Positions 1 through 64,000 of a stretch of DNA of 64,000 bases are shown here, piece after piece. Source of the stretch: Halomonas caseinilytica (GTDB lineage: Bacteria; Pseudomonadota; Gammaproteobacteria; Pseudomonadales; Halomonadaceae); NCBI RefSeq assembly GCF_001662305.1, contig NZ_BDEP01000015.1, positions 186,001-250,000 of the forward strand. Reading direction: 5' to 3'. The position numbers were made by a program, and so were the translations under genes. The notes under the pieces were generated by a model. The model worked only from the letters and a program-made list of their open reading frames with translations. It was not told where the DNA came from and did no database searches. The first letter of the stretch is position 1. Each line of letters begins with the position of its first letter.

Positions 1-266
1 AAATGGCCATGGGCGCCTTGCGGCGCATCAGGGAGGCGGGACTGCGGGTGCCCGAGGACATCTCGGTGGCGGGGTTCGACGATATCGCCTTTGCATCCTT
101 CTGCGATCCTTCCCTGACGACCATTGCCCAGCCGGCCGAGGATTTCGGCCGTGTGGCCGTCTCCTTGCTGCTCGATGTCATCGATGAGCGGGACGAGGCC
201 GCAGACCAGCACTGCATCATGCCCTTCGAGCTGGTGGTGCGGGAGAGCACCGGGCCGAGTGCTTGA
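1..266 (+). CDS. LacI/GalR-family transcriptional regulator, C-terminal fragment (cut by window edge)
   Basis: The reading frame is open from the first base, so only the last ~88 residues are seen. They match the end of the periplasmic-binding-protein-like effector domain of LacI/GalR regulators: the 'VPEDISVAGFDDI' strand-helix signature, then 'LTTIAQPAEDFGRVAVSLLL', then the 'ELVVREST' ending. The DNA-binding domain lies outside the window, so the target and ligand cannot be told. The family normally represses sugar or nucleoside genes by binding palindromic operators as a dimer or tetramer. Confidence 0.9.
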   Translation, partial: MAMGALRRIREAGLRVPEDISVAGFDDIAFASFCDPSLTTIAQPAEDFGRVAVSLLLDVIDERDEAADQHCIMPFELVVRESTGPSA

Positions 267-283
267 CGCGGGGCATGTGATGA

Positions 284-325
284 CGCGGGATCGACGGAGG
301 CGGCCGAACCCGCGCGCTCCTTTCT
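284..325 (+). terminator. possible terminator after the LacI gene
   Basis: CGCGGG at 284-289 can pair with CCCGCG at 309-314 and is followed by a pyrimidine-rich stretch (ctcctttctctt). The loop is long (19 nt), so this is a weak candidate. Confidence 0.25.
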
Positions 326-327
326 CT

Positions 328-705
328 TCATGCCGAGTCGGTGGGGTGGCGTGCCCGGCGGCCGCTCAATGCCTGACGGACATCTTCATCGAGCGACTGG
401 CGCGAGGCTCGCTCGATCTCGCCGCGGTCGAGGCCGAGATCGGCCAGTATCCGGTCGTCGTAGGCCAGTAAATTGACGGCCTGGCGTCGGAAATGCCGAC
501 GGCGCTGCCATTGACGCACTCGCGCGACGATCCAGCGCTCCAGGCTATCGATCAGCCCCAGCGGGGGCATGGCCGGCATGTACAACGCCGGGAACTGGTT
601 GCGTGACCGGACGCCGCTCCTGACCTGTCTCGTGTCCGCGACGCCGGATTCATGACCTGTGCCACGGCATTGCGATGTGGGACGCGGTGTGTTGTAAGCG
701 TTCAT
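328..705 (-). CDS. DUF1127 domain-containing protein
   Basis: A 125-residue basic protein. Its C-terminal half carries the DUF1127 signature: an amphipathic 'VRQWQRRRHFRRQAVNLLAY' helix followed by 'DDRILADLGLDRGEIERA'. Small DUF1127 proteins are known in alphaproteobacteria as RNA-associated or phosphate/stress-linked factors, but no function is established for this longer form. The N-terminal ~50 residues have no recognisable domain. The gene is divergent from a LysR regulator across 153 bases that hold a palindrome next to the regulator start, so regulation by that neighbour is a reasonable inference. The ATG has a gagag ribosome-binding site upstream. Confidence 0.75.
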   Translation of the reverse strand: MNAYNTPRPTSQCRGTGHESGVADTRQVRSGVRSRNQFPALYMPAMPPLGLIDSLERWIVARVRQWQRRRHFRRQAVNLLAYDDRILADLGLDRGEIERASRQSLDEDVRQALSGRRARHPTDSA

Positions 706-831
706 GACAGCATCTCTCGTTCGTGTGCCCCGCAGGGGCAGGGTCGATGGAAAGACTCCAGGGTCGCGACCTCGGTGCTCAGGATGGTGCGGAGTGTTTG
801 TTCAATCCAGCGAAAAGGTCTACATTCACGA

Positions 832-846
832 TTCAGAAATTCTGAA
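832..846. promoter_or_regulatory. palindrome upstream of the LysR gene (candidate autoregulatory operator)
   Basis: TTCAGAAATTCTGAA is a perfect inverted repeat around its central base and ends 12 bases before the LysR start codon. It is of the T-N11-A type bound by LysR-family proteins, and it sits where the ribosome-binding site begins, which suits repression of the regulator's own gene. Confidence 0.5.
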
Positions 847-858
847 AGGTGATATGCC

Positions 859-1758
859 ATGGACACCGCTTCCGCTCCCTCGCATCCCACGGCCTTGCCA
901 CTGCTCGATACTGACGTGCTGCGTTCCTTCGTCGCCATCGCCGAGAGCGGCAGCTTCACGCGGGCGGCCAATCAGGTCTTCCGTACGCCATCCGCGCTCA
1001 GCATGCAGATCAAGCGTCTCGAGGAGACGCTGGGTCAGTCCTTGTTCGTACGCGAGGCGCGTCAGGTGCGGTTGACGCCCGAGGGGGAGATGCTGCTGGG
1101 ATACAGCCGCCGCCTGCTGCGACTCAACGAGGAAGCGGTGACGCAGTTTCTGACGCCCTCCCTGGAAGGCACGGTGCGCTTCGGCACCCCCGATGATGTG
1201 GGGTCACGCATCCTTCCCCGGGTGCTGTCGCAGTTCGCGCGTTCGCATCCTGCCGTGCAGGTGGATGTCATGGTGGGCCGCAGCATCGATCTGCTGGAGC
1301 GCCTGGATAAGGGCGAGCTCGATCTGGTGCTGGCCACGGCGGGAAACGAGGGATTTCCCGCCGATCGCGGCGAGGTCGTGCATACCGAGCCTCTGGTCTG
1401 GGTGGGGCGAGAAGGCGGCGTGGCGCTGGAGCGCTCGCCGCTGCCGCTGGCGATGGCCAATCATGGCTGTGCCTGGCGACGTATGGCCTTGTCGGCGCTG
1501 GATGAAAGCGGCCTGGCGTATCGCATCGCCTATATCAGCGAGAACTGCGCAGGACAGGAGGCGGCACTGCTGGCGGATCTGGCCGTGGCCCCGCTGCCGC
1601 GCAGCCTGGTCCGGGCGCCCTTGAGCATTCTGGGAGACGAGTCGGGACTTCCGCCGCTGGGCGATTATCACGTGCTGTTGCTGCGTTCGGGCCTGTCGGG
1701 GGAAGCCACGGAGGTACTGGCCGGCCATGTGATCGAGACGTTCCGGGGCATGCGGTAG
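859..1758 (+). CDS. LysR-family transcriptional regulator
   Basis: At 299 residues this is the usual length for the family. A winged helix-turn-helix lies at about residues 20-75: 'SGSFTRAANQVF' leads into 'TPSALSMQIKRLEETLG', the typical LysR recognition helix and linker. The remainder is the two-lobed effector-binding domain, beginning 'EGTVRFGTPDDVGSRILPRVL'. Divergent from the DUF1127 gene with an operator-like palindrome between them, so it probably controls that gene and itself. The ATG at 859 follows gaaaggtgat. The effector is unknown. Confidence 0.92.
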   Translation: MDTASAPSHPTALPLLDTDVLRSFVAIAESGSFTRAANQVFRTPSALSMQIKRLEETLGQSLFVREARQVRLTPEGEMLLGYSRRLLRLNEEAVTQFLTPSLEGTVRFGTPDDVGSRILPRVLSQFARSHPAVQVDVMVGRSIDLLERLDKGELDLVLATAGNEGFPADRGEVVHTEPLVWVGREGGVALERSPLPLAMANHGCAWRRMALSALDESGLAYRIAYISENCAGQEAALLADLAVAPLPRSLVRAPLSILGDESGLPPLGDYHVLLLRSGLSGEATEVLAGHVIETFRGMR

Positions 1759-1805
1759 CGACGTAAGCCAGGGTGAGCAGGTTGCCTGCAGTGCGTGGTG
1801 CCATA

Positions 1806-1832
1806 TGTCGATTCCTGGCCCCGCCAGACGAC
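1806..1832 (+). promoter_or_regulatory. candidate ECF42-type sigma promoter upstream of the YciI/DGPF gene
   Basis: TGTCGA (1806-1811), a 17-base spacer and CGAC (1829-1832) lie 37 bases before the start of the DGPF-family gene. This agrees with the -35 TGTCGA and -10 CG(A/T)C motif I recall for ECF42-dependent promoters. An ECF42-type sigma factor is encoded two genes downstream, so the site would make the cluster self-activating. The motif match is direct; its use is inferred. Confidence 0.55.
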
Positions 1833-1869
1833 TCAAGGCTGGACGACCATCAAGAATGGAGAGAACAGC

Positions 1870-2247
1870 ATGAAATATCTGTGTCTGGTCTACAGCGATG
1901 AGGAGCTCCTGCACAGCTTGCCGGAGAGTCCAAGGGACGAGGAATGCCTGGCCTATGCCGAGAGCGTTCAGGAAAGCGGGCGCCTGATTGCCGGCGAGGC
2001 GCTGGCTCCGGTACAGACCGCGACGACCGTGCGTGTGCGCACCGGCAAGACGACCGTGACCGATGGCCCCTTCGCTGAGACCAAGGAGCAACTGGCAGGC
2101 TTCTACATGGTGGAGGCTCGGGACCTGAACGAGGCGCTGACCATCGCGGCCGGGATTCCGGCGGCGCGGGTGGGCAGCATCGAGGTGCGGCCGGTACGCC
2201 AGCTGGATGTGCCGGCACGGCCCGTGGCAGCCGGCAAGCGTGGATGA
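1870..2247 (+). CDS. YciI-like DGPF-motif protein (ECF42 partner)
   Basis: 125 residues from the ATG preceded by ggagag. It is a YCII-related protein with the characteristic TDGPF motif at residues 64-68, followed by 'AETKEQLAGFYMVEARDLNEAL'. The fold is a ferredoxin-like dimer. DGPF proteins are the commonest genomic partner of ECF42 sigma factors and are thought to be their regulon members; no catalytic activity has been firmly assigned. Twelve bases separate it from the VOC gene, and the sigma factor follows, so the three probably form a unit. An upstream ATG at 1795 would add 25 residues unlike the family and would overlap the promoter motif, so I rejected it. Confidence 0.85.
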   Translation: MKYLCLVYSDEELLHSLPESPRDEECLAYAESVQESGRLIAGEALAPVQTATTVRVRTGKTTVTDGPFAETKEQLAGFYMVEARDLNEALTIAAGIPAARVGSIEVRPVRQLDVPARPVAAGKRG

Positions 2248-2259
2248 GGAGGGCATGAC

Positions 2260-2673
2260 ATGCACATGAATCCCTATCTGATGTTCGATGGCGACTGTGA
2301 GGCCGCGTTCACCTTCTATGCCGAGTGCTTCGGCGGTCGCATCGAGGCGATGGAACGTTATGGCGATGGCCCGCAGTGCGATGGCGAGATCTCCTTTGCG
2401 CCCGACAAGATCATGCATGCCCGTCTGGTGGCGGATGACTGGATCCTGATGGGCTCGGACTGTCCGCCGAGTTACATGAAGACGCCGCAGGGATTTTCGG
2501 TTGCCGTGCACGTCGATGGCATTGAGAAGGCCGAGCGCCTGTTCGGCATCCTGTCGGCCGGAGGCGAGGTCGGCATGCCGCTGCAGCAGACCCATTGGGC
2601 CATACGTTTCGGCATGCTGGTCGACCGCTTCGGCACGCCCTGGATGATCAACTGCGAGACGGATTCCCGATAG
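2260..2673 (+). CDS. VOC-family (PhnB-like) glyoxalase-fold protein
   Basis: 137 residues of the PhnB / 3-demethylubiquinone methyltransferase-like branch of the vicinal-oxygen-chelate fold. It starts 'NPYLMFDGDCEAAFTFYAEC' and contains 'AVHVDGIEKAERLF' and the terminal 'DRFGTPWMINCE'. Proteins of this branch often lack the full metal-ligand set and their substrates are mostly unknown. They recur beside DGPF proteins and ECF42 sigma factors, as here, which suggests a role in the same stress response. Translation is probably coupled to the preceding gene, which ends 12 bases upstream. Confidence 0.85.
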   Translation: MHMNPYLMFDGDCEAAFTFYAECFGGRIEAMERYGDGPQCDGEISFAPDKIMHARLVADDWILMGSDCPPSYMKTPQGFSVAVHVDGIEKAERLFGILSAGGEVGMPLQQTHWAIRFGMLVDRFGTPWMINCETDSR

Positions 2674-2901
2674 CGGGCAGCCTGACAGAAAGTCTCCGAG
2701 GCTTTCGTCAGAGCGAGGTGCGGCGACCGACCCACGGCGAACTTTGCCGTAACGACGACGCTTTCCTACGCTGATCAAGCGGCGCCAACGCCGAGTGATG
2801 TCCCGTCGTGGGGCGTTGGCATGAATCGGTTCGATGATCCGGATGCCTGGCGATCGCCAAACCCCGCGACGCGAGGCAACACGAAAAGGCCGGAGGTGGA
2901 C

Positions 2902-4206
2902 ATGAGCGCCCAGGTGCATGCCCTGGTCGAGCGCACGTACCGGCACGAGTCTCGTCGTGTCTTGGCGACCCTGATCCGGTATCTGGGGGATTTCGATCTC
3001 GCCGAGGAAGCACTGCACGACGCTTTCATGGCCGCGGTGGATCAATGGCCGCGAGAAGGAATCCCCGACAACCCGCGTGCCTGGCTGGTGACGGCCGGGC
3101 GTTTCAAGGCCATCGACCGGCTGCGTCGACGGGCCCGCTTCGATGCGTCGCTGGATACACTGGCCGAGCGGCTCGATGAGGCGCCTCGAGGCATGGGAGA
3201 TCCTGCCGACGTCGAGGCCGTGGAAGACGATCGGTTACGGCTGATCTTCACCTGTTGTCATCCCGCCTTGACGGCGTCTGCTCAGGTGGCGCTGACCCTT
3301 CGCGAAGTCTGTGGCCTGACCACCGAGCAGATCGCCCACGCCTTTCTGACCCGGCCGGCTACCGTGGCGCAGCGCATCGTGCGGGCCAAGGCCAAGATCC
3401 GGGACGCCGGCATTCCCTATCAAGTGCCCGAGGCCACCGAGCTGTCGGAGCGCCTGGAAAGTGTGTTGAGCGTGATCTACCTGGTGTTCAACGAAGGCTA
3501 TGCCGCTTCAATGGGGGAGCGGGCAACTCGCGGCGAGCTGGCCGAGGAAGGTGTACGCCTGGGGCGGCTGCTGTTGGGCTTGTTGCCGGATCCCGAAGTC
3601 ATGGGATTGCTGGCGCTGATGCTGTTGCATGAGGCGCGTCGCGGGTCGCGTACCAGCATGGCCGGCGAGCCGGTATTGCTCGCCGATCAGGATCGACGTC
3701 TCTGGGATCGGGACATGATTGCCGAAGGGCGGGCACTGATCGGGCGCGCTTTCGCCACCGGAGAAGTGGGGGGCTACACCCTGCAGGCCGCCATTGCGGC
3801 AGTGCATGCCGGCGCGGCCAGTGCCGAACAAACCGACTGGGCGCGCATCGTCGGGCTCTATGATGTGCTGGCTCAAGCCTCGCCATCGCCGATCGTTGAG
3901 CTCAATCGGGCCGTGGCCGTCGCCATGCGCGATGGGCCCGAAGCTGGCCTGTTCCTGGTCGATGCGTTACTGGCTCGAGGCGAGCTGGTCGATTATCGAT
4001 TGGCCCATGCCGCACGGGCTGACCTGTGCCGCCGGCTCGGTGACGATGAGCGAGCCCGATGCGCTTATCAACGGGCGCTGGATCTCAGCGAGCAACAGCC
4101 TGAACGGGCGTTCCTGGAGCGGCGGCTGGCGGAGCTGGATGGTATCGGTGTCTCGGAAACGACGACGCCCCATCCCGAGGGTGGGGATGGGGCGTCGCGG
4201 CCCTAG
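2902..4206 (+). CDS. RNA polymerase sigma factor, ECF42 type with C-terminal extension
   Basis: 434 residues from the ATG that follows ggaggtgg; the upstream ATG at 2821 would lack this ribosome-binding site. Sigma region 2 comes first ('GDFDLAEEALHDAFMAAV', 'NPRAWLVTAGRFKAIDRLRR'). Region 4 follows ('TLREVCGLTTEQIAHAFL', 'ATVAQRIVRAKAKIRDAGI'). Then comes the long C-terminal domain typical of ECF42, with 'IYLVFNEGYAAS' and TPR-like helices to the end. ECF42 factors lack an anti-sigma partner, and the C-terminal domain is thought to control activity. The DGPF and VOC genes upstream are the usual companions. The last ~20 codons contain a perfect 14-bp hairpin. Confidence 0.92.
   Translation: MSAQVHALVERTYRHESRRVLATLIRYLGDFDLAEEALHDAFMAAVDQWPREGIPDNPRAWLVTAGRFKAIDRLRRRARFDASLDTLAERLDEAPRGMGDPADVEAVEDDRLRLIFTCCHPALTASAQVALTLREVCGLTTEQIAHAFLTRPATVAQRIVRAKAKIRDAGIPYQVPEATELSERLESVLSVIYLVFNEGYAASMGERATRGELAEEGVRLGRLLLGLLPDPEVMGLLALMLLHEARRGSRTSMAGEPVLLADQDRRLWDRDMIAEGRALIGRAFATGEVGGYTLQAAIAAVHAGAASAEQTDWARIVGLYDVLAQASPSPIVELNRAVAVAMRDGPEAGLFLVDALLARGELVDYRLAHAARADLCRRLGDDERARCAYQRALDLSEQQPERAFLERRLAELDGIGVSETTTPHPEGGDGASRP
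4163..4197. terminator. strong hairpin inside the 3' end of the sigma gene, probably a shared terminator
   Basis: Perfect 14-bp stem (4163-4176 with 4184-4197) and a 7-nt loop. It lies within the last codons of the sigma factor and just past the stop of the opposing M23 peptidase gene. A clear T tract is absent on the plus strand; on the minus strand the hairpin is followed by tcgtttcc. It probably ends transcription in at least the minus direction. Confidence 0.6.
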
Positions 4207-4220
4207 GCGGGGCGCGTTCG

Positions 4221-5927
4221 TCAGCTTTCGTCGTCCTCGTCGCCATCCTCGCCGTCAGAGGGCTGTGTGCTGGCCACGACCGTACCGGTCTGACCGCTCT
4301 CCAGGGCGGCGAGCACCGGTTCCGTCTGATGCTTGAAGCTGGCCAGTGCCTCACCGCTCAGGCTACCGCCTTCGGGCAGCGCGACCTTCATGGCATTGAC
4401 CTGGTTGTTGTTGACCAGGACTTCATAGTGCAGGTGTGGCCCCGTACTGCGTCCGGTATTGCCGGACAGGGCGATGCGTTCACCCATGGTGACGCGATCC
4501 CCGCGACTGACCAGCGGCTTCGAGAGATGCAGGTAGCGCGTCTTGTAGCCGTTGTCGTGGCGAATGACGATGTAACGGCCCGCGGCCGGATGGTTGCCGA
4601 CCTTCTCGACGCGACCGTTGGCCGGCGCCTTCACCGCCGTACCGACGGGCATGGCGAAGTCGGTGCCCTTGTGGGGGCTGATGCGACCGGTCACGGGGTG
4701 ATGGCGTTGGGGATTGAAGGGGGAGCTGATCCGATACTGACCGTCGAACGGGTAACGATTGAACGAAGGATCGAGGCTGACGCCATCCGGCGTGTAGAAC
4801 TGGTTGTCCTGCGGGTTGCGGAGCAGTGTCAGGTCCATGCGCGAGCCATCGTACTTGACCGCCAGGATGCGCGGGTCAAGGCTCTGGCCGTCGATGATAT
4901 CGGATTCCACCAGCACTTCGAAACGATCGCCGCGACGGGTGTCGCGGCGAAAGTCGAGTTTCTTTTCCAGCACCTGGGAGAGCTCGGCCACCTCGGCGCT
5001 GGTCAGGCCGGTAGCCTGTGCCGAGCGGGCGAAGCTGCCGCTGACGGTGCCGGCGAACATGCGCTGGGTCGCTTCTCCGGCACGTTCGATGGTCGATATC
5101 TCGGTGTCGTCGGCGTCGCGCTTGACCAGATAGCCGTCACGCGGGTTGCTCATGATACGCAATGCCGCGAGTTTTCCCTCGGCATCGAGCTGATATTCGA
5201 AGCGTTTGCCGACGTTCCATCGGGTCAGCAATTCGGGCTCGGGCATCTTGTCCAGCAGGGCCATGACCTCGCGATACCCCATCCCGAAACGATCCTGTGC
5301 CAGAGCCGTGAAAGTGTCGCCGGACCGGACGGTATAGGTGCGCCATTCGGGCACGAAGGGTTCGTTGGCGGCGATTTCTTCCTCGAGAATGATCGGGCCT
5401 TCATCGAACAGTTCGAGCTCGTCTTCGCTGATATCCTCGTAGGAGGTGGCATCGGCCATGAGGCGCTTGTCGGATGCCAGCATGCCGCTGGCCACGGTGC
5501 CGAGCACGACGGCGATGTGGCGGGCGCTGTCGTCGCTGGGGGACAACGGGCTGGTCGCTGGCGTATCGGTGGCCGAGACGACGGCATCGCGACCGGCCTG
5601 GGCGGCGTCGATGAAGTCGATGTCGACGACTTCACTGGCGGTCAACTGCGAGAGCGGAACGTGTTCGCGAGTGGCGTCCACGGCGCGCGAGGCGACGTCG
5701 ATCGCTTCGGAGACAGGGTCGCGATCCAGGGCAAGAGAAGGAACGCCAGGACTGATGTTAGGTTCGAGAGGGACGAGCATTGTATCGGTCTGGGTCGTGT
5801 CATGCTCGTATCGGGAGTCTTCCAGGGTGGAGACGATCTTGTGAGCGCCCAGCACGGTGACCATGGTGGCAACGGGTAACAATAGTAACTTGTGCGTGCG
5901 GGGCAGCGAATGAAGGATTCGCATCAT
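4221..5927 (-). CDS. M23-family peptidoglycan endopeptidase with LysM-like (OapA) domain
   Basis: 568 residues. The N-terminus is basic with one hydrophobic segment ('HKLLLLPVATMVTVLGAHKI'), an anchor or signal. A LysM/OapA-like domain follows ('WRTYTVRSGDTFTALAQDRF', about residue 200). The M23 peptidase domain is C-terminal: 'HKGTDFAMPVGTAV' gives the first zinc-binding H and D, and 'GPHLHYEVL' the HxH pair. The architecture is that of the MepM/YebA group, which cuts DD-crosslinks so that new murein can be inserted. The acidic tail (DGEDGDEDDES) is a common halophile feature. Convergent with the sigma factor gene, 14 bases apart. Confidence 0.9.
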   Translation of the reverse strand: MMRILHSLPRTHKLLLLPVATMVTVLGAHKIVSTLEDSRYEHDTTQTDTMLVPLEPNISPGVPSLALDRDPVSEAIDVASRAVDATREHVPLSQLTASEVVDIDFIDAAQAGRDAVVSATDTPATSPLSPSDDSARHIAVVLGTVASGMLASDKRLMADATSYEDISEDELELFDEGPIILEEEIAANEPFVPEWRTYTVRSGDTFTALAQDRFGMGYREVMALLDKMPEPELLTRWNVGKRFEYQLDAEGKLAALRIMSNPRDGYLVKRDADDTEISTIERAGEATQRMFAGTVSGSFARSAQATGLTSAEVAELSQVLEKKLDFRRDTRRGDRFEVLVESDIIDGQSLDPRILAVKYDGSRMDLTLLRNPQDNQFYTPDGVSLDPSFNRYPFDGQYRISSPFNPQRHHPVTGRISPHKGTDFAMPVGTAVKAPANGRVEKVGNHPAAGRYIVIRHDNGYKTRYLHLSKPLVSRGDRVTMGERIALSGNTGRSTGPHLHYEVLVNNNQVNAMKVALPEGGSLSGEALASFKHQTEPVLAALESGQTGTVVASTQPSDGEDGDEDDES

Positions 5928-6046
5928 GAAATTGGGCCGTCGTGACTGAATGAATAAACGTAAATGACATATAAATAGGCATGAGAACCATACCCCATGA
6001 AACGGGGAGTGCCTAGTCTATACATTCATACAGTAGTCGGCCGTCC

Positions 6047-6068
6047 CGCCCCGTCACCAAGCGGGGCG
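6047..6068 (-). terminator. weak hairpin after the pirin gene
   Basis: CGCCCCG (6047-6053) pairs with CGGGGCG (6062-6068) around an 8-nt loop, 54 bases past the pirin stop on the minus strand. There is no T tract. Confidence 0.3.
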
Positions 6069-6121
6069 AGCGATGCAAAGGGAAATCGAACGCTGTTTGC
6101 TAAAGGCGACAATGCCATGCC

Positions 6122-7000
6122 TTATTGGCCGTTGGCAAGCCCCTGTTCGTTTGGTGAATGCGTCAGGGTTCCATCACGATAGTCGCGCATGGCCTGCTCC
6201 AGCTCGTGTGTGTGATTCATCACGAAAGGGCCATGGTGAGCGATTGGCTCCTGATGGGGTTCGCCGGCGAGCAGCAGCACCTGGGCCTTGTCGATGCCGT
6301 GCAGCGTCAGGATGTCGCCCGGGCCGAAGCTGGCAAGTTCGCCGCGCGCGAGGGTGTCGCCATTGGCCGTCAGGCTGCCGTCGAAAACGAATGCCAGCAA
6401 CCGTGTGGCATGGTTCTCGAGCGACAGGGAGGCCCCGGCGTCGAGGCGCAGGTGCGCCATGGCACCTTGGCCGGCCAGGGCGTCGAGAGGCCCTTCGAGC
6501 GTGTCGCCGCCCGAGGTTCTCCAAGTGCCGCCCAAGGCGATCAATTCCACGCCAGGTGCCCGGTGGCGAGGCATTTCGTCGGGACTCACGTCGCGATAGG
6601 TGGGCTCGCTCAGCTTGTCGTGGGCCGGCAGGTTGATCCATAGCTGGAACGCGTGGAGCCCTTCGGCATCGGTGAAAGGCGTTTCGCCATGGATAATGCC
6701 GTGGCCGGTATGCATCCACTGGGCACCGCCGGCACCGATGCTGCTGTGGTGGCCAAGATGGTCCTCATGGCGCAGGCCACCATGCACCACATAGGTGAGC
6801 GTCTGGATGCCGCGATGCGGGTGGGGCGGGAAGCCGCCGATGTCATCGTCTCCCGGGGAGGCGACGAGTTCGTCGAGCATCAGAAAGGGATCCAGGCCAC
6901 CGCCGAAATCGTGCAGACGCAGGATATCGACGCCATCGCCGTCACGGCTGGCCTGGCCGCGCTGGCGGCGGGTCACTGGTCGCTGAATGGGCATGTTCAT
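6122..7000 (-). CDS. pirin family protein
   Basis: 292 residues, a bicupin of the pirin family. The metal site of the N-terminal cupin is intact: H60 and H62 in PPHPHRG, H104 and E106 in IIHGE, matching the four iron ligands of human pirin. Bacterial pirins show quercetinase activity or act as redox-sensitive binding partners; the true substrate here is unknown. Divergent from a LysR regulator, a very common arrangement for pirin genes, so induction by that regulator is likely. The ATG follows aggagattcct, read on the minus strand. Confidence 0.93.
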   Translation of the reverse strand: MNMPIQRPVTRRQRGQASRDGDGVDILRLHDFGGGLDPFLMLDELVASPGDDDIGGFPPHPHRGIQTLTYVVHGGLRHEDHLGHHSSIGAGGAQWMHTGHGIIHGETPFTDAEGLHAFQLWINLPAHDKLSEPTYRDVSPDEMPRHRAPGVELIALGGTWRTSGGDTLEGPLDALAGQGAMAHLRLDAGASLSLENHATRLLAFVFDGSLTANGDTLARGELASFGPGDILTLHGIDKAQVLLLAGEPHQEPIAHHGPFVMNHTHELEQAMRDYRDGTLTHSPNEQGLANGQ

Positions 7001-7049
7001 GAAGGAATCTCCTCGGTAGTGGAGGGTATGGGTGGCATTCTAGTCCGAT

Positions 7050-7061
7050 ATTTTCGAAAAT
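7050..7061. promoter_or_regulatory. palindrome in the pirin/LysR divergent region
   Basis: ATTTTCGAAAAT is a perfect 12-bp palindrome in an AT-rich patch about midway between the two divergent start codons. It is a plausible operator for the adjacent LysR regulator; the assignment rests on position only. Confidence 0.45.
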
Positions 7062-7102
7062 TAAGCGCATATATTTGGGTTGTATGTTCGAGGGAATCGA
7101 AA

Positions 7103-8008
7103 ATGTCGCGTGTCACGCTTGCGCAATGGCAGATGCTTGCTGCCGTGGTCGATCATGGGGGCTTCGCCCGTGCCGCCGAGGCGATCCACAAGAGTCCTTC
7201 CACGCTCAATCATGCGGTCCACAAGCTTGAGGAGCAGCTCGGCGTTGAAGTGTTGGAGCCGGTGGGGCGGCAGGTGCGCCTGACCGAGGCAGGCGAGCTG
7301 TTGCTGCGCCGTGCTCGTCAGCTCCTGGAGGGCGCCGAGGCCCTGGAAGATGTCGCCGAGCGGCTCGGCGAAGGGCTGGAGGCCGAGATCGTGCTCAGCG
7401 TCGATCAGATCTTTCCTCCCGATGTCCTGGCGCGCGCCATGGAGGCCTTCTCTCGTGACTATCCCCATGTGCGCGTGCAGCTTCACGAATCGGTGCTCAA
7501 CGGTGGCGTCGAGATGCTGTATGACGGCTCGGCCGACCTGATCATTTCAGGACTTGCCGCCCAGGGCTTTCTGGGTGAGCCGCTGGTCTCGGTGCGTTTC
7601 GTCGCTGTGGCGCATCCCGAGCATCCCCTGCACAAGCTGGAGCGTGTGCTGGATCTGCGTGACCTGGAGCAGCATCGCCAACTGGTGGTGAGAGATTCCG
7701 CGCAGCGCCAGTCGCTGGATGCGGGGTGGCTGAAGGCCGAGCAGCGCTGGACGGTCAGTCATCTCAGTACCTCCATCGACATGCTCGAACGCAATCTGGG
7801 ATTCGCCTGGGTACCGGAGACGTTGATCGAGGCGTCATTGGCAAGTGGTCGGCTCAAGCCACTGCCATTGTCGGCCGGTGGCACGCGTGAAGCGCCCATG
7901 CAGCTGATCCATCGCGATCGCGACCGTGCAGGCCCGGCAACGCATGCCATGGCGCAGCATTTGCGGGATGAAGTGGCGGTCTGCCCGGATGCGAGAAGGC
8001 AAGGCTGA
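7103..8008 (+). CDS. LysR-family transcriptional regulator (beside pirin)
   Basis: 301 residues from the ATG after agggaatcgaaa. The winged helix-turn-helix spans 'DHGGFARAAEAIHKSPSTLN' and 'HAVHKLEEQLGVEVLEPVGR'. The effector domain begins 'EAEIVLSVDQIFPPDVLARA'. The frame stays open 450 bases upstream, but that part overlaps pirin on the other strand and carries no family similarity, so the inner ATG is used. It probably controls pirin and itself through the palindrome between them. The C-terminal tail is ~15 residues longer than usual. Confidence 0.92.
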   Translation: MSRVTLAQWQMLAAVVDHGGFARAAEAIHKSPSTLNHAVHKLEEQLGVEVLEPVGRQVRLTEAGELLLRRARQLLEGAEALEDVAERLGEGLEAEIVLSVDQIFPPDVLARAMEAFSRDYPHVRVQLHESVLNGGVEMLYDGSADLIISGLAAQGFLGEPLVSVRFVAVAHPEHPLHKLERVLDLRDLEQHRQLVVRDSAQRQSLDAGWLKAEQRWTVSHLSTSIDMLERNLGFAWVPETLIEASLASGRLKPLPLSAGGTREAPMQLIHRDRDRAGPATHAMAQHLRDEVAVCPDARRQG

Positions 8009-8170
8009 TTTTGGCTGCACTCGGCGCCCCGTCTCGTATGGCTCCCGACATGAAGCCGCACGCCCTTCAGGATCGATAAAATCGAATGAATGCCGCCAAA
8101 AACTGCGCTTGAGCGCCAAGTTTTTCGGCATAAGCTGGCAGCATAGCCTGACAGGAAAAGGAGCGGCGAC

Positions 8171-9175
8171 ATGGGCCTGCTGATCGAGGGGCGCTGGCAT
8201 GACCAGTGGTACGACACCAAGCAGCATGGTGGGGAATTCGTGCGTGAATCCGCCAAGCTGCGCGACTGGGTGACCGCCGACGGCGGTCCCGGCCCGGATG
8301 GGCAGACCGGCTTGCCCGCCGAGGCGGGGCGTTATCACCTTTATGTGTCGCTGGCATGTCCCTGGGCGCATCGCACTCTGATCATGCGTCGTCTCAAGGG
8401 GTTGACGTCATCGATCGACGTGTCCGTGACCAGCCCGCTGATGCTGGATCAGGGCTGGAGCTATCATCGCGACGAGGGATCGAGTGGCGACTCGCTCAAC
8501 GGTGTCGAATTCCATCATCAACTCTATACCCTGACCGATCCCCACTATACCGGCCGCGTGACCGTGCCGGTGCTGTGGGACAAGCATGAGAAACGCATCG
8601 TCAACAACGAGTCGGCGGAACTGGTGCGCATGTTCAACGGCGCCTTCGACGACCTGACCGGCAATCGCCTGGACCTGTATCCCGAGGACCTGCGCGGGAC
8701 CATCGATGCCGTCAATGCCGATGTCTATGATCACGTCAACAATGGCGTCTACAAGGCGGGCTTCGCTACCGAGCAGTCGGTCTACGAGAAGCACGTGGAT
8801 GCGCTGTTCCAGGCACTGGATCGTCTCGAGGCGCGTCTCGCCGAGCAACGTTATCTGGCCGGCGAGTGGCTGACCGAGGCGGACATTCGCTTGTTCACCA
8901 CCCTGGTGCGCTTCGACGCGGTCTATCACGGGCACTTCAAGTGCAACCTGCGCCGTCTGGAGGACTACCCGAACCTGTCCCACTACCTGCGCGAGCTCTA
9001 TCAGTGGCCGGGTATCGCCGAGACGGTGAACATCGACCACATCAAGCGTCATTACTATGTCAGCCACGGCAACATCAATCCGACGCGCATCGTTCCCGCC
9101 GGACCAGTGCTGGACCTGGAGCGGCCTCACGATCGTGAACGCTTGCCGGGGCAGGGGATACGCCAGCGCGGCTGA
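8171..9175 (+). CDS. yqjG: S-glutathionyl-(chloro)hydroquinone reductase
   Basis: 334 residues of the ECM4/YqjG class of glutathione transferases. The catalytic Cys63 sits in 'LACPWAHRTLIMRRLKGL', at the same number as in E. coli YqjG. The C-terminal helical domain contains 'GEWLTEADIRLFTTLVRFD' and the class-typical 'VYHGHFKCNLRRLEDYPNL'. The enzyme removes glutathione from glutathionyl-hydroquinones in the cytosol, recycling quinones or xenobiotics. aaggagcggcgac precedes the ATG. The stop codon falls in the loop of a hairpin shared with the converging gene. Confidence 0.93.
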   Translation: MGLLIEGRWHDQWYDTKQHGGEFVRESAKLRDWVTADGGPGPDGQTGLPAEAGRYHLYVSLACPWAHRTLIMRRLKGLTSSIDVSVTSPLMLDQGWSYHRDEGSSGDSLNGVEFHHQLYTLTDPHYTGRVTVPVLWDKHEKRIVNNESAELVRMFNGAFDDLTGNRLDLYPEDLRGTIDAVNADVYDHVNNGVYKAGFATEQSVYEKHVDALFQALDRLEARLAEQRYLAGEWLTEADIRLFTTLVRFDAVYHGHFKCNLRRLEDYPNLSHYLRELYQWPGIAETVNIDHIKRHYYVSHGNINPTRIVPAGPVLDLERPHDRERLPGQGIRQRG

Positions 9176-9184
9176 CGCCGCGCT
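9165..9184. terminator. hairpin spanning the yqjG stop codon
   Basis: AGCGCGGC (9165-9172) pairs perfectly with GCCGCGCT (9177-9184); the 4-nt loop TGAC contains the stop codon of yqjG. The converging YaiI-type gene stops at 9186. No T tract is present, so its efficiency as a terminator is uncertain. Confidence 0.4.
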
Positions 9185-9185
9185 C

Positions 9186-9638
9186 TCAGCTTGTGTTACG
9201 TGCCAGCCAGCGGTCCAGGGCGTTGGCGAATTCCCGTCGGTCCACGTCCGAATAGCCCTTGGGGCCACCGGTGTGCTCACCGCTGGCCCTCAACGTCTCC
9301 ATGAAATCCCGCATCTGGACCCGGGCGCGGATGTTGCTCTCGTTCAGGGCTTCCCCCCGGCTGGTCATGACGCTGGCGCCGCGTTCGATGGCCGCCATGG
9401 CCAGGGGCAGGTCGGAGGTGATGACCAGATCCTGCTCGGCGAGACGGTCGACGATTTCGTCATCGGCGGCATCGAAGCCATGACTCACCGTCAGCCCCTT
9501 GACCCACTTCGATGGCGGCAGGGGGATCTGATGGTTGGCCACGAAGGTGGTCGGCGTGGCGGTCCGCTCGGCGGCGCGCACGATGATCTCGCGGGCGATT
9601 CGGGGGCAAGCGTCGGCATCGACCCAAAGGTTGGGCAT
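9186..9638 (-). CDS. YaiI/YqxD family protein (DUF188)
   Basis: 150 residues beginning 'MPNLWVDADACP', the family signature, with D7, D9 and C11 forming a likely metal- or nuclease-type site. Also typical are 'VDRLAEQDLVITSDLPLA' and 'GGPKGYSDVDRREFANALDR'. The fold is PIN-like and the function is not established. The frame stays open upstream to 9725, but the DADACP start is where all family members begin. Convergent with yqjG, 10 bases apart. Confidence 0.9.
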   Translation of the reverse strand: MPNLWVDADACPRIAREIIVRAAERTATPTTFVANHQIPLPPSKWVKGLTVSHGFDAADDEIVDRLAEQDLVITSDLPLAMAAIERGASVMTSRGEALNESNIRARVQMRDFMETLRASGEHTGGPKGYSDVDRREFANALDRWLARNTS

Positions 9639-10028
9639 ATCGGAGGACCTCGAGGAAAGGACTGGCCAGGGTGGTGCGACAATGGTAGCATGCGCGCTCC
9701 TCGCATGTGCTGACCCCACCATCATGACGACGCGACCCGTTCACCGACGTGAACGCGGTGGTCGACAACGCCGGGCCGAGGCCCAACGCGTTTGAACTGT
9801 GTAGATGGAGCGCCGACGAGAGTTCGCCACCAGGGCGAATTCGGCGCAGACGGTCGCCACGATGTGCTCGCCAAGCCGGCGGGCAAGCATCGGATGCTAG
9901 GTGCGACCGGCGTCCCCGACTCCGCTTGAGACTCCCGCAATGTTCGGGACCTTGACTGTACGCCAGGTGTACGGGACGCCATGACTGATGTTTCTTGCCG
10001 GTGATCCCGGCCTACCAAGGTGTGATTC
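9639..10028 (+). promoter_or_regulatory. long structured region upstream of the DEAD-box helicase
   Basis: 390 bases with no convincing gene. Four local hairpins are visible: 9738-9755 (7-bp stem CGTTCAC/GTGAACG), 9811-9846 (CGCCGA/TCGGCG outside TTCGCC/GGCGAA), 9933-9949 (TCCCG/CGGGA) and 9997-10011 (GCCGG/CCGGC). The last ends 17 bases before the helicase start. Long structured leaders are common for cold-inducible or autoregulated RNA helicases, so this is probably the 5' untranslated region of that gene. No clear -10/-35 pair was found. Confidence 0.45.
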
Positions 10029-11708
10029 ATGACCTCGACTTCCGTCGCCTCGCCGAGTTTCGGCGATCTGGCCCTGCTGCCCGCCGTTCTCTCCGCCATT
10101 GAGACGCTCGGTTACGAAACGCCGTCACCGATCCAGGCACAGACCATTCCGGCTCTGCTGGAAGGCCGCGACATGCTGGGCCAGGCCCAGACCGGTACCG
10201 GCAAGACGGCTGCCTTTGCCTTGCCGATTCTCTCGCGCCTCGAACTCGAGCGACGCGAACCCCAGGTGCTGGTACTGGCGCCGACCCGCGAGCTGGCGCA
10301 GCAGGTTGCCGCGTCCTTCTCCAAGTACGGCCAGAATCTCAAGGGCCTGGAAGTGGCGACCCTGTGCGGTGGCATGGAATACCGCGACCAGCTTCAGGCA
10401 TTGCGCCGAGGCGCTCAGGTCGTGGTCGGCACGCCCGGTCGGATCATCGATCACCTGGATCGCGGTAGCCTCAAGCTCGGCGGTCTCTCCGCCCTGGTGC
10501 TGGACGAGGCCGACGAGATGCTGCGCATGGGCTTCATCGACGACGTCAAGCGCGTGGTAGCCGATACCCCCGTGGACGCCCAGCGCGTGTTCTTCTCCGC
10601 GACGCTACCCACCGAGATCGAGCGCATCGTCAATCAGTACCTGGTGGAGCCGGTCAAGGTAACCATCGAATCGCGCGCCTCCAGCGGCGACAACATCGAA
10701 CAGCGCCGGGTGCGCATCGATGGCGGCGCCAAGCTGGAAGCCCTGGCACGCATCCTCGAGGTCGAACCCGTCGACGCGGCGATCGTCTTCGTGCGGACGC
10801 GAGCGGCCTGCACCACCTTGATGGAGCAACTCTCGGCGCGTGGCCTGAATGTGGCGAGCCTGTCGGGCGACCTGGACCAGAGCCTGCGCGAGCGCACCAT
10901 CACGCGTCTCAAGCGCGGCAAGATCGATGTGCTGATCGCCACCGACGTGGCGGCGCGAGGCCTGGACGTGCCGCGCATCACGCACGTCATCAACTATGAC
11001 CTGCCGCAGGATGCCGAAGCCTATACCCACCGTATCGGCCGGACCGGTCGTGCCGGTCGCGATGGGATCGCCATCACCTTTGCCGGCAACCGTGAAGGCC
11101 GCAAGGTCGGCTGGCTCGAGCGTGCCACCGGCCGCAAGATGGAAGACATGGAACTGCCCGACGAGTCGGCCATCCGCGCACATCGCGATGCCGTCTTCCA
11201 GCAGCGCGTGGTCGGCTCGCTGACCAAGGATGCCGATACCCAGCGTGAGCTGGTCGAGCGTCTGATCGAGGAAGGCCATGATCCGGTCGAGCTGGCCTGC
11301 GCCTTCGCCGCCCTGGCGCGCGCCGATGAAGCGCCCATCGGTCGCCTGCAGGCACCGCGCAAGGAGCGTGCACCGCGCGAAGGACGCGAAGGGAAGGCGC
11401 CGCGTCGTGAGCGCGGTCCCACCGAAGGCATGACGCGCTATCGCGTCGCCGTGGGCCACAAGGATGGCATCAAGCCTGGCCAATTGGTCGGTGCCCTGGC
11501 CAATGAAGGGGGCATCGAGGGTAACCGGATTGGTCGGATCGACATCCGCAATGCATTTTCCGTCGTCGAGTTGCCGAGCGGCTTGCCTTCCAGCATTCTG
11601 GCCAAGATGGCACGGGCCCGGGTTGGCGGTCGTCCGCTGGAGATCAGCGAGGATCGCGCGCCGCGTCGCCAACGCGATGACGGGGCGGCTCGTCGCGAAC
11701 GAGCCTGA
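10029..11708 (+). CDS. deaD: DEAD-box ATP-dependent RNA helicase (DeaD/CsdA-like)
   Basis: 559 residues. The Q motif is at ~11-38, Walker A AQTGTGKT at 53-60, then PTRELAQQ, the DEAD box in 'LVLDEADEMLRMGF' (~157), SAT, and 'HRIGRTGRAGRDG' of motif VI. After a basic linker rich in R, K and E comes a DbpA-type RNA-binding domain ('TRYRVAVGHKDGIKPGQLVG', ~468-540). The enzyme unwinds short RNA duplexes in ribosome assembly and mRNA turnover, especially in the cold. It is shorter than E. coli DeaD (629) because the basic tail is brief. A structured leader precedes it and a strong terminator follows. Confidence 0.92.
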   Translation: MTSTSVASPSFGDLALLPAVLSAIETLGYETPSPIQAQTIPALLEGRDMLGQAQTGTGKTAAFALPILSRLELERREPQVLVLAPTRELAQQVAASFSKYGQNLKGLEVATLCGGMEYRDQLQALRRGAQVVVGTPGRIIDHLDRGSLKLGGLSALVLDEADEMLRMGFIDDVKRVVADTPVDAQRVFFSATLPTEIERIVNQYLVEPVKVTIESRASSGDNIEQRRVRIDGGAKLEALARILEVEPVDAAIVFVRTRAACTTLMEQLSARGLNVASLSGDLDQSLRERTITRLKRGKIDVLIATDVAARGLDVPRITHVINYDLPQDAEAYTHRIGRTGRAGRDGIAITFAGNREGRKVGWLERATGRKMEDMELPDESAIRAHRDAVFQQRVVGSLTKDADTQRELVERLIEEGHDPVELACAFAALARADEAPIGRLQAPRKERAPREGREGKAPRRERGPTEGMTRYRVAVGHKDGIKPGQLVGALANEGGIEGNRIGRIDIRNAFSVVELPSGLPSSILAKMARARVGGRPLEISEDRAPRRQRDDGAARRERA

Positions 11709-11745
11709 CCACCGTGCCGCTCAAGGGCGGCCGATGAGAAGCATC

Positions 11746-11783
11746 CAGGCAGGCCGGGGAATCTCCCCGGCCTGCCTGCTTTT
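11746..11783 (+). terminator. rho-independent terminator of the helicase gene
   Basis: A perfect 15-bp stem (11746-11760 with 11764-11778) with a 3-nt loop ATC, followed by ctttt. Confidence 0.9.
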
Positions 11784-11828
11784 AGGCCCCCTTGCAACGA
11801 AACGACGAACAACGCTGAGGAACCTGCC

Positions 11829-12782
11829 ATGTGGAAGCGACTGCCATTCCGCTTGCGGGGGTATCTGATCACCATGACCGGTGTGTTGCTGCTGTCGCCG
11901 GACGCTCTGTTGATCAAGGATACCCAGGCCGAGGTGGCGACCTTCATGTTCTGGCGCGGCCTGTTGTTGGGGAGCGTGCTGCTGGTCATCGCCGCCCTGC
12001 GCTATCGTGCGCGTCTGCCGGATGCCATTCGTGCCTGTGGGGCTGCAGCCTGGTGGTGTCCGCTGGCGTTTGCCGGCAGCGCCTGGGCCTTCGTCTGCGC
12101 GGCGCGCCTGACCGCTGCCGGCAACGTGCTGGTGATGATGAACCTGGCACCGCTGGTGGCGGGGCTGATCGGCATGATCGTCTTCGGCCAGCGTCTGCGT
12201 CGCCAGACCTGGGTGGTGATCGCCGTGTGCGTGACCGGGGCCTGCCTGATGGCGGCAGGCGAGATTGGCCAAGGAAGCCCGCTGGGACTGGCGATAGCCT
12301 TGTTCGTGCCCATCTCCATTGCCGTGAATACCACGGTGGCAAGTGTTCAGCGCGGCGACCGCCAGCGCGGGGTGGACACCACCGTCGTGCTGCCGCTGGG
12401 ATGCCTGGCGATGCTGGTGCCGGCGGTATTGCTGGGAGGCGCGCAACCACCGCCGCCCGAGGACGTGCAGCGCCTGGCACTGCTGGCGTTGTTCCTGCCG
12501 GCGGCCTACTTCCTGATCCAGACCGGGCCGCGCTATCTGCCCGGCGCCGAAGTCAGCCTCGTGATGCTGCTGGAGACACTGGTCGGAGCCCTGCTGGTCT
12601 GGTGGTGGCTGGGCGAGGTGCCGCCGCCACTGGCCTTCGTGGGCGGCGGCATGATCGTCGCTGCCATGCTGCTCAGTGGATTGCGCGATCTCCATCGCCA
12701 ACGCCGCAAGGCCGCTGCCGGCGCCCCGGACGAACGTCTGTTGCAGGAGCAGGTCATGCGCGAGGAAGAGAACGCCGATTGA
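11829..12782 (+). CDS. EamA/DMT-family transporter
   Basis: 317 residues with about ten hydrophobic segments in two five-helix EamA repeats (first from 'GYLITMTGVLLLSPDALLIK', second from 'SPLGLAIALFVPISIAV'). Members of the drug/metabolite transporter superfamily in the inner membrane export amino acids, metabolites or drugs; the substrate cannot be told from sequence. The C-terminal ~30 residues are charged and cytoplasmic. aggaacctgcc precedes the ATG. It follows the helicase terminator and is probably its own unit. Confidence 0.88.
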   Translation: MWKRLPFRLRGYLITMTGVLLLSPDALLIKDTQAEVATFMFWRGLLLGSVLLVIAALRYRARLPDAIRACGAAAWWCPLAFAGSAWAFVCAARLTAAGNVLVMMNLAPLVAGLIGMIVFGQRLRRQTWVVIAVCVTGACLMAAGEIGQGSPLGLAIALFVPISIAVNTTVASVQRGDRQRGVDTTVVLPLGCLAMLVPAVLLGGAQPPPPEDVQRLALLALFLPAAYFLIQTGPRYLPGAEVSLVMLLETLVGALLVWWWLGEVPPPLAFVGGGMIVAAMLLSGLRDLHRQRRKAAAGAPDERLLQEQVMREEENAD

Positions 12783-12845
12783 TCGGCCGGCGCTATCCGC
12801 TCGGCAAGGGCATTGCCGGTATCTCTCGCCTTGAGGGGCAGGGCA

Positions 12846-14012
12846 TTATGCTGTCGAACGGGTCGACAGGCGTTCGCCCAATGCCGTCATGAAGCGCTCG
12901 CCCGCTGCCAGTTGCTCGCACTCGATGTATTCGTCCGGTTGGTGGGCCTGGCTGATGCTGCCGGGACCGCAGATGAGGGTGGACAGCCCCTGGCGCTGGA
13001 ACTGGCCGGCCTCGGTGGCATAGGCCACGGCCGACGCCTCGACCTCGCTGCCCAGCAAGGCACGGCAGAGTCCCAGCACCTCGTCGTTGTCGCGGTCGGC
13101 CAGGGCGGGCACGGTGACGTTCAGCGCCTCGGTCACGATGCCGGTCTCCGGCGCGGTCCGTTGCATTTCGGCCTCCAGCTCGGCGGCATAGGCATCAACG
13201 CGGCCGCGCAGCTCCTCGATCTCGTCGCTCGGCAGGTGACGAATCTCCCACTCGAAGGTGCATTGGCGGGCCATGATGTTGATCGCCGTGCCGCCTTCGA
13301 TCCGCCCCACGTGCAGGCTGGAATGGACCACGTTGAAGGCTTCGTCGACGCGCCCCTCGGCCTTGAGTTCGCGCATGACGTCCTCGATCTTGGTCACCAG
13401 CCGGGCCGCCACGTGGATGGCCGAGACGCCTTGATAGACTTGGCTCGAGTGGGCCTCGCGGCCGGTGACCGTGGTGCGCAGGTTGGTCGCCCCCTTCTGA
13501 GCCACCACCGGCTGCATCAGTGTCGGCTCGCCGACGATCACCGTCGAGGGGCGAGGGTGATCGGCCATCAAACGCTCGATCATGCGTGGCGCGCCGACGC
13601 AGCCCACTTCCTCGTCGTAGGAGAAGGCCAGCCACAGCGGCCTTTCCAGTGTCATCGTCACCCAGCGGGGCACCTCCGCCAGGGCGCAGGCGATGAAGCC
13701 CTTCATGTCGCAGGTGCCACGCCCGTAGAGGCGGCCATCGTTGCCGTCGCGCAGAACGAAGGGATCGCTCGACCACGGCTGGCCATCCACCGGCACTACA
13801 TCGGTGTGGCCGGAAAGCACCACGCCACCTTCCACCGCCGGCCCGATGCGGGCCAGCAGGTTGGCCTTGCGGCTATCGTCGCTTTCGATGCGCCAATGCT
13901 CGACGCCATGATCGTCGAGCCAGGCCTCGATCCACTCGATCAGGGCCAGGTTGGAATCTCGCGATACGGTAGCAAAGCCCACGAGGCGCTGAAGTATCTC
14001 GGTGGCGGTCAT
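12846..14012 (-). CDS. argE: acetylornithine deacetylase
   Basis: 388 residues of the M20 metallopeptidase family, starting at the ATG after ccaggagccgcc. Zinc ligands and catalytic residues are in place: H69 and D71 in 'LSGHTDVVP', D102 in 'GRGTCDMKGF', E134-E135 in 'SYDEEVG', E162 in 'GEPT', and the C-terminal His in 'SQAHQPDEY'. The dimerisation domain starts at 'TGREAHSS'. It removes acetate from N-acetylornithine in arginine synthesis. No other arg gene is adjacent. M20 relatives overlap in sequence, so ArgE is the most likely but not the only possibility. Confidence 0.85.
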   Translation of the reverse strand: MTATEILQRLVGFATVSRDSNLALIEWIEAWLDDHGVEHWRIESDDSRKANLLARIGPAVEGGVVLSGHTDVVPVDGQPWSSDPFVLRDGNDGRLYGRGTCDMKGFIACALAEVPRWVTMTLERPLWLAFSYDEEVGCVGAPRMIERLMADHPRPSTVIVGEPTLMQPVVAQKGATNLRTTVTGREAHSSQVYQGVSAIHVAARLVTKIEDVMRELKAEGRVDEAFNVVHSSLHVGRIEGGTAINIMARQCTFEWEIRHLPSDEIEELRGRVDAYAAELEAEMQRTAPETGIVTEALNVTVPALADRDNDEVLGLCRALLGSEVEASAVAYATEAGQFQRQGLSTLICGPGSISQAHQPDEYIECEQLAAGERFMTALGERLSTRSTA

Positions 14013-14091
14013 GGCGGCTCCTGGGTCAAGAATTCGAAGGGAGATTAGCACGCGGGTGAGCCTGGTCGCAGCCAGTGCGATGAAACAGGCT

Positions 14092-14157
14092 ATAGGTCCT
14101 GCCTATCGGGACGATCATCTTGCTGGCTTGGCGAAAAATAATTAACACGCTTATTGT
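14092..14157 (+). promoter_or_regulatory. promoter and inverted repeat upstream of the alkene reductase
   Basis: A -35-like TTGGCG (14128-14133), 18 bases and a -10-like TATTGT (14152-14157) lie in an AT-rich patch 64 bases before the gene. Upstream at 14092-14106 is an inverted repeat ATAGG-N5-CCTAT. ACAC-N7-GTGT surrounds the -10. These could bind a NemR- or HxlR-type electrophile sensor, but no such regulator gene is adjacent. Confidence 0.4.
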
Positions 14158-14221
14158 GTAGCTCACTTCATCATCGAGCCAACGAATCGAGCAAGCGATT
14201 CGTCGCGACAGGAGAGAGACC

Positions 14222-15340
14222 ATGGCCGACACCACATTATTCACTCCGCTCCGGCTCGGCAGCCTGAGTCTGCCCAATCGCGTCATCATGGCGCCGCTGA
14301 CGCGAGCCCGCACTCCCGACAGCGTGCCCGGAAAACTGCAACAGGCCTATTACGGTCAGCGTGCCGGCGCAGGTCTCATCATCAGCGAGGCGACCAATAT
14401 TTCGCCGACGGCGCGTGGCTATGTCTATACCCCCGGCATCTGGACCGACGCCCAGGAAGCCGGCTGGCAGCAGGTCGTCGAGGCCGTGCATGCCAAGGGC
14501 GGGCGCATTGCCCTGCAACTCTGGCACGTTGGGCGCGTGTCCCATGAAATGGTCCAGCCCGACGGCCAGCCGCCCGTGGCGCCCAGCGCGTTGAAGGGCG
14601 AAGGTGCCGAGTGCTTCGTCGAGTTCGAGGATGGTTCCGCCGGACGGCACCCTACCAGCACGCCCCGGGCGCTGGAGACCGACGAGATCCCGGGTATCGT
14701 CGAGGACTATCGCCAGGCGGCCGTGCGCGCCAAGCGAGCCGGCTTCGACATGGTGGAGGTGCATGCCGCCAATGCGTACCTGCTCAACCAGTTTCTGGCC
14801 ACCGGCACCAACCAGCGTACCGATCGCTACGGCGGTTCGGTCGAGAATCGCGCGCGCTTCCCGCTGGAAGTGGTCGATGCCGTGGCCGAGGTGTTCGGCC
14901 CGGATCGCGTGGGTATTCGCCTGACTCCCTTCATCGAGATCTTCGGCCTCAGCGACGACGAGCCCGAGGCGATGGCCTTCTACCTGGCCGAGCAGCTCGG
15001 TCGACGCGGCCTGGCCTATCTCCATTTCAACGAGCCCAACTGGGCCGGTGGCGATGTCACGTTCCCGGAAGGATTCCGTGAGCAGATGCGCGAGCGTTTC
15101 GGCGGCAGCCTGATTTACTGCGGTCATTACGATGCCGAGCGTGCCCAGCAGCGTCTGGAGGAAAACACCGCCGATGCCATCGCCTTCGGCCGGCCCTTCA
15201 TCGCCAACCCGGATCTGCCGGAGCGCCTGCGTCTGGGCGCCTCGCTCAATGAGCCGGATCAGGGCACCTTCTACGGTGGAGGCGAGCAGGGCTACACCGA
15301 CTATCCCTTCCTCGACAATGGGTACGATCACCGAGCCTGA
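14222..15340 (+). CDS. nemA: Old Yellow Enzyme family alkene reductase
   Basis: 372 residues forming an FMN-binding TIM barrel. The substrate-anion pair is H181 and N184 with Y186 as proton donor ('EVHAANAYLLNQFLATGTN'). Also conserved are 'NRVIMAPLTRAR', 'IALQLWHVGRVSH' and 'DRYGGSVENRARFPLEV'. It is a cytosolic NAD(P)H-dependent reductase of activated alkenes, maleimides or nitro compounds, usually part of reactive-electrophile defence. aggagagagacc gives a strong ribosome-binding site. A hairpin terminator follows. It is very similar in length to NemA (365). Confidence 0.92.
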   Translation: MADTTLFTPLRLGSLSLPNRVIMAPLTRARTPDSVPGKLQQAYYGQRAGAGLIISEATNISPTARGYVYTPGIWTDAQEAGWQQVVEAVHAKGGRIALQLWHVGRVSHEMVQPDGQPPVAPSALKGEGAECFVEFEDGSAGRHPTSTPRALETDEIPGIVEDYRQAAVRAKRAGFDMVEVHAANAYLLNQFLATGTNQRTDRYGGSVENRARFPLEVVDAVAEVFGPDRVGIRLTPFIEIFGLSDDEPEAMAFYLAEQLGRRGLAYLHFNEPNWAGGDVTFPEGFREQMRERFGGSLIYCGHYDAERAQQRLEENTADAIAFGRPFIANPDLPERLRLGASLNEPDQGTFYGGGEQGYTDYPFLDNGYDHRA

Positions 15341-15369
15341 GGGGCCACGCATCTTCATCAATGTTCATC

Positions 15370-15396
15370 AGCCCGGCCAGTGTGCCGGGCTTATTG
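15370..15396 (+). terminator. terminator after the alkene reductase gene
   Basis: AGCCCGGC (15370-15377) and GCCGGGCT (15384-15391) pair perfectly around a 6-nt loop, followed by tatt. Confidence 0.65.
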
Positions 15397-15481
15397 CGTC
15401 GAGGTTATGGCATGATGACGGCACCCGGCCAGGGAGGCATTTCCGGGGGCGTCGTTTCATTGAGTGGCTTGAGGATGTGAT

Positions 15482-15961
15482 ATGTTCCATTACCAACCGC
15501 GTCAGTTGGCCGAGGTCGTATTGGCCATCATGGGGATCTGGCTCGTGGTTAGCCGCATGCCGGATTATGCGGCTTCTCTGTATGTGGCGTGGTCGAGTGC
15601 AGCGGTGTCGCAGCCATCGGATGGCCCGAACGTACTGCTCCTGCAAAGCGTGTATTTTCTGGTCAGTGGACTGCTGGGGCTGGCGCTGATCCTGGCGCGC
15701 AAGCCGCTCGCTGCCTGGATGTCGCCGGTTTCCACCGAGGCGCCTGCCGCCACCGAGTCGCTGGTGGCGGTGGGGGCGGCCGTTGTCGGCGTCTATTATC
15801 TCGCTGACGGGGCGGTCACGCTGAGCATGCAGATGGCCTCGGCCAGCCAGGCCTTCCTCTGGCAGGGCGGTGTGTCGATGGTCGTCGGTATTGTCCTGTT
15901 CGCGGTCTCCGTTGGCCTTGGCCGCTTGTGGGGGCTGCTGCGGGGGCGGCAAGAGCTCTGA
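15482..15961 (+). CDS. small integral membrane protein of unknown function
   Basis: 159 residues with four predicted membrane helices: 'LAEVVLAIMGIWLVVS', 'LLLQSVYFLVSGLLGLALIL', 'ESLVAVGAAVVGVYYLAD' and 'GVSMVVGIVLFAVSVGLGRL'. I recognise no family. Its start ATG at 15482 lies 141 bases past the alkene reductase, behind that gene's terminator, with gaggatgtgat upstream. Convergent with the SDR gene 24 bases further on. Confidence 0.65.
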   Translation: MFHYQPRQLAEVVLAIMGIWLVVSRMPDYAASLYVAWSSAAVSQPSDGPNVLLLQSVYFLVSGLLGLALILARKPLAAWMSPVSTEAPAATESLVAVGAAVVGVYYLADGAVTLSMQMASASQAFLWQGGVSMVVGIVLFAVSVGLGRLWGLLRGRQEL

Positions 15962-15984
15962 GCACGTTCTGCACGCGTTGAGGT

Positions 15985-16845
15985 TCACTCCCGCTCGCTC
16001 TTCGTCGAGCGCAGTAACACTCGGTCCATGCCGCGCGTGCTGAGTACACGCTTGAGCGCGGCGAACAGATGGGTCGGTAGGGTGACCGCGTAGCGGGGCT
16101 TCGGTCGCCGGCTCTCTAGGGCATGGATGAGCTTGGCGACCACCGCATCGGCCTCCAGTGCGAAGGGCGTCTTGCCGTCGGGGTTGGCCAGTCGTGCTTC
16201 GACTTTCGCGTAGGTGCTGGCATGGGCGCTGTTGGCCGTGTCGATATTGGCCTTGAAGGCACGGTGGGCGTTTTCACGAAAGCGGCTGGCGATGGGGCCG
16301 GGCTGGATCAGGCTGACGTGAATGCCGCTGCCCGCGAGTTCCTGGCGCAGGGTGTCGGTCAAGCCCTCCAGGGCGAACTTGGAACAGACGTAGGCGCCGC
16401 GATAGGGCAGGGCAGCAAATCCCAGTACCGAACTGTTCTGCACGATACGCCCATGGCCCTGGCCACGCATCATCGGTAGCACACGGGTCGTCAGCTCGTG
16501 GGTGCCGAGCAGGTTGGTCTCCAACTGGTCCCGTAACACGTCCCGTCTGAGATCTTCGACGGCACCGGGCTGGCCGTAAGCGCCATTGTTGAAAAGGGCT
16601 GCCAGCGCGCCGCCGGTGCGCTGGCTTACTTCCGCCACCGCGGCCTCGATCGAGGCACTGTCGGCAAGGTCCAGCCGCAGGGCTTCGAGTCCTTCCTCCT
16701 GAAGCCGGATGACATCTGCCTCGGCCCTTGCGGTGGCAAAGACCCGCCAGTCGCGTGCCGCCATGGCATGGGCCGCGGCATGGCCGATGCCGCTCGAGCA
16801 GCCGGTGATCAGCAGGCTGCGTGTCGGTGTCGTCGAGGCGTCCAC
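15985..16845 (-). CDS. short-chain dehydrogenase/reductase (SDR)
   Basis: 286 residues of the classical SDR fold. The cofactor motif TGCSSGIG is at 14-21, 'LFNNGAYGQPG' corresponds to the NNAG strand, the catalytic Ser is in 'QNSSVLGF', and Tyr-x3-Lys is in 'GAYVCSKFALEG'. The C-terminal ~60 residues ('YAVTLPTHLFAALKRVL') resemble SDRs acting on hydrophobic substrates such as lipids or retinol-like alcohols. The substrate is unknown. It is downstream of the alpha/beta hydrolase in the same direction with a 100-base gap, so co-transcription is possible. Confidence 0.88.
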   Translation of the reverse strand: MDASTTPTRSLLITGCSSGIGHAAAHAMAARDWRVFATARAEADVIRLQEEGLEALRLDLADSASIEAAVAEVSQRTGGALAALFNNGAYGQPGAVEDLRRDVLRDQLETNLLGTHELTTRVLPMMRGQGHGRIVQNSSVLGFAALPYRGAYVCSKFALEGLTDTLRQELAGSGIHVSLIQPGPIASRFRENAHRAFKANIDTANSAHASTYAKVEARLANPDGKTPFALEADAVVAKLIHALESRRPKPRYAVTLPTHLFAALKRVLSTRGMDRVLLRSTKSERE

Positions 16846-16945
16846 TGTGCGCGTCTCCTTGCATTCCGCAGGGCGAGAGGGGAGGTGTCACCTCTGTGCC
16901 CGATATGATTCGTCGAGTCCATGAAAGCAAGGTGCCGCGCCGTAC

Positions 16946-17932
16946 TCAACGCTGGCAGTTGCCTTGACCATTCAGGGTCTGTGTCGCGTCGACAGTGGCG
17001 TCGATGGCCGCGGGATCGAGAATGAGGCCGATGTGGTCGATGCCGGGCAGGTGCTTGATCGGCACATGCCGGCCGGCGTGTTGAAACACGGGGTCGAACT
17101 GCTCGGCACGAAAGATCTGGTCGTCCTGGCCCACCAGCACCTGCATGGGGCAATCGAGCGCTTTCAGGGTGGCACGATAATCGGGCTTGGGTCGGTAATT
17201 CTGCGCGAGCGTGAACGAATAGGCCGTGGTGAGCGAGGGGGCGGCGTCATCATCGACGGCGTAGCGCATCACCGGCAGATGATGGAAGGCATTGATGCCG
17301 AGTCGGTCGAGCAGGATGAGCGCAATGTAACGGGGCAGGCCGACGCTCGTCCAGCCGCCGCTGTCGGGCCGATGGGTCGGTGCCTCCTGGCTGATGAAGG
17401 GCGCCAGCAGCAGGTAGTGGTCAAACAGCCGCTGGCGCTGACTGCCGGCGACGCGCAGCGCAAAGCCGCCGCCGGAGGAGAAGCCGACCAGAGTGCGCGG
17501 GCGGGCCGGAGCGATGGTCACCAGGAAGTCTTTTAGATCGTTTTCGAGTTGCCCGATGTAGGCAATGTCGCCTTTGGTGCCCGAGGCGCCGTGGCCGCGC
17601 ACATCCAGCGAGTAGACCATGAAACCGGCCGCGGCATGGGCCTTGGCCAGCGGGTGCAGGCTGCGACTGTTACCAGCCGAACCGTGGAGCAGCACGACGC
17701 TTCCCTGGGCGGCGTCGGAGGCCGGTGGGTAATGGCGATAGGCGAGCTGGCTGCCATCGCGTGCCGGATAGTGACTGAGTTCCGGCAGGTCGCGATAGTC
17801 GACGGTGCTGAACGGGGCGTTGATGTCTTTCATGGCCGCCGGCCGGGACGGGCCGCCGAGGACGAGTGCCATGGCGACGATGCCCACCGAGGCGACGAGG
17901 ATCAGCAGCACTAGGCCCGCAGCGATTTTCAT
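16946..17932 (-). CDS. membrane-anchored alpha/beta hydrolase
   Basis: 328 residues from the ATG after gagcgagg. One hydrophobic N-terminal segment ('AAGLVLLILVASVGIVAMAL') should anchor the protein. The hydrolase core follows: 'VVLLHGSAGNSRSL' (oxyanion region), nucleophile Ser in 'LVGFSSGGGFALRV', Asp in 'LVGQDDQIF' and His in 'LPGIDHIGLI'. Lysophospholipase- or lipase-like esterases look like this, but the substrate is not known. A second possible start, ATG at 17950, overlaps the sbcC stop codon. Either way the gene directly follows sbcC and is probably co-transcribed. Confidence 0.85.
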   Translation of the reverse strand: MKIAAGLVLLILVASVGIVAMALVLGGPSRPAAMKDINAPFSTVDYRDLPELSHYPARDGSQLAYRHYPPASDAAQGSVVLLHGSAGNSRSLHPLAKAHAAAGFMVYSLDVRGHGASGTKGDIAYIGQLENDLKDFLVTIAPARPRTLVGFSSGGGFALRVAGSQRQRLFDHYLLLAPFISQEAPTHRPDSGGWTSVGLPRYIALILLDRLGINAFHHLPVMRYAVDDDAAPSLTTAYSFTLAQNYRPKPDYRATLKALDCPMQVLVGQDDQIFRAEQFDPVFQHAGRHVPIKHLPGIDHIGLILDPAAIDATVDATQTLNGQGNCQR

Positions 17933-17942
17933 GAGGCCTCGC

Positions 17943-20900
17943 TCAAGCATTGACCAGTGTGGCGCGACTGGTGCCGTTGCCGATGGGGGCAACGTGGATC
18001 TGCACCGGTATGCGTTCGTGCATTTCCTGGACGTGGGAGATCACGCCGACGCGGCGACCCAGGGCCTGGAGGCCGTCCAGCGCTTCCATGGCCAGGGCCA
18101 AGGAGTCTGGATCGAGGCTGCCGAAGCCCTCGTCGATGAACAGCGATTCGATGGTCAGCTCGCCGGAGGCCATCGAGGCCAGCCCCAGGGCGAGGGCCAG
18201 CGAGACCAGGAAGGTCTCGCCGCCGGAGAGCGAGTGCACCGAGCGGCGTTCGTCGCCCATGTCGCGGTCGACGACCAGCAGGCCGAGCTCGCTGCCGCCG
18301 CGCACCAGACGATAGCGTCGGCTGAGGCCTGTCAGGTGCGCATTGGCGTGCTCCAGCAACTGTTCGAGGTTGTAGGCCTGGGCGATGCGACGGAACGTCT
18401 TGCCGTCGGCGGAGCCGATCAGCTCGCTGATCCGGCCCCAGCGGCGATACTCGGTGCGGGCCGCTTCCAGCTCGGCCTGGCCTTGCTGCTGGCGCGCGCG
18501 CTTGCGGTCGTCGTCACGCAGGGCATGCTGGGCGTCGTCGCGCTGTCGTTGGGCATCCTCGAGCCGTGGCGCGAGCGCCTCGCGTTCGCTGGCCAGCGCC
18601 TCGCGACGCTCGCGGAGCCTGGCCTCGGTGCTTTCCCCCAGCAGAGCCGCGTCGTCTTCGTCGCTCTCGTCATCTTCGGTCAGCCCCTGATCGCGGCGGT
18701 GAGCGAGCAGTGCCTGGCGACGTTCGGCGAGGGTGGCATAGGCCTGCTGGCGGGCCCGCTCGGCGTCGTCGAGCTGCTGCTCCAGGCGTTGCGCCTCGTC
18801 GTCGGATTGGTCCAGCAGCCGGGTGAGCGTGGCGTCGTCCAGTTCGGGATGGGCTCGGCGCCATTCGGCCAGCTCGTGGTCCAGGGTATCGCGCTCCTGG
18901 TGGAAGGTCTCGAGGCGCTGGCGTTCATGGTCGCGCTGCTGGGCGAGACGTTGCGCTTCCTGCCTGGCCTCATGCAATCGGCTCAGTGCGCTATCCCGGG
19001 CTTGATGGGCCTGGGCCTGTCGGTCGTCGAGGGATTGTTGCCAGGCGTCCGGCGAGGCGTGTTCGCCGAGCTGGGCCTGTAGCTGGCGCGCGATGTCGTC
19101 ACGTTGCGACCGCAAGGGCGGGAGGCGCTCGGCCAGCTCGGCCAGTTCCTTGTCGAGGGCCTCTCGCCGGGATTCGAACCTGGCCAGGACGAGTTCGTCC
19201 TGCTGCAGGGCACGCTCGAGCGGGGCCAGCTCGGCCTCGGCCTTGGCCAGATCGTTCAGTATTCGCTGGTGATGCGCTCGGGCAGCTTCGCTCGCGTCGC
19301 GTTGGGCGGCCAGCCAGGCATCGCGTTCGGCGTCTTCGATGGCGTCGAGTTCAGCGTGGAGAGGGTGATCGTTCAGGGCCTGGCGAGCCTCGTTGTGTTG
19401 CTGCTCGGCTGTTTGCGCATCCTGACGGCGCTGCTTGAGCGCGGCCTCGAGGGCGCGGTATTCGCCGACCAGGTTGTCACGCGCTTGCCGCGCCTGGTCG
19501 AGCGCTGCCTGTGCCTCGTTCAACTGGCGTTCTTCCTCTGCCTGCTGGGCGGCAAGCTGGGTGGCCTCCGGCGTCGGTGGTGGGTGATGGCGCCAGGGAT
19601 GGTCGAGGCCACCGCAGACGGGGCAGGGCTCGTCCTCCTGCAAGCCTTCGCGCAGCCTCGCCACGCTCTCGCTGCGCACGGCGCGAGAGCGCTCGATGAC
19701 GGCAGAGATGCTGGCGTAGTGGTTGTGCCTTTCATCGAGGCGGCGCCGAGCGTTCTGGCCCTGCTCCAGGAGCGTCGCCAGGCGACGTTCGTCGTCGCTG
19801 AGCTGGTCGGCCAGGCGTCGTTGGGTCTCGGTGGCGTGGCGGACCTGCCGCCAGCGGCTGGCCAGTTCTTCCAGGGCCAGGTGACGTCGGGCGGCCTGGT
19901 CGAGCTGACGCTGGGTCGCTTGGCGGGCGTCCTCGAGTCGTGGATGTTCACCCATCAGTTGCGTGAGCGTTGCCTGCCGGGCGTCGCGTTGCTGGCGGCG
20001 CTCGTGGTGTTCGGCCCTGGCTTGCCGATGCTGGGTGTCGAGCTCGACACGCTGGCGTTGACGCTCGGCCTGGGTGGCTTCCCGCTCGGCCAGTTGCTGC
20101 TGGATACCGGCGAGTTGCTGGGCCTGGTCGCGGGCTTCGCGCAGCCTCGGGTCGGCCCGACGTCGAGCTTCAGTGGCGTCATGCAGGGCATGCTCGGCTG
20201 CGGTATGGGCCTGGCTGGCCTGCTGGCAGGTCGTTTCACTGTTCCTGAGCGCTTCGAGCGTTGCGGCGTGAGTGGTTTCCAGGGTGGCGATGTCGCCGGG
20301 TAGCGCGGCCTGGCGCGCAAGGCGGTGGCGCTGGGGGAGAATCAGTCGTCGCCACTCGCGGTCGGCACGGGCAGCCGCCAGTTCCCGCCAGCCGGCATCG
20401 GCCTGTTGCTGCTGGTGCCGCCCCTCGGCGACGGCGAGGCTAAGGCGGTCGTCGGTGTCGTGCCAGCGCTGACGAGCGTCCAGCCGGTCTTGCCGTTGCT
20501 GTAGTTCGGCCAGGGCCTGATGGGCGGATGCCGCTTGCTGCTCGAGCTCGGCGCGGGCCTGTGGCTCGGCGGGCAGGTCGTCGGCGAGCTTGGCTTCGAG
20601 CGTCTCGACGCCTTTTCTGGCCTCGCTGGCCCGGCGGTAGGCGGCGCGTGAGATTGCCGAGTACTCGGCGGTGCCGGTCAGGCGCTCGAGCAGGTCGCTG
20701 CGTTCGTTGTCGTCGGCCTTGAGGAAGGCGGCGAACTCGCTTTGCGCGAGCAGCACGGCGCGGGTGAATTGTTCGAAGGTCAGCCCCAGTCGTTCGGGCA
20801 GCAGCTTGTCGAACTCTCGCTTCTGGTTGGTCAGCAGGCGGTCATCATCGAGGTCGCGCAGCGACTGATCGACACTCTGCAGTCGTCCGTCGGCCTTGTC

Positions 20901-21257
20901 GCGGGCACGACGCACCGCCCAGCGTGCACGGTAGCGATGGCCATCGCGGCCCAGGAAGTCGACCTCGGCGTGGCCGCTGGCGGTCCCTCGGCGCAGCAGG
21001 GTGCGGGGGTCGCTGGTGGTGAGCGATTGCCCGGCGGGGTCGTCGACCTGGCTGTCGCGGTTGGGCGCCTGGCGCAGGCGTGGCGTGTTGCCGTAGAGCG
21101 CCAGGCAGAGCGCGTCGAGCAGGGTGCTCTTGCCGGCGCCGGTGGGCCCGGTGATGGCGAACAGGCCGGCCGAGGCCAGCGGCTCGGCGGTGAAGTCGAG
21201 TGCCAGCGGGCCGGGCAGCGAGGCCAGGTTGGCCAGGCGCAGGGCGAGGATCTTCAT
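17943..21257 (-). CDS. sbcC: exonuclease SbcCD subunit C
   Basis: 1104 residues. Walker A GPTGAGKS is at 37-44. Two long coiled coils rich in Q, R, A, E and L flank a zinc hook 'CPVCGG' at about 546. The ABC signature 'SLSGGETFLVSLALALGLA' and Walker B 'LFIDEGFGSLD' are near the C-terminus. It is the SMC-like ATPase of SbcCD, which cleaves DNA hairpins and double-strand ends, for instance at palindromes formed in replication. It overlaps sbcD by 4 bases (ATGA), a sign of translational coupling. Confidence 0.96.
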   Translation of the reverse strand: MKILALRLANLASLPGPLALDFTAEPLASAGLFAITGPTGAGKSTLLDALCLALYGNTPRLRQAPNRDSQVDDPAGQSLTTSDPRTLLRRGTASGHAEVDFLGRDGHRYRARWAVRRARDKADGRLQSVDQSLRDLDDDRLLTNQKREFDKLLPERLGLTFEQFTRAVLLAQSEFAAFLKADDNERSDLLERLTGTAEYSAISRAAYRRASEARKGVETLEAKLADDLPAEPQARAELEQQAASAHQALAELQQRQDRLDARQRWHDTDDRLSLAVAEGRHQQQQADAGWRELAAARADREWRRLILPQRHRLARQAALPGDIATLETTHAATLEALRNSETTCQQASQAHTAAEHALHDATEARRRADPRLREARDQAQQLAGIQQQLAEREATQAERQRQRVELDTQHRQARAEHHERRQQRDARQATLTQLMGEHPRLEDARQATQRQLDQAARRHLALEELASRWRQVRHATETQRRLADQLSDDERRLATLLEQGQNARRRLDERHNHYASISAVIERSRAVRSESVARLREGLQEDEPCPVCGGLDHPWRHHPPPTPEATQLAAQQAEEERQLNEAQAALDQARQARDNLVGEYRALEAALKQRRQDAQTAEQQHNEARQALNDHPLHAELDAIEDAERDAWLAAQRDASEAARAHHQRILNDLAKAEAELAPLERALQQDELVLARFESRREALDKELAELAERLPPLRSQRDDIARQLQAQLGEHASPDAWQQSLDDRQAQAHQARDSALSRLHEARQEAQRLAQQRDHERQRLETFHQERDTLDHELAEWRRAHPELDDATLTRLLDQSDDEAQRLEQQLDDAERARQQAYATLAERRQALLAHRRDQGLTEDDESDEDDAALLGESTEARLRERREALASEREALAPRLEDAQRQRDDAQHALRDDDRKRARQQQGQAELEAARTEYRRWGRISELIGSADGKTFRRIAQAYNLEQLLEHANAHLTGLSRRYRLVRGGSELGLLVVDRDMGDERRSVHSLSGGETFLVSLALALGLASMASGELTIESLFIDEGFGSLDPDSLALAMEALDGLQALGRRVGVISHVQEMHERIPVQIHVAPIGNGTSRATLVNA

Positions 21258-22483
21258 GCGTCGGCCTCCGGGTCGTCGAGCACGTCCTGGTGCAGGCGGT
21301 CGAAATCGGCCAGGACGTCGTCGTCGGGCGGGGCGTCCCAGCGTTCGCGCCAGGTGCGTTCGAAGAGCTTGCGCGGGCCCAGTGTCTGCAGGTCGATACG
21401 TGCCGAGGTGGTATCGCCCTCACGCTGGGGCAGACGACGCGAAAGCCGCAGCAGGCGCAGGGCCTTGCCCTCCAGGGCGGCTTCCACTCGCGCGCGGAGG
21501 TCGGGCACCGGGGCGTCGAGCGCGACCGTGACTTCCAGCCATGGCCAGCGTTCGCGAGGCAGGGCCGGGTCATCGGTCAGCGCGTCCAGTTCGGAGAGGA
21601 CCTCGTCCAGCGGTGCCGGGCCGAGGCGGTGCATGGCCACCGGGCGCGGTACGTGGAGTGCCTCGCTGCCGGTCAGTCGTTCACCGTCGAGGCTGACCTC
21701 CACCACCTGGTGGGGGTAGTCGACTTCACTGAAATCCAGCGGCAGGGGGCTGCCGCTGTAGCGGATGCGAGGCTCGCCGACCTGCTGGGCGCGGTGCAGG
21801 TGGCCAAGTGCCACATAGGCGATGTCGTCGGGGAAGAGGGCGGCGGAGATCGACTCCTCGCCGCCGATCACGATGGGCCGTTCGCTGGCCTCGGAGACGG
21901 TGGCGCCATGCAGATGGGCGTGGCTCATGGCCACCAGCGCCTGGCCGGATTCGCGCCGTTGCCGGGCGGCATCGATCAGTCGTTCATGGACGCTCGAGAT
22001 GCCGCTGACATAGTCGTCGGCGTCGCCACCGGTGACCTCGGCAGGCCGCAGGAAGGGCAGCGCCAGGCACCAGGCTTGCGTCTCGCCGGCCGCATCGGTG
22101 AGCGGCACCAGCAGGTGGTCGGCATCGAGTTCGCCGTCTTCCTGCCAGACGACGCGCCCCAGGGCGTGGGTGCGAAGGCGGCGCATCAAAGGCGCGGGAA
22201 GCTCGATGCGGTTGCCGCTGTCGTGGTTGCCGGCGATCAGCACGATATCCAGGTGCGGCAAGCGCTCGTGGGCGCTGACGATGAAGTCGTACAAGAGTTC
22301 CTGGGCGCGCAGCGAAGGATTGACCACATCGAAGATATCCCCGGCGACCAGCAGGGCGTCGGCGTCGCGCGCGATGAGGGTCTCGAGCAGCCAGTCGAGG
22401 AAGGCGCGGTGCTCGGTGTGGCGCTCCTGGCCGTGGAAGCTCTGGCCCAGGTGCCAGTCGGCGGTGTGGATCAGTCTCAGCAT
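21254..22483 (-). CDS. sbcD: exonuclease SbcCD subunit D
   Basis: 409 residues, a calcineurin-like Mre11-type nuclease. The metal-binding motifs are 'HTADWHLGQSFHG' (D9, H11), 'AGDIFDVVNPS', 'IAGNHDSGNRIE' and 'ALGHLHRAQQV'. A C-terminal capping domain follows. It provides the Mn-dependent nuclease of SbcCD. First gene of an sbcD-sbcC-hydrolase unit, divergent from endonuclease V, so two DNA repair nucleases share one promoter region. Confidence 0.96.
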   Translation of the reverse strand: MLRLIHTADWHLGQSFHGQERHTEHRAFLDWLLETLIARDADALLVAGDIFDVVNPSLRAQELLYDFIVSAHERLPHLDIVLIAGNHDSGNRIELPAPLMRRLRTHALGRVVWQEDGELDADHLLVPLTDAAGETQAWCLALPFLRPAEVTGGDADDYVSGISSVHERLIDAARQRRESGQALVAMSHAHLHGATVSEASERPIVIGGEESISAALFPDDIAYVALGHLHRAQQVGEPRIRYSGSPLPLDFSEVDYPHQVVEVSLDGERLTGSEALHVPRPVAMHRLGPAPLDEVLSELDALTDDPALPRERWPWLEVTVALDAPVPDLRARVEAALEGKALRLLRLSRRLPQREGDTTSARIDLQTLGPRKLFERTWRERWDAPPDDDVLADFDRLHQDVLDDPEADA

Positions 22484-22557
22484 TGGCTTCCCGGTGGCTG
22501 GTCAGGCGGCAAAACCGTAGTCTAACCCGAGAGATGCCCATGAATCAGGAAGCCCGA

Positions 22558-23238
22558 ATGTCCAATCCTCCCTTGCATGACTGGAACCTCGCGCCGAAAG
22601 CGGCCATCGAGCTGCAGAAGCAACTGGCCGGCCGGGTCGAACTCGAAGATCGACTCGAAAGGATTCGCCATATCGCCGGTGTGGATATCGGCTTCGAGGA
22701 GAGCGGTGATATCACGCGTGCGGCGGTGGTCGTGCTGGCCTGGCCGCCAGCCGCCCCCGGCGAGTTCGAGGTAGTGGAGCAGGTCGTGCATCGCGAGCCG
22801 ACGCGCATGCCTTATATTCCCGGCCTGTTGTCGTTTCGTGAGGTACCGGCGGCCCTGGCCGCCTTCGACAAGCTGACGACCAAGCCCGAACTGGTGATGG
22901 TGGACGGTCAGGGCATCGCGCATCCGCGCCGGCTGGGCGTGGCCAGCCACCTGGGGCTATGGCTCGACCTGCCGACCATCGGGGTTGCCAAGTCGCGGCT
23001 TTGCGGTCGCCACGCCACGCCGGGAGACGAGAGGGGCGACTGGATGCCCCTCATGGACGGCGAGGAGACCATCGGCGTGGTGCTGCGTTCCAGGACCGGC
23101 GTCAAGCCGGTGTTCGTGTCGCCCGGACACCGCCTTTCGCTGCCCACGGCGCTGGAATGGGCGACGGCTTGCCTGGGGCGCACCAAGCTGCCCGAGCCGA
23201 CTCGCCTGGCGGATCGGCTAGCGTCGCGGCGAGGGTAG
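22558..23238 (+). CDS. nfi: endonuclease V (deoxyinosine 3' endonuclease)
   Basis: 226 residues from the ATG that follows caggaagcccga; an in-frame ATG at 22534 is the alternative. The catalytic acids match the family: D43 in 'GVDIGFE', E95 in 'MPYIPGLLSFRE' and D116 in 'MVDGQGIAHPRRLGVASHLG'. The C-terminal 'LPEPTRLADRLAS' is also conserved. It nicks DNA one nucleotide 3' of hypoxanthine to start repair of deaminated adenine. Divergent from sbcDC. Confidence 0.94.
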   Translation: MSNPPLHDWNLAPKAAIELQKQLAGRVELEDRLERIRHIAGVDIGFEESGDITRAAVVVLAWPPAAPGEFEVVEQVVHREPTRMPYIPGLLSFREVPAALAAFDKLTTKPELVMVDGQGIAHPRRLGVASHLGLWLDLPTIGVAKSRLCGRHATPGDERGDWMPLMDGEETIGVVLRSRTGVKPVFVSPGHRLSLPTALEWATACLGRTKLPEPTRLADRLASRRG

Positions 23239-23303
23239 ATGAGGTTGCTTTCGCCGGCGTGGTTCCGGTGCGGCATGGGACGCCAAGGGCACTGATGTTG
23301 ATG

Positions 23304-23567
23304 CTATTTTCCCTTGTTCCTGTGAGGGCATCCCGGCCAACAGCAGGGGCGACGCTTTCCCGCCTTGAGATCGGCGCTCACTCGCGAGATGCGGCGGTGT
23401 CTCGTCTCGGGTTTCTTGGCGTCTTCTACCCAGCATATCCACTCATTGCGCGCGATGGGCGTAATGGCCTCCCAGAGCACTAGCACTGAGCTGTCGCCGG
23501 CGAGGACGTGTCGCAGGTCCTCGGGGACATCATGTACAACACCGGCGGAGATGGTTTTTCGGATCAT
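23304..23567 (-). CDS. YdeI/OmpD-associated (OmdA) family small protein
   Basis: 87 residues. The core 'VPEDLRHVLAGDSSVL' followed by 'ITPIARNEWICWVEDAKKPE' and the closing 'GKRRPCCWPGCPHR' are features of short OmdA/YdeI-like proteins. The cysteine-rich end (CCWPGC) suggests a metal or redox role, but function is unknown. Starts at the inner ATG (MIRKTISAG), where relatives begin; an ATG five codons upstream is also possible. No clear ribosome-binding site was seen. Convergent with nfi. Confidence 0.72.
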   Translation of the reverse strand: MIRKTISAGVVHDVPEDLRHVLAGDSSVLVLWEAITPIARNEWICWVEDAKKPETRHRRISRVSADLKAGKRRPCCWPGCPHRNKGK

Positions 23568-23702
23568 GAGGGGGCATCGCATGAGTCATTGATGCTTGAT
23601 GGTCTCGTCAGACTAGAACGACTGGCGGTGATTGGCCAGAAGCGAGCATTCCGCTTCAGATGAGGCGTGTTTTCCCGTCGCGTTCCGCGGGTTCAAACTG
23701 GG

Positions 23703-23708
23703 TATACT
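23703..23708 (+). promoter_or_regulatory. -10-like element upstream of the DUF1415 gene
   Basis: TATACT 40 bases before the start codon, preceded by a tggg extension. No good -35 hexamer is visible at the right distance. Confidence 0.3.
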
Positions 23709-23747
23709 GCGCTTCCATTCTTCTCCATTCTCCCGACGAGCCCGCTC

Positions 23748-24302
23748 ATGACCCACCATGCCGATCCGCTTTCCGCCACCCGAGCCTGGGTTGAATCCTT
23801 CGTGGTTGGCCGTGAGGTCTGTCCCTTTGCGGGACGCGAAATTGCCCGGGACAGCGTGCGCTATGTGACGGTGGAGGCCGCACGGCTGGAGGCTGCCCTG
23901 CTGCGATTGATGGAAGAGTGCTGGCATCTCGATACGCATCCCGAGACCGAAACGACCCTGCTGGTATTGAGCGACGGGCTGGCGGATTTCGACGACTATC
24001 TGGATGCGCTGGGGCTGGCCGAGTCGCTGCTGGTGGAGCAGGGCTATGAAGGGATCTATCAGTTGGCGAGCTTCCACCCGGACTATCAATTCGAAGGCGA
24101 GGCGGAGGATGCGCCGCGCAATTTCACCAATCGCTCGCCCTGGCCGATGTGGCATCTGATCCGCGAGGCCGGGCTCGAGCGGGCCTTGGCCCATTACCCC
24201 GATCCCGAGGGAATCCCCGTGCGTAACGAGGCCCGGATGCAGGCGTTGGGCACCGAACGGTTGGCCGCGTCACTGGCTGCGTTGCGGGGAGCGGCGCGGT
24301 AG
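23748..24302 (+). CDS. DUF1415 domain-containing protein
   Basis: 184 residues. The family hallmarks are 'WVESFVVGREVCPFAGRE' at the N-terminus and 'YQLASFHPDYQFEGEAEDA' with 'NFTNRSPWPMWHLIREA' in the middle. DUF1415 proteins are soluble, widespread in gammaproteobacteria and uncharacterised; conserved Cys and His residues could bind metal. The upstream in-frame extension to 23667 has no family similarity. Probably monocistronic; convergent with the MocR gene. Confidence 0.88.
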   Translation: MTHHADPLSATRAWVESFVVGREVCPFAGREIARDSVRYVTVEAARLEAALLRLMEECWHLDTHPETETTLLVLSDGLADFDDYLDALGLAESLLVEQGYEGIYQLASFHPDYQFEGEAEDAPRNFTNRSPWPMWHLIREAGLERALAHYPDPEGIPVRNEARMQALGTERLAASLAALRGAAR

Positions 24303-24338
24303 CGTTCGGCCGCTGCCGAGAAGGGCCGATTGCATCGC

Positions 24339-25886
24339 TCAGGTCAGGGCCAGCCAGGCTTCGACGAGCCAGCGTCCGCAGCGCTCGATCTCGGCCTCCG
24401 TGGCACCGGCATAGCCAAGCACCAGCCCCGGCTGGCCGGGGGCGCGTAGGTAATAGCCGGAAAGCGGCGATAACCGCAGGCCGGCCTCCTTGCTTCGCCG
24501 GAGCAGCTCGCGTTCCAGATCATGGCTTGCCAGGTAGGCGACCAGGTGCATGCCCGCATGGCCGGACGAGAGTTCTAGCCCGTGTGCCACTGCCGGTGCC
24601 AGTACATGTCGCAGTGCGGCCTGTCGAGTCTGGTAGCACCGGCGCATGCGTGCCACGTGGCGCGCGAAATGGCCTTCGCTGATGAAGTCGGCAAGCGCTG
24701 CCTGGGTGATGTACTGTCCTTCCCGGTGCAGGCGGGCATTGACGCTCCGAAAGGTCGTCACCAGTGACGGCGGCAGTACCAGGTAGCCGAGCCGCAGCCC
24801 GGGATAGAGAACCTTGCTGAAGGTGCCGACATAGATCACCGGCGCGTTGTCCATCAGTCCCTGGAGCGAGGCGATCGGCGCGCTGGTGTAGCGAAATTCG
24901 CTGTCGTAGTCGTCCTCGATGATCCAGGCGCCATGCTGCTGGGCAAGTCCCAGCAGCGCCGTGCGTCGCGTCAGCGACAGGGTAGCGCCGCTGGGGTACT
25001 GGTGCGATGGTGTCACGTAGATCAGTTTGGGGGAGGGCACCTCGGGCGGCAGCGATGCGACGTTCAGGCCCTCGTCGTCGACCGGCACCGGCTGCAGTGT
25101 CAGGCCTGCCGCGGTGAAGCAGGCCTGCGCGCCGCCGTAGCCTGGCTCTTCCAGCCAGACGGCATCGCCGACATCGGCGAGCAGGCGCGCGATCAGCTCG
25201 AAGCCCTGCTGCGCGCCCTGGGTGATCAGGATCTGTTCCGGCTGGCAGCGTACCGAGCGCGATAACCGCAGGTAGTCGCACAGTGCCTCGCGCAGTGTCT
25301 CCACACCGCCTTCATTCCGGTAATCGAACCAGTCGATGGGGGCTCGCTGCTGGTGACGGCGCAGCAAGCGTTGCCAGCGCTCGCGAGGAAAACGATCCAG
25401 TGCCGGCACACCCGGAGCGAAGGCCGTATGCCGCGCGCTGGGAGGCGTCGCGAAGTCGAGGAGGCGTTCGCCGCGATGCGAGAGCGTCGCAGGTGGCGTC
25501 GGCGGGACATCGAGGGGCGTCTGCGGGTCCCACTGCCAGTCGGCCACGAAGACGCCGGCACCGGGACGCGACACCAGAAAGCCTTCGGCGGCGAGGCGGT
25601 CGACCGCGCTCAGCACCGTGTTGCGCCCAATGCCGAGCTCGGCCGCCAGTTGCCGGGACGAGGGCAGGGCACTCCCCGCAGGGAGCCGGCCCTGCTGGAT
25701 GCCGCCGCGCAGGGCGTCGTAAAGGCGCTGGCCGAGCGTGCGGGCATCCGGCTCGGCCAGTTGAAGATTCAGTGCCTCCTGAATCCAGAGGCGGTGGGCA
25801 TTCGGATCAGCCACTGGTTCCCCATGTATCGGCCAAACTGGTTCTTCTTGGGGAACCATTATGTCGTCAGACTGAGGCTTCGTCAT
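24339..25886 (-). CDS. MocR-type regulator (GntR helix-turn-helix fused to aminotransferase-like domain)
   Basis: 515 residues. A GntR winged helix comes first ('RTLGQRLYDALRGGIQQGRL', 'SALPSSRQLAAELGIGRNTV'). A fold-type I PLP domain follows, with the Schiff-base lysine in 'IYVGTFSKVLYPGLRLGYL' near residue 357. MocR proteins sense PLP plus an amine or amino acid and control transport, GABA, taurine, polyamine or vitamin B6 genes. The start is uncertain: ATG at 25886 leaves only 20 bases before the divergent acetyltransferase, and ATG at 25859 is equally possible. A large inverted repeat covers this start region. Divergent from two GNAT genes and a PaiB-like gene, its likely targets. Confidence 0.9.
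   Translation of the reverse strand: MTKPQSDDIMVPQEEPVWPIHGEPVADPNAHRLWIQEALNLQLAEPDARTLGQRLYDALRGGIQQGRLPAGSALPSSRQLAAELGIGRNTVLSAVDRLAAEGFLVSRPGAGVFVADWQWDPQTPLDVPPTPPATLSHRGERLLDFATPPSARHTAFAPGVPALDRFPRERWQRLLRRHQQRAPIDWFDYRNEGGVETLREALCDYLRLSRSVRCQPEQILITQGAQQGFELIARLLADVGDAVWLEEPGYGGAQACFTAAGLTLQPVPVDDEGLNVASLPPEVPSPKLIYVTPSHQYPSGATLSLTRRTALLGLAQQHGAWIIEDDYDSEFRYTSAPIASLQGLMDNAPVIYVGTFSKVLYPGLRLGYLVLPPSLVTTFRSVNARLHREGQYITQAALADFISEGHFARHVARMRRCYQTRQAALRHVLAPAVAHGLELSSGHAGMHLVAYLASHDLERELLRRSKEAGLRLSPLSGYYLRAPGQPGLVLGYAGATEAEIERCGRWLVEAWLALT
25813..25858. promoter_or_regulatory. inverted and direct repeats at the MocR start (candidate operator)
   Basis: TGGTTCCCCA (25815-25824) is repeated as its exact reverse complement TGGGGAACCA (25849-25858), with 24 bases between. 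ACTGGTTC also occurs as a direct repeat at 25813 and 25837. MocR proteins typically bind direct repeats with an added half-site. The position overlaps the first codons of the MocR gene as annotated, so it would suit autorepression together with control of the divergent genes. Confidence 0.55.
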
Positions 25887-25906
25887 GTCCGAACGCGAGC
25901 CTTGCC

Positions 25907-26353
25907 ATGATCACGATTCGTGCTGCTACCCACGCCCACCTCGACGACCTGGTGCCCCTGGTCGACGGCTATCGACGGTTCTACCACCAACCCGGCGATG
26001 TCGACGGTGCTCGCCGTTTCATGAGCGAGCGTCTCGTAAAGGGCGATGCCCATGTGTTGCTGGCCCTCGATGACGACGATCATGCGATCGGCTTCGCGCA
26101 ACTCTTTCCGGTCCCGTCCACGACGAGCCTGGCGTCACGCTGGATCCTCAACGATCTGTTCGTCATCCCCGAAGCTCGCCGCCAGGGCGCCGGGAGCGCC
26201 TTGCTGGAAGCGGCTCGCGAACGGGCTCATGCCCATGGTGTATCGCAGCTGATGCTGCGCACCCAGGTCGACAACGAGATGGCCAAGGCCCGCTACCATG
26301 CGCTTGGCTGGCAGCGCGACGCGGTCTTCGATACTTACCTGCTGACGATCTGA
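25907..26353 (+). CDS. GNAT-family N-acetyltransferase
   Basis: 148 residues, a single GNAT domain. The acetyl-CoA motif A is 'LNDLFVIPEARRQGAGSALL', preceded by 'HAIGFAQLFPVPS' and followed by 'LMLRTQVDNEMAKARYHALG'. It transfers acetyl groups to an amine, most likely small molecules given the single-domain form. First gene of a GNAT-GNAT-PaiB run, 12 bases before the next one, divergent from a MocR regulator. The substrate is unknown; amine or polyamine compounds are suggested by the PaiB-like gene and MocR (inference). Confidence 0.88.
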   Translation: MITIRAATHAHLDDLVPLVDGYRRFYHQPGDVDGARRFMSERLVKGDAHVLLALDDDDHAIGFAQLFPVPSTTSLASRWILNDLFVIPEARRQGAGSALLEAARERAHAHGVSQLMLRTQVDNEMAKARYHALGWQRDAVFDTYLLTI

Positions 26354-26365
26354 GAGCGTGATGCC

Positions 26366-27121
26366 ATGACCCATGAAATCAATGACTATGGCCAGCCGGT
26401 CGGTTCCGGTCTCCCGCATTGGCAACCGCCGTCAGAACCTGGTGCCGAATGCCTGGCAGGGCGTTTCTGCCGACTGGAACCGCTGGACGCCGCCCGCCAT
26501 GCCGAGGCTCTGTGGCAGGCGTGGCAGGTGCCGGCCCCGGAGATCGACAACGACACCGAGGCGTGCGCCCGCTGGACCTATCTGGGTGGCCGTCCCTTCG
26601 ACGACGCGATCGGCTGTCGAGACTGGCTGGCCCGCATGAGTGCAGCCCCGGACATGCGGTGTTACGCCGTCGTCGATGCCACCGAGGGGCAGGCGGTGGG
26701 CATGGCCGCGTATCTCAATATCGTGCCGGGCGATGGTTGCATCGAGATCGGCCATCTGAGCTTCTCGCCCCGCATGGCACGGACTCCGATATCCAGTGAA
26801 GCGCTGATGCTGATGATGGCCAATGCCTTCGACAAGGGATATCGGCGTCTCGAATGGAAGTGCGATGCCCTGAATGCGCCATCGCGCCGCGCCGCCGAGC
26901 GGCTCGGTTTCCGCTTCGAGGGCATTTTTCGTCAGCACCGGGTCGTGGCCGGGCGAAACCGGGATACGGCCTGGTTCTCGCTTTTGGATGGTGAGTGGCC
27001 GGCGATTCGCGAGTGCCACCGCCGCTGGCTGGCCCCCGAGAACTTTGACGCCACGGGCCGCCAGCATCGTTCGCTCACGTCGATGACGGCCGCCCTGCGT
27101 CACGATCTTTCCCCAGCTTGA
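26366..27121 (+). CDS. GNAT-family N-acetyltransferase, RimJ/RimL type
   Basis: 251 residues. 'GRFCRLEPLDAARHAEALWQ' is the typical start of the RimJ/RimL-like group, and 'IEIGHLSFSPRMARTPISSE' and 'RRLEWKCDALNAPSRRAAER' are the acetyl-CoA binding and acceptor regions. This subgroup acts on protein N-termini or small molecules. Its N-terminal ~25 residues (GQPVGSGLPHW) are also found in related bacterial enzymes of unknown substrate. Tightly spaced between the other acetyltransferase and the PaiB-like gene. Confidence 0.87.
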   Translation: MTHEINDYGQPVGSGLPHWQPPSEPGAECLAGRFCRLEPLDAARHAEALWQAWQVPAPEIDNDTEACARWTYLGGRPFDDAIGCRDWLARMSAAPDMRCYAVVDATEGQAVGMAAYLNIVPGDGCIEIGHLSFSPRMARTPISSEALMLMMANAFDKGYRRLEWKCDALNAPSRRAAERLGFRFEGIFRQHRVVAGRNRDTAWFSLLDGEWPAIRECHRRWLAPENFDATGRQHRSLTSMTAALRHDLSPA

Positions 27122-27131
27122 GAGGCGAACC

Positions 27132-27800
27132 ATGTATCAGCCGCCCCAGTTTCGCATCGACAGTCGTGCCGAATGTCATCGGGCCATCGAGGAGGCGCCT
27201 TTCGCTACGCTGGTAACCCGTGATGCATCCGGCGAGCTGAGTGCCGATCACTTGCCATTGTTGCTGACACCGGCGGGAGACGAGTGGCCAGCGGATACCT
27301 TGTGTGGCCATATCGCGCGCGCCAATCCGCTTGTCAAAAGGCTTGCGAGCTTCCAGGAGGGCATCGAGGCCCTGGCGATCTTTCATGGGCCTCAGGTCTA
27401 TATCACGCCGAGCTGGTATCCGGCCAAGCGTGAGCACGGCAAGGTGGTGCCGACCTGGAACTATCAGGTGGTGCACGCGCATGGCCGGCTGCGCCTGATC
27501 GACGATCCACATTGGCTGCGCGAGATGGTGACCGCGCTCACTGAACGCTTCGAAGGCGAGCGGCAGAGACCCTGGCGGATCGATGATGCCCCCGACGATT
27601 ACATCGCGGCGATGTGCCGCGCCATCGTCGGGATCGAGATCTCCGTCGAGCGTCTGACGGGCAAGCGCAAGGCGAGCCAGCACAAGCCGCTCGAGGAACG
27701 TCGGGCGATCCAGCGAGGCCTGCGGGACGAGTATGGCGTCAACGAACGAGATGCCGCCAGCCTCGGCGGCATCTCGTCATCAAGCTTCGCAAGCGATTAG
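27132..27800 (+). CDS. FMN-binding PaiB-family protein
   Basis: 222 residues of the PaiB family (split-barrel FMN-binding fold), starting 'MYQPPQFRIDSRAECHRAIE' with 'ITPSWYPAKREHGKVVPTWN' as the signature loop. In Bacillus, PaiB accompanies the polyamine acetyltransferase PaiA and affects sporulation and degradative enzyme genes; whether it binds DNA is not settled. Here it follows two acetyltransferases, an analogous pairing. gaggcgaacc precedes the ATG. Its last ~17 codons carry a perfect 12-bp hairpin, and its stop overlaps the stop of the opposing aldo/keto reductase gene by 3 bases. Confidence 0.9.
   Translation: MYQPPQFRIDSRAECHRAIEEAPFATLVTRDASGELSADHLPLLLTPAGDEWPADTLCGHIARANPLVKRLASFQEGIEALAIFHGPQVYITPSWYPAKREHGKVVPTWNYQVVHAHGRLRLIDDPHWLREMVTALTERFEGERQRPWRIDDAPDDYIAAMCRAIVGIEISVERLTGKRKASQHKPLEERRAIQRGLRDEYGVNERDAASLGGISSSSFASD
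27747..27776. terminator. hairpin inside the 3' end of the PaiB gene
   Basis: A perfect 12-bp stem (27747-27758 with 27765-27776), loop AGCCTC. It lies within the PaiB coding end and directly past the stop of the convergent aldo/keto reductase gene. On the minus strand it is followed by ttcgtt. Probably a terminator for the minus-strand gene at least. Confidence 0.55.
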
Positions 27801-28681
27801 ACGATATCCAGTGGCTCCTTGCGTTCCGGTGCCGGAAAGGCGGCATCGAGCCGGGCCAGGGCATCGTCGTCAAGAGCGACCTCGAGGACGGCGGCATTGT
27901 CGCGCACATGTTGCGGTTGTACCGCCTTGGGAATGGCGATGACATCGCGTTGGCCGTCTACCGGGCGAATGGCCCAGGCCAGCAGCAACTGGGCCGGAGT
28001 CAGGTCGCGCTCGGCGGCCAGTGCCGTGATGTCGGGATGATCGAGCAGCCGGCGGCGCAGGCGGCCGGCCTGGGCCAGCGGACAGTAGCCCATCAGTGGC
28101 ATGCCATGCTCGCGTTGCCAGGGGCGCAGCGAGTGCTCGATACCCCGTGAGCCGAGGTGGTAGAGCACCTGGTTGACGGCGCAGTCGCCACCGCCCGGCG
28201 TTGCGCTCAGTGCCTGCATGTCGTCGATGTCGAAGTTGGATACGCCGAAACGGCGGATCTTGCCGGATTCGCGTAGCCGATCGAAGGCTTCCAGGGTCTC
28301 GTCCAGCGGAATGCCGCCGGGCCAGTGCAGCAGATAGAGATCCAGATAGTCGGTACCCAGGCGTTGCAGGCTGCGTTCGCAAGCGGCGATGGCGTGGTCG
28401 CGCCCGGCATTCCAAGGGTAGACCTTGGAGACCAGGAAAGCATCGTCACGGCGGCCGCGGAGCGCCTCGCCGACCACTTCCTCGGCGCCGCCGTCGCCGT
28501 ACATCTCGGCGGTATCGATCAGCGTCTGGCCGAGGTCCAGCCCTTGCCGAAGGGCACGTACCTCGTCGGCGCGAGGCGCCAGGCCTTCTCCCATGAACCA
28601 GGTGCCCTGGCCGATGGCGGGAAGTTCGATGGCGGCTTCATGGGAGGTGGCAGCGAGGGTAACGCGGGAAGAAGTCGTCAT
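27797..28681 (-). CDS. aldo/keto reductase
   Basis: 294 residues, a TIM-barrel AKR. The catalytic tetrad is complete: D56 and Y61 ('LIDTAEMYGDGGAEEVVGEA'), K86 ('FLVSKVYPWN') and H119 ('LDLYLLHWPGG'). The NADPH site is 'DVIAIPKAVQPQHVRDN'. It reduces aldehydes or ketones; the substrate is unknown. Divergent from osmC with nested inverted repeats between them, so both may answer to the same stress signal. Confidence 0.92.
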   Translation of the reverse strand: MTTSSRVTLAATSHEAAIELPAIGQGTWFMGEGLAPRADEVRALRQGLDLGQTLIDTAEMYGDGGAEEVVGEALRGRRDDAFLVSKVYPWNAGRDHAIAACERSLQRLGTDYLDLYLLHWPGGIPLDETLEAFDRLRESGKIRRFGVSNFDIDDMQALSATPGGGDCAVNQVLYHLGSRGIEHSLRPWQREHGMPLMGYCPLAQAGRLRRRLLDHPDITALAAERDLTPAQLLLAWAIRPVDGQRDVIAIPKAVQPQHVRDNAAVLEVALDDDALARLDAAFPAPERKEPLDIV

Positions 28682-28706
28682 GACGTATCCTCATTGGTGG
28701 ATATTG

Positions 28707-28749
28707 GCGACCAGTGGTTTTGGAAGTATTTTCCATATATTCTGGTCGC
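28707..28749. promoter_or_regulatory. nested inverted repeats between aldo/keto reductase and osmC
   Basis: GCGACCAG (28707-28714) and CTGGTCGC (28742-28749) form an outer inverted repeat. Between them TGGAA-GTATT-TTCCA (28721-28735) is a second one. The block lies in the 174-base divergent region and could be an operator for a redox or stress regulator. Confidence 0.4.
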
Positions 28750-28855
28750 AGGCCGTTCAGGATGCAATGCGCGTCCTTGTGTCCTGGAAGGGTCATCCCA
28801 ATGATCTATGGTGTAGGAGCAACGCTGCGACCCACCCCAACATAGAGGAGTCGAC

Positions 28856-29287
28856 ATGAGCATCAAGAAGAATGGAAGCGCCGTCTGGCAGGGCGGCCTC
28901 AAGGATGGCAAGGGCACGGTATCCACCCAGAGTGGCGTGCTCGATGAGGTGTCCTACAGTTTCGCCAAGCGTTTCGAAGGCGAGGGTGGCTCCAATCCCG
29001 AGGAACTGATCGGGGCGGCCCATGCCAGTTGTTACTCGATGGCGTTGTCGATGATTCTCGGCGAGGCGGGCTATACGCCGGAACGCATCGCCACTCAGGC
29101 GACGGTTTCGCTGGAAGAGGATTCGGGCGGCTTCAGCATCACCGCGATTCATCTGGAGACCCGTGCCAGCGTTCCCGGTGCCGATGAGGCGGCCTTCGAG
29201 GACGCCGCCAACAAGGCCAAGGCTGGGTGCCCGGTGTCCAAGCTGTTCAATGCCGAGATCAGCCTGGACGCTAAGCTGGAATCGTAG
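28856..29287 (+). CDS. osmC: OsmC-family peroxiredoxin
   Basis: 143 residues, the same length as E. coli OsmC, with both redox cysteines at the same numbers: C59 in 'GAAHASCYSMALSMIL' and C125 in 'KAKAGCPVSKLF'. It reduces organic hydroperoxides using thiol reductants and is induced by osmotic and oxidative stress. gaggagtcgac precedes the ATG, and a strong terminator follows the stop. Confidence 0.95.
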   Translation: MSIKKNGSAVWQGGLKDGKGTVSTQSGVLDEVSYSFAKRFEGEGGSNPEELIGAAHASCYSMALSMILGEAGYTPERIATQATVSLEEDSGGFSITAIHLETRASVPGADEAAFEDAANKAKAGCPVSKLFNAEISLDAKLES

Positions 29288-29311
29288 TCGCCCTTGCTGA
29301 CCTCTCAGGAC

Positions 29312-29340
29312 AAAGGCCACCCTCGGGTGGCCTTTTCTTG
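29312..29340 (+). terminator. rho-independent terminator of osmC
   Basis: AAAGGCCACCC (29312-29322) pairs with GGGTGGCCTTT (29325-29335), followed by tcttg. The stem closes on a CTCG tetraloop. Confidence 0.92.
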
Positions 29341-29369
29341 TTTCGGGGAACCGGTTTCGGGCCGAGCGT

Positions 29370-30038
29370 TCATGACCGGCGGGCGGCGTCGACCAGGGCG
29401 CGGATCAGGCGTTGCTGGGGGCGGTTGAAGATCAGCCACTCAGGGTGCCATTGCACGCCGATCAGAAAATCGTGATGGCGGGATTCGATACCCTGGACCA
29501 GGCCGTCACGGTCACGGGCGACGATCTCGATGCCGTCGCCGGCGCGCTGCACCGCCTGGTGATGGAGGCTGTTGATGCGACACCAGGTGACCCTGAGAAT
29601 CCGGTTGAGCTGGCTGTCGCCGACGATGTCCACGGTCTTGCGGGGTAGCACGGTGCGTCGGGGCTTCAGGCCCTCGTGGGTCGTGTAGATATCGGGGTCC
29701 AGGGTACCGCCCAGGTGCACGTTGATCAGCTGGGCGCCGCGGCAGATGCCGAGCACTGGGATGCCACCGGGAATGAAGCGTTCGAGCAGTTGCAGTTCGA
29801 GATCGTCGCGTTCGGGATCGACGCGTACATCGAGATGCATTTCGGCGCCGTAGAGATGCGCCTGGATATCATCGCCGCCGCCGATGATCAGCCCGTCGAG
29901 ATGGCGGGGGACAGGGCGTGATGGCGAGAGTCGCAGTGGCCGTCCTCCGTGACGCCGGACGGCGAGCCAGTCGAACCACCAGGCAATGCGACTCTTGCGG
30001 TCGGAGGTGGTGATGCCGATCAATGGACGCCTGACCAT
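29370..30038 (-). CDS. class I glutamine amidotransferase-like gamma-glutamyl hydrolase (peptidase C26)
   Basis: 222 residues. The nucleophile is C99 in 'VLGICRGAQLINVHLGGTLD' and the His-Glu pair is in 'IGVQWHPEWLIF'. 'LDGLIIGGGDDI' is the oxyanion-side loop. This is the gamma-glutamyl-gamma-aminobutyrate hydrolase (PuuD-like) family, which cleaves gamma-glutamyl amide bonds. The start codon overlaps the amidoligase stop (TGATG), so the two are almost surely made together: one forms an amide bond, the other can break one. Shorter than PuuD (254). No other puu gene is present. Confidence 0.88.
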   Translation of the reverse strand: MVRRPLIGITTSDRKSRIAWWFDWLAVRRHGGRPLRLSPSRPVPRHLDGLIIGGGDDIQAHLYGAEMHLDVRVDPERDDLELQLLERFIPGGIPVLGICRGAQLINVHLGGTLDPDIYTTHEGLKPRRTVLPRKTVDIVGDSQLNRILRVTWCRINSLHHQAVQRAGDGIEIVARDRDGLVQGIESRHHDFLIGVQWHPEWLIFNRPQQRLIRALVDAARRS

Positions 30039-31030
30039 CAGTATCCCAGCCTCCGGCGCAGGGCGAACCAGTAACGGCGCGGCCAGGCGGGACGATGGCG
30101 CGCGAGATACTGGGCACTGCGCTCGGCCAGGGTGTCCGGGGCGGCGGCCAGCTTCTCGACCTCCAGCCAGCGGTTCCACTCCAGGCTGGCGCCCCAGTCA
30201 GCCTCGGAGAGTTGGGCGTTGGGCAGACGATAGTGGTAGGTCGGGCGAGCCTGAACGAGATGGTCGCTCAAGAGTTCATGAGGATGCGTCGGGTCGAGAT
30301 AGGCGAACAGCGGTAACAGGTCGAGTTCCCGGTTACGGGTCGGGTTGTGCTCCAGATAATCGTCGATCAGCGTCCGCAGGTCCGGCTGGTAGTCCGGGTC
30401 CAGCACCTTGAGTGCGTAGGTCCGCGAGAAGGGGTTGGCGTGTGGCAGGACCTCCCGGGTGATATCGACGTGAATCTGTTCGCGTAGCCAGCGTGCCGTG
30501 AGCAGATAGGCCCGCAGGCAAGCCAGGACGTCGTCGACTTCCAGGCTGGGAGCCTCGGGATTGAGATGCAGGCCGAAACCATAGAGCAGGCTGGCGTCGG
30601 TGCCCTTGGCGCCATGACGACGCAAGGCATCGAACAGGGTGTCGAGGTCGTCGAGCTCGTTCCAGGGCACCGGCGGGCAGACGATCTCGGTGGGAACCAG
30701 GCCGGTGACCACGTCACCGATCAGCTCGCGGGTGCGGGCATGAAAGTCCTGACGCATTCGCTCCCACTCGCTGTCACGATAGGCCTCGGTATCGAGCCGC
30801 TGGTGATCCGGATGAGCGTACTGGGTGTCCAGCTCGATGCCGAAGTCGCCCCAGCGGGTATTCCTGACCTTGAGCCGATGCGCGCTGATCGCTTCGAGAT
30901 CACCGCCGAACAGGGTCTGGACTAGGTGAGCCGTTTCCTTCGGCGGCAGGCCGGCGAACTCGATCTCGACACCGACTCGGCGAGTCTGGCCGTCATCGTT
31001 ATCGGGGATGGGTGGCGGTTGCGGCGTCAT
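30038..31030 (-). CDS. amidoligase family protein (putative COOH-NH2 ligase)
   Basis: 330 residues of the amidoligase_2 family, relatives of glutamine synthetase and gamma-glutamylcysteine synthetase. Family features are 'RRVGVEIEFAGLPPKETAHL' with E22 and E24 as likely Mg-ATP ligands, 'WGDFGIELDTQYAH', 'EIVCPPVP' and 'LLYGFGLHLNPEAPSLEVDD'. The predicted reaction is ATP-dependent amide formation between a carboxylate and an amine. To my knowledge no substrate is established for the family. Its coupling to a gamma-glutamyl hydrolase suggests a gamma-glutamyl product. caggatgccgtc precedes the ATG. Confidence 0.88.
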   Translation of the reverse strand: MTPQPPPIPDNDDGQTRRVGVEIEFAGLPPKETAHLVQTLFGGDLEAISAHRLKVRNTRWGDFGIELDTQYAHPDHQRLDTEAYRDSEWERMRQDFHARTRELIGDVVTGLVPTEIVCPPVPWNELDDLDTLFDALRRHGAKGTDASLLYGFGLHLNPEAPSLEVDDVLACLRAYLLTARWLREQIHVDITREVLPHANPFSRTYALKVLDPDYQPDLRTLIDDYLEHNPTRNRELDLLPLFAYLDPTHPHELLSDHLVQARPTYHYRLPNAQLSEADWGASLEWNRWLEVEKLAAAPDTLAERSAQYLARHRPAWPRRYWFALRRRLGY

Positions 31031-31131
31031 GACGGCATCCTGTTGTCAGATTTCGGCAGCCTAACATACGTCTGAACCTCTTTATGTCAGGATATGCCGT
31101 TATACCATGACTCTCTGGATGGAGACCGACG

Positions 31132-33441
31132 TTGCTCATCGTGCATCGCTTCTCGATGGTCCTGCGTGGCCTGTTGACGCTGCTTTTGTTGATGCTGCCG
31201 CTGTTCGTGGCGGCGCAGCCCTCGCCATTGTCGAGTCTGGCGAATGCCAAGCAGTCGGAGAATCATGATCCCCAGGCGTTCCAGGCCTCGCTGGACGAGG
31301 TCATTTCCACCCTGCAGGACGACACCAAGCGACAGGAACTGCTGGAGAGCCTGGAGGCGTTGCGCCAGGCCAATCAACCGGCGGCCGAGCAGAATGGCAT
31401 CACCTCCCAGCAGGGCCTGCTGGGGGCGCTCGCCGACACCTTCAATGAGTTGGGAAAGCAGGCCGAGGCGGGCCGATCGCCTCTGGATGGCTGGCGACTC
31501 CAGTTGAGCGAAGGGTGGCGAGACCTTTCCGAGCTGGTGGTACAGACCGGCAATGCCGAGCTGGCGCGCTTCGTCATCGAACTGACCGTGCTGGTGGCGA
31601 TCTGGGGCGGCCTGCTGGTGATCTTCATTGCCCTGGGGCGGATGCTGGCCGGGCGTCGTGGCTGGCCATTGGACCTGCCGCGCGAACCCAAGGCGCATCT
31701 GCTCGCGATCCATTTCCTGCGGCGCATGCTGCCCTGGGCCTTGGCCTTCGCGTTGACGATGGGCATCGCGCAACTGGTGCCGAGCAGTGCCGGGCGTACG
31801 GGCGCCCTGGTCATTGCTTATGTCGCGCTGTGTGGTCGGACCCTGGCGGTGGTGGTGGAGTCGGTCATCGCGGTGTTCACGCGCGGGCATCGTTTCGTCG
31901 CCGTGCGGATCCTGCAGCATCAGAGCCTGCGGCCGCTGTTCATGATCGGCGCCTTGATTGCCCTGGGCGATGCCCTCAATTCCTCGCGGCTCACCGAACT
32001 CATCGGCCTCGATCTGGCCAGCCTGTGCTCGGTGCTGGCCAATACCCTGGCGGCCGTGTTGAGTGGACGTTTCATCCTGCGGTTCAAGCGTCCCATCAAG
32101 CACCTGATACGCAATCGGCCCTACTCTCATCGGCGCGAGAAGGGTAGCTCTTCGGAGGTGATCCGGGTGGTGGGCGGCCTCTGGCATGTGCCGGCGCTGC
32201 TGCTGGTGGGTGGTTCGCTGCTGGCGATCTTCGTCACCGGTGGAGATGTCGGTACGGCGCTGGCGCGTTCGATCATTTCCGCCGCCCTGCTGGTGCTGAC
32301 GCTGGTCGTGGCGGGGCTGTTGCGTCGGCATGCCGAGCGGCGCTCGAAGCGCCGGCGCCAGAGCGAGTATCGGCGTCGGCTCGAGCGCTTCGGCTATGCG
32401 CTGGGCCATGCCCTGGCCTGGTTTGCCTTCGCCGAGCTGTCGCTGCAGGTATGGGGCGCTTCCTTGATCGGCATTGGCACCCAAGGGGTGGCCAGCGTGC
32501 GCATCGGCCAGGCGCTGCTGGGTATCGGCTTCACCATTCTGCTGGCCTGGCTGGTGTGGATCTTCGCCGATACGGCGATCCAGCGCGCCTTGGTGTCGTC
32601 GGCCCGCTCCCGTGGGCGTCGGGTCAATCAGGCGCGCGCCCAGACCATCACGCCGATGATCCGCAACGTCATCTTCGCCACCATCGTGATCATTGCCGCG
32701 ATCGTCGGGCTTGCCAATCTGGGCGTCAACGTCACGCCGCTGCTGGCGGGTGCCGGTGTGATCGGCCTGGCCATCGGCTTCGGTGCCCAGACCCTGGTGC
32801 AGGATTTGATCACCGGCATCTTCATCCTCATCGAGGACTCCCTGGCGGTGGACGACTTCGTGAAGATCAATGGCCACATGGGCACCGTCGAGGGGCTGAC
32901 CCTGCGCACCGTGAGGCTGCGTGATCTGGATGGCATCGTGCACATCATCACCTTCAGCCGTATCGACTCGATCCATAACATGTCGCGCCAGTTCGGCATC
33001 GCCCTGATGAAGATCCGCATTCCCTACGACATGAAGATCGACGATGCCATCACGTTGATGCACGAAACCGCCCGGGCGTTGCGACAGGATCCGATGATGC
33101 GCCACCACATCTGGTCGCCGCTGGAGATGCAGGGCATCCATGCGTTCGAGGATGGTTGTCCGATCCTGCGCATGCGCTTTCGCACCGCGCCCGAGATGCA
33201 GTGGGATGTGGCTCGGGCCTTCAATCTGCTGCTCAAGCAGCGCATGGAAGAGCTGGAGATCGATCTTGGCGTGCCGCGCCTCAGCGTCAGCATGGAAGGG
33301 CGTGGCGGTGGCCGGCTCGACGGCAGCAGCGAGCGGGGCGACGAACGGGATGCATCAGGCCGCGATCCCGGTGAGGCGGGTATCGCCGATCCGACCGGCG
33401 CGACCAGTGCCCGTGGCGCCTCGCCGGATCCCGGCACCTGA
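31132..33441 (+). CDS. large mechanosensitive channel, MscS superfamily (YbiO-like)
   Basis: 769 residues from a TTG start seven bases after ggag; no in-frame ATG is nearer than codon 9. A signal peptide ('LLTLLLLMLPLFVAAQPS') leads into a periplasmic helical part. About ten membrane segments follow, then the MscS core: pore helix 'GVIGLAIGFGAQTLVQDLIT' and the beta domain 'SLAVDDFVKINGHMGTVEGL'. It releases solutes on hypo-osmotic shock, apt for a halophile that stores ectoine-type solutes. The C-terminal ~50 residues are charged and low-complexity. Divergent from the amidoligase. Confidence 0.9.
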   Translation: MLIVHRFSMVLRGLLTLLLLMLPLFVAAQPSPLSSLANAKQSENHDPQAFQASLDEVISTLQDDTKRQELLESLEALRQANQPAAEQNGITSQQGLLGALADTFNELGKQAEAGRSPLDGWRLQLSEGWRDLSELVVQTGNAELARFVIELTVLVAIWGGLLVIFIALGRMLAGRRGWPLDLPREPKAHLLAIHFLRRMLPWALAFALTMGIAQLVPSSAGRTGALVIAYVALCGRTLAVVVESVIAVFTRGHRFVAVRILQHQSLRPLFMIGALIALGDALNSSRLTELIGLDLASLCSVLANTLAAVLSGRFILRFKRPIKHLIRNRPYSHRREKGSSSEVIRVVGGLWHVPALLLVGGSLLAIFVTGGDVGTALARSIISAALLVLTLVVAGLLRRHAERRSKRRRQSEYRRRLERFGYALGHALAWFAFAELSLQVWGASLIGIGTQGVASVRIGQALLGIGFTILLAWLVWIFADTAIQRALVSSARSRGRRVNQARAQTITPMIRNVIFATIVIIAAIVGLANLGVNVTPLLAGAGVIGLAIGFGAQTLVQDLITGIFILIEDSLAVDDFVKINGHMGTVEGLTLRTVRLRDLDGIVHIITFSRIDSIHNMSRQFGIALMKIRIPYDMKIDDAITLMHETARALRQDPMMRHHIWSPLEMQGIHAFEDGCPILRMRFRTAPEMQWDVARAFNLLLKQRMEELEIDLGVPRLSVSMEGRGGGRLDGSSERGDERDASGRDPGEAGIADPTGATSARGASPDPGT

Positions 33442-33479
33442 TAGCGGCCTCTCCTCGGGGCTTCTCGCCTGTGCATGAT

Positions 33480-33504
33480 CGGGCCCGGCCAAGTGCCGGG
33501 CCCG
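33480..33504 (+). terminator. hairpin after the MscS gene
   Basis: CGGGCCCGGC (33480-33489) pairs with GCCGGGCCCG (33495-33504) around a 5-nt loop. It is 38 bases past the stop and has no T tract. Confidence 0.5.
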
Positions 33505-33590
33505 GTCGCGCTTCGGTCATTTCTCGGTTGTGACATGCTGCGTCGGGCAATGTGAAGGCTTGGCGTCAGATGCGACCATGGTGGTAGTAG

Positions 33591-33626
33591 GTAAACGTTT
33601 ACTCTAAGGGCGTAAGCGTTTACTTT
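33591..33626 (+). promoter_or_regulatory. two LacI-type operators over the promoter of the ThuA cluster
   Basis: GTAAACGTTTAC (33591-33602) is a perfect palindrome and GTAAGCGTTTAC (33612-33623) differs at one base. Their centres are 21 bases apart, two helical turns, so they lie on the same DNA face. A candidate promoter overlaps them: TTTACT (33598-33603), 17 bases, TACTTT (33621-33626). A LacI-family gene is the third gene downstream and is the obvious ligand. Confidence 0.75.
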
Positions 33627-33691
33627 TTAGATGTCACTGACATCGGCGGTATCGACATCATCCATCAGGCCATGCCAGGAGGAACCAAGCC

Positions 33692-34471
33692 ATGACGATC
33701 AAGGTTACGGTCTGGGGCGAGAACGTCCACGAACAGACCAACGAGGTGGTAGCGCGCATCTATCCCGAGGGTATGCATGCCTGCATCGCCGCCGGGCTCA
33801 ACGAGGACCCGCAGATCGAGGCCCGCGCCGTCACTCTGCAGGACCCCGAGCAGGGGCTGCCCGAAGCGCTGCTCGAGGATACCGACGTGTTGCTGTGGTG
33901 GGGGCATGCCGCCCATGGCGACGTTCGTGACGAGACCGTCGACCGGGTTCAGGCCCGGGTGCTGCAAGGCATGGGGCTGCTGGTGCTGCACTCTGCCCAC
34001 TACTCCAGGATCTTCAAGCGCCTGATGGGTACCACCTGTTCGCTGAAGTGGCGCGAGGCCGGCGAGCGTGAGCGGCTGTGGGTCGTCAATCCCGGCCATC
34101 CGATCGTCCAGGGCCTGGGCAACTACCTCGAGCTGCCGCATAGCGAGATGTACGGCGAGCCCTTCGCGGTGCCCAACCCCGACGAGGTCGTGTTCATCAG
34201 CGCCTTCGAAGGCGGTGAGGTGTTCCGCTCCGGACTCACCTATAAGCGCGGCAACGGCAAGATCTTCTACTTCGGCCCCGGTCACGAGACCTATCCGATC
34301 TACTACGACGAGCAGGTGCGCCGGGTCCTCAAGAACGGCGTGAAGTGGGCGTGCCCGGAAGGCTCGCGTTGGATCGACAGCTGCCCCAACGTGCCGCCCG
34401 ACCAGGCGCCGAACCCGGTGGAAGTGAAGGGCGAAGGTCTGCACAAACCGGGTGAGGAGGGCTTCAAGTGA
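33692..34471 (+). CDS. ThuA domain-containing protein
   Basis: 259 residues with the ThuA fold, related to class I amidotransferases: '[20 protein letters not shown]', '[16 protein letters not shown]', '[19 protein letters not shown]' and '[20 protein letters not shown]'. ThuA was named from trehalose/sucrose use in rhizobia, where it works with the dehydrogenase ThuB on 3-keto sugars. Here too it precedes a Gfo/Idh/MocA oxidoreductase, overlapping by 1 base. No sugar transporter is next to it, so the substrate is open. Strong ribosome-binding site aggagg. Confidence 0.9.
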
Positions 34472-35541
34472 TGCGTCTGGCGATCATCGGCGCCGGCGGC
34501 ATGGCCGGCCAGCACGCCCAGCGGTTCCAGGAGATCGCGGATGTCGAGGTCGTGGCGGTCTGCGACCTGGATGGCGACAAGGCACGTACCTTTGCCGCCG
34601 AGCACGGCATTTCCGCGGTCTACACCGATCTCGAGGCCATGCTGGCCCGCGACGACATCGATGCGGTGAGCAATGTCACCCCGGACGGGGTGCACAAGGC
34701 GACAACACTTGCCGCCATCGCCGCCGGCAAGCATGTCCTCTGCGAGAAGCCCCTGGCCACCAATGCCACCGATGCTGACGAGATGGCGGCGGCGGCCCGC
34801 GAAGCCGGCGTGATCAACATGGTCAACCTTAGCTATCGCGACGCCCCGGCGATCCAGCTCGCCCGCGAGCTGGTCGCCGAAGGCCGGCTGGGGCGGGTGA
34901 TGCACGTTGATGCCAGCTATCGCCAGAGTTGGCTGGTGAGCGATGCCTGGGGGCGCTGGGATCAGGACAGCCAGTGGCTGTGGCGCCTCTCCGAAGCGCA
35001 CGGCAGCAAGGGGGTACTGGGCGACGTGGGAGTGCACATCCTCGACTTCGCCAGCTTCCCGGTAGGCGACATCGCCGCGGTGACCTGCCGCCTAAAGTGC
35101 TTCGACAAGGCTCCGGACAATTGCATCGGCGAGTATTCCCTCGACGCCAACGACAGCGCTTTGATGCAGGTGGAATTCGCCGGTGGCGCGCTGGGCACCG
35201 TTCAGGCCACCCGTTGGGCCACCGGCCATCACAACTCGCTGACGCTCTCGGTCCATGGCGATCGCGGTGCGCTGCGCGTCGACCTCGATGCGGCGCGTGA
35301 CCGGGTGCAGGTGTGCCTAGGCGAGGACGTCCATCCTGCGCGTTGGGTCGACATCACGGCGCCGCCTACGCCGAGCATCTATCAGCGTTTCGTCGATAGT
35401 ATCGAAAGCGGCGTCAACGACCAGCCCGACTTCGCCCGCGGCGCGGTCTTGCAGCGTGTGCTGGATGCCTGTTTCGACTCCGACGCTCGAGGCGGCATCC
35501 TGCACCTGGAGGCGCAGGCCCTCCAGAGCCCGTCTGCCTGA
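34471..35541 (+). CDS. Gfo/Idh/MocA family oxidoreductase
   Basis: 356 residues. N-terminal Rossmann domain 'LAIIGAGGMAGQHAQRFQEI' (NAD(P) binding) and the family motif 'HVLCEKPLATNATDADEMAA'; the C-terminal part is the substrate-binding sheet domain with 'GSKGVLGDVGVHILDFASFP'. These enzymes oxidise or reduce sugar or inositol carbons. The partner ThuA gene and the LacI gene behind make a sugar-response cluster. An in-frame GTG one codon earlier is a possible start; ATG at 34471 shares its A with the ThuA stop, and gaggagg precedes both. Confidence 0.92.
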   Translation: MRLAIIGAGGMAGQHAQRFQEIADVEVVAVCDLDGDKARTFAAEHGISAVYTDLEAMLARDDIDAVSNVTPDGVHKATTLAAIAAGKHVLCEKPLATNATDADEMAAAAREAGVINMVNLSYRDAPAIQLARELVAEGRLGRVMHVDASYRQSWLVSDAWGRWDQDSQWLWRLSEAHGSKGVLGDVGVHILDFASFPVGDIAAVTCRLKCFDKAPDNCIGEYSLDANDSALMQVEFAGGALGTVQATRWATGHHNSLTLSVHGDRGALRVDLDAARDRVQVCLGEDVHPARWVDITAPPTPSIYQRFVDSIESGVNDQPDFARGAVLQRVLDACFDSDARGGILHLEAQALQSPSA

Positions 35542-35691
35542 GCCGTATCGGCCCGCTGATATTCATCATGGCCCGCCATGCCGGGGCGGTGAGTGAGGCG
35601 CTGTCGCAGCGATTCGTCCGATCGGGCACAATCGGTGGCCGCAGAGAATGGCGGTTGGCGCGAGGCCGGCCGCCCGGTGACGAGGCAGGCG

Positions 35692-36663
35692 ATGAGCAGA
35701 CAACCGTCGAAGACGGCCAACATTCGGGAAATCGCACGGCGGGCGGGCGTCTCCATCGCCTCGGTCAGCCGCGCGCTCAACGACAAGCCAGGCATCAGCG
35801 AGGCGTTGCGCGAGCGTATCCTCACCATCAGCCGCGACGTCGAGTACCGGCCCAGTGCCGCTGCCCGCCAGTTGATCAGCGGCAAGGCCGCGGTGGTGGG
35901 TATCTCGCTGGGGCGTCGCGACTTCGAGTTGCGGCCTTACTACATCCTGCTCTACCAGCACCTGACCGTGGCGCTGCACCGCCAGGGCATGGTACCGATC
36001 TTCTTCGCCCACGACCGCACGGCGACCCTGCCCGAACAGGCCGGCGCCGCCATCCTGCTCGGTGAGTTCGCCGACGACCCGCGTCCCGAACTGATGAGGT
36101 CTCACCGCGTGCCCTTCGTGCGCATCGGACTGGCCGGTGAGGGATTCTCGGTGGCGCCGGAGGATCGTCACGGCATCTACCTGGCCACCCGCCACCTGAT
36201 CGAGAAAGGGCGTCGGCGCATCGCCTTCGTCGGCGACGAGCTGACGAGCCCTCACAGCCAGCACCGCCTGGACGGCTATCGCCAGGCGCTCGACGAGGCT
36301 GGCTTCGAGGCCGAACTGATCGACATCCCGCCCAACCTGGACCCGGCCCTGACCGGTTACCGCTGGCTGAGTCGGCGCCTCGATCGGGAGCCACGGGCCT
36401 ATGACGGCCTGGTCTGCGAGACCGACGAGCTTGCCCGGGGCTGTCTGACGGCCCTGGAAGATCATGGCCTGAACGTACCCGGCGAGGTGGCGGTCACCGG
36501 CTTCGACGACCTGCCGACCCTGGCCGAAGGTCTGACCACGGTGCGCCAGGACATCGCCGGTATTGCCGCCATGAGCGTCGACCTGCTGGGAGAGGCCCAG
36601 GCAGGCAAGCCGCCGCGACATGTCTCGATGCCGGTGGAACTGGTGGTTCGCGAGACCGGTTGA
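35692..36663 (+). CDS. LacI-family transcriptional regulator of the ThuA cluster
   Basis: 323 residues from the ATG after gaggcaggcg. The helix-turn-helix and hinge are at 8-60 ('NIREIARRAGVSIASVSRAL', 'EYRPSAAARQLISGKAAVVG'). The effector domain ends with 'VPGEVAVTGFDDLPTLAEGL' and 'PVELVVRETG'. It probably represses the cluster by binding the two palindromes upstream of the ThuA gene, releasing it when a sugar-like ligand binds. It lies 150 bases past the oxidoreductase in the same direction. Confidence 0.93.
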   Translation: MSRQPSKTANIREIARRAGVSIASVSRALNDKPGISEALRERILTISRDVEYRPSAAARQLISGKAAVVGISLGRRDFELRPYYILLYQHLTVALHRQGMVPIFFAHDRTATLPEQAGAAILLGEFADDPRPELMRSHRVPFVRIGLAGEGFSVAPEDRHGIYLATRHLIEKGRRRIAFVGDELTSPHSQHRLDGYRQALDEAGFEAELIDIPPNLDPALTGYRWLSRRLDREPRAYDGLVCETDELARGCLTALEDHGLNVPGEVAVTGFDDLPTLAEGLTTVRQDIAGIAAMSVDLLGEAQAGKPPRHVSMPVELVVRETG

Positions 36664-36726
36664 ACGGAGGTGCGGCTGGCAGTACTGGCGGCTCGCACCG
36701 TACCCTGAGAGCAGGAGGACACCATC

Positions 36727-37092
36727 ATGCGATCGCTGATCCAGACATTGCTGGCGCCGGTGGTATGGGTGGCCGAGAAGCTCGGCACCCGCCGCGAAGT
36801 CGTGCGCGACGAATCCGAGCAGGCCCGGACTGACCAGGCCTGCGAGAGTCTGGCGCTCTACCAGTTCTGGAGTTGCCCCTACTGCGTGCGGGTGCGTCGC
36901 GAGCTTACTCGTCTCGCCCTGACGATCGAGATTCGCGACATCCGGCTCGACCCCGAACATCGTCGGGCATTGCTGGAAGGCGGCGGCAAGGCGCAGGTGC
37001 CCTGCCTGCGCATCGAAGAGGGCGGTGAGACACGCTGGCTGTACGAATCCAGCGACATCATCGACTACCTGCGTCGACGCTTCGGTGAATAG
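36727..37092 (+). CDS. membrane-anchored glutaredoxin-like protein
   Basis: 121 residues. A hydrophobic N-terminal segment ('LIQTLLAPVVWVAEKLG') is followed by a thioredoxin-fold domain with the dithiol active site C50-P-Y-C53 ('LYQFWSCPYCVRVRREL'). The cis-proline comes in 'KAQVPCLRIEEG' and the glutathione-binding 'LYESSDIIDYLRRRF' at the end. It is likely a glutathione-dependent disulfide or mixed-disulfide reductase near the inner membrane. gcaggaggacaccatc precedes the ATG. Alternatively, it could be viewed as a lone GST N-terminal domain. Confidence 0.87.
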   Translation: MRSLIQTLLAPVVWVAEKLGTRREVVRDESEQARTDQACESLALYQFWSCPYCVRVRRELTRLALTIEIRDIRLDPEHRRALLEGGGKAQVPCLRIEEGGETRWLYESSDIIDYLRRRFGE

Positions 37093-37211
37093 AGACGTTT
37101 GATTTCCAATGAAACTCTTGGTCGAGGCTCCGTTCTCGGCCGGCAGTAGACACTCGCTGGACGTCGCTATGACTGCCTTCATTCACTTCGCCTGAAGGCT
37201 GAACGTCGTTC

Positions 37212-37240
37212 CGCCAACGACCCATCATGGGCCGTTGGCG
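37212..37240. terminator. hairpin between convergent glutaredoxin and dienelactone hydrolase genes
   Basis: CGCCAACG (37212-37219) pairs with CGTTGGCG (37233-37240); inside, one mismatch and CCCA/TGGG continue the stem. It is likely to serve one or both converging genes. Confidence 0.55.
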
Positions 37241-37261
37241 CAAAGCGGTGAATGTGAGTCC

Positions 37262-38002
37262 TTACAGCGTTTCTTCCAGGAGCGTGGCGAGTCGCTTGTG
37301 GTGCAGGGCGTCGTCGGCGGCGTCATAGGATGGGGCGTCCTTGGCAGTGAAGCCGTGGGCGGCGCCCTTGTAGAGCTCGGTGGTGAAGTGCACGCCGGCG
37401 GCAGCCAGGGCTTCGTCCATGCGGGCGATCTGCTCGGCGGGCAGCAGTTCGTCCTTGTCGGCGTGGCCGAAGTAGACGCGCGCTTCGATGGTATCGACCT
37501 TGCCCACAGGGCTCGAGGCGTCGTCGGCCTTCGCCAGGTTGGCCGAGTGGAAGCCGGCTGCGGCGGCCACGCGGTCGGGGTGCTCGGCCGCCATGCGCAG
37601 TGCGAAGGCGCCGGTCATGCAGTAGCCGACGACCCCCAGCTTGCCGCCTGCGAATTCGGCCTCGGCATCGAGGCATTCGAGCAGGGCGATGAAATCACGG
37701 GATTGCGTCTCGGGCGTGAGGTGGCCGGCATACTCGACCAGGGTTGGGCGCACGTCCGGGTCGCGGAAGGATTTGCCTTCCGGCACGATCTCGCCGGTCG
37801 CATCGCGGTAGTAGACGTTGGGCATCAGCACGGCGTAGCCGTTGTCCGCGATCCGCTGGGCCTTTTCATGATAGCAGGGGCGAAGGCCGCCGATGTCGGT
37901 GAACAGCACCACGGCCGGCAACGGGCCGTCAGCGTTGTCGGGCGTGAAGATGAGAGCGTCGATGGTGCCGTCAGCGGCGGGAATATCGATGGCGCGAGAC
38001 AT
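37262..38002 (-). CDS. dienelactone hydrolase family protein
   Basis: 246 residues. Nucleophile C128 in 'GVVGYCMTGAFALRMAAEH', Asp in 'VYFGHADKDELLPAEQ' and His in 'KGAAHGFTAKD' give the Cys-Asp-His triad of dienelactone hydrolases. The family opens lactones in chloroaromatic degradation, but many chromosomal copies have other, unknown substrates. No aromatic pathway gene is near. Last gene of the long minus-strand series that begins with tsx; 72 bases separate it from the gene before, so it may have its own promoter. RBS aggctccggatgg is weak. Confidence 0.9.
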   Translation of the reverse strand: MSRAIDIPAADGTIDALIFTPDNADGPLPAVVLFTDIGGLRPCYHEKAQRIADNGYAVLMPNVYYRDATGEIVPEGKSFRDPDVRPTLVEYAGHLTPETQSRDFIALLECLDAEAEFAGGKLGVVGYCMTGAFALRMAAEHPDRVAAAAGFHSANLAKADDASSPVGKVDTIEARVYFGHADKDELLPAEQIARMDEALAAAGVHFTTELYKGAAHGFTAKDAPSYDAADDALHHKRLATLLEETL

Positions 38003-38074
38003 GAGAGGCTCCGGATGGTCGATGGCGGATGGATATCATCAGGGGCGAATGTCATGGCCCCGTTGGCGAGGCCG

Positions 38075-38395
38075 TCACGGCTCCGCACCGATGGTCAAGC
38101 GCAGCGCTTGCAGCCCACCGAGCTCGAGACGGGTTTCCTCCGAGAACAGCGGGTGGCCGTGGAGGCCCAGGTCGACGGTGGCGGAAGCGCCCTGGTAGCG
38201 TACCTCGGCGGTGATACGGGCCTCGGTGCCTAGAGGTGCCAGCGGCCCGTAGTCGATGCCGTCCACTTCCACGGTGCCAAGGCCAATGTCGGTGATGGCC
38301 TGGGCGACGTCATCCTTCAGCGCCATGCCGTAGGTGACATAGAGCCCGCCATAGGCCAGGGCGATGATCACGATCAGGGAGAGAAGACGGCCCAT
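38075..38395 (-). CDS. small protein with N-terminal membrane segment, unknown function
   Basis: 106 residues: one membrane helix ('LLSLIVIIALAYGGLYVTYG') and an outside domain of alternating strands ('GTVEVDGIDYGPLAPLGTEA', 'SATVDLGLHGHPLF') rather like an AsmA- or LEA-type beta domain. I recognise no family. It lies between the GGCT-like gene and the dienelactone hydrolase in the same direction, with 27 bases to the former. tttcgacgaggaaaccc precedes the ATG. Confidence 0.65.
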   Translation of the reverse strand: MGRLLSLIVIIALAYGGLYVTYGMALKDDVAQAITDIGLGTVEVDGIDYGPLAPLGTEARITAEVRYQGASATVDLGLHGHPLFSEETRLELGGLQALRLTIGAEP

Positions 38396-38422
38396 CGTGG
38401 GTTTCCTCGTCGAAAGCGTGGG

Positions 38423-38827
38423 TCAGGTAGCGGATGGTTGGAGGGGCGGCCAGCCGCCTTCGCGAATCGCCGGGCAACTGTCGACGTCGTGATTGTAGAG
38501 GTAGAGCCAGGCGGGTCCGAAGGACGTGGCGTGAATGGCGCGGTCGTACATGCCCGATGCCGGGGCGCGCACGCGATAGTCCTCCAGGCGGTCGAGACCG
38601 GCAAAGGTGCGCGCGTCGACGCGGTAGACCTCGACCTCCACGCCGCGGGAGGGTTCGGCCTTGGCGCCTGGGCAATGGCCGAGGTCATAGAGCGTCGCGC
38701 TGGTGAGTCGGTCGCGACCGACGAAGGTGGCGCCTTCCAGCCAGTGGTGGTTGCGCAGGCCGCGCTTGAGAGTGCCATAGACGGCCACCAGAGGCGTTCG
38801 GGTAATGGCAAGGGCGGGGCTGTGCAT
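38423..38827 (-). CDS. gamma-glutamylcyclotransferase (AIG2-like) family protein
   Basis: 134 residues with the GGCT signature YGTLKRG at 17-23 and the probable catalytic acid E82 in 'LDRLEDYRV'. The family cyclises gamma-glutamyl groups to 5-oxoproline; bacterial YtfP-type members have uncertain substrates. It follows cdd by 21 bases at the tail of the nucleoside operon, where it has no evident metabolic link. Another gamma-glutamyl enzyme pair lies 8 kb away (the amidoligase and its hydrolase), but a connection is speculative. Confidence 0.85.
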   Translation of the reverse strand: MHSPALAITRTPLVAVYGTLKRGLRNHHWLEGATFVGRDRLTSATLYDLGHCPGAKAEPSRGVEVEVYRVDARTFAGLDRLEDYRVRAPASGMYDRAIHATSFGPAWLYLYNHDVDSCPAIREGGWPPLQPSAT

Positions 38828-38848
38828 GGGCCTTCGCTCTTCGATGTT

Positions 38849-39274
38849 TCAGACAATGCCCAGATTATCGGGCCCGAAGGCGTCCGGCAGCAACTCGTCC
38901 ATGGTGTAGCGGCGCAGCGGCGTGCCCTCGGCGTCGACCACGCGGATCCGCGTCTCGGCACTCGCGAACTCGCGGATGCGCTGGCGGCAGTCGCCGCAGG
39001 GCGTGCACAGGTGCTGGCCGGGCCCGATCACGTAGACCTCGTGCAGGTGCCGTTCGCCGGCGCTGGCCATGGCGGCGATGGCCGAGGCTTCGGCGCACAG
39101 CCCCTTGTAGTGGGCCACCTCGACGTTGGCGCCGGCATAGCGGGTGCCGCTTTCGCTGATGACCAGGGCGCCCACCGGATGGTTTGAGTAGGGGACATAG
39201 GCGCGGTCGCGCACTGCGATCAGTGTCTCGACGATGTCCTGGGGAATGACGTCGTGATCGATGGCGTCGCTCAT
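38849..39274 (-). CDS. cdd: cytidine deaminase
   Basis: 141 residues of the short, tetrameric type. Zinc ligands C60, C93 and C96 and the proton shuttle E62 are present ('GLCAEASAI' and '[11 protein letters not shown]'); '[13 protein letters not shown]' is the substrate loop. It deaminates cytidine and deoxycytidine to uridines for salvage. The ATG overlaps the deoD stop by 4 bases, so it is translated as part of the deo operon. Confidence 0.93.
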
Positions 39275-40005
39275 GCGTTGGCCTCCCGGGTGGCATCGTC
39301 GCGCAGCACGCTGTCCAGGGCGATGCGCATCATGTCGTCGAAGGTGGTGGCGCGCTCGTCGCTGGACAGCGAGTCGCCCTTGACGATGTGGTCCGAGACC
39401 GTGCAGATGGTCGCGGCCCGGGCACCGTACTCGGCGGCCACGCCGTACAGGCCGGCGGCTTCCATCTCCACGCCGACGATGCCGTAGCGGCGCATCATCT
39501 CGACCATCTCGGGACGCGGGTCGTAGAAGAGATCGGCAGAGAAGATGTTGCCGACCTTGACCGGCACGCCGTGCTCACGGGCGGCATCCACGGCATGGCG
39601 GGTCAGCTCGAAGTCGGCGATGGCGCCCAGATCGTTGCCCAGGAAGCGAGTGCGATTGACGCCGGAATCGGTGCTCGCGCCCATGCCGATCACCACGTCG
39701 CGTACCGCCACGTCGTCGCGCACCGCACCGCAGGAGCCGACCCGGATCAGACGCTTGACGTCGAACTCGGTGATCAGTTCCTTGGCGTAGATCGAGATCG
39801 AGGGGATGCCCATGCCATGGCCCATTACCGAGATCTCGCGACCCCGGTAGGTGCCGGTATAGCCGTACATGTTGCGGACCTCGTTGACGAGCCGTGCATC
39901 GTCGAGGAAGGTCTCGGCGATGTAGCGGGCGCGCAGCGGGTCGCCGGGCATCAGTACGGTGTCGGCGAAATCGCCGCGCTCAGCCTTGATGTGGGGAGTC
40001 GCCAT
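39271..40005 (-). CDS. deoD: purine-nucleoside phosphorylase
   Basis: 244 residues, the hexameric bacterial type: '[20 protein letters not shown]', '[15 protein letters not shown]', '[12 protein letters not shown]' and the base-binding '[20 protein letters not shown]'. It cleaves purine (deoxy)nucleosides with phosphate to base and (deoxy)ribose-1-phosphate, which DeoB next converts. The start codon shares a base with the deoB stop (TAATG). Confidence 0.95.
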
Positions 40006-41234
40006 TATGTGTCTCCTGTTGGGGAACCGGCCGGGAGAAAGCTCTCGCCGTCGTCCATGGGCGGCAGGTCGAAATGACGGGCCAGGCTCTGGCCGATGTC
40101 GGCGAAGCTGCTGCGTGCGCCGAGCGAACCGGGAGCGAGTCCGGCACCCAGGGCGAGAATCGGGATATGCTCGCGGGTATGGTCGGTGCCATGCCAGGTG
40201 GGATCGCAGCCGTGATCGGCGGTGATGATCAGAAGGTCGTCGTCCTCGAGGCGTTCCAGCAGTTCGGGCAGGCGGGCGTCGAAGGCCTCGAGGGCGGTGG
40301 CGTAGCCGGCCACATCGCGCCGGTGACCGTAGACCATGTCGAAATCGACGAAGTTGGTCATGATCAGGGTGCGCTCGCCGTCGGATGCCATGGCATCCAG
40401 GGTGGCGTCGAACAGGGCCTCGTGGCCGCTGGCCTTGAGGCTGCGCGAGATGCCGCAGTGGGCGTAGATGTCGGCGATCTTGCCGATGGCTGTCACCTGG
40501 CCGCCGGCGTCGCAGAGGCGCTGCAGTACCGTGGGCGAGGGCGGCTCGACGCTGTAGTCGCGACGGTTGGCGGTGCGCTGGAAGCTCGCGGCATCATCGC
40601 CGTTGAAGGGGCGAGCGATGACCCGGCCGATGTTGTAGGGTTCGAGCAGCCGGCGGGCGGTCTCACAGAGTCGATAGAGCCGTTCGAGGCCGAAGGTGTC
40701 CTCATGGGCGGCGATCTGGAAGACGGAATCCGCCGAGGTATAGACGATGGGCTTGCCGCTGCGCACATGTTCTTCGCCCAGTCGGGCGATGATCTCGGTG
40801 CCGGAGGCGTGACAGTCGCCCAGCACGCCGGGCAGTTCGGCTTCGTGGATCAGAGCGTCCAGCAGCTCGGCAGGGAAACTGTTCTCCGGCTCGCTGAAAT
40901 ATCCCCAGTCGAAGCGTACTGGTACCCCGGCGATCTCCCAGTGGCCGGACGGGGTGTCCTTGCCGGAGGAGACTTCCCGGGCATGGGCGTAGGCGCCGCC
41001 GAGCGACTCGGGCGGGACGATGCCTGCGGCCCAGGCCCCGGTGCTCTCGTGGTGAGCATGGAAGAGACCGAGTCGGCCAAGGTTGGGGAGCTGCAAGGGG
41101 CCGCGCTCGGTGGAGGCCGCACAGGCCTCGGCGATATGGCCGAGGGTGTCGGCGCCGGCATCGCCGAAGCGTTCGGCGTCGGGGGCAGCACCGATGCCAA
41201 AGGAGTCGAGGACGAGCACGATGGCACGTGTCAT
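40005..41234 (-). CDS. deoB: phosphopentomutase
   Basis: 409 residues (E. coli 407), an alkaline-phosphatase-fold mutase. '[20 protein letters not shown]' carries the first metal Asp, the phosphorylated Thr is in '[16 protein letters not shown]', and '[20 protein letters not shown]' carries the C-terminal Mn ligands. It converts (deoxy)ribose-1-phosphate to the 5-phosphate used by DeoC. It overlaps deoA by 4 bases (ATGA). Confidence 0.96.
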
Positions 41235-42556
41235 GGAGCCTCCCGGCGAATGATGTCGCGAATCAGGGTGGGAGATGCGGTGGCCTCGCCGATCTCGATG
41301 GCCTCGAGCAGTTGACGTTCGGCCTGGTCGGCCGCGGCGTGGCTACGGGCATGCAGGGTGGCGAGCGGCTGGTCGGTGTCGAGCGCGGTGCCGAGTTCGG
41401 CGATATCGGCCAGACCCACTGCGGGGTCGATGGCCTCACCCGGCTGGCGACGCCCGCCGCCGAGCTCGACCACGGCCATACCCAACGCCCGGGTATCCAG
41501 GCTGCGCAGGTGGCCGGCGCACGGTGCGAGCACCGGGCGCACCACCGGGGCGGTGGGCAGGTGACGATCCGGGGCGTCGAGCAGATCGGCGGGACCGCCG
41601 AGACCGGCTACCATGCGTGCGAAGCGCTCGGCGGCCTCGCCCGAGGCGAGTCGTTCGTCGAGCCGCGTCAGGGCCGCTTCCCGATCGGGGGCCAGGCCGC
41701 CGGCCAGCAGCATTTCCACCGCCAGGCCGCGGGTTACCTCGAGCAGGCGTCCGTCACGGTGCTTGCCGGTGAGCACGGCCAATGCCTCGCGCACTTCCAG
41801 GGCATTGCCGGCGCAGGGCGCCAGGGGCTGGCTCATGTCGGTGAGCAGGGCCGTGGTCGGCGTACCGGCTCGGCTGGCGACCTCGGCGATGGTCTCTGCG
41901 AGTTCCCGCGAGGCCTCTGGCGTGGGCATGAAGGCACCACTGCCGACCTTGACGTCCATCACCAGGGCATCGAGACCGCAGGCGAGCTTCTTGCCGAGGA
42001 TGGAGGAGACGATCAGCGGCAGCGACTCCACTGTGGCGGTGACGTCGCGTATTGCATAGAGGCGCTTGTCGGCGGGAGCGAGATCAGCTGTCTGACCGAT
42101 GATGGCCACGCCGACTTCCTTGACCAGTTGCCGGAAAGTGGCGGTGTCGGGGTTGACGGAATAGCCGGGGATCGATTCGAGCTTGTCCAGGGTGCCGCCG
42201 GTATGGCCGAGCCCTCGGCCCGAGATCATCGGGACGTGGCCACCGCAGGCGGCGACCCAGGGGCCGAGGATCAGCGACACTACATCGCCCACGCCGCCGG
42301 TGGAGTGCTTGTCGATGACTGGACCGGGCAGGTCGAGCGCCGTCCAGTCGAGCACGTCACCGGAGTCGCGGACCGCCTCGGTCAACGCCACCGTTTCGGT
42401 GGCGTTCATGCCGTTGAGGTAGATGGCCATGGCCAGCGCCCCGATCTGGGCATCGCCGAGATCGTCACCGGCGATGCCGGCGACGAGTTCATGGAGGGTC
42501 GCGGCGTCCAGGGCCTGGCCATCGCGCTTGGCGCGTATGGCTTCCTGGGGCAGCAT
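41231..42556 (-). CDS. deoA: thymidine phosphorylase
   Basis: 441 residues (E. coli 440). '[20 protein letters not shown]' is the usual start, '[14 protein letters not shown]' the phosphate site and '[20 protein letters not shown]' the thymidine site. It splits thymidine and deoxyuridine into base and deoxyribose-1-phosphate. The frame is open for 400 bases upstream within deoC, but the ATG after gaggaggactactg, overlapping the deoC stop by one base, is clearly the start. Confidence 0.96.
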
Positions 42557-43329
42557 CAGTAGTCCTCCTCTATGTCGGTGCCTCCCGCCACACCGAGGGT
42601 CTCGAGGAGGTTGTCGAGCAGTCCGGAGGCGCCGAAGCGGAAGTGCTGCGGCGTGATCCAGTCGGCACCCATCAGGCGCTCGGCCAGCTCGAGATAGGCG
42701 CGCGCATCTTTGGCGGTGCGCACGCCGCCGGCGGCCTTGAAGCCGATCTCTCCGCCGTTGTCGCGAATCACCTCGAGCATGATCTCGGCGGCTTCCAGGG
42801 TGGCGTTGACGGCAACCTTGCCGGTGGAGGTCTTTAGGAAGTCGGCGCCGCCGTCGATGGCCAGTTCCGAGGCGCGACGGATCAAGGCCGGATCGCCGAG
42901 TTCGCCAGTCTCCAGAATCACCTTGAGCGTCTTGCCGCCGGCGGCGGCCTTGCACATTTCCACCAGTTCGCGGCCAGTGTCCTCGTCACCTTCCATCAGC
43001 GCACGGTAGGGGAAGACCACATCGACTTCATCGGCGCCGGAAGCAACGGCTTCGCGGGTCTCGCGAGCGGCACGCATGATGTCGGCGTCGCCGTGCGGGA
43101 AGTTGGTGACCGTGGCGATATGGATGGTGTCGTTCAGTCGGTGGGCGGTCAGGGCGCGCCGGGCCGGCACGATGAAGCGTGGGTAGATGCAAATTGCCGC
43201 CGGATGACCGGCCGGCGTCTTGGCACGCTGACAGAGGGCTTCGATGCGCTCGTCGGTGTCGTCGTCGTTCAGGCTGGTGAGGTCCATCAGGGCCAGCGCC
43301 TGACGGGCGGTCCGGGTGAGGTCGTTCAT
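42556..43329 (-). CDS. deoC: deoxyribose-phosphate aldolase
   Basis: 257 residues of the class I DeoC2 type (E. coli 259). The Schiff-base lysine lies in '[16 protein letters not shown]' and the proton-relay lysine in '[15 protein letters not shown]'. It cleaves deoxyribose-5-phosphate to glyceraldehyde-3-phosphate and acetaldehyde, the exit of the deo pathway. It is first of the tightly overlapping deoC-deoA-deoB-deoD-cdd block and lies 116 bases after nupC. Confidence 0.96.
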
Positions 43330-43413
43330 GGCGTGCTCTCTTCAAATGTATGACGGAGACACTGCAGAAACGCCGATGTCCATGACGCTCGGCGATCGAC
43401 TCAGTGTGTCCCG

Positions 43414-43433
43414 AGGGGGCGCGGTGGCCCCCT
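43414..43433 (-). terminator. hairpin between the nucleoside transporter and deoC
   Basis: AGGGGGC (43414-43420) pairs with GCCCCCT (43427-43433), 6-nt loop, without a T tract. It may lower read-through or protect the upstream mRNA rather than stop transcription. Confidence 0.35.
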
Positions 43434-43445
43434 GGAAATTATGGC

Positions 43446-44714
43446 TCAAGCGCCCAGGGCGATGAAAAAGCCGGCAAGTGTGGCAGACATCAGGTTGGAA
43501 AGGGTACCCGCCAGGACGGCCCGGATGCCGAAACGGGCGATATCGTGGCGTCGGCTGGGGGCGATGCTGCCCAGGCCACCGAGCAGGATGGCGATGGACG
43601 AAAGGTTGGCGAAGCCGCACAGGGCGAACGAGAGGACCGCCTTGGTATGGGTCGTCATGGCCTCGCCGGTGGCGGCGACGACTTCTTCCCCACTGATGTA
43701 GGGGGCGAGGTTGATGTAGGCCACGAACTCGTTGACCACCAGCTTCTGGCCGATGAAGGAGCCGGCCAGCGTGGCCTCGGACCAGGGAATGCCGAGCAGG
43801 AAGGCCAGGGGTGCGAACAGCCAGCCGAGGATCTGCTCCAGGCTGAGCGCTTCCATGCCGAACCAGCCGCCGACGCCGCCGAGGATGCCGTTGATCAGCG
43901 CGATCAGACCGATGAAGGCGAGCAGCATGGCGCCGACGTTGGCGGCCAGGCGCAGGCCGGAAGACGCACCGGCTGCTGCGGCGTCGAGCACATTGGTGGG
44001 GTGATCCTCTTCTTCCTCGAGGCGCTCTTCGGCTGCCGAGACGCTGTCATCGGGTGTCTCGGTCTCGGGCATGATCAGCTTGGCGAACAGCAGACCACCG
44101 GGGGCGGCCATGAAGGAGGCGGCGACCAGGTACTCCATGGGAATGCCCAGGGCGGCATAGCCGGCCAGGACCGAACCGGCAACCGAGGCCAGACCGCCGC
44201 ACATCACCGCGAACAGTTGCGACTGCGTCATGCGGTTGATGAAGGGGCGGACCACCAGCGGGGCTTCCGTCTGGCCGACGAAGATATTGGCGGTGGCCGA
44301 GAGGGATTCGGTGCGCGAGGTACCCAGTGCCTTCTGCAGGGCGCCGCCGAGCAGGCGAATGATCCACTGCATGATGCCCAGGTAATAGAGCACGGCGGTC
44401 AGCGAGGAGAAGAAGATGATCACCGGCAGCACCTTGATGGCGAAGACGAAGCCGGTTTCCTCGACATTGGCCAGGCCGCCGAACAGGAAGTCGATGCCAT
44501 CGTTGGCGTAGAGAACCACCTGGCTGACGGCATCGGAGACGGTGGCAAGGACAGCCTGACCGAAGGGGACATAGAGCACGAAGGCCCCCAGGCAGGCCTG
44601 AATGGCGAAGGCGCCGATCACGGTTCGCAGGCGGATCGCACGACGATTGGTGGAGAACAGCAGAGCGATGACGATCAGGGTCGCCATTCCGACGAGACTC
44701 ATGATCAAGGTCAT
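43446..44714 (-). CDS. nupC: concentrative nucleoside transporter (CNT/NupC family)
   Basis: 422 residues, 8-10 membrane helices. The CNT hallmark GQTEAP is at 147-152 ('NIFVGQTEAPLVVRPF'), and the second substrate loop is 'SFIGQKLVVNEFVAYINL'. It imports nucleosides with H+ or Na+ across the inner membrane. A charged cytoplasmic loop (~220-245, 'SAAEERLEEEEDH') is longer than in NupC (400 residues). It stands between the Tsx-like porin and deoC, so outer-membrane entry, inner-membrane import and breakdown are encoded in order. Confidence 0.94.
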   Translation of the reverse strand: MTLIMSLVGMATLIVIALLFSTNRRAIRLRTVIGAFAIQACLGAFVLYVPFGQAVLATVSDAVSQVVLYANDGIDFLFGGLANVEETGFVFAIKVLPVIIFFSSLTAVLYYLGIMQWIIRLLGGALQKALGTSRTESLSATANIFVGQTEAPLVVRPFINRMTQSQLFAVMCGGLASVAGSVLAGYAALGIPMEYLVAASFMAAPGGLLFAKLIMPETETPDDSVSAAEERLEEEEDHPTNVLDAAAAGASSGLRLAANVGAMLLAFIGLIALINGILGGVGGWFGMEALSLEQILGWLFAPLAFLLGIPWSEATLAGSFIGQKLVVNEFVAYINLAPYISGEEVVAATGEAMTTHTKAVLSFALCGFANLSSIAILLGGLGSIAPSRRHDIARFGIRAVLAGTLSNLMSATLAGFFIALGA

Positions 44715-44763
44715 GGCAGTGTCCTTGTGGTCGATGGCATGGAGGCGTTCATGTCGGCCTGCC

Positions 44764-45597
44764 TTACAGGAAGTTGTACTTCAGGGTGTAGATCATCGCG
44801 TTCTGGTAATGATCGGCGGTGCCCAGCTTGTTGTTGGAGTAGCGATACTGAACGCCGGTGGTGATCTCGTCGATCGGATGCCACCACAAGGCCACGGCAC
44901 CATTGGTGCCGGTGCTGCCGGCCGGACCGTTGACGTAATTCTGCTTCAGGTATTCGTCATCGCGATCAAAGGTCTGCTCGTGCCAGTTGCTCAGGCTGAA
45001 GTTCTCGCCGAAGGCCTGGAAATCGTAACCCAGCACCCAGCCGAGCATATAGCCGTTGTCGCCGCTGTAGGCATTGGCGTCGCTGTCGACCCAGGCCTTG
45101 CCGAGAAAGGGCTTGAACCACAGGCCGTTGTCGAAGGTATGGCGATATCCGACGCCCACGATGCGGTCCTGCTCCTCGCTGTCGAAGCCGTAGTCGCGAA
45201 AATCGTAGACGTGGAGGTAAAGCGAGAAGGGGGTGTCGCCGAGATAGATGTGCGAGGTGACCTTGGCGGCGCTGCGGCGGTTGTCGCGGGTATCGTCTTC
45301 GAGCGTGTCGTTCTGGGGATTCTCGAAATCGTAGAAGCCGTAGAATTCTCCCCAGTCGAAACCGACCCCACCTTCCAGTTCCAGGTAGAAGAAATCCCCT
45401 TTGGCGGCATTGCTCGCGGTGCGTTGTTCCGTGCCGTCGGACCAGTCCAGGTAGTTGACGGAGACGTTGGCGAACGACCACTGCGGCGAGAGGCCTGATG
45501 CGGCATCATCTCCGGTGGCGCTGGCCGGTAATGCGGTGGCGGTCAGCAACAGGCCGGAAAGGGCGGCGAAACGCTGGGATGAGGCGAAGGACGGCAT
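44764..45597 (-). CDS. tsx: Tsx/OmpK-type nucleoside channel of the outer membrane
   Basis: 277 residues. The signal peptide ends in 'LLLTATALPASATG'. The beta-barrel has aromatic strands such as 'WSFANVSVNYLDWSDGTEQR', 'DFFYLELEGGVGFDWGEFYG' and the terminal 'NAMIYTLKYNFL', with a final aromatic-hydrophobic residue pair typical of outer-membrane insertion. Tsx lets nucleosides diffuse through the outer membrane. The ATG is preceded by ggaagccgacatt. First gene of the nucleoside operon, with DeoR- and CRP-like sites upstream. Confidence 0.92.
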   Translation of the reverse strand: MPSFASSQRFAALSGLLLTATALPASATGDDAASGLSPQWSFANVSVNYLDWSDGTEQRTASNAAKGDFFYLELEGGVGFDWGEFYGFYDFENPQNDTLEDDTRDNRRSAAKVTSHIYLGDTPFSLYLHVYDFRDYGFDSEEQDRIVGVGYRHTFDNGLWFKPFLGKAWVDSDANAYSGDNGYMLGWVLGYDFQAFGENFSLSNWHEQTFDRDDEYLKQNYVNGPAGSTGTNGAVALWWHPIDEITTGVQYRYSNNKLGTADHYQNAMIYTLKYNFL

Positions 45598-45724
45598 AAT
45601 GTCGGCTTCCTTTGGAGTTGTTGTCGTGTGATGCGTCGGACAAGCCAAGAAGGGCGGACCATCACGGACGTCAATGCATGGATCCGGCCAGGCCGGATGA
45701 ATGGGGATCGTGGTCGTCGAGGCT

Positions 45725-45762
45725 GTTATTCGAGTAACATGCGAATGTTATTTTAATCACAA
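45725..45762. promoter_or_regulatory. DeoR-like operator and CRP-like box upstream of tsx/deoR
   Basis: TGTTATTCGAGTAACA (45725-45740) has the TGTTA-N6-TAACA form of the E. coli DeoR operator. At 45747-45762 the minus strand reads TGTGATTAAAATAACA, nine of ten matches to the CRP consensus TGTGA-N6-TCACA. Both lie in the 267-base region between tsx and the DeoR-family gene. This mirrors the combined DeoR/CRP control of E. coli deo and tsx promoters. Confidence 0.7.
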
Positions 45763-45864
45763 CAAGGGTCGCAACCCTGGCGATCAACGACGCATACACG
45801 GTATGGCAACATGGTGCGGCAATGTTGAGGTCGGGGGCTTAAGCGAGATAGCAGAGGTGGACGA

Positions 45865-46587
45865 GTGAATGAGCGCAGCGCGGCACGATTGAGGCGGCTT
45901 CAGATATCGCTGGCAGAAGGGGGAAGCTTGCGTCTGGCCGAGGCGGCGACGCTTTGCGGTGTCTCGGAGATGACCATCCGGCGCGATCTGGCGGCGTCCG
46001 ACGGCGCCCTGGTACTGGTCGGCGGGCTGCTGATGCGTGCCGACGATCCCCGCCATGCACCGGCCTATGATCTGGCGGCACAGCGTGACCGCCACGCCGA
46101 GGTCAAGCGCCGGCTCTGCGAAAGGGCCCTGGCGAGCCTGGAGGAAGGCGACACGCTGTTCATCGACTGTGGCACGACGCTGATGCCGCTGGCGGCCGGC
46201 CTGCCATCCGACCTGTCGCTGACGGTGGTGACCTATGCCCTGAATGTCGCCGATGCCGTGAGTGCCTGCCCTGGGGTGCGGTTGTGGCTGCTGGGTGGCC
46301 TCTATCAATCTTCCTCGCGTTCCTTCGATGGCGACGACATGGCCGCGACCATCGCTCGCCTGGGCATCAACAAGGCTTTCCTGTCGGCGGCGGGCGTCCA
46401 TGCCGAGAAAGGACTGAGTTGCTTTCACTTCCATGAGGTGGCGCCCAAGCGGGCCGCCATCGACTCGGCGGAACGCCGGATACTGGTGGTCGATCCCAGC
46501 AAGCTTGGGCTGGTCAGGCCGGCCCGCTTTGCCGGGCTCGATGACATCGACGAGATCATCACCGAGGAGGAAAGCGCGGTGGTGTGA
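45865..46587 (+). CDS. deoR: DeoR-family transcriptional regulator
   Basis: 240 residues from a GTG seven bases after gagg; the nearby ATG is in another frame. Helix-turn-helix 'LRLAEAATLCGVSEMTIRRD' at 22-41; the sugar-phosphate sensor domain has 'DTLFIDCGTTLMPLAAGL' and 'NKAFLSAAGVHAEKGLSCFH'. The family answers to phosphorylated sugars; here deoxyribose-5-phosphate is the natural guess from the divergent nucleoside operon and the DeoR-like operator. The exact orthology to E. coli DeoR is inferred. Confidence 0.88.
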   Translation: MNERSAARLRRLQISLAEGGSLRLAEAATLCGVSEMTIRRDLAASDGALVLVGGLLMRADDPRHAPAYDLAAQRDRHAEVKRRLCERALASLEEGDTLFIDCGTTLMPLAAGLPSDLSLTVVTYALNVADAVSACPGVRLWLLGGLYQSSSRSFDGDDMAATIARLGINKAFLSAAGVHAEKGLSCFHFHEVAPKRAAIDSAERRILVVDPSKLGLVRPARFAGLDDIDEIITEEESAVV

Positions 46588-46869
46588 CCGGGTGCGACAA
46601 CCTGCGGCAAATCGCCCCTTCCCATTCTGTTCCTGGACCCTCAGAATACTGGCCTCACGGCCGGAGCCTCCCGCCCGGCGATGTCGCAGCGAGTCGTCGC
46701 CGCGGGCTGCGAGCCGTGAATGTGCCCGAAGTACTCTCCACGACGGTCGTGGGCCGCTCCCCGTCAGAGCTCCGCCAGCGACCCGCGCCGGAGAGCGCTT
46801 CGGCGCGTGCATCGCCCGTTGAACTCGAGCGGGAATGCGTTCGCCGCCAAGCCCTGACGAGGTTGAAAC

Positions 46870-47838
46870 ATGAGAAGAAACCCCACCCTGCGCATGCTCG
46901 GCGTCCTGCTGCTGCTATCGCTGCCACTGCTGTTGGCGGGCTGCAGTTCGGCGCTGCTGGATCCTAAGGGACAGATAGGGGAGGAGCAGCGCACCCTCAT
47001 CCTGACTGCCTTTGGACTGATGCAGATCGTCGTTGTTCCGGTCATCGTGATGACGCTGTTGTTCGCCTGGCGTTATCGCCGGAGCAACCGGGATGCCACC
47101 TACGCGCCCGACTGGGCCCACTCCAACAAGATCGAGGCCGTGGTCTGGTTCATCCCCATGGTCATAATTGCCTTCCTGGCCGTTCTGACCTGGTATACCT
47201 CGCACAGCCTTGACCCGCACAAGTCCATCGTGCCCAACGAGGACCAGCAGGAGCCGATGGAAATCCAGGCGGTCTCGCTGGACTGGAAGTGGTTGTTCAT
47301 TTATCCCGAGCAGGGCATTGCCACCGTCAACGAGGTCGCCTTCCCCGAGGATACGCCGGTACGTTTCCGGGTCTCGTCCGGTTCGGTGATGAATGCCTTC
47401 TTCATTCCGCGCCTGGGTAGCCAGATCTATGCCATGGCGGGGATGGACAACGATGTGCATCTGGTCGCCGACGAACCGGGCGTCTATGACGGCCGCTCCA
47501 CCAACTACAGTGGTGCCGGTTTCTCGGAGATGACCTTCAAGGCCCATGTAGGTACCCAAGAGGACTTCGAGGCCTGGGTGGACAAGGTGCGTGAATCGTC
47601 CGATTCACTGAACTTCCCCGAGGAGTACTACGCTCTCGCCGCGCCCAGCCGGGACAACGAGATCCAGTACTTCTCCGAAGTTTCTCCCTCTCTCTACGAG
47701 AAGATCCTTCAGAGCTTCCATGCCGGCGGCAATCATGCCGAGCACATGGCAGCGGTCACCGGTGACGGCCATGGCGGTGGCCATGGCAGCGATTCCGAGT
47801 CTCACGGCGAGTCCATGAGCGCGGAGGCAGCGGAGTAA
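46870..47838 (+). CDS. cyoA: cytochrome bo3 ubiquinol oxidase subunit II
   Basis: 322 residues. A lipoprotein signal ends in LLAGC (Cys25), then come two membrane helices and a cupredoxin domain ('MEIQAVSLDWKWLFIYPEQG', 'FFIPRLGSQIYAMAGMDNDV'). The CuA ligands of cytochrome c oxidases are absent, as expected for a quinol oxidase. The tail is His-rich (GDGHGGGHGSDSESHGES), unlike E. coli CyoA. First gene of cyoABCDE, with 3 bases to cyoB. 282 bases without a gene precede it, in which I see no clear promoter or FNR/ArcA-type box. Confidence 0.95.
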   Translation: MRRNPTLRMLGVLLLLSLPLLLAGCSSALLDPKGQIGEEQRTLILTAFGLMQIVVVPVIVMTLLFAWRYRRSNRDATYAPDWAHSNKIEAVVWFIPMVIIAFLAVLTWYTSHSLDPHKSIVPNEDQQEPMEIQAVSLDWKWLFIYPEQGIATVNEVAFPEDTPVRFRVSSGSVMNAFFIPRLGSQIYAMAGMDNDVHLVADEPGVYDGRSTNYSGAGFSEMTFKAHVGTQEDFEAWVDKVRESSDSLNFPEEYYALAAPSRDNEIQYFSEVSPSLYEKILQSFHAGGNHAEHMAAVTGDGHGGGHGSDSESHGESMSAEAAE

Positions 47839-47841
47839 ATT

Positions 47842-49824
47842 ATGTTAGGAAAACTGAGCCTTGAGGCGATTCCTTACCACGAACCCATCATCATGGTGGT
47901 CGCGATCGCCATCGCCATTGGTGGTGCCTTCGTGGTAGGCGCACTGACCTATTTCAAGAAGTGGAAGTGGCTGTGGACGGAGTGGCTGACATCCGTCGAT
48001 CACAAGAAACTCGGCATCATGTATTTCATCGTGGCACTGGTGATGCTGATCCGTGGTTTCGCCGATGCCATCATGATGCGGACCCAGCTGGCCATGGCCG
48101 CAGGGGGCGCCGAGGGGTATCTCCCGCCGCACCACTATGATCAGATCTTCACCGCCCACGGCGTGATCATGATCTTCTTCGTTGCCATGCCCATGGTCAT
48201 CGGCTTGATGAACCTGGTCGTGCCGCTGCAGATCGGCGCGCGGGATGTGGCCTTCCCCTTCATGAACAACCTGAGCTTCTGGCTGTTCGCGGCCGGGGTG
48301 ATCCTGGTCAACATCTCGCTGGTGGTCGGCGAGTTCGCCCAGACCGGCTGGCTGGCCTATGCGCCATTATCGGGGATAGATTACAGTCCCGGCGTCGGGG
48401 TGGATTACTGGATATGGGCGTTGCAGATATCGGGTATCGGCACGACGCTAACCGGTATCAACTTCTTCGTTACCATCCTGAAGATGCGGACCAAGGGCAT
48501 GACGCTCTTCCGCATGCCGATCTTCACCTGGACGTCGCTGTGCGCGAACATCCTGATCATCGCTTCCTTCCCGATTCTGACCGCGACCATCGCGCTGCTG
48601 ACACTCGATCGTTACCTGGGGATGCACTTCTTCACGAACGATTTCGGCGGCAACATGATGATGTATGTCAACCTCATCTGGGCCTGGGGCCATCCTGAGG
48701 TTTACATCCTCATCCTGCCGGCATTCGGTGTCTTCTCCGAGGTCATCGCGACCTTTGCGCGCAAGCGCCTGTTCGGTTACGGCACCATGGTCTGGGCAAC
48801 GGTGGCGATCACCTTCCTGTCGTTCATCGTCTGGCTGCACCACTTCTTCACCATGGGGGCGGGTGCCAACGTCAATGCCTTCTTCGGCATCGCCACGATG
48901 ATCATCGCCATCCCCACCGGGGTGAAGATATTCAACTGGCTGTTCACCATGTACCGCGGGCGTCTCGAGTTCACCTCGCCGGTGCTGTGGACCCTGGGCT
49001 TCATCATTACCTTCACCCTGGGTGGCATGACCGGCGTGATGCTGGCCTTGCCGGCGGCCAACTTCGTGCTGCACAACAGCCTGTTCGTCATCGCCCACTT
49101 CCACAACGTCATCATCGGCGGCGTGGTGTTCGGCATGCTGGCGGGGCTGACCTTCTGGTTCCCGAAGGCCTTCGGCTTCAAGCTCGACGAGAAGTGGGGC
49201 AAGCGTTCCTTCTGGTGCTGGATCATCGGTTTCTACGTGGCGTTCATGCCGCTGTACGTGCTGAGCTTCTTCGGCGCCGTGCGTCGCATGCAGTCCTATG
49301 AAAACGGCGACTGGCAGTCCTGGATGATCATCGCCTGGGTGGGTGCCGTGATCATTCTCTGCGGTATTGCCTGCACCGTGATCCAGTTCATCGTCAGCAT
49401 CCGTGATCGCAAGAAGAATCAGGATGTCACTGGCGATCCCTGGGATGGTCGGACGCTGGAATGGTCCACCTCCTCGCCGGCGCCGTTCTACAATTTCGCG
49501 CATCTGCCCGAAGTGAACGACATTGACGACTTCTGGGACCAGAAGCAGCGCAATGGTGGCAAGGCGCCGCTCTCCAAGCCGCCGTATCAGGATATCCACA
49601 TGCCCAAGGATACCTGGGAAGGTCCGCTCATCGGTCTGTTCGCGACGATCGCCGGTTTCGCCCTGGTGTGGCACATCTGGTGGCTGGCCATCGTCGGTGG
49701 CGTCGCGACGTTCGCGGTCTTCATGGCGCGTGTCTTCAGGGAGGACGTCGACTACTACGTTCCTGCCGCTGAAGTGGAGCGCATCGAGCGTGAGCACCAA
49801 CAACGTGTGGAGATGCAGGCGTAA
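47842..49824 (+). CDS. cyoB: cytochrome bo3 ubiquinol oxidase subunit I
   Basis: 660 residues (E. coli 663), about 15 membrane helices. Haem and copper ligands are in place: His in '[17 protein letters not shown]', the His-Tyr pair in '[17 protein letters not shown]', CuB histidines in '[10 protein letters not shown]', and the haem pair in '[13 protein letters not shown]'. It reduces oxygen to water and pumps protons. Overlaps none of its neighbours but is spaced by 2-3 bases. Confidence 0.97.
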
Positions 49825-49826
49825 TC

Positions 49827-50441
49827 ATGGCAACCGACACCCTAAGCAACCACGAGGGTCATGCTCACGAGCATGACCACCACGATACCGCGGGCACCAA
49901 GGTCTTCGGTTTCTGGGTCTACCTGATGAGCGACCTGGTGATCTTCGGGTCACTGTTCGCCACCTACGCCGTGCTCCTCCGGGGCACGGCCGGGGGGCCC
50001 TCGGGGGCAGACATCTTCGATCTGCCGCTGATCCTCATCAACACCTTCCTGCTGCTGGTGAGTAGTTTCACCTACGGTATGGCGGTGCTGTCGATGAACG
50101 CCAACCGCGTCAACCAGGTCAAGGCCTGGCTGGCGGCGACCTTCCTGCTCGGGGCCGGCTTCATCGGTCTGGAACTCTACGAGTTCCATCACCTGATCCA
50201 CCTTGGCTTCGGTCCGGATCGCAGTGCCTTCCTGTCGGCCTTCTTCACGCTGGTGGGGACCCACGGCCTGCACGTGACCTTCGGTCTGATCTGGATCCTG
50301 GTGATGCTGGTTCAACTGCAGACCAAGGGCCTGACCGACATGACGCGGCCGCGGATCATGTGCCTGAGCCTGTTCTGGCACTTCCTGGACATCGTCTGGA
50401 TCTGCGTCTTCTCCTTCGTCTACCTGATGGGAGTCCTTTGA
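49827..50441 (+). CDS. cyoC: cytochrome bo3 ubiquinol oxidase subunit III
   Basis: 204 residues, identical in length to E. coli CyoC, with five membrane helices and a His-rich N-terminus ([12 protein letters not shown]). '[20 protein letters not shown]' and '[20 protein letters not shown]' are family signatures. It stabilises the oxidase core. Confidence 0.95.
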
Positions 50442-50442
50442 T

Positions 50443-50772
50443 ATGAGCGGACATGCCTCTCACGAAGAGCACAGCCACGGTAGCGTCAAGTCCTATGTCG
50501 TAGGGCTGATCCTGTCCATTGTGCTGACCATCATTCCCTTCGGGGTAGTGATGACCGGTTCCTTCGGTACGTCTGCCACGGTACTCATCATCGTGGCGAC
50601 GGCCGTGGCACAGGTTCTTGTGCAGCTGATCCTGTTCATGCACATGAACACCAAGGCGGACGAGGGCTGGAACTTCATGTCGTTCGTCTTCACCGTGTCG
50701 ATCCTGGTCCTGATCATCGGAGGTTCCGTATGGATCATGTACAACCTGCATCAGAACATGATGATCGGTTGA
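50443..50772 (+). CDS. cyoD: cytochrome bo3 ubiquinol oxidase subunit IV
   Basis: 109 residues with three membrane helices ('[20 protein letters not shown]', '[20 protein letters not shown]', '[20 protein letters not shown]'), the CyoD pattern and length. It helps assemble the CuB site. Its last 43 bases overlap the start of cyoE in another frame. Confidence 0.94.
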
Positions 50773-51674
50773 CGCCGGCGGCCAGGATGCGCAAGGACTA
50801 TCTCACCATCACCAAGCCGGGCATCATTGGCGGCAATGTGATCGCGGTTCTGGGCGGCTTCTTCCTGGCCGCCCGGGGCGATATCGATCCCTGGCTGCTG
50901 ATCGCCACGGTGGCCGGTCTGGCGTTGGTGATCGCTTCCGGGTGTGCGTTCAACAACGTCATCGATCGCGATATCGATGCGATGATGGAACGTACGCGGA
51001 CACGCCCCCTGGTACAGGGGCGTGTCACCCCTGCGGCGACCCTGCGTTTCGCAACGGTGCTGGGGATCGCTGGATTCGCGTTGCTGGCACTATTCACCAA
51101 CTGGGTGACCGTAGGGCTTGCGGCATTCGGCTTCGCGATCTATGTAGGGGTTTACAGCCTCTACATGAAGCGTCAATCCGAGTACGGCACTCTGGTGGGC
51201 AGCCTGTCCGGGGCCATGCCGCCGGTGGTGGGCTACTGTGCCGTGACCGGCCAGTTCGACGGTGGTGCGCTGACGCTGTTGGTGATCTTCTGCCTGTGGC
51301 AGATGCCGCATTCCTATGCCATCGCCATTTTCCGACTGAAGGATTATCAGGCGGCCCGGATTCCGGTATTGCCGGTGGTCAGGGGCATCAAGACCGCCAA
51401 GCATTATATCCTCGGCTATATCCTGGCCTTCGTCTTCGCTTCGCTGGCGTTGAGCGTGGCCGGGTACGCCGGCCCGGGATATTTCGTCGTTGCCCTGGTG
51501 ATGGGCATCTACTGGCTCTATCTCGCCATGCAGGGCTACCGCGTGAATGACGAGGAGCGCTGGGCGAAACGCGTCTTTGCCTTCTCGATCATCACCATCA
51601 CGGCACTGAGCCTGATGATGTCGGTAGACGCCAGTCTGCCGCCCGCGACTCCCTTGTGGACTGCCCTTAACTGA
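50730..51674 (+). CDS. cyoE: protoheme IX farnesyltransferase (haem O synthase)
   Basis: 314 residues, about nine membrane helices of the UbiA family. The prenyl-diphosphate binding motif is '[20 protein letters not shown]' and the second loop '[16 protein letters not shown]'. It adds a farnesyl group to haem b to make the haem O used by CyoB. The ATG at 50730 has cggagg 7 bases upstream inside cyoD; a later ATG at 50787 would remove the overlap but lacks a ribosome-binding site. Confidence 0.94.
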
Positions 51675-51687
51675 TCCTGCCTGTGTT

Positions 51688-51711
51688 ATCCGGGGGGCAA
51701 ATCCCCCGGAT
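51688..51711 (+). terminator. terminator of the cyo operon
   Basis: ATCCGGGGG (51688-51696) pairs with CCCCCGGAT (51703-51711) around a 6-nt loop, 13 bases past the cyoE stop; only a short pyrimidine run follows. Confidence 0.65.
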
Positions 51712-51793
51712 TCCTGCCTATACTGCAAATCGAGGGAACAATGCAGAGGACCGACGGACTCGTCCTGGTCCGTCTCCGGCAGGAGGTAGCGCT

Positions 51794-52399
51794 ATGTTGA
51801 CACATGTATGGGGCCTGATCGCTCACCCGAATCGTGAGTGGAAACAGATCAAGCAAGAGCGCGAGACGCTCACCCACCTCTACGAACACCATGTCCTGTT
51901 GCTGGCGGCCATACCGGTCGTCTGCTCCTATATCGGCACCACGCAGGTCGGTTGGAGTCTGGGAGGGGGCACCACCATACAGTTGAGTTACCTGGATGCC
52001 CTGGGAGCCGGGGTCGTCTTCTATCTGGTGATCCTGGCAGCGGTCTATGCCGTCGGCAAGATCATCCGCTACATGGCCAAGCGCTATACTCGTCCGCCCA
52101 GCCAGAGCCAGTGCATCGTCTTCGCCGGTTACGTGGCCACGCCGATGTTCCTGAGCGGCATCGTGGCGGTCTATCCTCTGATCTGGCTGTGCCTGCTGGC
52201 TGGTGTCATCGGGCTTTGCTACACCGCCTATCTGCTGTATATCGGCATTCCTGCCTTCCTTAACATCAGCAAGGAAGAAGGCTTCATCGTCTCCAGCACG
52301 ACCCTGGCCTTCGGGGTGCTGATTCTCGAGGCCCTGCTCGGGATGACGGTGCTGCTGTGGGGGTATGGCGAGCGCATCATCCTGTCGATCATCGGGTAG
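51794..52399 (+). CDS. Yip1-domain membrane protein
   Basis: 201 residues with five membrane helices ('HHVLLLAAIPVVCSYIG', 'AGVVFYLVILAAVYAVGKII', 'YVATPMFLSGIVAVYPL', 'LAGVIGLCYTAYLLYIGI', 'LAFGVLILEALLGMTVLLWG'). The start 'HVWGLIAHPNREWKQIKQER' is typical of bacterial Yip1 (DUF1282) proteins, whose role is unknown. A very strong ribosome-binding site aggaggtagcgct precedes the ATG. Confidence 0.9.
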   Translation: MLTHVWGLIAHPNREWKQIKQERETLTHLYEHHVLLLAAIPVVCSYIGTTQVGWSLGGGTTIQLSYLDALGAGVVFYLVILAAVYAVGKIIRYMAKRYTRPPSQSQCIVFAGYVATPMFLSGIVAVYPLIWLCLLAGVIGLCYTAYLLYIGIPAFLNISKEEGFIVSSTTLAFGVLILEALLGMTVLLWGYGERIILSIIG

Positions 52400-52429
52400 T
52401 CCCGGTGCATAATCTCGGTCTTGAAACGC

Positions 52430-52456
52430 GAACGGGCGGCCATCGGCCGCCCGTTC
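52430..52456. terminator. bidirectional terminator between the Yip1 and aminotransferase genes
   Basis: GAACGGGCGGCC (52430-52441) pairs perfectly with GGCCGCCCGTTC (52445-52456), loop ATC. On the minus strand it is followed by gcgtttc. Confidence 0.8.
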
Positions 52457-52484
52457 CCGTTGACGCCATCACGCTGCCGGGGCG

Positions 52485-53624
52485 TCAGTCGCCCGATTGG
52501 CGTTCGACGTCAATCAGGGCTCGCTCCAGCGCCTCGACGCTGCGCTCGACATTGTGCAACTTGTCGAGCCCGAACAACCCGATGCGGAAGCTCTGGAAGG
52601 CTTCGCCTTCGTCGCACATCAAGGGGACGCCGGTGGCCACCTGGACACCGGCATCGGCAAACTTGGCGGCGATCTGCGGGTCGTCGGTATAGCTGACCAC
52701 CACGCCGGGTGCCTCGTAGCCCGGTGCGGCGACGCTCTTGTAGCCGTGTGTGGCCAGCATCTCGCGAACCCGGCGGCCTAGCTCGAACTGCTCGTCGCGC
52801 ACCTTGTCGAGGCCGTAGGCTTCGGTCTCGGCCATGACATCGCGAAGCTGGCGTAGCCCGTCGGTCGGCAGCGTGGCGTGGTAGGCGTGGCCGCCCGCCT
52901 CGTAGGTCTCCATGATCGACAGCCACTTGCGCAGGTCGCAGGCAAAGCTCGTGCTGGTCGTTTCGTCGATGATCTCCCGTGCCAGGCGGGAGAGCATGAC
53001 CATGCCGCAGCAGGGTTCAGCACTCCAGCCCTTCTGTGGGGCGCTGATCAAGACATCGACGCCGATGTCCAGCATGTCGACCCAGGCAGTGCCGGAGGCG
53101 ATGCAGTCGAGCACGAACAGGCCGTTTTCCTCGTGGATCGCCTCGGCGATGCGGCGCATGTACTCATCGGGCAGCATCATCCCCGAGGCGGTCTCGACGT
53201 GGGGCGCGAAGACCAGGTCGGGTTGCTGGTCACGGATCGCCTCGACCACGTCTTCGATATCGGGAGGGGCAAAGGGTGAGGTGGGGTCTTCTTCATCCAC
53301 GCGCCGCGCCTTGCGCACGTTGAGTTCCGAGGGGATCCGGCCCATCTCCAGGATCTGGCTCCAGCGGTAGCTGAACCAGCCATTGCGGATCACCAGGCAG
53401 CGCCGGTCGGTGCCGAACTGACGGGCCACGGCCTCCATGCCGAAGGTACCACTGCCGGGGACGATGACCGTCGAGTGAGCACGGTAGACGCGTTTCAAGG
53501 TGGTGGAAACGTCGCGCATCACCTCCTGGAAATTCTGCGACATATGGTTGAGGGCGCGATCGGTGTAGACCACCGAGTATTCGAGCAGTCCGTCGGGGTC
53601 GACATCGGGTAGCAAGCCGGCCAT
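52485..53624 (-). CDS. class V aminotransferase (alanine-glyoxylate aminotransferase-like)
   Basis: 379 residues from the ATG after ggagagaa; an ATG four codons earlier is possible. PLP lysine K198 in 'VLISAPQKGWSAEPCCGM'; 'VIVPGSGTFGMEAVARQF' is the cofactor phosphate region. Relatives include serine-glyoxylate and phosphonate-type aminotransferases. The substrate cannot be set from sequence. It is downstream of thiC in the same direction but 250 bases away behind a hairpin, so it is likely separate. Confidence 0.88.
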   Translation of the reverse strand: MAGLLPDVDPDGLLEYSVVYTDRALNHMSQNFQEVMRDVSTTLKRVYRAHSTVIVPGSGTFGMEAVARQFGTDRRCLVIRNGWFSYRWSQILEMGRIPSELNVRKARRVDEEDPTSPFAPPDIEDVVEAIRDQQPDLVFAPHVETASGMMLPDEYMRRIAEAIHEENGLFVLDCIASGTAWVDMLDIGVDVLISAPQKGWSAEPCCGMVMLSRLAREIIDETTSTSFACDLRKWLSIMETYEAGGHAYHATLPTDGLRQLRDVMAETEAYGLDKVRDEQFELGRRVREMLATHGYKSVAAPGYEAPGVVVSYTDDPQIAAKFADAGVQVATGVPLMCDEGEAFQSFRIGLFGLDKLHNVERSVEALERALIDVERQSGD

Positions 53625-53842
53625 TTCTCTCTCCATCGTGGGTGGCGCATCAAGCGTATTCCGAGGATATGCGCAATCCGTGCCGTAGACCAGCCTATCC
53701 TATGCCGATTCATAAGTAGGCCGCTAATGGAGTGGCCAGGGCGACAGCGGCGCAGGCCTGGGCAAAAGGAAAAACCGGACTCGGTAACCCAGAGAGGGCA
53801 ACCAGGGAATGCCGACGATAGTGCGGGAATGTCAGTGGGGTA

Positions 53843-53866
53843 GCCGGGTCGTGGCAACGACCCGGC
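53843..53866 (-). terminator. hairpin after thiC
   Basis: GCCGGGTCGT (53843-53852) pairs perfectly with ACGACCCGGC (53857-53866), loop GGCA, 13 bases past the thiC stop. There is no T tract. Confidence 0.6.
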
Positions 53867-53878
53867 CCGGTGCCAGGA

Positions 53879-55956
<2,078 letters not shown>

Positions 55957-56031
55957 TGGTGTTGCCCGCCGTTGCTGGCGGACGGGTTCAGTGCCGGGAA
56001 GTCTCTGCCTGGAGCCCGGGGCTGATCCGGT

Positions 56032-56116
56032 GACAGGTCTACGAGGAGGCGCTATGAACCCATCCCTGGGCGCTACCTACGCCATTCATGGCGTAGGACC
56101 TCCTCTACGACCTGTC
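56032..56116. repeat. 85-base imperfect inverted repeat between tenA and thiC
   Basis: The outer arms, 56032-56049 and 56099-56116, match at 15 of 18 positions (GACAGGTC and GAGGAGG blocks flank a 3-base mismatch). Inside, CCTACGCCA (56076-56084) and TGGCGTAGG (56089-56097) form a 9-bp hairpin with loop TTCA. It lies past the tenA stop and before the thiC riboswitch. It looks like a mobile palindromic (REP/MITE-like) element or a large tenA terminator; only one copy was found in this window. Confidence 0.6.
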
Positions 56117-56167
56117 TCCGATGCCCCTTGCGTCCGCGCAGCCGGCAATGGATATCAAGGCAGTGGG

Positions 56168-56836
56168 CTAGTTTGCGCCATCCAGCCCCATCTGCCAGAA
56201 GTCGATCTCCAGTCGGGTGGCGTCGCGGAAGATGGTGGCCAGACGTGCGAAACGCTCGGGCGTGACCTCTGCCAGGCGGGCATCGAGCCAGGCGACTTCG
56301 TCGCGCATGGCGCCTTGGAAGTCGTCGCTTTCGTACATGGCAATCCAGGCCTCGAAGGGGTTGTCGCCGCCGCGTATGGTGTCCTGGCGTGCATTCAGCC
56401 AGTTGGCGATTTCGCCGTAACCCACCAGGCAGGGGGCGAGCGCCACGTGCAGGTCGAGCAGGTCGCCGCGATTGCCGGTGTCCAGTACGTAGCGGGTGTA
56501 GGCCAGGGTGGCGCGGGCTTCGGGTAGCCTGGCCAGGTCATCCTCGGAAATGCCCCATTCGCGACAGAATCCCACGTGCAGGTCGAGTTCCACGTCGAGG
56601 ATGGTCTTGAGCCCCTCGAAGGCATGGCGCAGCTCGTTCAGGTCGTGGCTCTTGTAGGCGGCCAGGGCATAGGCCCGAGAGAAATGGATCAGGAACAGGT
56701 AATCCTGCTGCAGGTAGTGGCGAAAGGCTGCCGGCTCGAGGCTGCCGTTGCCGAGGGAACGGACGAAGTCGTGCTCGATATAGGCGCGCCAGTCCTGCTG
56801 GCAGGCGTCGGTCAGGTCGCTGAAACGATAACCCAT
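56168..56836 (-). CDS. tenA: thiaminase II / aminopyrimidine aminohydrolase
   Basis: 222 residues from the second of two adjacent ATGs after ccggagac; an earlier ATG at 56917 would extend into sequence close to the riboswitch without family similarity. Catalytic C136 and Y140, E142 lie in 'ALAPCLVGYGEIANWL', the partner Glu E210 in 'ATRLEIDFWQMG'; 'YLQQDYLFLIHFSRAYALAA' is the first helix pair. TenA hydrolyses damaged thiamine's aminopyrimidine to HMP for re-use, complementing ThiC next door. Confidence 0.93.
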   Translation of the reverse strand: MGYRFSDLTDACQQDWRAYIEHDFVRSLGNGSLEPAAFRHYLQQDYLFLIHFSRAYALAAYKSHDLNELRHAFEGLKTILDVELDLHVGFCREWGISEDDLARLPEARATLAYTRYVLDTGNRGDLLDLHVALAPCLVGYGEIANWLNARQDTIRGGDNPFEAWIAMYESDDFQGAMRDEVAWLDARLAEVTPERFARLATIFRDATRLEIDFWQMGLDGAN

Positions 56837-56917
56837 CATGTCTCCGGTGTCGGGATCCGGAAGGTGGGCGAAGCGAAACAAGGAGGGAGGACTGACAAGC
56901 GGAGAGGTCGAGTCCAC

Positions 56918-57048
56918 CGCCTGATTCCCTACGCCGGTTCACGTGCGCACGAGGTCGCACCTACCCGGATCAGGTTCCACGGGATCAACGCTGTGTTCGT
57001 CGCGAACGCGCGTCATCTCAGCCGGCCCAACCGGCACCCCGTCAAGCG
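56918..57048 (-). promoter_or_regulatory. TPP riboswitch of tenA with extended P3 and an inserted hairpin in L5
   Basis: The minus strand shows CGCTTGA/TCAGGCG closing stem, GGGGTGCC, GGCTGAGA, a long P3 arm, GTGGAACCTGATCCGG and CCGGCGTAGGGAATC. Between the two P4 strands, where the class normally has about six bases, there are 27 (56938-56964), which fold as GTGCG/CGCAC with an 8-nt loop. The sensing elements are intact, so it probably still binds thiamine pyrophosphate. Confidence 0.9.
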
Positions 57049-57095
57049 AGTAGCCTCAGTCTAGCAGTTTGCTCGGCAATGAAAAGTCCTCGTCG

Positions 57096-59021
57096 TCACT
57101 TGCCGATGCCCTGTCCCTGAGCGGGCAGGCGGCGTGCCCAATCCCGCGAAAACGACTGGAGCGGCATGTCGCGGGGATGTTCCACCGGCGGGGGCGCCGG
57201 TTCGGCGTCGCCCTCGACGGGCGTCGGCAGCGTCAGTTCTTGAAGCACGGTGGGCGGTGTCGTCTCGCTGGGAACCAGTAACAGGCCGCGTTGCCGTAGA
57301 CGCCGGCCGATGGTGAGACTGCTGCTCAGGCGAACCAGGGGGGCTGCCAGCATCAGACCCAGCCATACCGGTGTCAGCCACCAGAAGAAGGTCGGCGTGT
57401 ACCACCAGGTGGCCCAGGCCCAGCAGACGCCGGCCAGGGTGCCAGGCCAGGTGTGGCGTAGCGCCTCGCGCCAGGGAAGAGCTCGCCCCTCGCGGGATTG
57501 GGGGTTCCAGGCGACGGTGCGCCCGATGAGTACTTCGATCACGAAGCGACTGTGGAAGACCATCATCAAGGGAGCGATCAGCATGGCGAACAGGGCTTCC
57601 AGCAGGGCGCTGTTCACCAGCCGGGTTCGGCCGCCGTAGTGGTCCGGGTGCTTGCGCAGGGCCAGGCAGACGCCCAGGACCTTGGGCATCAGCAGCATCG
57701 CCAGGGTGCCACCCAGCAATGGCATGATCAGGTTGGGTGGGGCGATCGGCCAGTCGGGAAAGAGCTGGGCATTGGACGTGAAGAAGTTGGGCTCGATCAG
57801 GGCGCGCATCAGGGCATCAATGGTGCTGACCACCAGGATTGCCAGCCAGATCAGCGATGACAGATAGGCCAGGGCACCGCACAGGAAGTGCACACGGCTG
57901 ACCATGTGCAGGCCGCTGCCTCCCAGCAGTCGAAGGTGTTGCAGGTTGCCCTGGACCCAGCGGCGATCACGCTTGGCGTAATCGAGGATATGGCTCGGCA
58001 TTTCCTCGAAGCTGCCGCCCAGGTCGGTGCGCATGCGCACTTCCCAGCCGGCACGCCGGAGCAAGGCGGCCTCGACGAAGTCGTGGCTCAGGATGTCGCC
58101 GCCGAGCGGCGGACGGCCGGGCAGTTCCGGGAGTCCGCAATGCCGGGTGAAGGCCTCGACGCGCATGATGGCATTGTGCCCGAAGTAGTTGGCGGAGTCG
58201 GACTGCCAGAAGCTCAACCCGGTGGCGAGCATGGGCGCATAGACCGCGGCGGCGAATTGGTTGGCGCGGCCGAACAGGCTGTCCTGGCGAACCGGGATCG
58301 GTACCGTCTGCAGCAGGCCAAGGCGTGGGTTGGCTTCCATCTCCGCGATCAGCTCGTGCACCGTGTCGCCGCTCATCACGCTGTCGGCGTCGAGCACCAG
58401 CATGAAATCGTAGTGTCTTCCCCAGCGCTGGCAGAAGTCACCGAGATTGCCGGCCTTGCGACCGGCATTGCTGTTGCGGTGGCGGTAGTGGAGCTGGCAA
58501 TGGTCGGCGAGGCGATGCTGCAGTGCGGCCATGGTGGTGCGTTCTCGGGCGATCGTCTCGGCGTCGGTGCTGTCGCTGAGCACGAAGGCCTCGATGTGTC
58601 GTGCTTCGGTGACAGGGGGCAGGTCCCGGCAGGTGGCCTCGAGACCGGCGGCCACTCGCTCGACATCCTCGTTGTGGATCGGCATGACCAGTACGGTACG
58701 CGAATGCACATCCTTGGGCGGTTGGGGCGACGACGCCTTGGCCAGGCTGAGGGGGTCACGGCCGGTCAGCGTCAGCGCGAAGCCGATGATGCCGCTCCAG
58801 AAAGCGATGGCGATCCAGCCGAAGGTCACGGCGAACAGCCCCAGGATGACGAGTTCCAGGGGCGTCAAGCCGCCGACGTGGAGGATGCGGAACATGGTCC
58901 ACAGCCCCAGGCTGGTCGTGGCGGCGACCAGCAGGGCAAAGACCAGGCGACGCGTGCGCCGTAAAGGAACGGGGGCCGCGATGGCTCGGGAGTCAACGTC
59001 GCTCATCGGGGTACCAGACAT
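57096..59021 (-). CDS. opgH: glucan biosynthesis glucosyltransferase H
   Basis: 641 residues. Two N-terminal membrane helices, a GT2 glycosyltransferase domain ('VLVMPIHNEDVERVAAGLEA', 'LVLDADSVMSGDTVHEL', 'GGDILSHDFVEAALLRRAGW' and the 'RDRRWVQGNLQH' acceptor motif), then several C-terminal helices. It polymerises and exports the osmoregulated periplasmic glucan backbone. It is ~200 residues shorter than E. coli OpgH (847), missing mostly the N-terminal extension. It overlaps opgG by 29 bases; an ATG at 59006 would cut this to 14. Confidence 0.93.
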   Translation of the reverse strand: MSGTPMSDVDSRAIAAPVPLRRTRRLVFALLVAATTSLGLWTMFRILHVGGLTPLELVILGLFAVTFGWIAIAFWSGIIGFALTLTGRDPLSLAKASSPQPPKDVHSRTVLVMPIHNEDVERVAAGLEATCRDLPPVTEARHIEAFVLSDSTDAETIARERTTMAALQHRLADHCQLHYRHRNSNAGRKAGNLGDFCQRWGRHYDFMLVLDADSVMSGDTVHELIAEMEANPRLGLLQTVPIPVRQDSLFGRANQFAAAVYAPMLATGLSFWQSDSANYFGHNAIMRVEAFTRHCGLPELPGRPPLGGDILSHDFVEAALLRRAGWEVRMRTDLGGSFEEMPSHILDYAKRDRRWVQGNLQHLRLLGGSGLHMVSRVHFLCGALAYLSSLIWLAILVVSTIDALMRALIEPNFFTSNAQLFPDWPIAPPNLIMPLLGGTLAMLLMPKVLGVCLALRKHPDHYGGRTRLVNSALLEALFAMLIAPLMMVFHSRFVIEVLIGRTVAWNPQSREGRALPWREALRHTWPGTLAGVCWAWATWWYTPTFFWWLTPVWLGLMLAAPLVRLSSSLTIGRRLRQRGLLLVPSETTPPTVLQELTLPTPVEGDAEPAPPPVEHPRDMPLQSFSRDWARRLPAQGQGIGK

Positions 59022-60540
59022 AGTTCCAGGTTTCGGTCAGGGGTTCACCGTGAAGTGTCAGGGCCAGGCGCATGTCGGCCGGCGTGCCGTCTTCCGGGGA
59101 GAGCCGGAAGTTGGCGCGCCAGGTGTTGTCGCCGGGCAGGCGCTGGACGCGCGGCTCGAGAATTTCGCCGTGGGAGGTCGTCAGCCGTGCCTCCACCGGT
59201 TGGTCGGCATCGAGATCCTCGAGAGAGGGGCCCTGGAAGTCGACGATGAAGTGGCGCTGGCTGGTTGGGGGCGGATCGTCCTGGCCCGGCATGGCGCCCC
59301 AGCCCTGGCGGCTGCGAATGACATGGGCGAGCCGCTGACCGGGGGGCGTGGCGCCGAAGGTGCGCAATCGATAGCGGAAGGTGCGTGATTGCCCGGCCTC
59401 GAGCGACTGTTCGGGGACCCAGTAAGCGGTGATGTTGTCGTTGGCCTCGCTGTCGGAGGGGATCTCGACCAGTTCGAGGTGACCCTTGCCCCAGTCGTCC
59501 AGAGGGGTGACCCATTCGCTGGGCCGAGTTTCGTAGTGGGCCTCGGCGTCGAGGTAGCCGTCGAAGTGCCGAGGCCGCTGGACCAGACCGAATCCCCGCG
59601 GGGCGGTATCCTGCAGGCTCGAGATATGCAGCTTGTCGGGGTTGCTCAGCGGTCGCCAGATACGTTCGCCGCTGCCGGTATGCAATGCCAGGCCGCTGGA
59701 ATCATGGACCCGCAGGCGATAGTCGTCGGCCGGATAGTTGGCGATACCGCCGTGCATGAACATGCTGGTGAGCGGAGCGATGCCGAGCTTGCCGACGTCC
59801 TCGCGGGCAAAGAGGCGGGCTTCGGTATCGACGACGGTCTGGCTGCCGGGGTCGATGTCGAAGCGGTAGGCACCGGTCAGCGAGGGGCTGTTGAGCAACG
59901 CCAGCACGGTCATGCGGGTCGCGTCCGGTTCGGGCTCGACCAGCCAGAATTCGCGAAAGGCGGGGAATTCCTCACCGTGGGGTTCTGCAGTATCGATGGC
60001 CAGGCCTCGGGAAGAGAGGCCGTACCCCTGGCCTCGACCCACCATGCGGAAGTACGAGGCGCCGAGAAAGACCATGAACTCGTCGCGGTACTCGCCACTG
60101 TTCAAGGGATAGTGGAGGCGGAAGCCCGCATAGCCCAGGTCGTCGAGATCGAGCTTGGCGAGCTCGTCGGTCTCGCCGTCGTAACGGAAGTGCGATGTCT
60201 CGAAAGGCAGAGGCTGCACATCGCCGTCGGGGTCCACCAGATTGAGGGTGACCGGCCGGTCATAGAGAAATCCGGGATGAAACAGCTGGACCTCGAACAA
60301 CCCTTGATCGTGCCAGATCGCATCCTCCGGGCGAAAACGTATCTGCCGATACTGGTCGTAATCCAGCTCGGCGAGCGCCGGGGGGATCGTCGGCGCCGCA
60401 TCATTGTAAGGTTCATCGGCCAGGCGTTCGGCCCGGTCGGTGATGGTGTCGTATAGATCCTCGTTGGACGAGGATCCGGCGGCTTCCATGGCCACCAGGC
60501 TCCCCAGCGCAAAGGCCAGGAGTCGGGTCGGCAACATCAT
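58993..60540 (-). CDS. opgG: periplasmic glucan biosynthesis protein G
   Basis: 515 residues from the ATG nine bases after ggag; an ATG at 60555 is the alternative. The signal peptide is 'LPTRLLAFALGSLVAMEAAG' and lacks a twin arginine, which favours OpgG over OpgD. The MdoG domain follows: 'YDQYRQIRFRPEDAIWHDQG', 'EFPAFREFWLVEPEPDATRM' and 'HFDGYLDAEAHYETRPSEWV'. OpgG branches or trims osmoregulated periplasmic glucans in the periplasm; osmotic balance fits the halophile setting. Confidence 0.93.
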   Translation of the reverse strand: MMLPTRLLAFALGSLVAMEAAGSSSNEDLYDTITDRAERLADEPYNDAAPTIPPALAELDYDQYRQIRFRPEDAIWHDQGLFEVQLFHPGFLYDRPVTLNLVDPDGDVQPLPFETSHFRYDGETDELAKLDLDDLGYAGFRLHYPLNSGEYRDEFMVFLGASYFRMVGRGQGYGLSSRGLAIDTAEPHGEEFPAFREFWLVEPEPDATRMTVLALLNSPSLTGAYRFDIDPGSQTVVDTEARLFAREDVGKLGIAPLTSMFMHGGIANYPADDYRLRVHDSSGLALHTGSGERIWRPLSNPDKLHISSLQDTAPRGFGLVQRPRHFDGYLDAEAHYETRPSEWVTPLDDWGKGHLELVEIPSDSEANDNITAYWVPEQSLEAGQSRTFRYRLRTFGATPPGQRLAHVIRSRQGWGAMPGQDDPPPTSQRHFIVDFQGPSLEDLDADQPVEARLTTSHGEILEPRVQRLPGDNTWRANFRLSPEDGTPADMRLALTLHGEPLTETWNYVWYPDERR

Positions 60541-60732
60541 GTCGCGTGTCTCCATACGGTCCCGCCGGCACTTCCCCGCGCAAGCCGGGCCAGGAGGTTC
60601 AGGTCATCCCGAAGCTTCTTGTGATGTCATGGATGCCTTGGGTGAGGTGTCACTCGCGGCGCTTGCCTCGAGCCTGTTGCATTGTCCTACCTTTGTCGAT
60701 GCGTCGCCAGGATGGTTCCTGATTTCCCTGGA

Positions 60733-61665
60733 TCAGCGATAGAGGCGAAACCGTTTCCAGTCCGGGCGCTGTTCGGCCTCCTCGGGTGTCTTGCGATAGC
60801 GCTTGTATTCCCATTGATACTGGGCCGGGTCCAGGGCAATGGCCGCCTCGACGCTGGCATTGACGCCGGCGGCGGAGGTTGTCTCGTTGCTGTCGTAGAC
60901 ACGCTCGTCGGCGGCCAGGAAGTGGATGGCGAAACCGCGTCCGGGCAGGCGGCGTGCCACCCCGGTGACCACGCGAGCTTCGGTGCGGGCCACCAGTTTG
61001 GGCAGCAGTGTGGCGGTGTAGGCCTGGCGCCCGAAGAAGGGCGCGAAGACACCGCTGCCCCATCCCGGTTCCTGGTCCGGGAGGATGCCGACCGCCTCGG
61101 TGCGTTTCAGGGCCTTGAGCAGGGCGGCCACGCCGCGAGGGTTGGTGGGTACCAGGCGTGCCCCCTGACGCTCGCGCCCCCGGCGGATGATAGGGTCGAG
61201 AGCTGCCAGCTTGGGTGGCTCGTACATCGCCGTGAAGGGAAAGTGGCTCGACAGCCAGAAGTTGAGCACTTCCCAGTTGCCGAGGTGCGGCGCCAGGACG
61301 ATGACGCCCTGTCCCCGGTCACGCGCGTCGTCGAGCAATTCCCGGCCGTGCACTTCCTGGATTGAGTCGGAAACGCGGCGGGCATCGCCCAGCCAGGCGA
61401 AGCCCAGTTCGAGCATGGTGGCGCTGGAATGCACCAGGCTGTCCCGGGAACGCTGCCGGCGTGCAGACTCGTCGAGTTCGGGATAGGCCTGGCCCAGGTT
61501 GATGCGCGTGACTCGCCGCTCGCGCCGGCTGATATGTTGTATCAGTGGTCCGACCAGACGGGCCAGCCGCCAGAGCGAAGCAGGTTGCCAGCCGGACAGG
61601 ATACGCCATAGCGTGGCGACCGCCCGGCTCTTGAAGCGTTCGGAGAATGATGCGGATGCGGCCAT
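60733..61665 (-). CDS. lysophospholipid acyltransferase, LpxL/LpxM family
   Basis: 310 residues. The HX4E motif is H127-E132 in 'VIVLAPHLGNWEVLNFWLSS', with 'GILPDQEPGWGSGVFAPFFG' and 'QYQWEYKRYRKTPEE' also conserved. It transfers a secondary acyl chain, to lipid A (LpxL/LpxM) or a lipid-A-like acceptor, at the inner membrane. LpxL versus LpxM cannot be decided here. It is three bases after the small membrane protein gene, so the two are one unit. Confidence 0.9.
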   Translation of the reverse strand: MAASASFSERFKSRAVATLWRILSGWQPASLWRLARLVGPLIQHISRRERRVTRINLGQAYPELDESARRQRSRDSLVHSSATMLELGFAWLGDARRVSDSIQEVHGRELLDDARDRGQGVIVLAPHLGNWEVLNFWLSSHFPFTAMYEPPKLAALDPIIRRGRERQGARLVPTNPRGVAALLKALKRTEAVGILPDQEPGWGSGVFAPFFGRQAYTATLLPKLVARTEARVVTGVARRLPGRGFAIHFLAADERVYDSNETTSAAGVNASVEAAIALDPAQYQWEYKRYRKTPEEAEQRPDWKRFRLYR

Positions 61666-61668
61666 GGG

Positions 61669-62046
61669 TCAGACCAGCCAGGTATCCACGTTTTCCGGCT
61701 TGCGGTGTTCCTGCAACCCCTTGAAGCCCTTGACGCAGCGGATGACCAGCCAGATCACCGCCAGCAGCCAGGTGAGGAAACCGATGAGGATGAAGGTCAG
61801 CAGGCCGGAGACGGCGAAGTAGAGCAGACCGATCCAGAAGGTGCGGATCTGGTAGCGGTAGTGCTCGTCGAGCCAGTCGGGCCCCTTGCCGCGATAGACG
61901 TAGGCGATCACCACGCCGACCAGGGAGGTCAGCCCGCCGGTGACGATACCCGCCAGATGCAGGGCATAGATGACCATGGGAATGGTCGTATCGGGGCTGT
62001 GATTGGATTCGACGACCACGGGATCGTGGGGCGCTTTCTCGTTCAT
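61669..62046 (-). CDS. DUF4870-like membrane protein
   Basis: 125 residues with three membrane helices ('MVIYALHLAGIVTGGLTSLV', 'QIRTFWIGLLYFAVSGLLTF', 'LIGFLTWLLAVIWLVIRCVK') and 'PDWLDEHYRYQIRTFWIG' between the first two, as in DUF4870-type proteins. Function unknown. Its stop lies 3 bases before the acyltransferase start, which suggests an envelope-linked role by association only. Confidence 0.82.
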   Translation of the reverse strand: MNEKAPHDPVVVESNHSPDTTIPMVIYALHLAGIVTGGLTSLVGVVIAYVYRGKGPDWLDEHYRYQIRTFWIGLLYFAVSGLLTFILIGFLTWLLAVIWLVIRCVKGFKGLQEHRKPENVDTWLV

Positions 62047-62135
62047 CGGTCATCCTTGAAGGGTGGGTGAGAAGTGATGGTTGCCTGGTTCATGATACCT
62101 TGCACCGCGATCGATGCCACCGGGCGAGGGGCATG

Positions 62136-62516
62136 TCAGCGCAGCGGCCGGCTGATTTCCAGCAGGTTGCCGTCCGGGTCGCGCAGGTAGAGGGACTCGA
62201 GCTCGCCATTGGCACCCTGTCGCTTGACGGGGCCAAGCTCCACATCCACCGACAGGGCTTCCAGGTGGCGCTGAATCTCGTCCAGGGGCAACTGGCTGCG
62301 CAGGCAGAGGTCGAGGCTGCCCGGTGTCGGCGTGGCGGCGCGGGGTTCGATATCGGTGGCGGTCCAGTGCAGGCGCAGTGCCATGTCGCCGAGCATCAGG
62401 TCGACGCGTTCCCGGTCGCGATAGCGTACATCGAGCCCGAGAACCCGACTGTAGAAGTCCACGGCGCGGGAAATATCGGTCACGGTGATGACCAGATGGT
62501 CCAGACCTGACAGCAT
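62136..62516 (-). CDS. VOC-family (glyoxalase/bleomycin-resistance fold) protein
   Basis: 126 residues from the ATG after aaggagacatgc. 'LSGLDHLVITVTDISRAVDF' at the start and 'LYLRDPDGNLLEISRPLR' at the end are the usual VOC motifs, with His and Glu in metal-ligand positions. It resembles small virulence-type VOC proteins of unknown activity. Divergent from the methyltransferase gene, 39 bases apart. Confidence 0.9.
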   Translation of the reverse strand: MLSGLDHLVITVTDISRAVDFYSRVLGLDVRYRDRERVDLMLGDMALRLHWTATDIEPRAATPTPGSLDLCLRSQLPLDEIQRHLEALSVDVELGPVKRQGANGELESLYLRDPDGNLLEISRPLR

Positions 62517-62555
62517 GCATGTCTCCTTGAACGGTGTCTCTGACAAAAGAATACG

Positions 62556-63194
62556 ATGATGCAGACGTGTCCGCTATGCGCCTCGCCCGATACGGGCGTC
62601 TATCACCGCGAAAACGAACGTACCTACCTTCGATGTGGACATTGCACGCTCGTTTTCGTGCCCGCAGGGCAACATCTGTCCGCGGCCGAGGAGAAGGCCG
62701 TCTACGATTGCCACGAAAATCGCCCCGATGATCCTGGATACCGGCGTTTCCTGGGACGGCTCTTCACGCCTCTAGTCGCGCGCCTGCCGCCCGCGGCGCA
62801 AGGGCTGGACTTCGGATCGGGGCCCGGGCCGACCTTGTCGCTGATGTTCGAGGAGGCGGGACACCGGATGACGATCTTCGATCCCTTCTACGCGCCGGAC
62901 GAGACGGTATGGCAAGGGCGCTACGATTTCATCACGGCCACCGAGGTCGTCGAGCACCTCGCCGCGCCGGGGAGGGAGTTCGAACGGCTGGTCGCGCATC
63001 TGAAACCCGGTGGCTGGCTGGGCCTGATGACCAAGCGCGTGCGCTCGCGAGAGGCGTTTGCCGGCTGGCATTATATCCGCGATCCCACCCATGTGGCCTT
63101 CTTTTCCGAGTCGACATTCCGGTGGTTGGGAAAACGCTTCGGCCTGCACCCATGTTTTCCTGCCGATGATGTTGTGCTGTTGCAGAAAGGGTAA
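62556..63194 (+). CDS. class I SAM-dependent methyltransferase with N-terminal zinc ribbon
   Basis: 212 residues. Cysteines C5, C8, C27 and C30 ('CPLC', 'CGHC') form a zinc ribbon; the SAM site is 'GLDFGSGPGPTLSLMFEEAG' (84-103), with 'DFITATEVVEHLAAPGREFE' and 'LKPGGWLGLMTKRV' after it. This layout is found in methyltransferases acting on sugars, rRNA or small molecules; the substrate is unknown. It has no strong ribosome-binding site. Confidence 0.88.
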   Translation: MMQTCPLCASPDTGVYHRENERTYLRCGHCTLVFVPAGQHLSAAEEKAVYDCHENRPDDPGYRRFLGRLFTPLVARLPPAAQGLDFGSGPGPTLSLMFEEAGHRMTIFDPFYAPDETVWQGRYDFITATEVVEHLAAPGREFERLVAHLKPGGWLGLMTKRVRSREAFAGWHYIRDPTHVAFFSESTFRWLGKRFGLHPCFPADDVVLLQKG

Positions 63195-63278
63195 CCGGGC
63201 GCATTTGATAACCTGCCGTTATTGAAAGGGAAATTAACCACAGGGGCAGTGGAAACCGATTGGCCGGTCGAGGGGATG

Positions 63279-63310
63279 AGCGTATAGTCCGCGCGACGTC
63301 GCGATACGCT
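63279..63310. promoter_or_regulatory. inverted repeat in the leader of the MFS gene
   Basis: AGCGTAT (63279-63285) and ATACGCT (63304-63310) enclose the perfect 12-bp palindrome CGCGACGTCGCG (63292-63303), 44 bases before the MFS start. It may be an operator, or end transcription of the methyltransferase gene; a T tract is absent. Confidence 0.35.
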
Positions 63311-63353
63311 GCAGATCGTGGCGTCCCTTCCTTCCCTGCCACGAGAGTCCTTC

Positions 63354-64000
63354 ATGTCACGGCATCTGTTGTTCATGGTCCTGGCACCGTTGCTGGGGCT
63401 GTTCATCCTTGCCATCGGCAACGGGTCGCTGGCCACCCTGACCACCTTGCGGCTGGATTCCGCCGGTTATTCGCCACAGGTCATCGGCTGGGTGTCCTCG
63501 GCCTATTTCATCGGCCTGGCGCTGGGTGCGCTGTTCAATGACCGACTGCTGTTGGCGATCGGCCACATCCGTGCCTATGGCAGCTTCGCTTCCCTGGTGG
63601 CGGTGACCGTTCTCCTGCAGGGGCTGTTTGTCGACCCCGTGGGCTGGTTCGTGTTTCGCCTGATCGGTGGCTGGGCCACGGTCGGCGTCTTCCTGGTCAT
63701 CGAGAGTTGGTTGCTGGCTGCCGGCGAAGCGAAGTCCCGGGGCCGTTTGCTGGCGCTTTACATGATCGCCATGTATGGCGCGGGCGTGGTGGGACAGTTG
63801 ATGCTCGGCGTGACCCAGTCGATGGGCAGCACGGCACCGTTCATGATCATCGGCATGCTGGCGGCGCTCTCGGTACTGCCGATGGCGATGATCCCTCGGG
63901 TGACGCCGTTGCTGGAGAAGGCGGAGCCGCTGTCTCCCTTGCGCCTTATCACCCTGACCCCCACCGGCGTGATGGGCAGTTTTGGCTCGGGATTGGCGGT
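63354..64000 (+). CDS. MFS transporter, N-terminal part (cut by window edge)
   Basis: 215 residues are visible before the window ends; the frame is still open. Six membrane helices can be traced: 'LLFMVLAPLLGLFILAIGNG', 'VIGWVSSAYFIGLALGALFN', 'AYGSFASLVAVTVLLQGLFV', 'VGVFLVIESWLLAAGE', 'YMIAMYGAGVVGQLMLGV' and 'FMIIGMLAALSVLPMAMIP'. The family motif 'FRLIGGWATVGVFLVIESWL' points to the YcaD-like group of putative exporters. The substrate is unknown. The ATG is preceded by gagagtccttc. Confidence 0.88.
   Translation, partial: MSRHLLFMVLAPLLGLFILAIGNGSLATLTTLRLDSAGYSPQVIGWVSSAYFIGLALGALFNDRLLLAIGHIRAYGSFASLVAVTVLLQGLFVDPVGWFVFRLIGGWATVGVFLVIESWLLAAGEAKSRGRLLALYMIAMYGAGVVGQLMLGVTQSMGSTAPFMIIGMLAALSVLPMAMIPRVTPLLEKAEPLSPLRLITLTPTGVMGSFGSGLA

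Follow-up and report, generated by a model that had tools for sequence, protein, structure and literature searches.

The window, the 64,000-nucleotide stretch of Halomonas caseinilytica DNA analyzed here, contains two adjoining genes that probably make up a small operon serving a gamma-glutamyl amide cycle. The first (positions 30038 to 31030, minus strand) encodes a 330-amino-acid protein of the Amidoligase_2 family (PF12224), predicted from Pfam, a structure model, and invariant alignment columns to be an ATP-dependent carboxylate-amine ligase with a glutamine synthetase (GS) fold. The second (positions 29370 to 30038, minus strand) encodes a 222-amino-acid Peptidase_C26 protein with the class-I glutamine amidotransferase fold, predicted to be a gamma-glutamyl amide hydrolase on the basis of its PF07722 match, the invariant residues Cys99, His198, and Glu200, and a structure model. 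At the expense of ATP, the amidoligase would activate a carboxylate, glutamate's gamma-carboxylate being the most likely one, and join it to an amine; the C26 hydrolase would open the same type of bond via a gamma-glutamyl-thioester on Cys99, with release of glutamate. The pair may work like PuuA and PuuD, with flux presumably running from synthesis to cleavage, in that glutamate is put on an amine and later removed and the amine is handled, protected, or recycled. The original prediction had proposed such a coupling of a ligase to a gamma-glutamyl hydrolase; the folds, the invariant active-site residues, and the co-occurrence of the two genes support it, and the interpretation as a whole is partly supported, the suggested function in storage, tagging, or detoxification being a hypothesis. 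In the part of the open-licence literature covered, no biochemical study of the substrate of Amidoligase_2 was found, nor any substrate for this pair, which is conserved and whose active sites are intact. The comparative data narrow the question to whether the ligase makes gamma-glutamyl amides that its partner cleaves.

The TGA of the amidoligase gene (30040 to 30038) and the ATG of the hydrolase gene (30038 to 30036) have one base in common (TGATG), just as originally described, and GGAGG is located 11 bases 5' of the hydrolase ATG; the two genes are presumably transcribed as an operon. A TGATG junction of this kind is the exception, since the junctions in 121 loci would permit a 4-base ATGA overlap in 55 cases, a 1-base overlap in 7, and neither in 59. 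According to the Pfam annotation of the window, the pair is flanked upstream by a divergent MscS-type channel gene and downstream by a convergent osmC gene. The gap to the channel gene contains, 5' of the amidoligase gene and on the minus strand, a promoter-like site (CTGACA and TATGTT, 16 bases apart; 31063 to 31090) recognized only by its match to the consensus, the single such site in the scanned stretch, where 0.4 were expected. A terminator-like hairpin with a 10-pair stem (29312 to 29335) lies between the hydrolase stop and osmC; it was scored on the plus strand only and, like the promoter-like site, is a pattern match, the scanned stretch having two such hairpins against 0.9 expected. 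The divergent MscS-type gene (31132 to 33441) was found near the pair in 68 of the 80 named loci, all from Halomonadaceae, and in 5 of the 79 loci outside that set, and its position beside the pair is probably family-level synteny. Elsewhere in the window, a row of genes for ThuA, GFO/IDH/MocA dehydrogenase, and LacI-type regulator proteins (33692 to 36663) resembles a sugar-use cluster, and a MocR-type GntR/aminotransferase fusion regulator is encoded at 24339 to 25886, at a place that does not adjoin the pair.

The amidoligase, a single-copy protein in the window genome, matched PF12224 with 206 bits (cut-off, 22). This was its sole Pfam domain at an E value of 0.01, and the GS catalytic domain Gln-synt_C (PF00120) was not found in it; the window genome has four PF00120 proteins, all encoded on other contigs. 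Its model (pLDDT of 88.8) aligned with glutamine synthetase with a VIA Z of 13.0 over 193 residues at 3.3 Å, and the best 50 structure matches were all members of the GS family, including GmaS. A Foldseek search with the same model reached a best E value of only 0.016, with the plant glutamate-cysteine ligase, YbdK, and the Pup ligase PafA also among the matches, and hhalign revealed no sequence-profile link to four GS-family proteins of the same genome (probability, 0.4%). Since the profile comparison was negative and the Foldseek result weak, the GS fold of the amidoligase, which is a prediction from the model, rests on the structural aligner. A sequence search for relatives of solved structure returned none, the one hit having an E value of 0.79. 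In an alignment of 40 amidoligases, 25 columns were invariant in all of them, including E22, E24, E66, D68, E115, R232, R262, H266, and R268, residues that we assume, by analogy, to have the corresponding roles in the GS active site. A lack of conservation of the active-site acids, which had been named as an observation that would speak against the prediction, was thus not seen. A phage origin of the window amidoligase was also considered and rejected, as it had no match in the phage collection at an E value of 0.001. Among the loci retrieved, L199 (7737 to 8693) encodes a prophage-like, distant amidoligase of another PF12224 subfamily that matches 101 phage records, and a nearby protein looks, by eye, like a class-II amidotransferase.

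The hydrolase matched PF07722 with 155 bits (cut-off, 20.5), and Cys99, His198, and Glu200 were invariant in all 35 hydrolases aligned, His198 corresponding to the position mutated in the SpuA H221N structures. Its best NCBIfam match was the PuuD model NF008471, at 78 bits and hence below the equivalog cut-off of 266, and its score with the gamma-glutamyl-CDP-amidate hydrolase model NF045546 (43 bits) was also below the equivalog cut-off, which is 250. The structure model (pLDDT of 91.3) aligned with Lin1909, PuuD, and SpuA with Z scores of 27.8 to 29.5, versus at most 21.5 with the glutaminase domains of synthetases, and, judged from the model, the protein is nearer to gamma-glutamyl hydrolases than to glutaminase domains. 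This distinction bears on the main rival explanation, in which the C26 protein would be a glutaminase supplying the amidoligase with ammonia, so that a carboxylate is amidated and the two genes together represent a split glutamine-dependent amide synthetase. The fold family does include glutaminase subunits, and the strong gene pairing would suit such a complex, as would the gene table of a LUZ24-like phage, where PF12224 is found near a class-II glutamine amidotransferase (PMC3890496). Structure and profiles both place the partner with the hydrolases and not with the glutaminase domains; ammonia supply is less favored by the modeled structure, and we regard it as unlikely.

The strength of the pairing is apparent from a survey of other genomes, which had been suggested as a check on the original prediction. 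Of the genomes searched, PF12224 was detected in 49 of 194 at the level of the order, in 20 of 369 at that of the class, and in 24 of 398 at that of the phylum, sets that overlap, and its distribution is patchy but recurrent. A hydrolase gene was present near the amidoligase gene on the same strand in 44 of the 49 loci of the order (the window counted), corresponding to 18 of 19 families, in 25 of 28 class and phylum loci, and in 78 of the 80 named Halomonadaceae loci, where both misses were at contig ends; these locus sets also overlap, and related genomes are not independent. The restriction to this strain that would have weakened the prediction is thus not what we found. The 28 class and phylum loci are those left of 31 fetched after L199, L217, and L229, which had no match to the amidoligase profile built here, were dropped before counting, and weak matches of the phylum search in G752 were left out of the locus set. 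L217 (5778 to 8942) has a 1,054-amino-acid open reading frame (ORF), apparently for a multidomain protein, that matches PF12224 weakly (44 bits).

The distribution of the hydrolase clade was determined with a profile built from 35 hydrolases adjoining amidoligases, a genome being counted as positive at a score of 250 bits or more or when, as in G070, a contig end had truncated the copy. The clade was present in 46 of the 49 order genomes with PF12224 versus 1 of the 145 without it. Because the profile was built from linked copies, its presence in amidoligase genomes is in part a result of construction; this profile and that for the YqaA-type protein described below both derive from copies beside amidoligases, and the co-occurrence counts lean towards linkage. 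The informative part is made up of (i) the absence of the clade in the other 144 genomes, (ii) the gap in profile scores, which fall from 253 bits to 176 (the contig-end copy) and then to 161, and (iii) two unlinked copies. The latter belong to two of the five order genomes in which the genes are not adjacent, G098 and G156, which have a clade-type hydrolase elsewhere in the genome, neither copy having been used for building the profile; in the other three, G006, G049, and G074, an amidoligase is present, and the genome profile search found no clade-type hydrolase. In a single order genome, G132, the hydrolase clade occurs in the absence of an amidoligase; the copy there is N-terminally truncated (195 amino acids) and adjoins a YqaA-type gene. 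Taken together, the co-occurrence and neighbor counts rule out chance adjacency of the amidoligase and the hydrolase.

The closest named relatives are Halomonas, the amidoligase being 91% identical at the protein level to that of H. elongata strain 153B. Comparison with five Halomonas species gave dN/dS ratios of 0.10 to 0.20 for the amidoligase and 0.06 to 0.12 for the hydrolase, values that point to purifying selection on both genes, and amidoligase and hydrolase distances were correlated (r = 0.83; 42 loci, uncorrected for species relationships). No fusions of the ligase with the hydrolase, YqaA, or GGACT were found among the ORFs scanned. Two overlapping ORFs in different frames share the amidoligase of L078 (G174), where the hydrolase and YqaA-type genes are open; the split reflects either a frameshift or an assembly error. 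In L058, L059, L146, L152, and others, many of them Vreelandella, a second protein with a weak match to the hydrolase profile (23 to 37 bits) is encoded about 1.0 to 1.5 kb downstream of the pair.

Amidoligases without a neighboring hydrolase also exist. Eleven plasmid records matched the amidoligase, eight of which were opened, an unannotated one being scanned with the profiles built here; the hydrolase was beside the amidoligase in three (Rhodobacteraceae SC52, Qingshengfaniella, and Dinoroseobacter), and the amidoligase occurred without it in five. The same applies to L216, L227, and L228 of the wider loci, L216 being the second of two amidoligase copies in one genome, of which the other (L212) does have the hydrolase. 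Since some amidoligases stand alone, the hydrolase is not indispensable to every member of the family; several solitary amidoligases also argue against a dependence on ammonia delivered by the partner. A further argument is provided by L066 and L067, from a single genus, in which a GGACT/AIG2 (PF06094) cyclotransferase gene precedes the amidoligase gene and no hydrolase follows. GGACT enzymes, another family that cleaves gamma-glutamyl compounds, are not known to donate ammonia, and their appearance in the place of the hydrolase is not what the supply of ammonia by the partner would lead one to expect. Only a single genus shows this swap, and in G156, one of the two genomes concerned, a hydrolase is encoded at another site as well; L047 combines an amidoligase-hydrolase pair with a divergent GGACT gene beside it. 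The hydrolase-like fold and the GGACT stand-in favor a make-and-break pair over ammonia supply. Because the partner is hydrolase-like by fold and residues, and because GGACT takes its place in one genus, the simplest reading is that a gamma-glutamyl amide is made and then opened.

A frequent additional neighbor is a YqaA-type membrane protein of small size (about 145 amino acids), encoded by a third gene in 21 of the 49 order loci, which represent 10 of 19 families, and in 5 of the 28 wider loci. Both neighbors of this type that were tested have a VTT domain, and identity to Escherichia coli YqaA, which we take to belong to the COG1238 DedA subfamily, was 42% over 130 residues. A report on DedA proteins describes the function of this subfamily as little known, suggests uncharged or positively charged lipids as its possible cargo, and states that several Pseudomonas species require it as an essential protein (PMC10127716). 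Close relatives of this neighbor protein (at least 200 bits) occur in 26 order genomes, 23 of them with Amidoligase_2, a count made with a profile derived largely from cassette copies. This neighbor, which adjoins the amidoligase in the 21 order loci, would be in agreement with a pair that edits a macromolecule or the envelope, such that peptidoglycan, a protein, or a lipid headgroup would receive glutamate or a peptide from the amidoligase, to be trimmed by the hydrolase; for phage cassettes with amidoligases, a modification of peptidoglycan has been put forward as a hypothesis in part of one article (PMC5498523). The window genome, however, has no YqaA match in the profile search, yet its pair is intact, and we consider envelope editing quite unlikely. 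In G102, G073, and G155, Halomonadaceae with the pair, the YqaA-type gene is located elsewhere in the genome; given this and its absence from the window genome, the pair does not depend on the YqaA-type protein.

In E. coli K-12 (L235, 2884 to 4941), yqaA directly precedes gshA, at a distance of 72 bases and in the same orientation. gshA encodes a gamma-glutamyl ligase, and the fold of GshA is GS-like, so that the DedA subfamily neighbors two different gamma-glutamyl-type ligases with a GS-like fold. As a general rule, an association of YqaA with gshA was rejected, since the arrangement recurred in only one other YqaA locus (L289) among 60 examined. Another reading, which draws on the suggested lipid transport and on the place of E. 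coli yqaA beside gshA, unites the amidoligase, the hydrolase, and the YqaA-type (COG1238) protein in a single system that would make a gamma-glutamyl amide from an amine or an amine-bearing lipid, move it across the membrane, and dismantle it; we hold this to be very doubtful. If it were true, the COG1238 DedA subfamily would gain a substrate class. The frequent YqaA-type neighbor offers a second handle on a little-understood subfamily of membrane proteins.

PuuA/PuuD of E. coli and SpuA of Pseudomonas serve a gamma-glutamyl polyamine route. The pair might be a dedicated second polyamine route, a functional analog of PuuA/PuuD, and a few neighborhoods would be compatible with this. In L041, a run of potABCD-type genes stops about 36 bases short of the amidoligase; L066 and L067 have a PuuR-like regulator gene upstream with the same orientation (L066, 153 bits; cut-off, 211), and polyamine-type ABC genes lie further upstream on the opposite strand, together with genes whose products resemble, by eye, an aldehyde dehydrogenase and an aminotransferase; and on the SC52 plasmid an aldehyde dehydrogenase gene precedes the amidoligase. 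Such cases are rare, since at least two transport genes were found within the flanks in just 5 of 77 counted loci (L041, L066, L067, L068, and L073) and in 3 of the 80 named loci, often 5 to 9 kb away, these counts being uncorrected for background, and polyamine-type transport operons are common. Moreover, the window genome already has a PuuA/PuuD-like pair, two neighboring divergent genes on contig C21 whose best NCBIfam matches are the PuuA model (231 bits; cut-off, 650) and the PuuD model (216 bits; cut-off, 266), both scores being below cut-off. The original observation that no puu gene accompanies the amidoligase holds for the neighboring genes checked, and it has to be qualified by this pair on another contig and by the polyamine-type transport genes near the pairs of a few relatives. 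A duplicated PuuA/PuuD pair was ruled out, for the ligase by its family (PF12224, with no PF00120) and for the hydrolase by its score with the PuuD model. The envelope and polyamine roles are both weaker rivals than ammonia supply, a polyamine route being the least probable of all the readings considered here.

The probable make-and-break pair can be compared with several known systems. The LUZ24-like and RIO-1-like phage cassettes, which consist of amidoligase, ATP-grasp, GGCT, and amidotransferase genes, are similar in that, in the sections consulted, an amidoligase (PF12224 in UFV-P2) is near glutamine- or gamma-glutamyl-handling enzymes, whereas UFV-P2 differs from the window pair in its class-II amidotransferase and the presence of an ATP-grasp gene (PMC5498523, PMC3890496). 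PuuA/PuuD and SpuA are alike in combining a GS-fold ligase with a C26 hydrolase, the latter of closely similar fold; the window ligase differs in lacking a PF00120 match, and the window hydrolase in its 78 bits against the PuuD cut-off of 266. In butirosin biosynthesis, a gamma-glutamyl protecting group is put on by BtrJ and later removed by BtrG; the addition and removal of gamma-glutamyl would be shared, and the enzymes differ, BtrJ being an ATP-grasp protein and BtrG a cyclotransferase. Closest is the prediction reportedly made by Iyer et al. in 2009 that PF12224 is paired with a glutamine-amidotransferase-like peptidase in proteobacteria and with an Aig2 cyclotransferase in fungi, neighborhoods that, we presume, are those described in the Pfam text for PF12224. 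That neighborhood reportedly has the same ligase family and, in proteobacteria, the same partner family. The coupling of amidoligase and hydrolase is thus not new in itself, and the window pair adds to a pairing already described. What this analysis adds are the co-occurrence counts, the unlinked retained partners and decayed cases, the GGACT substitution in bacteria, and the YqaA-type third gene, some of which may overlap with the content of that paper or be in print already.
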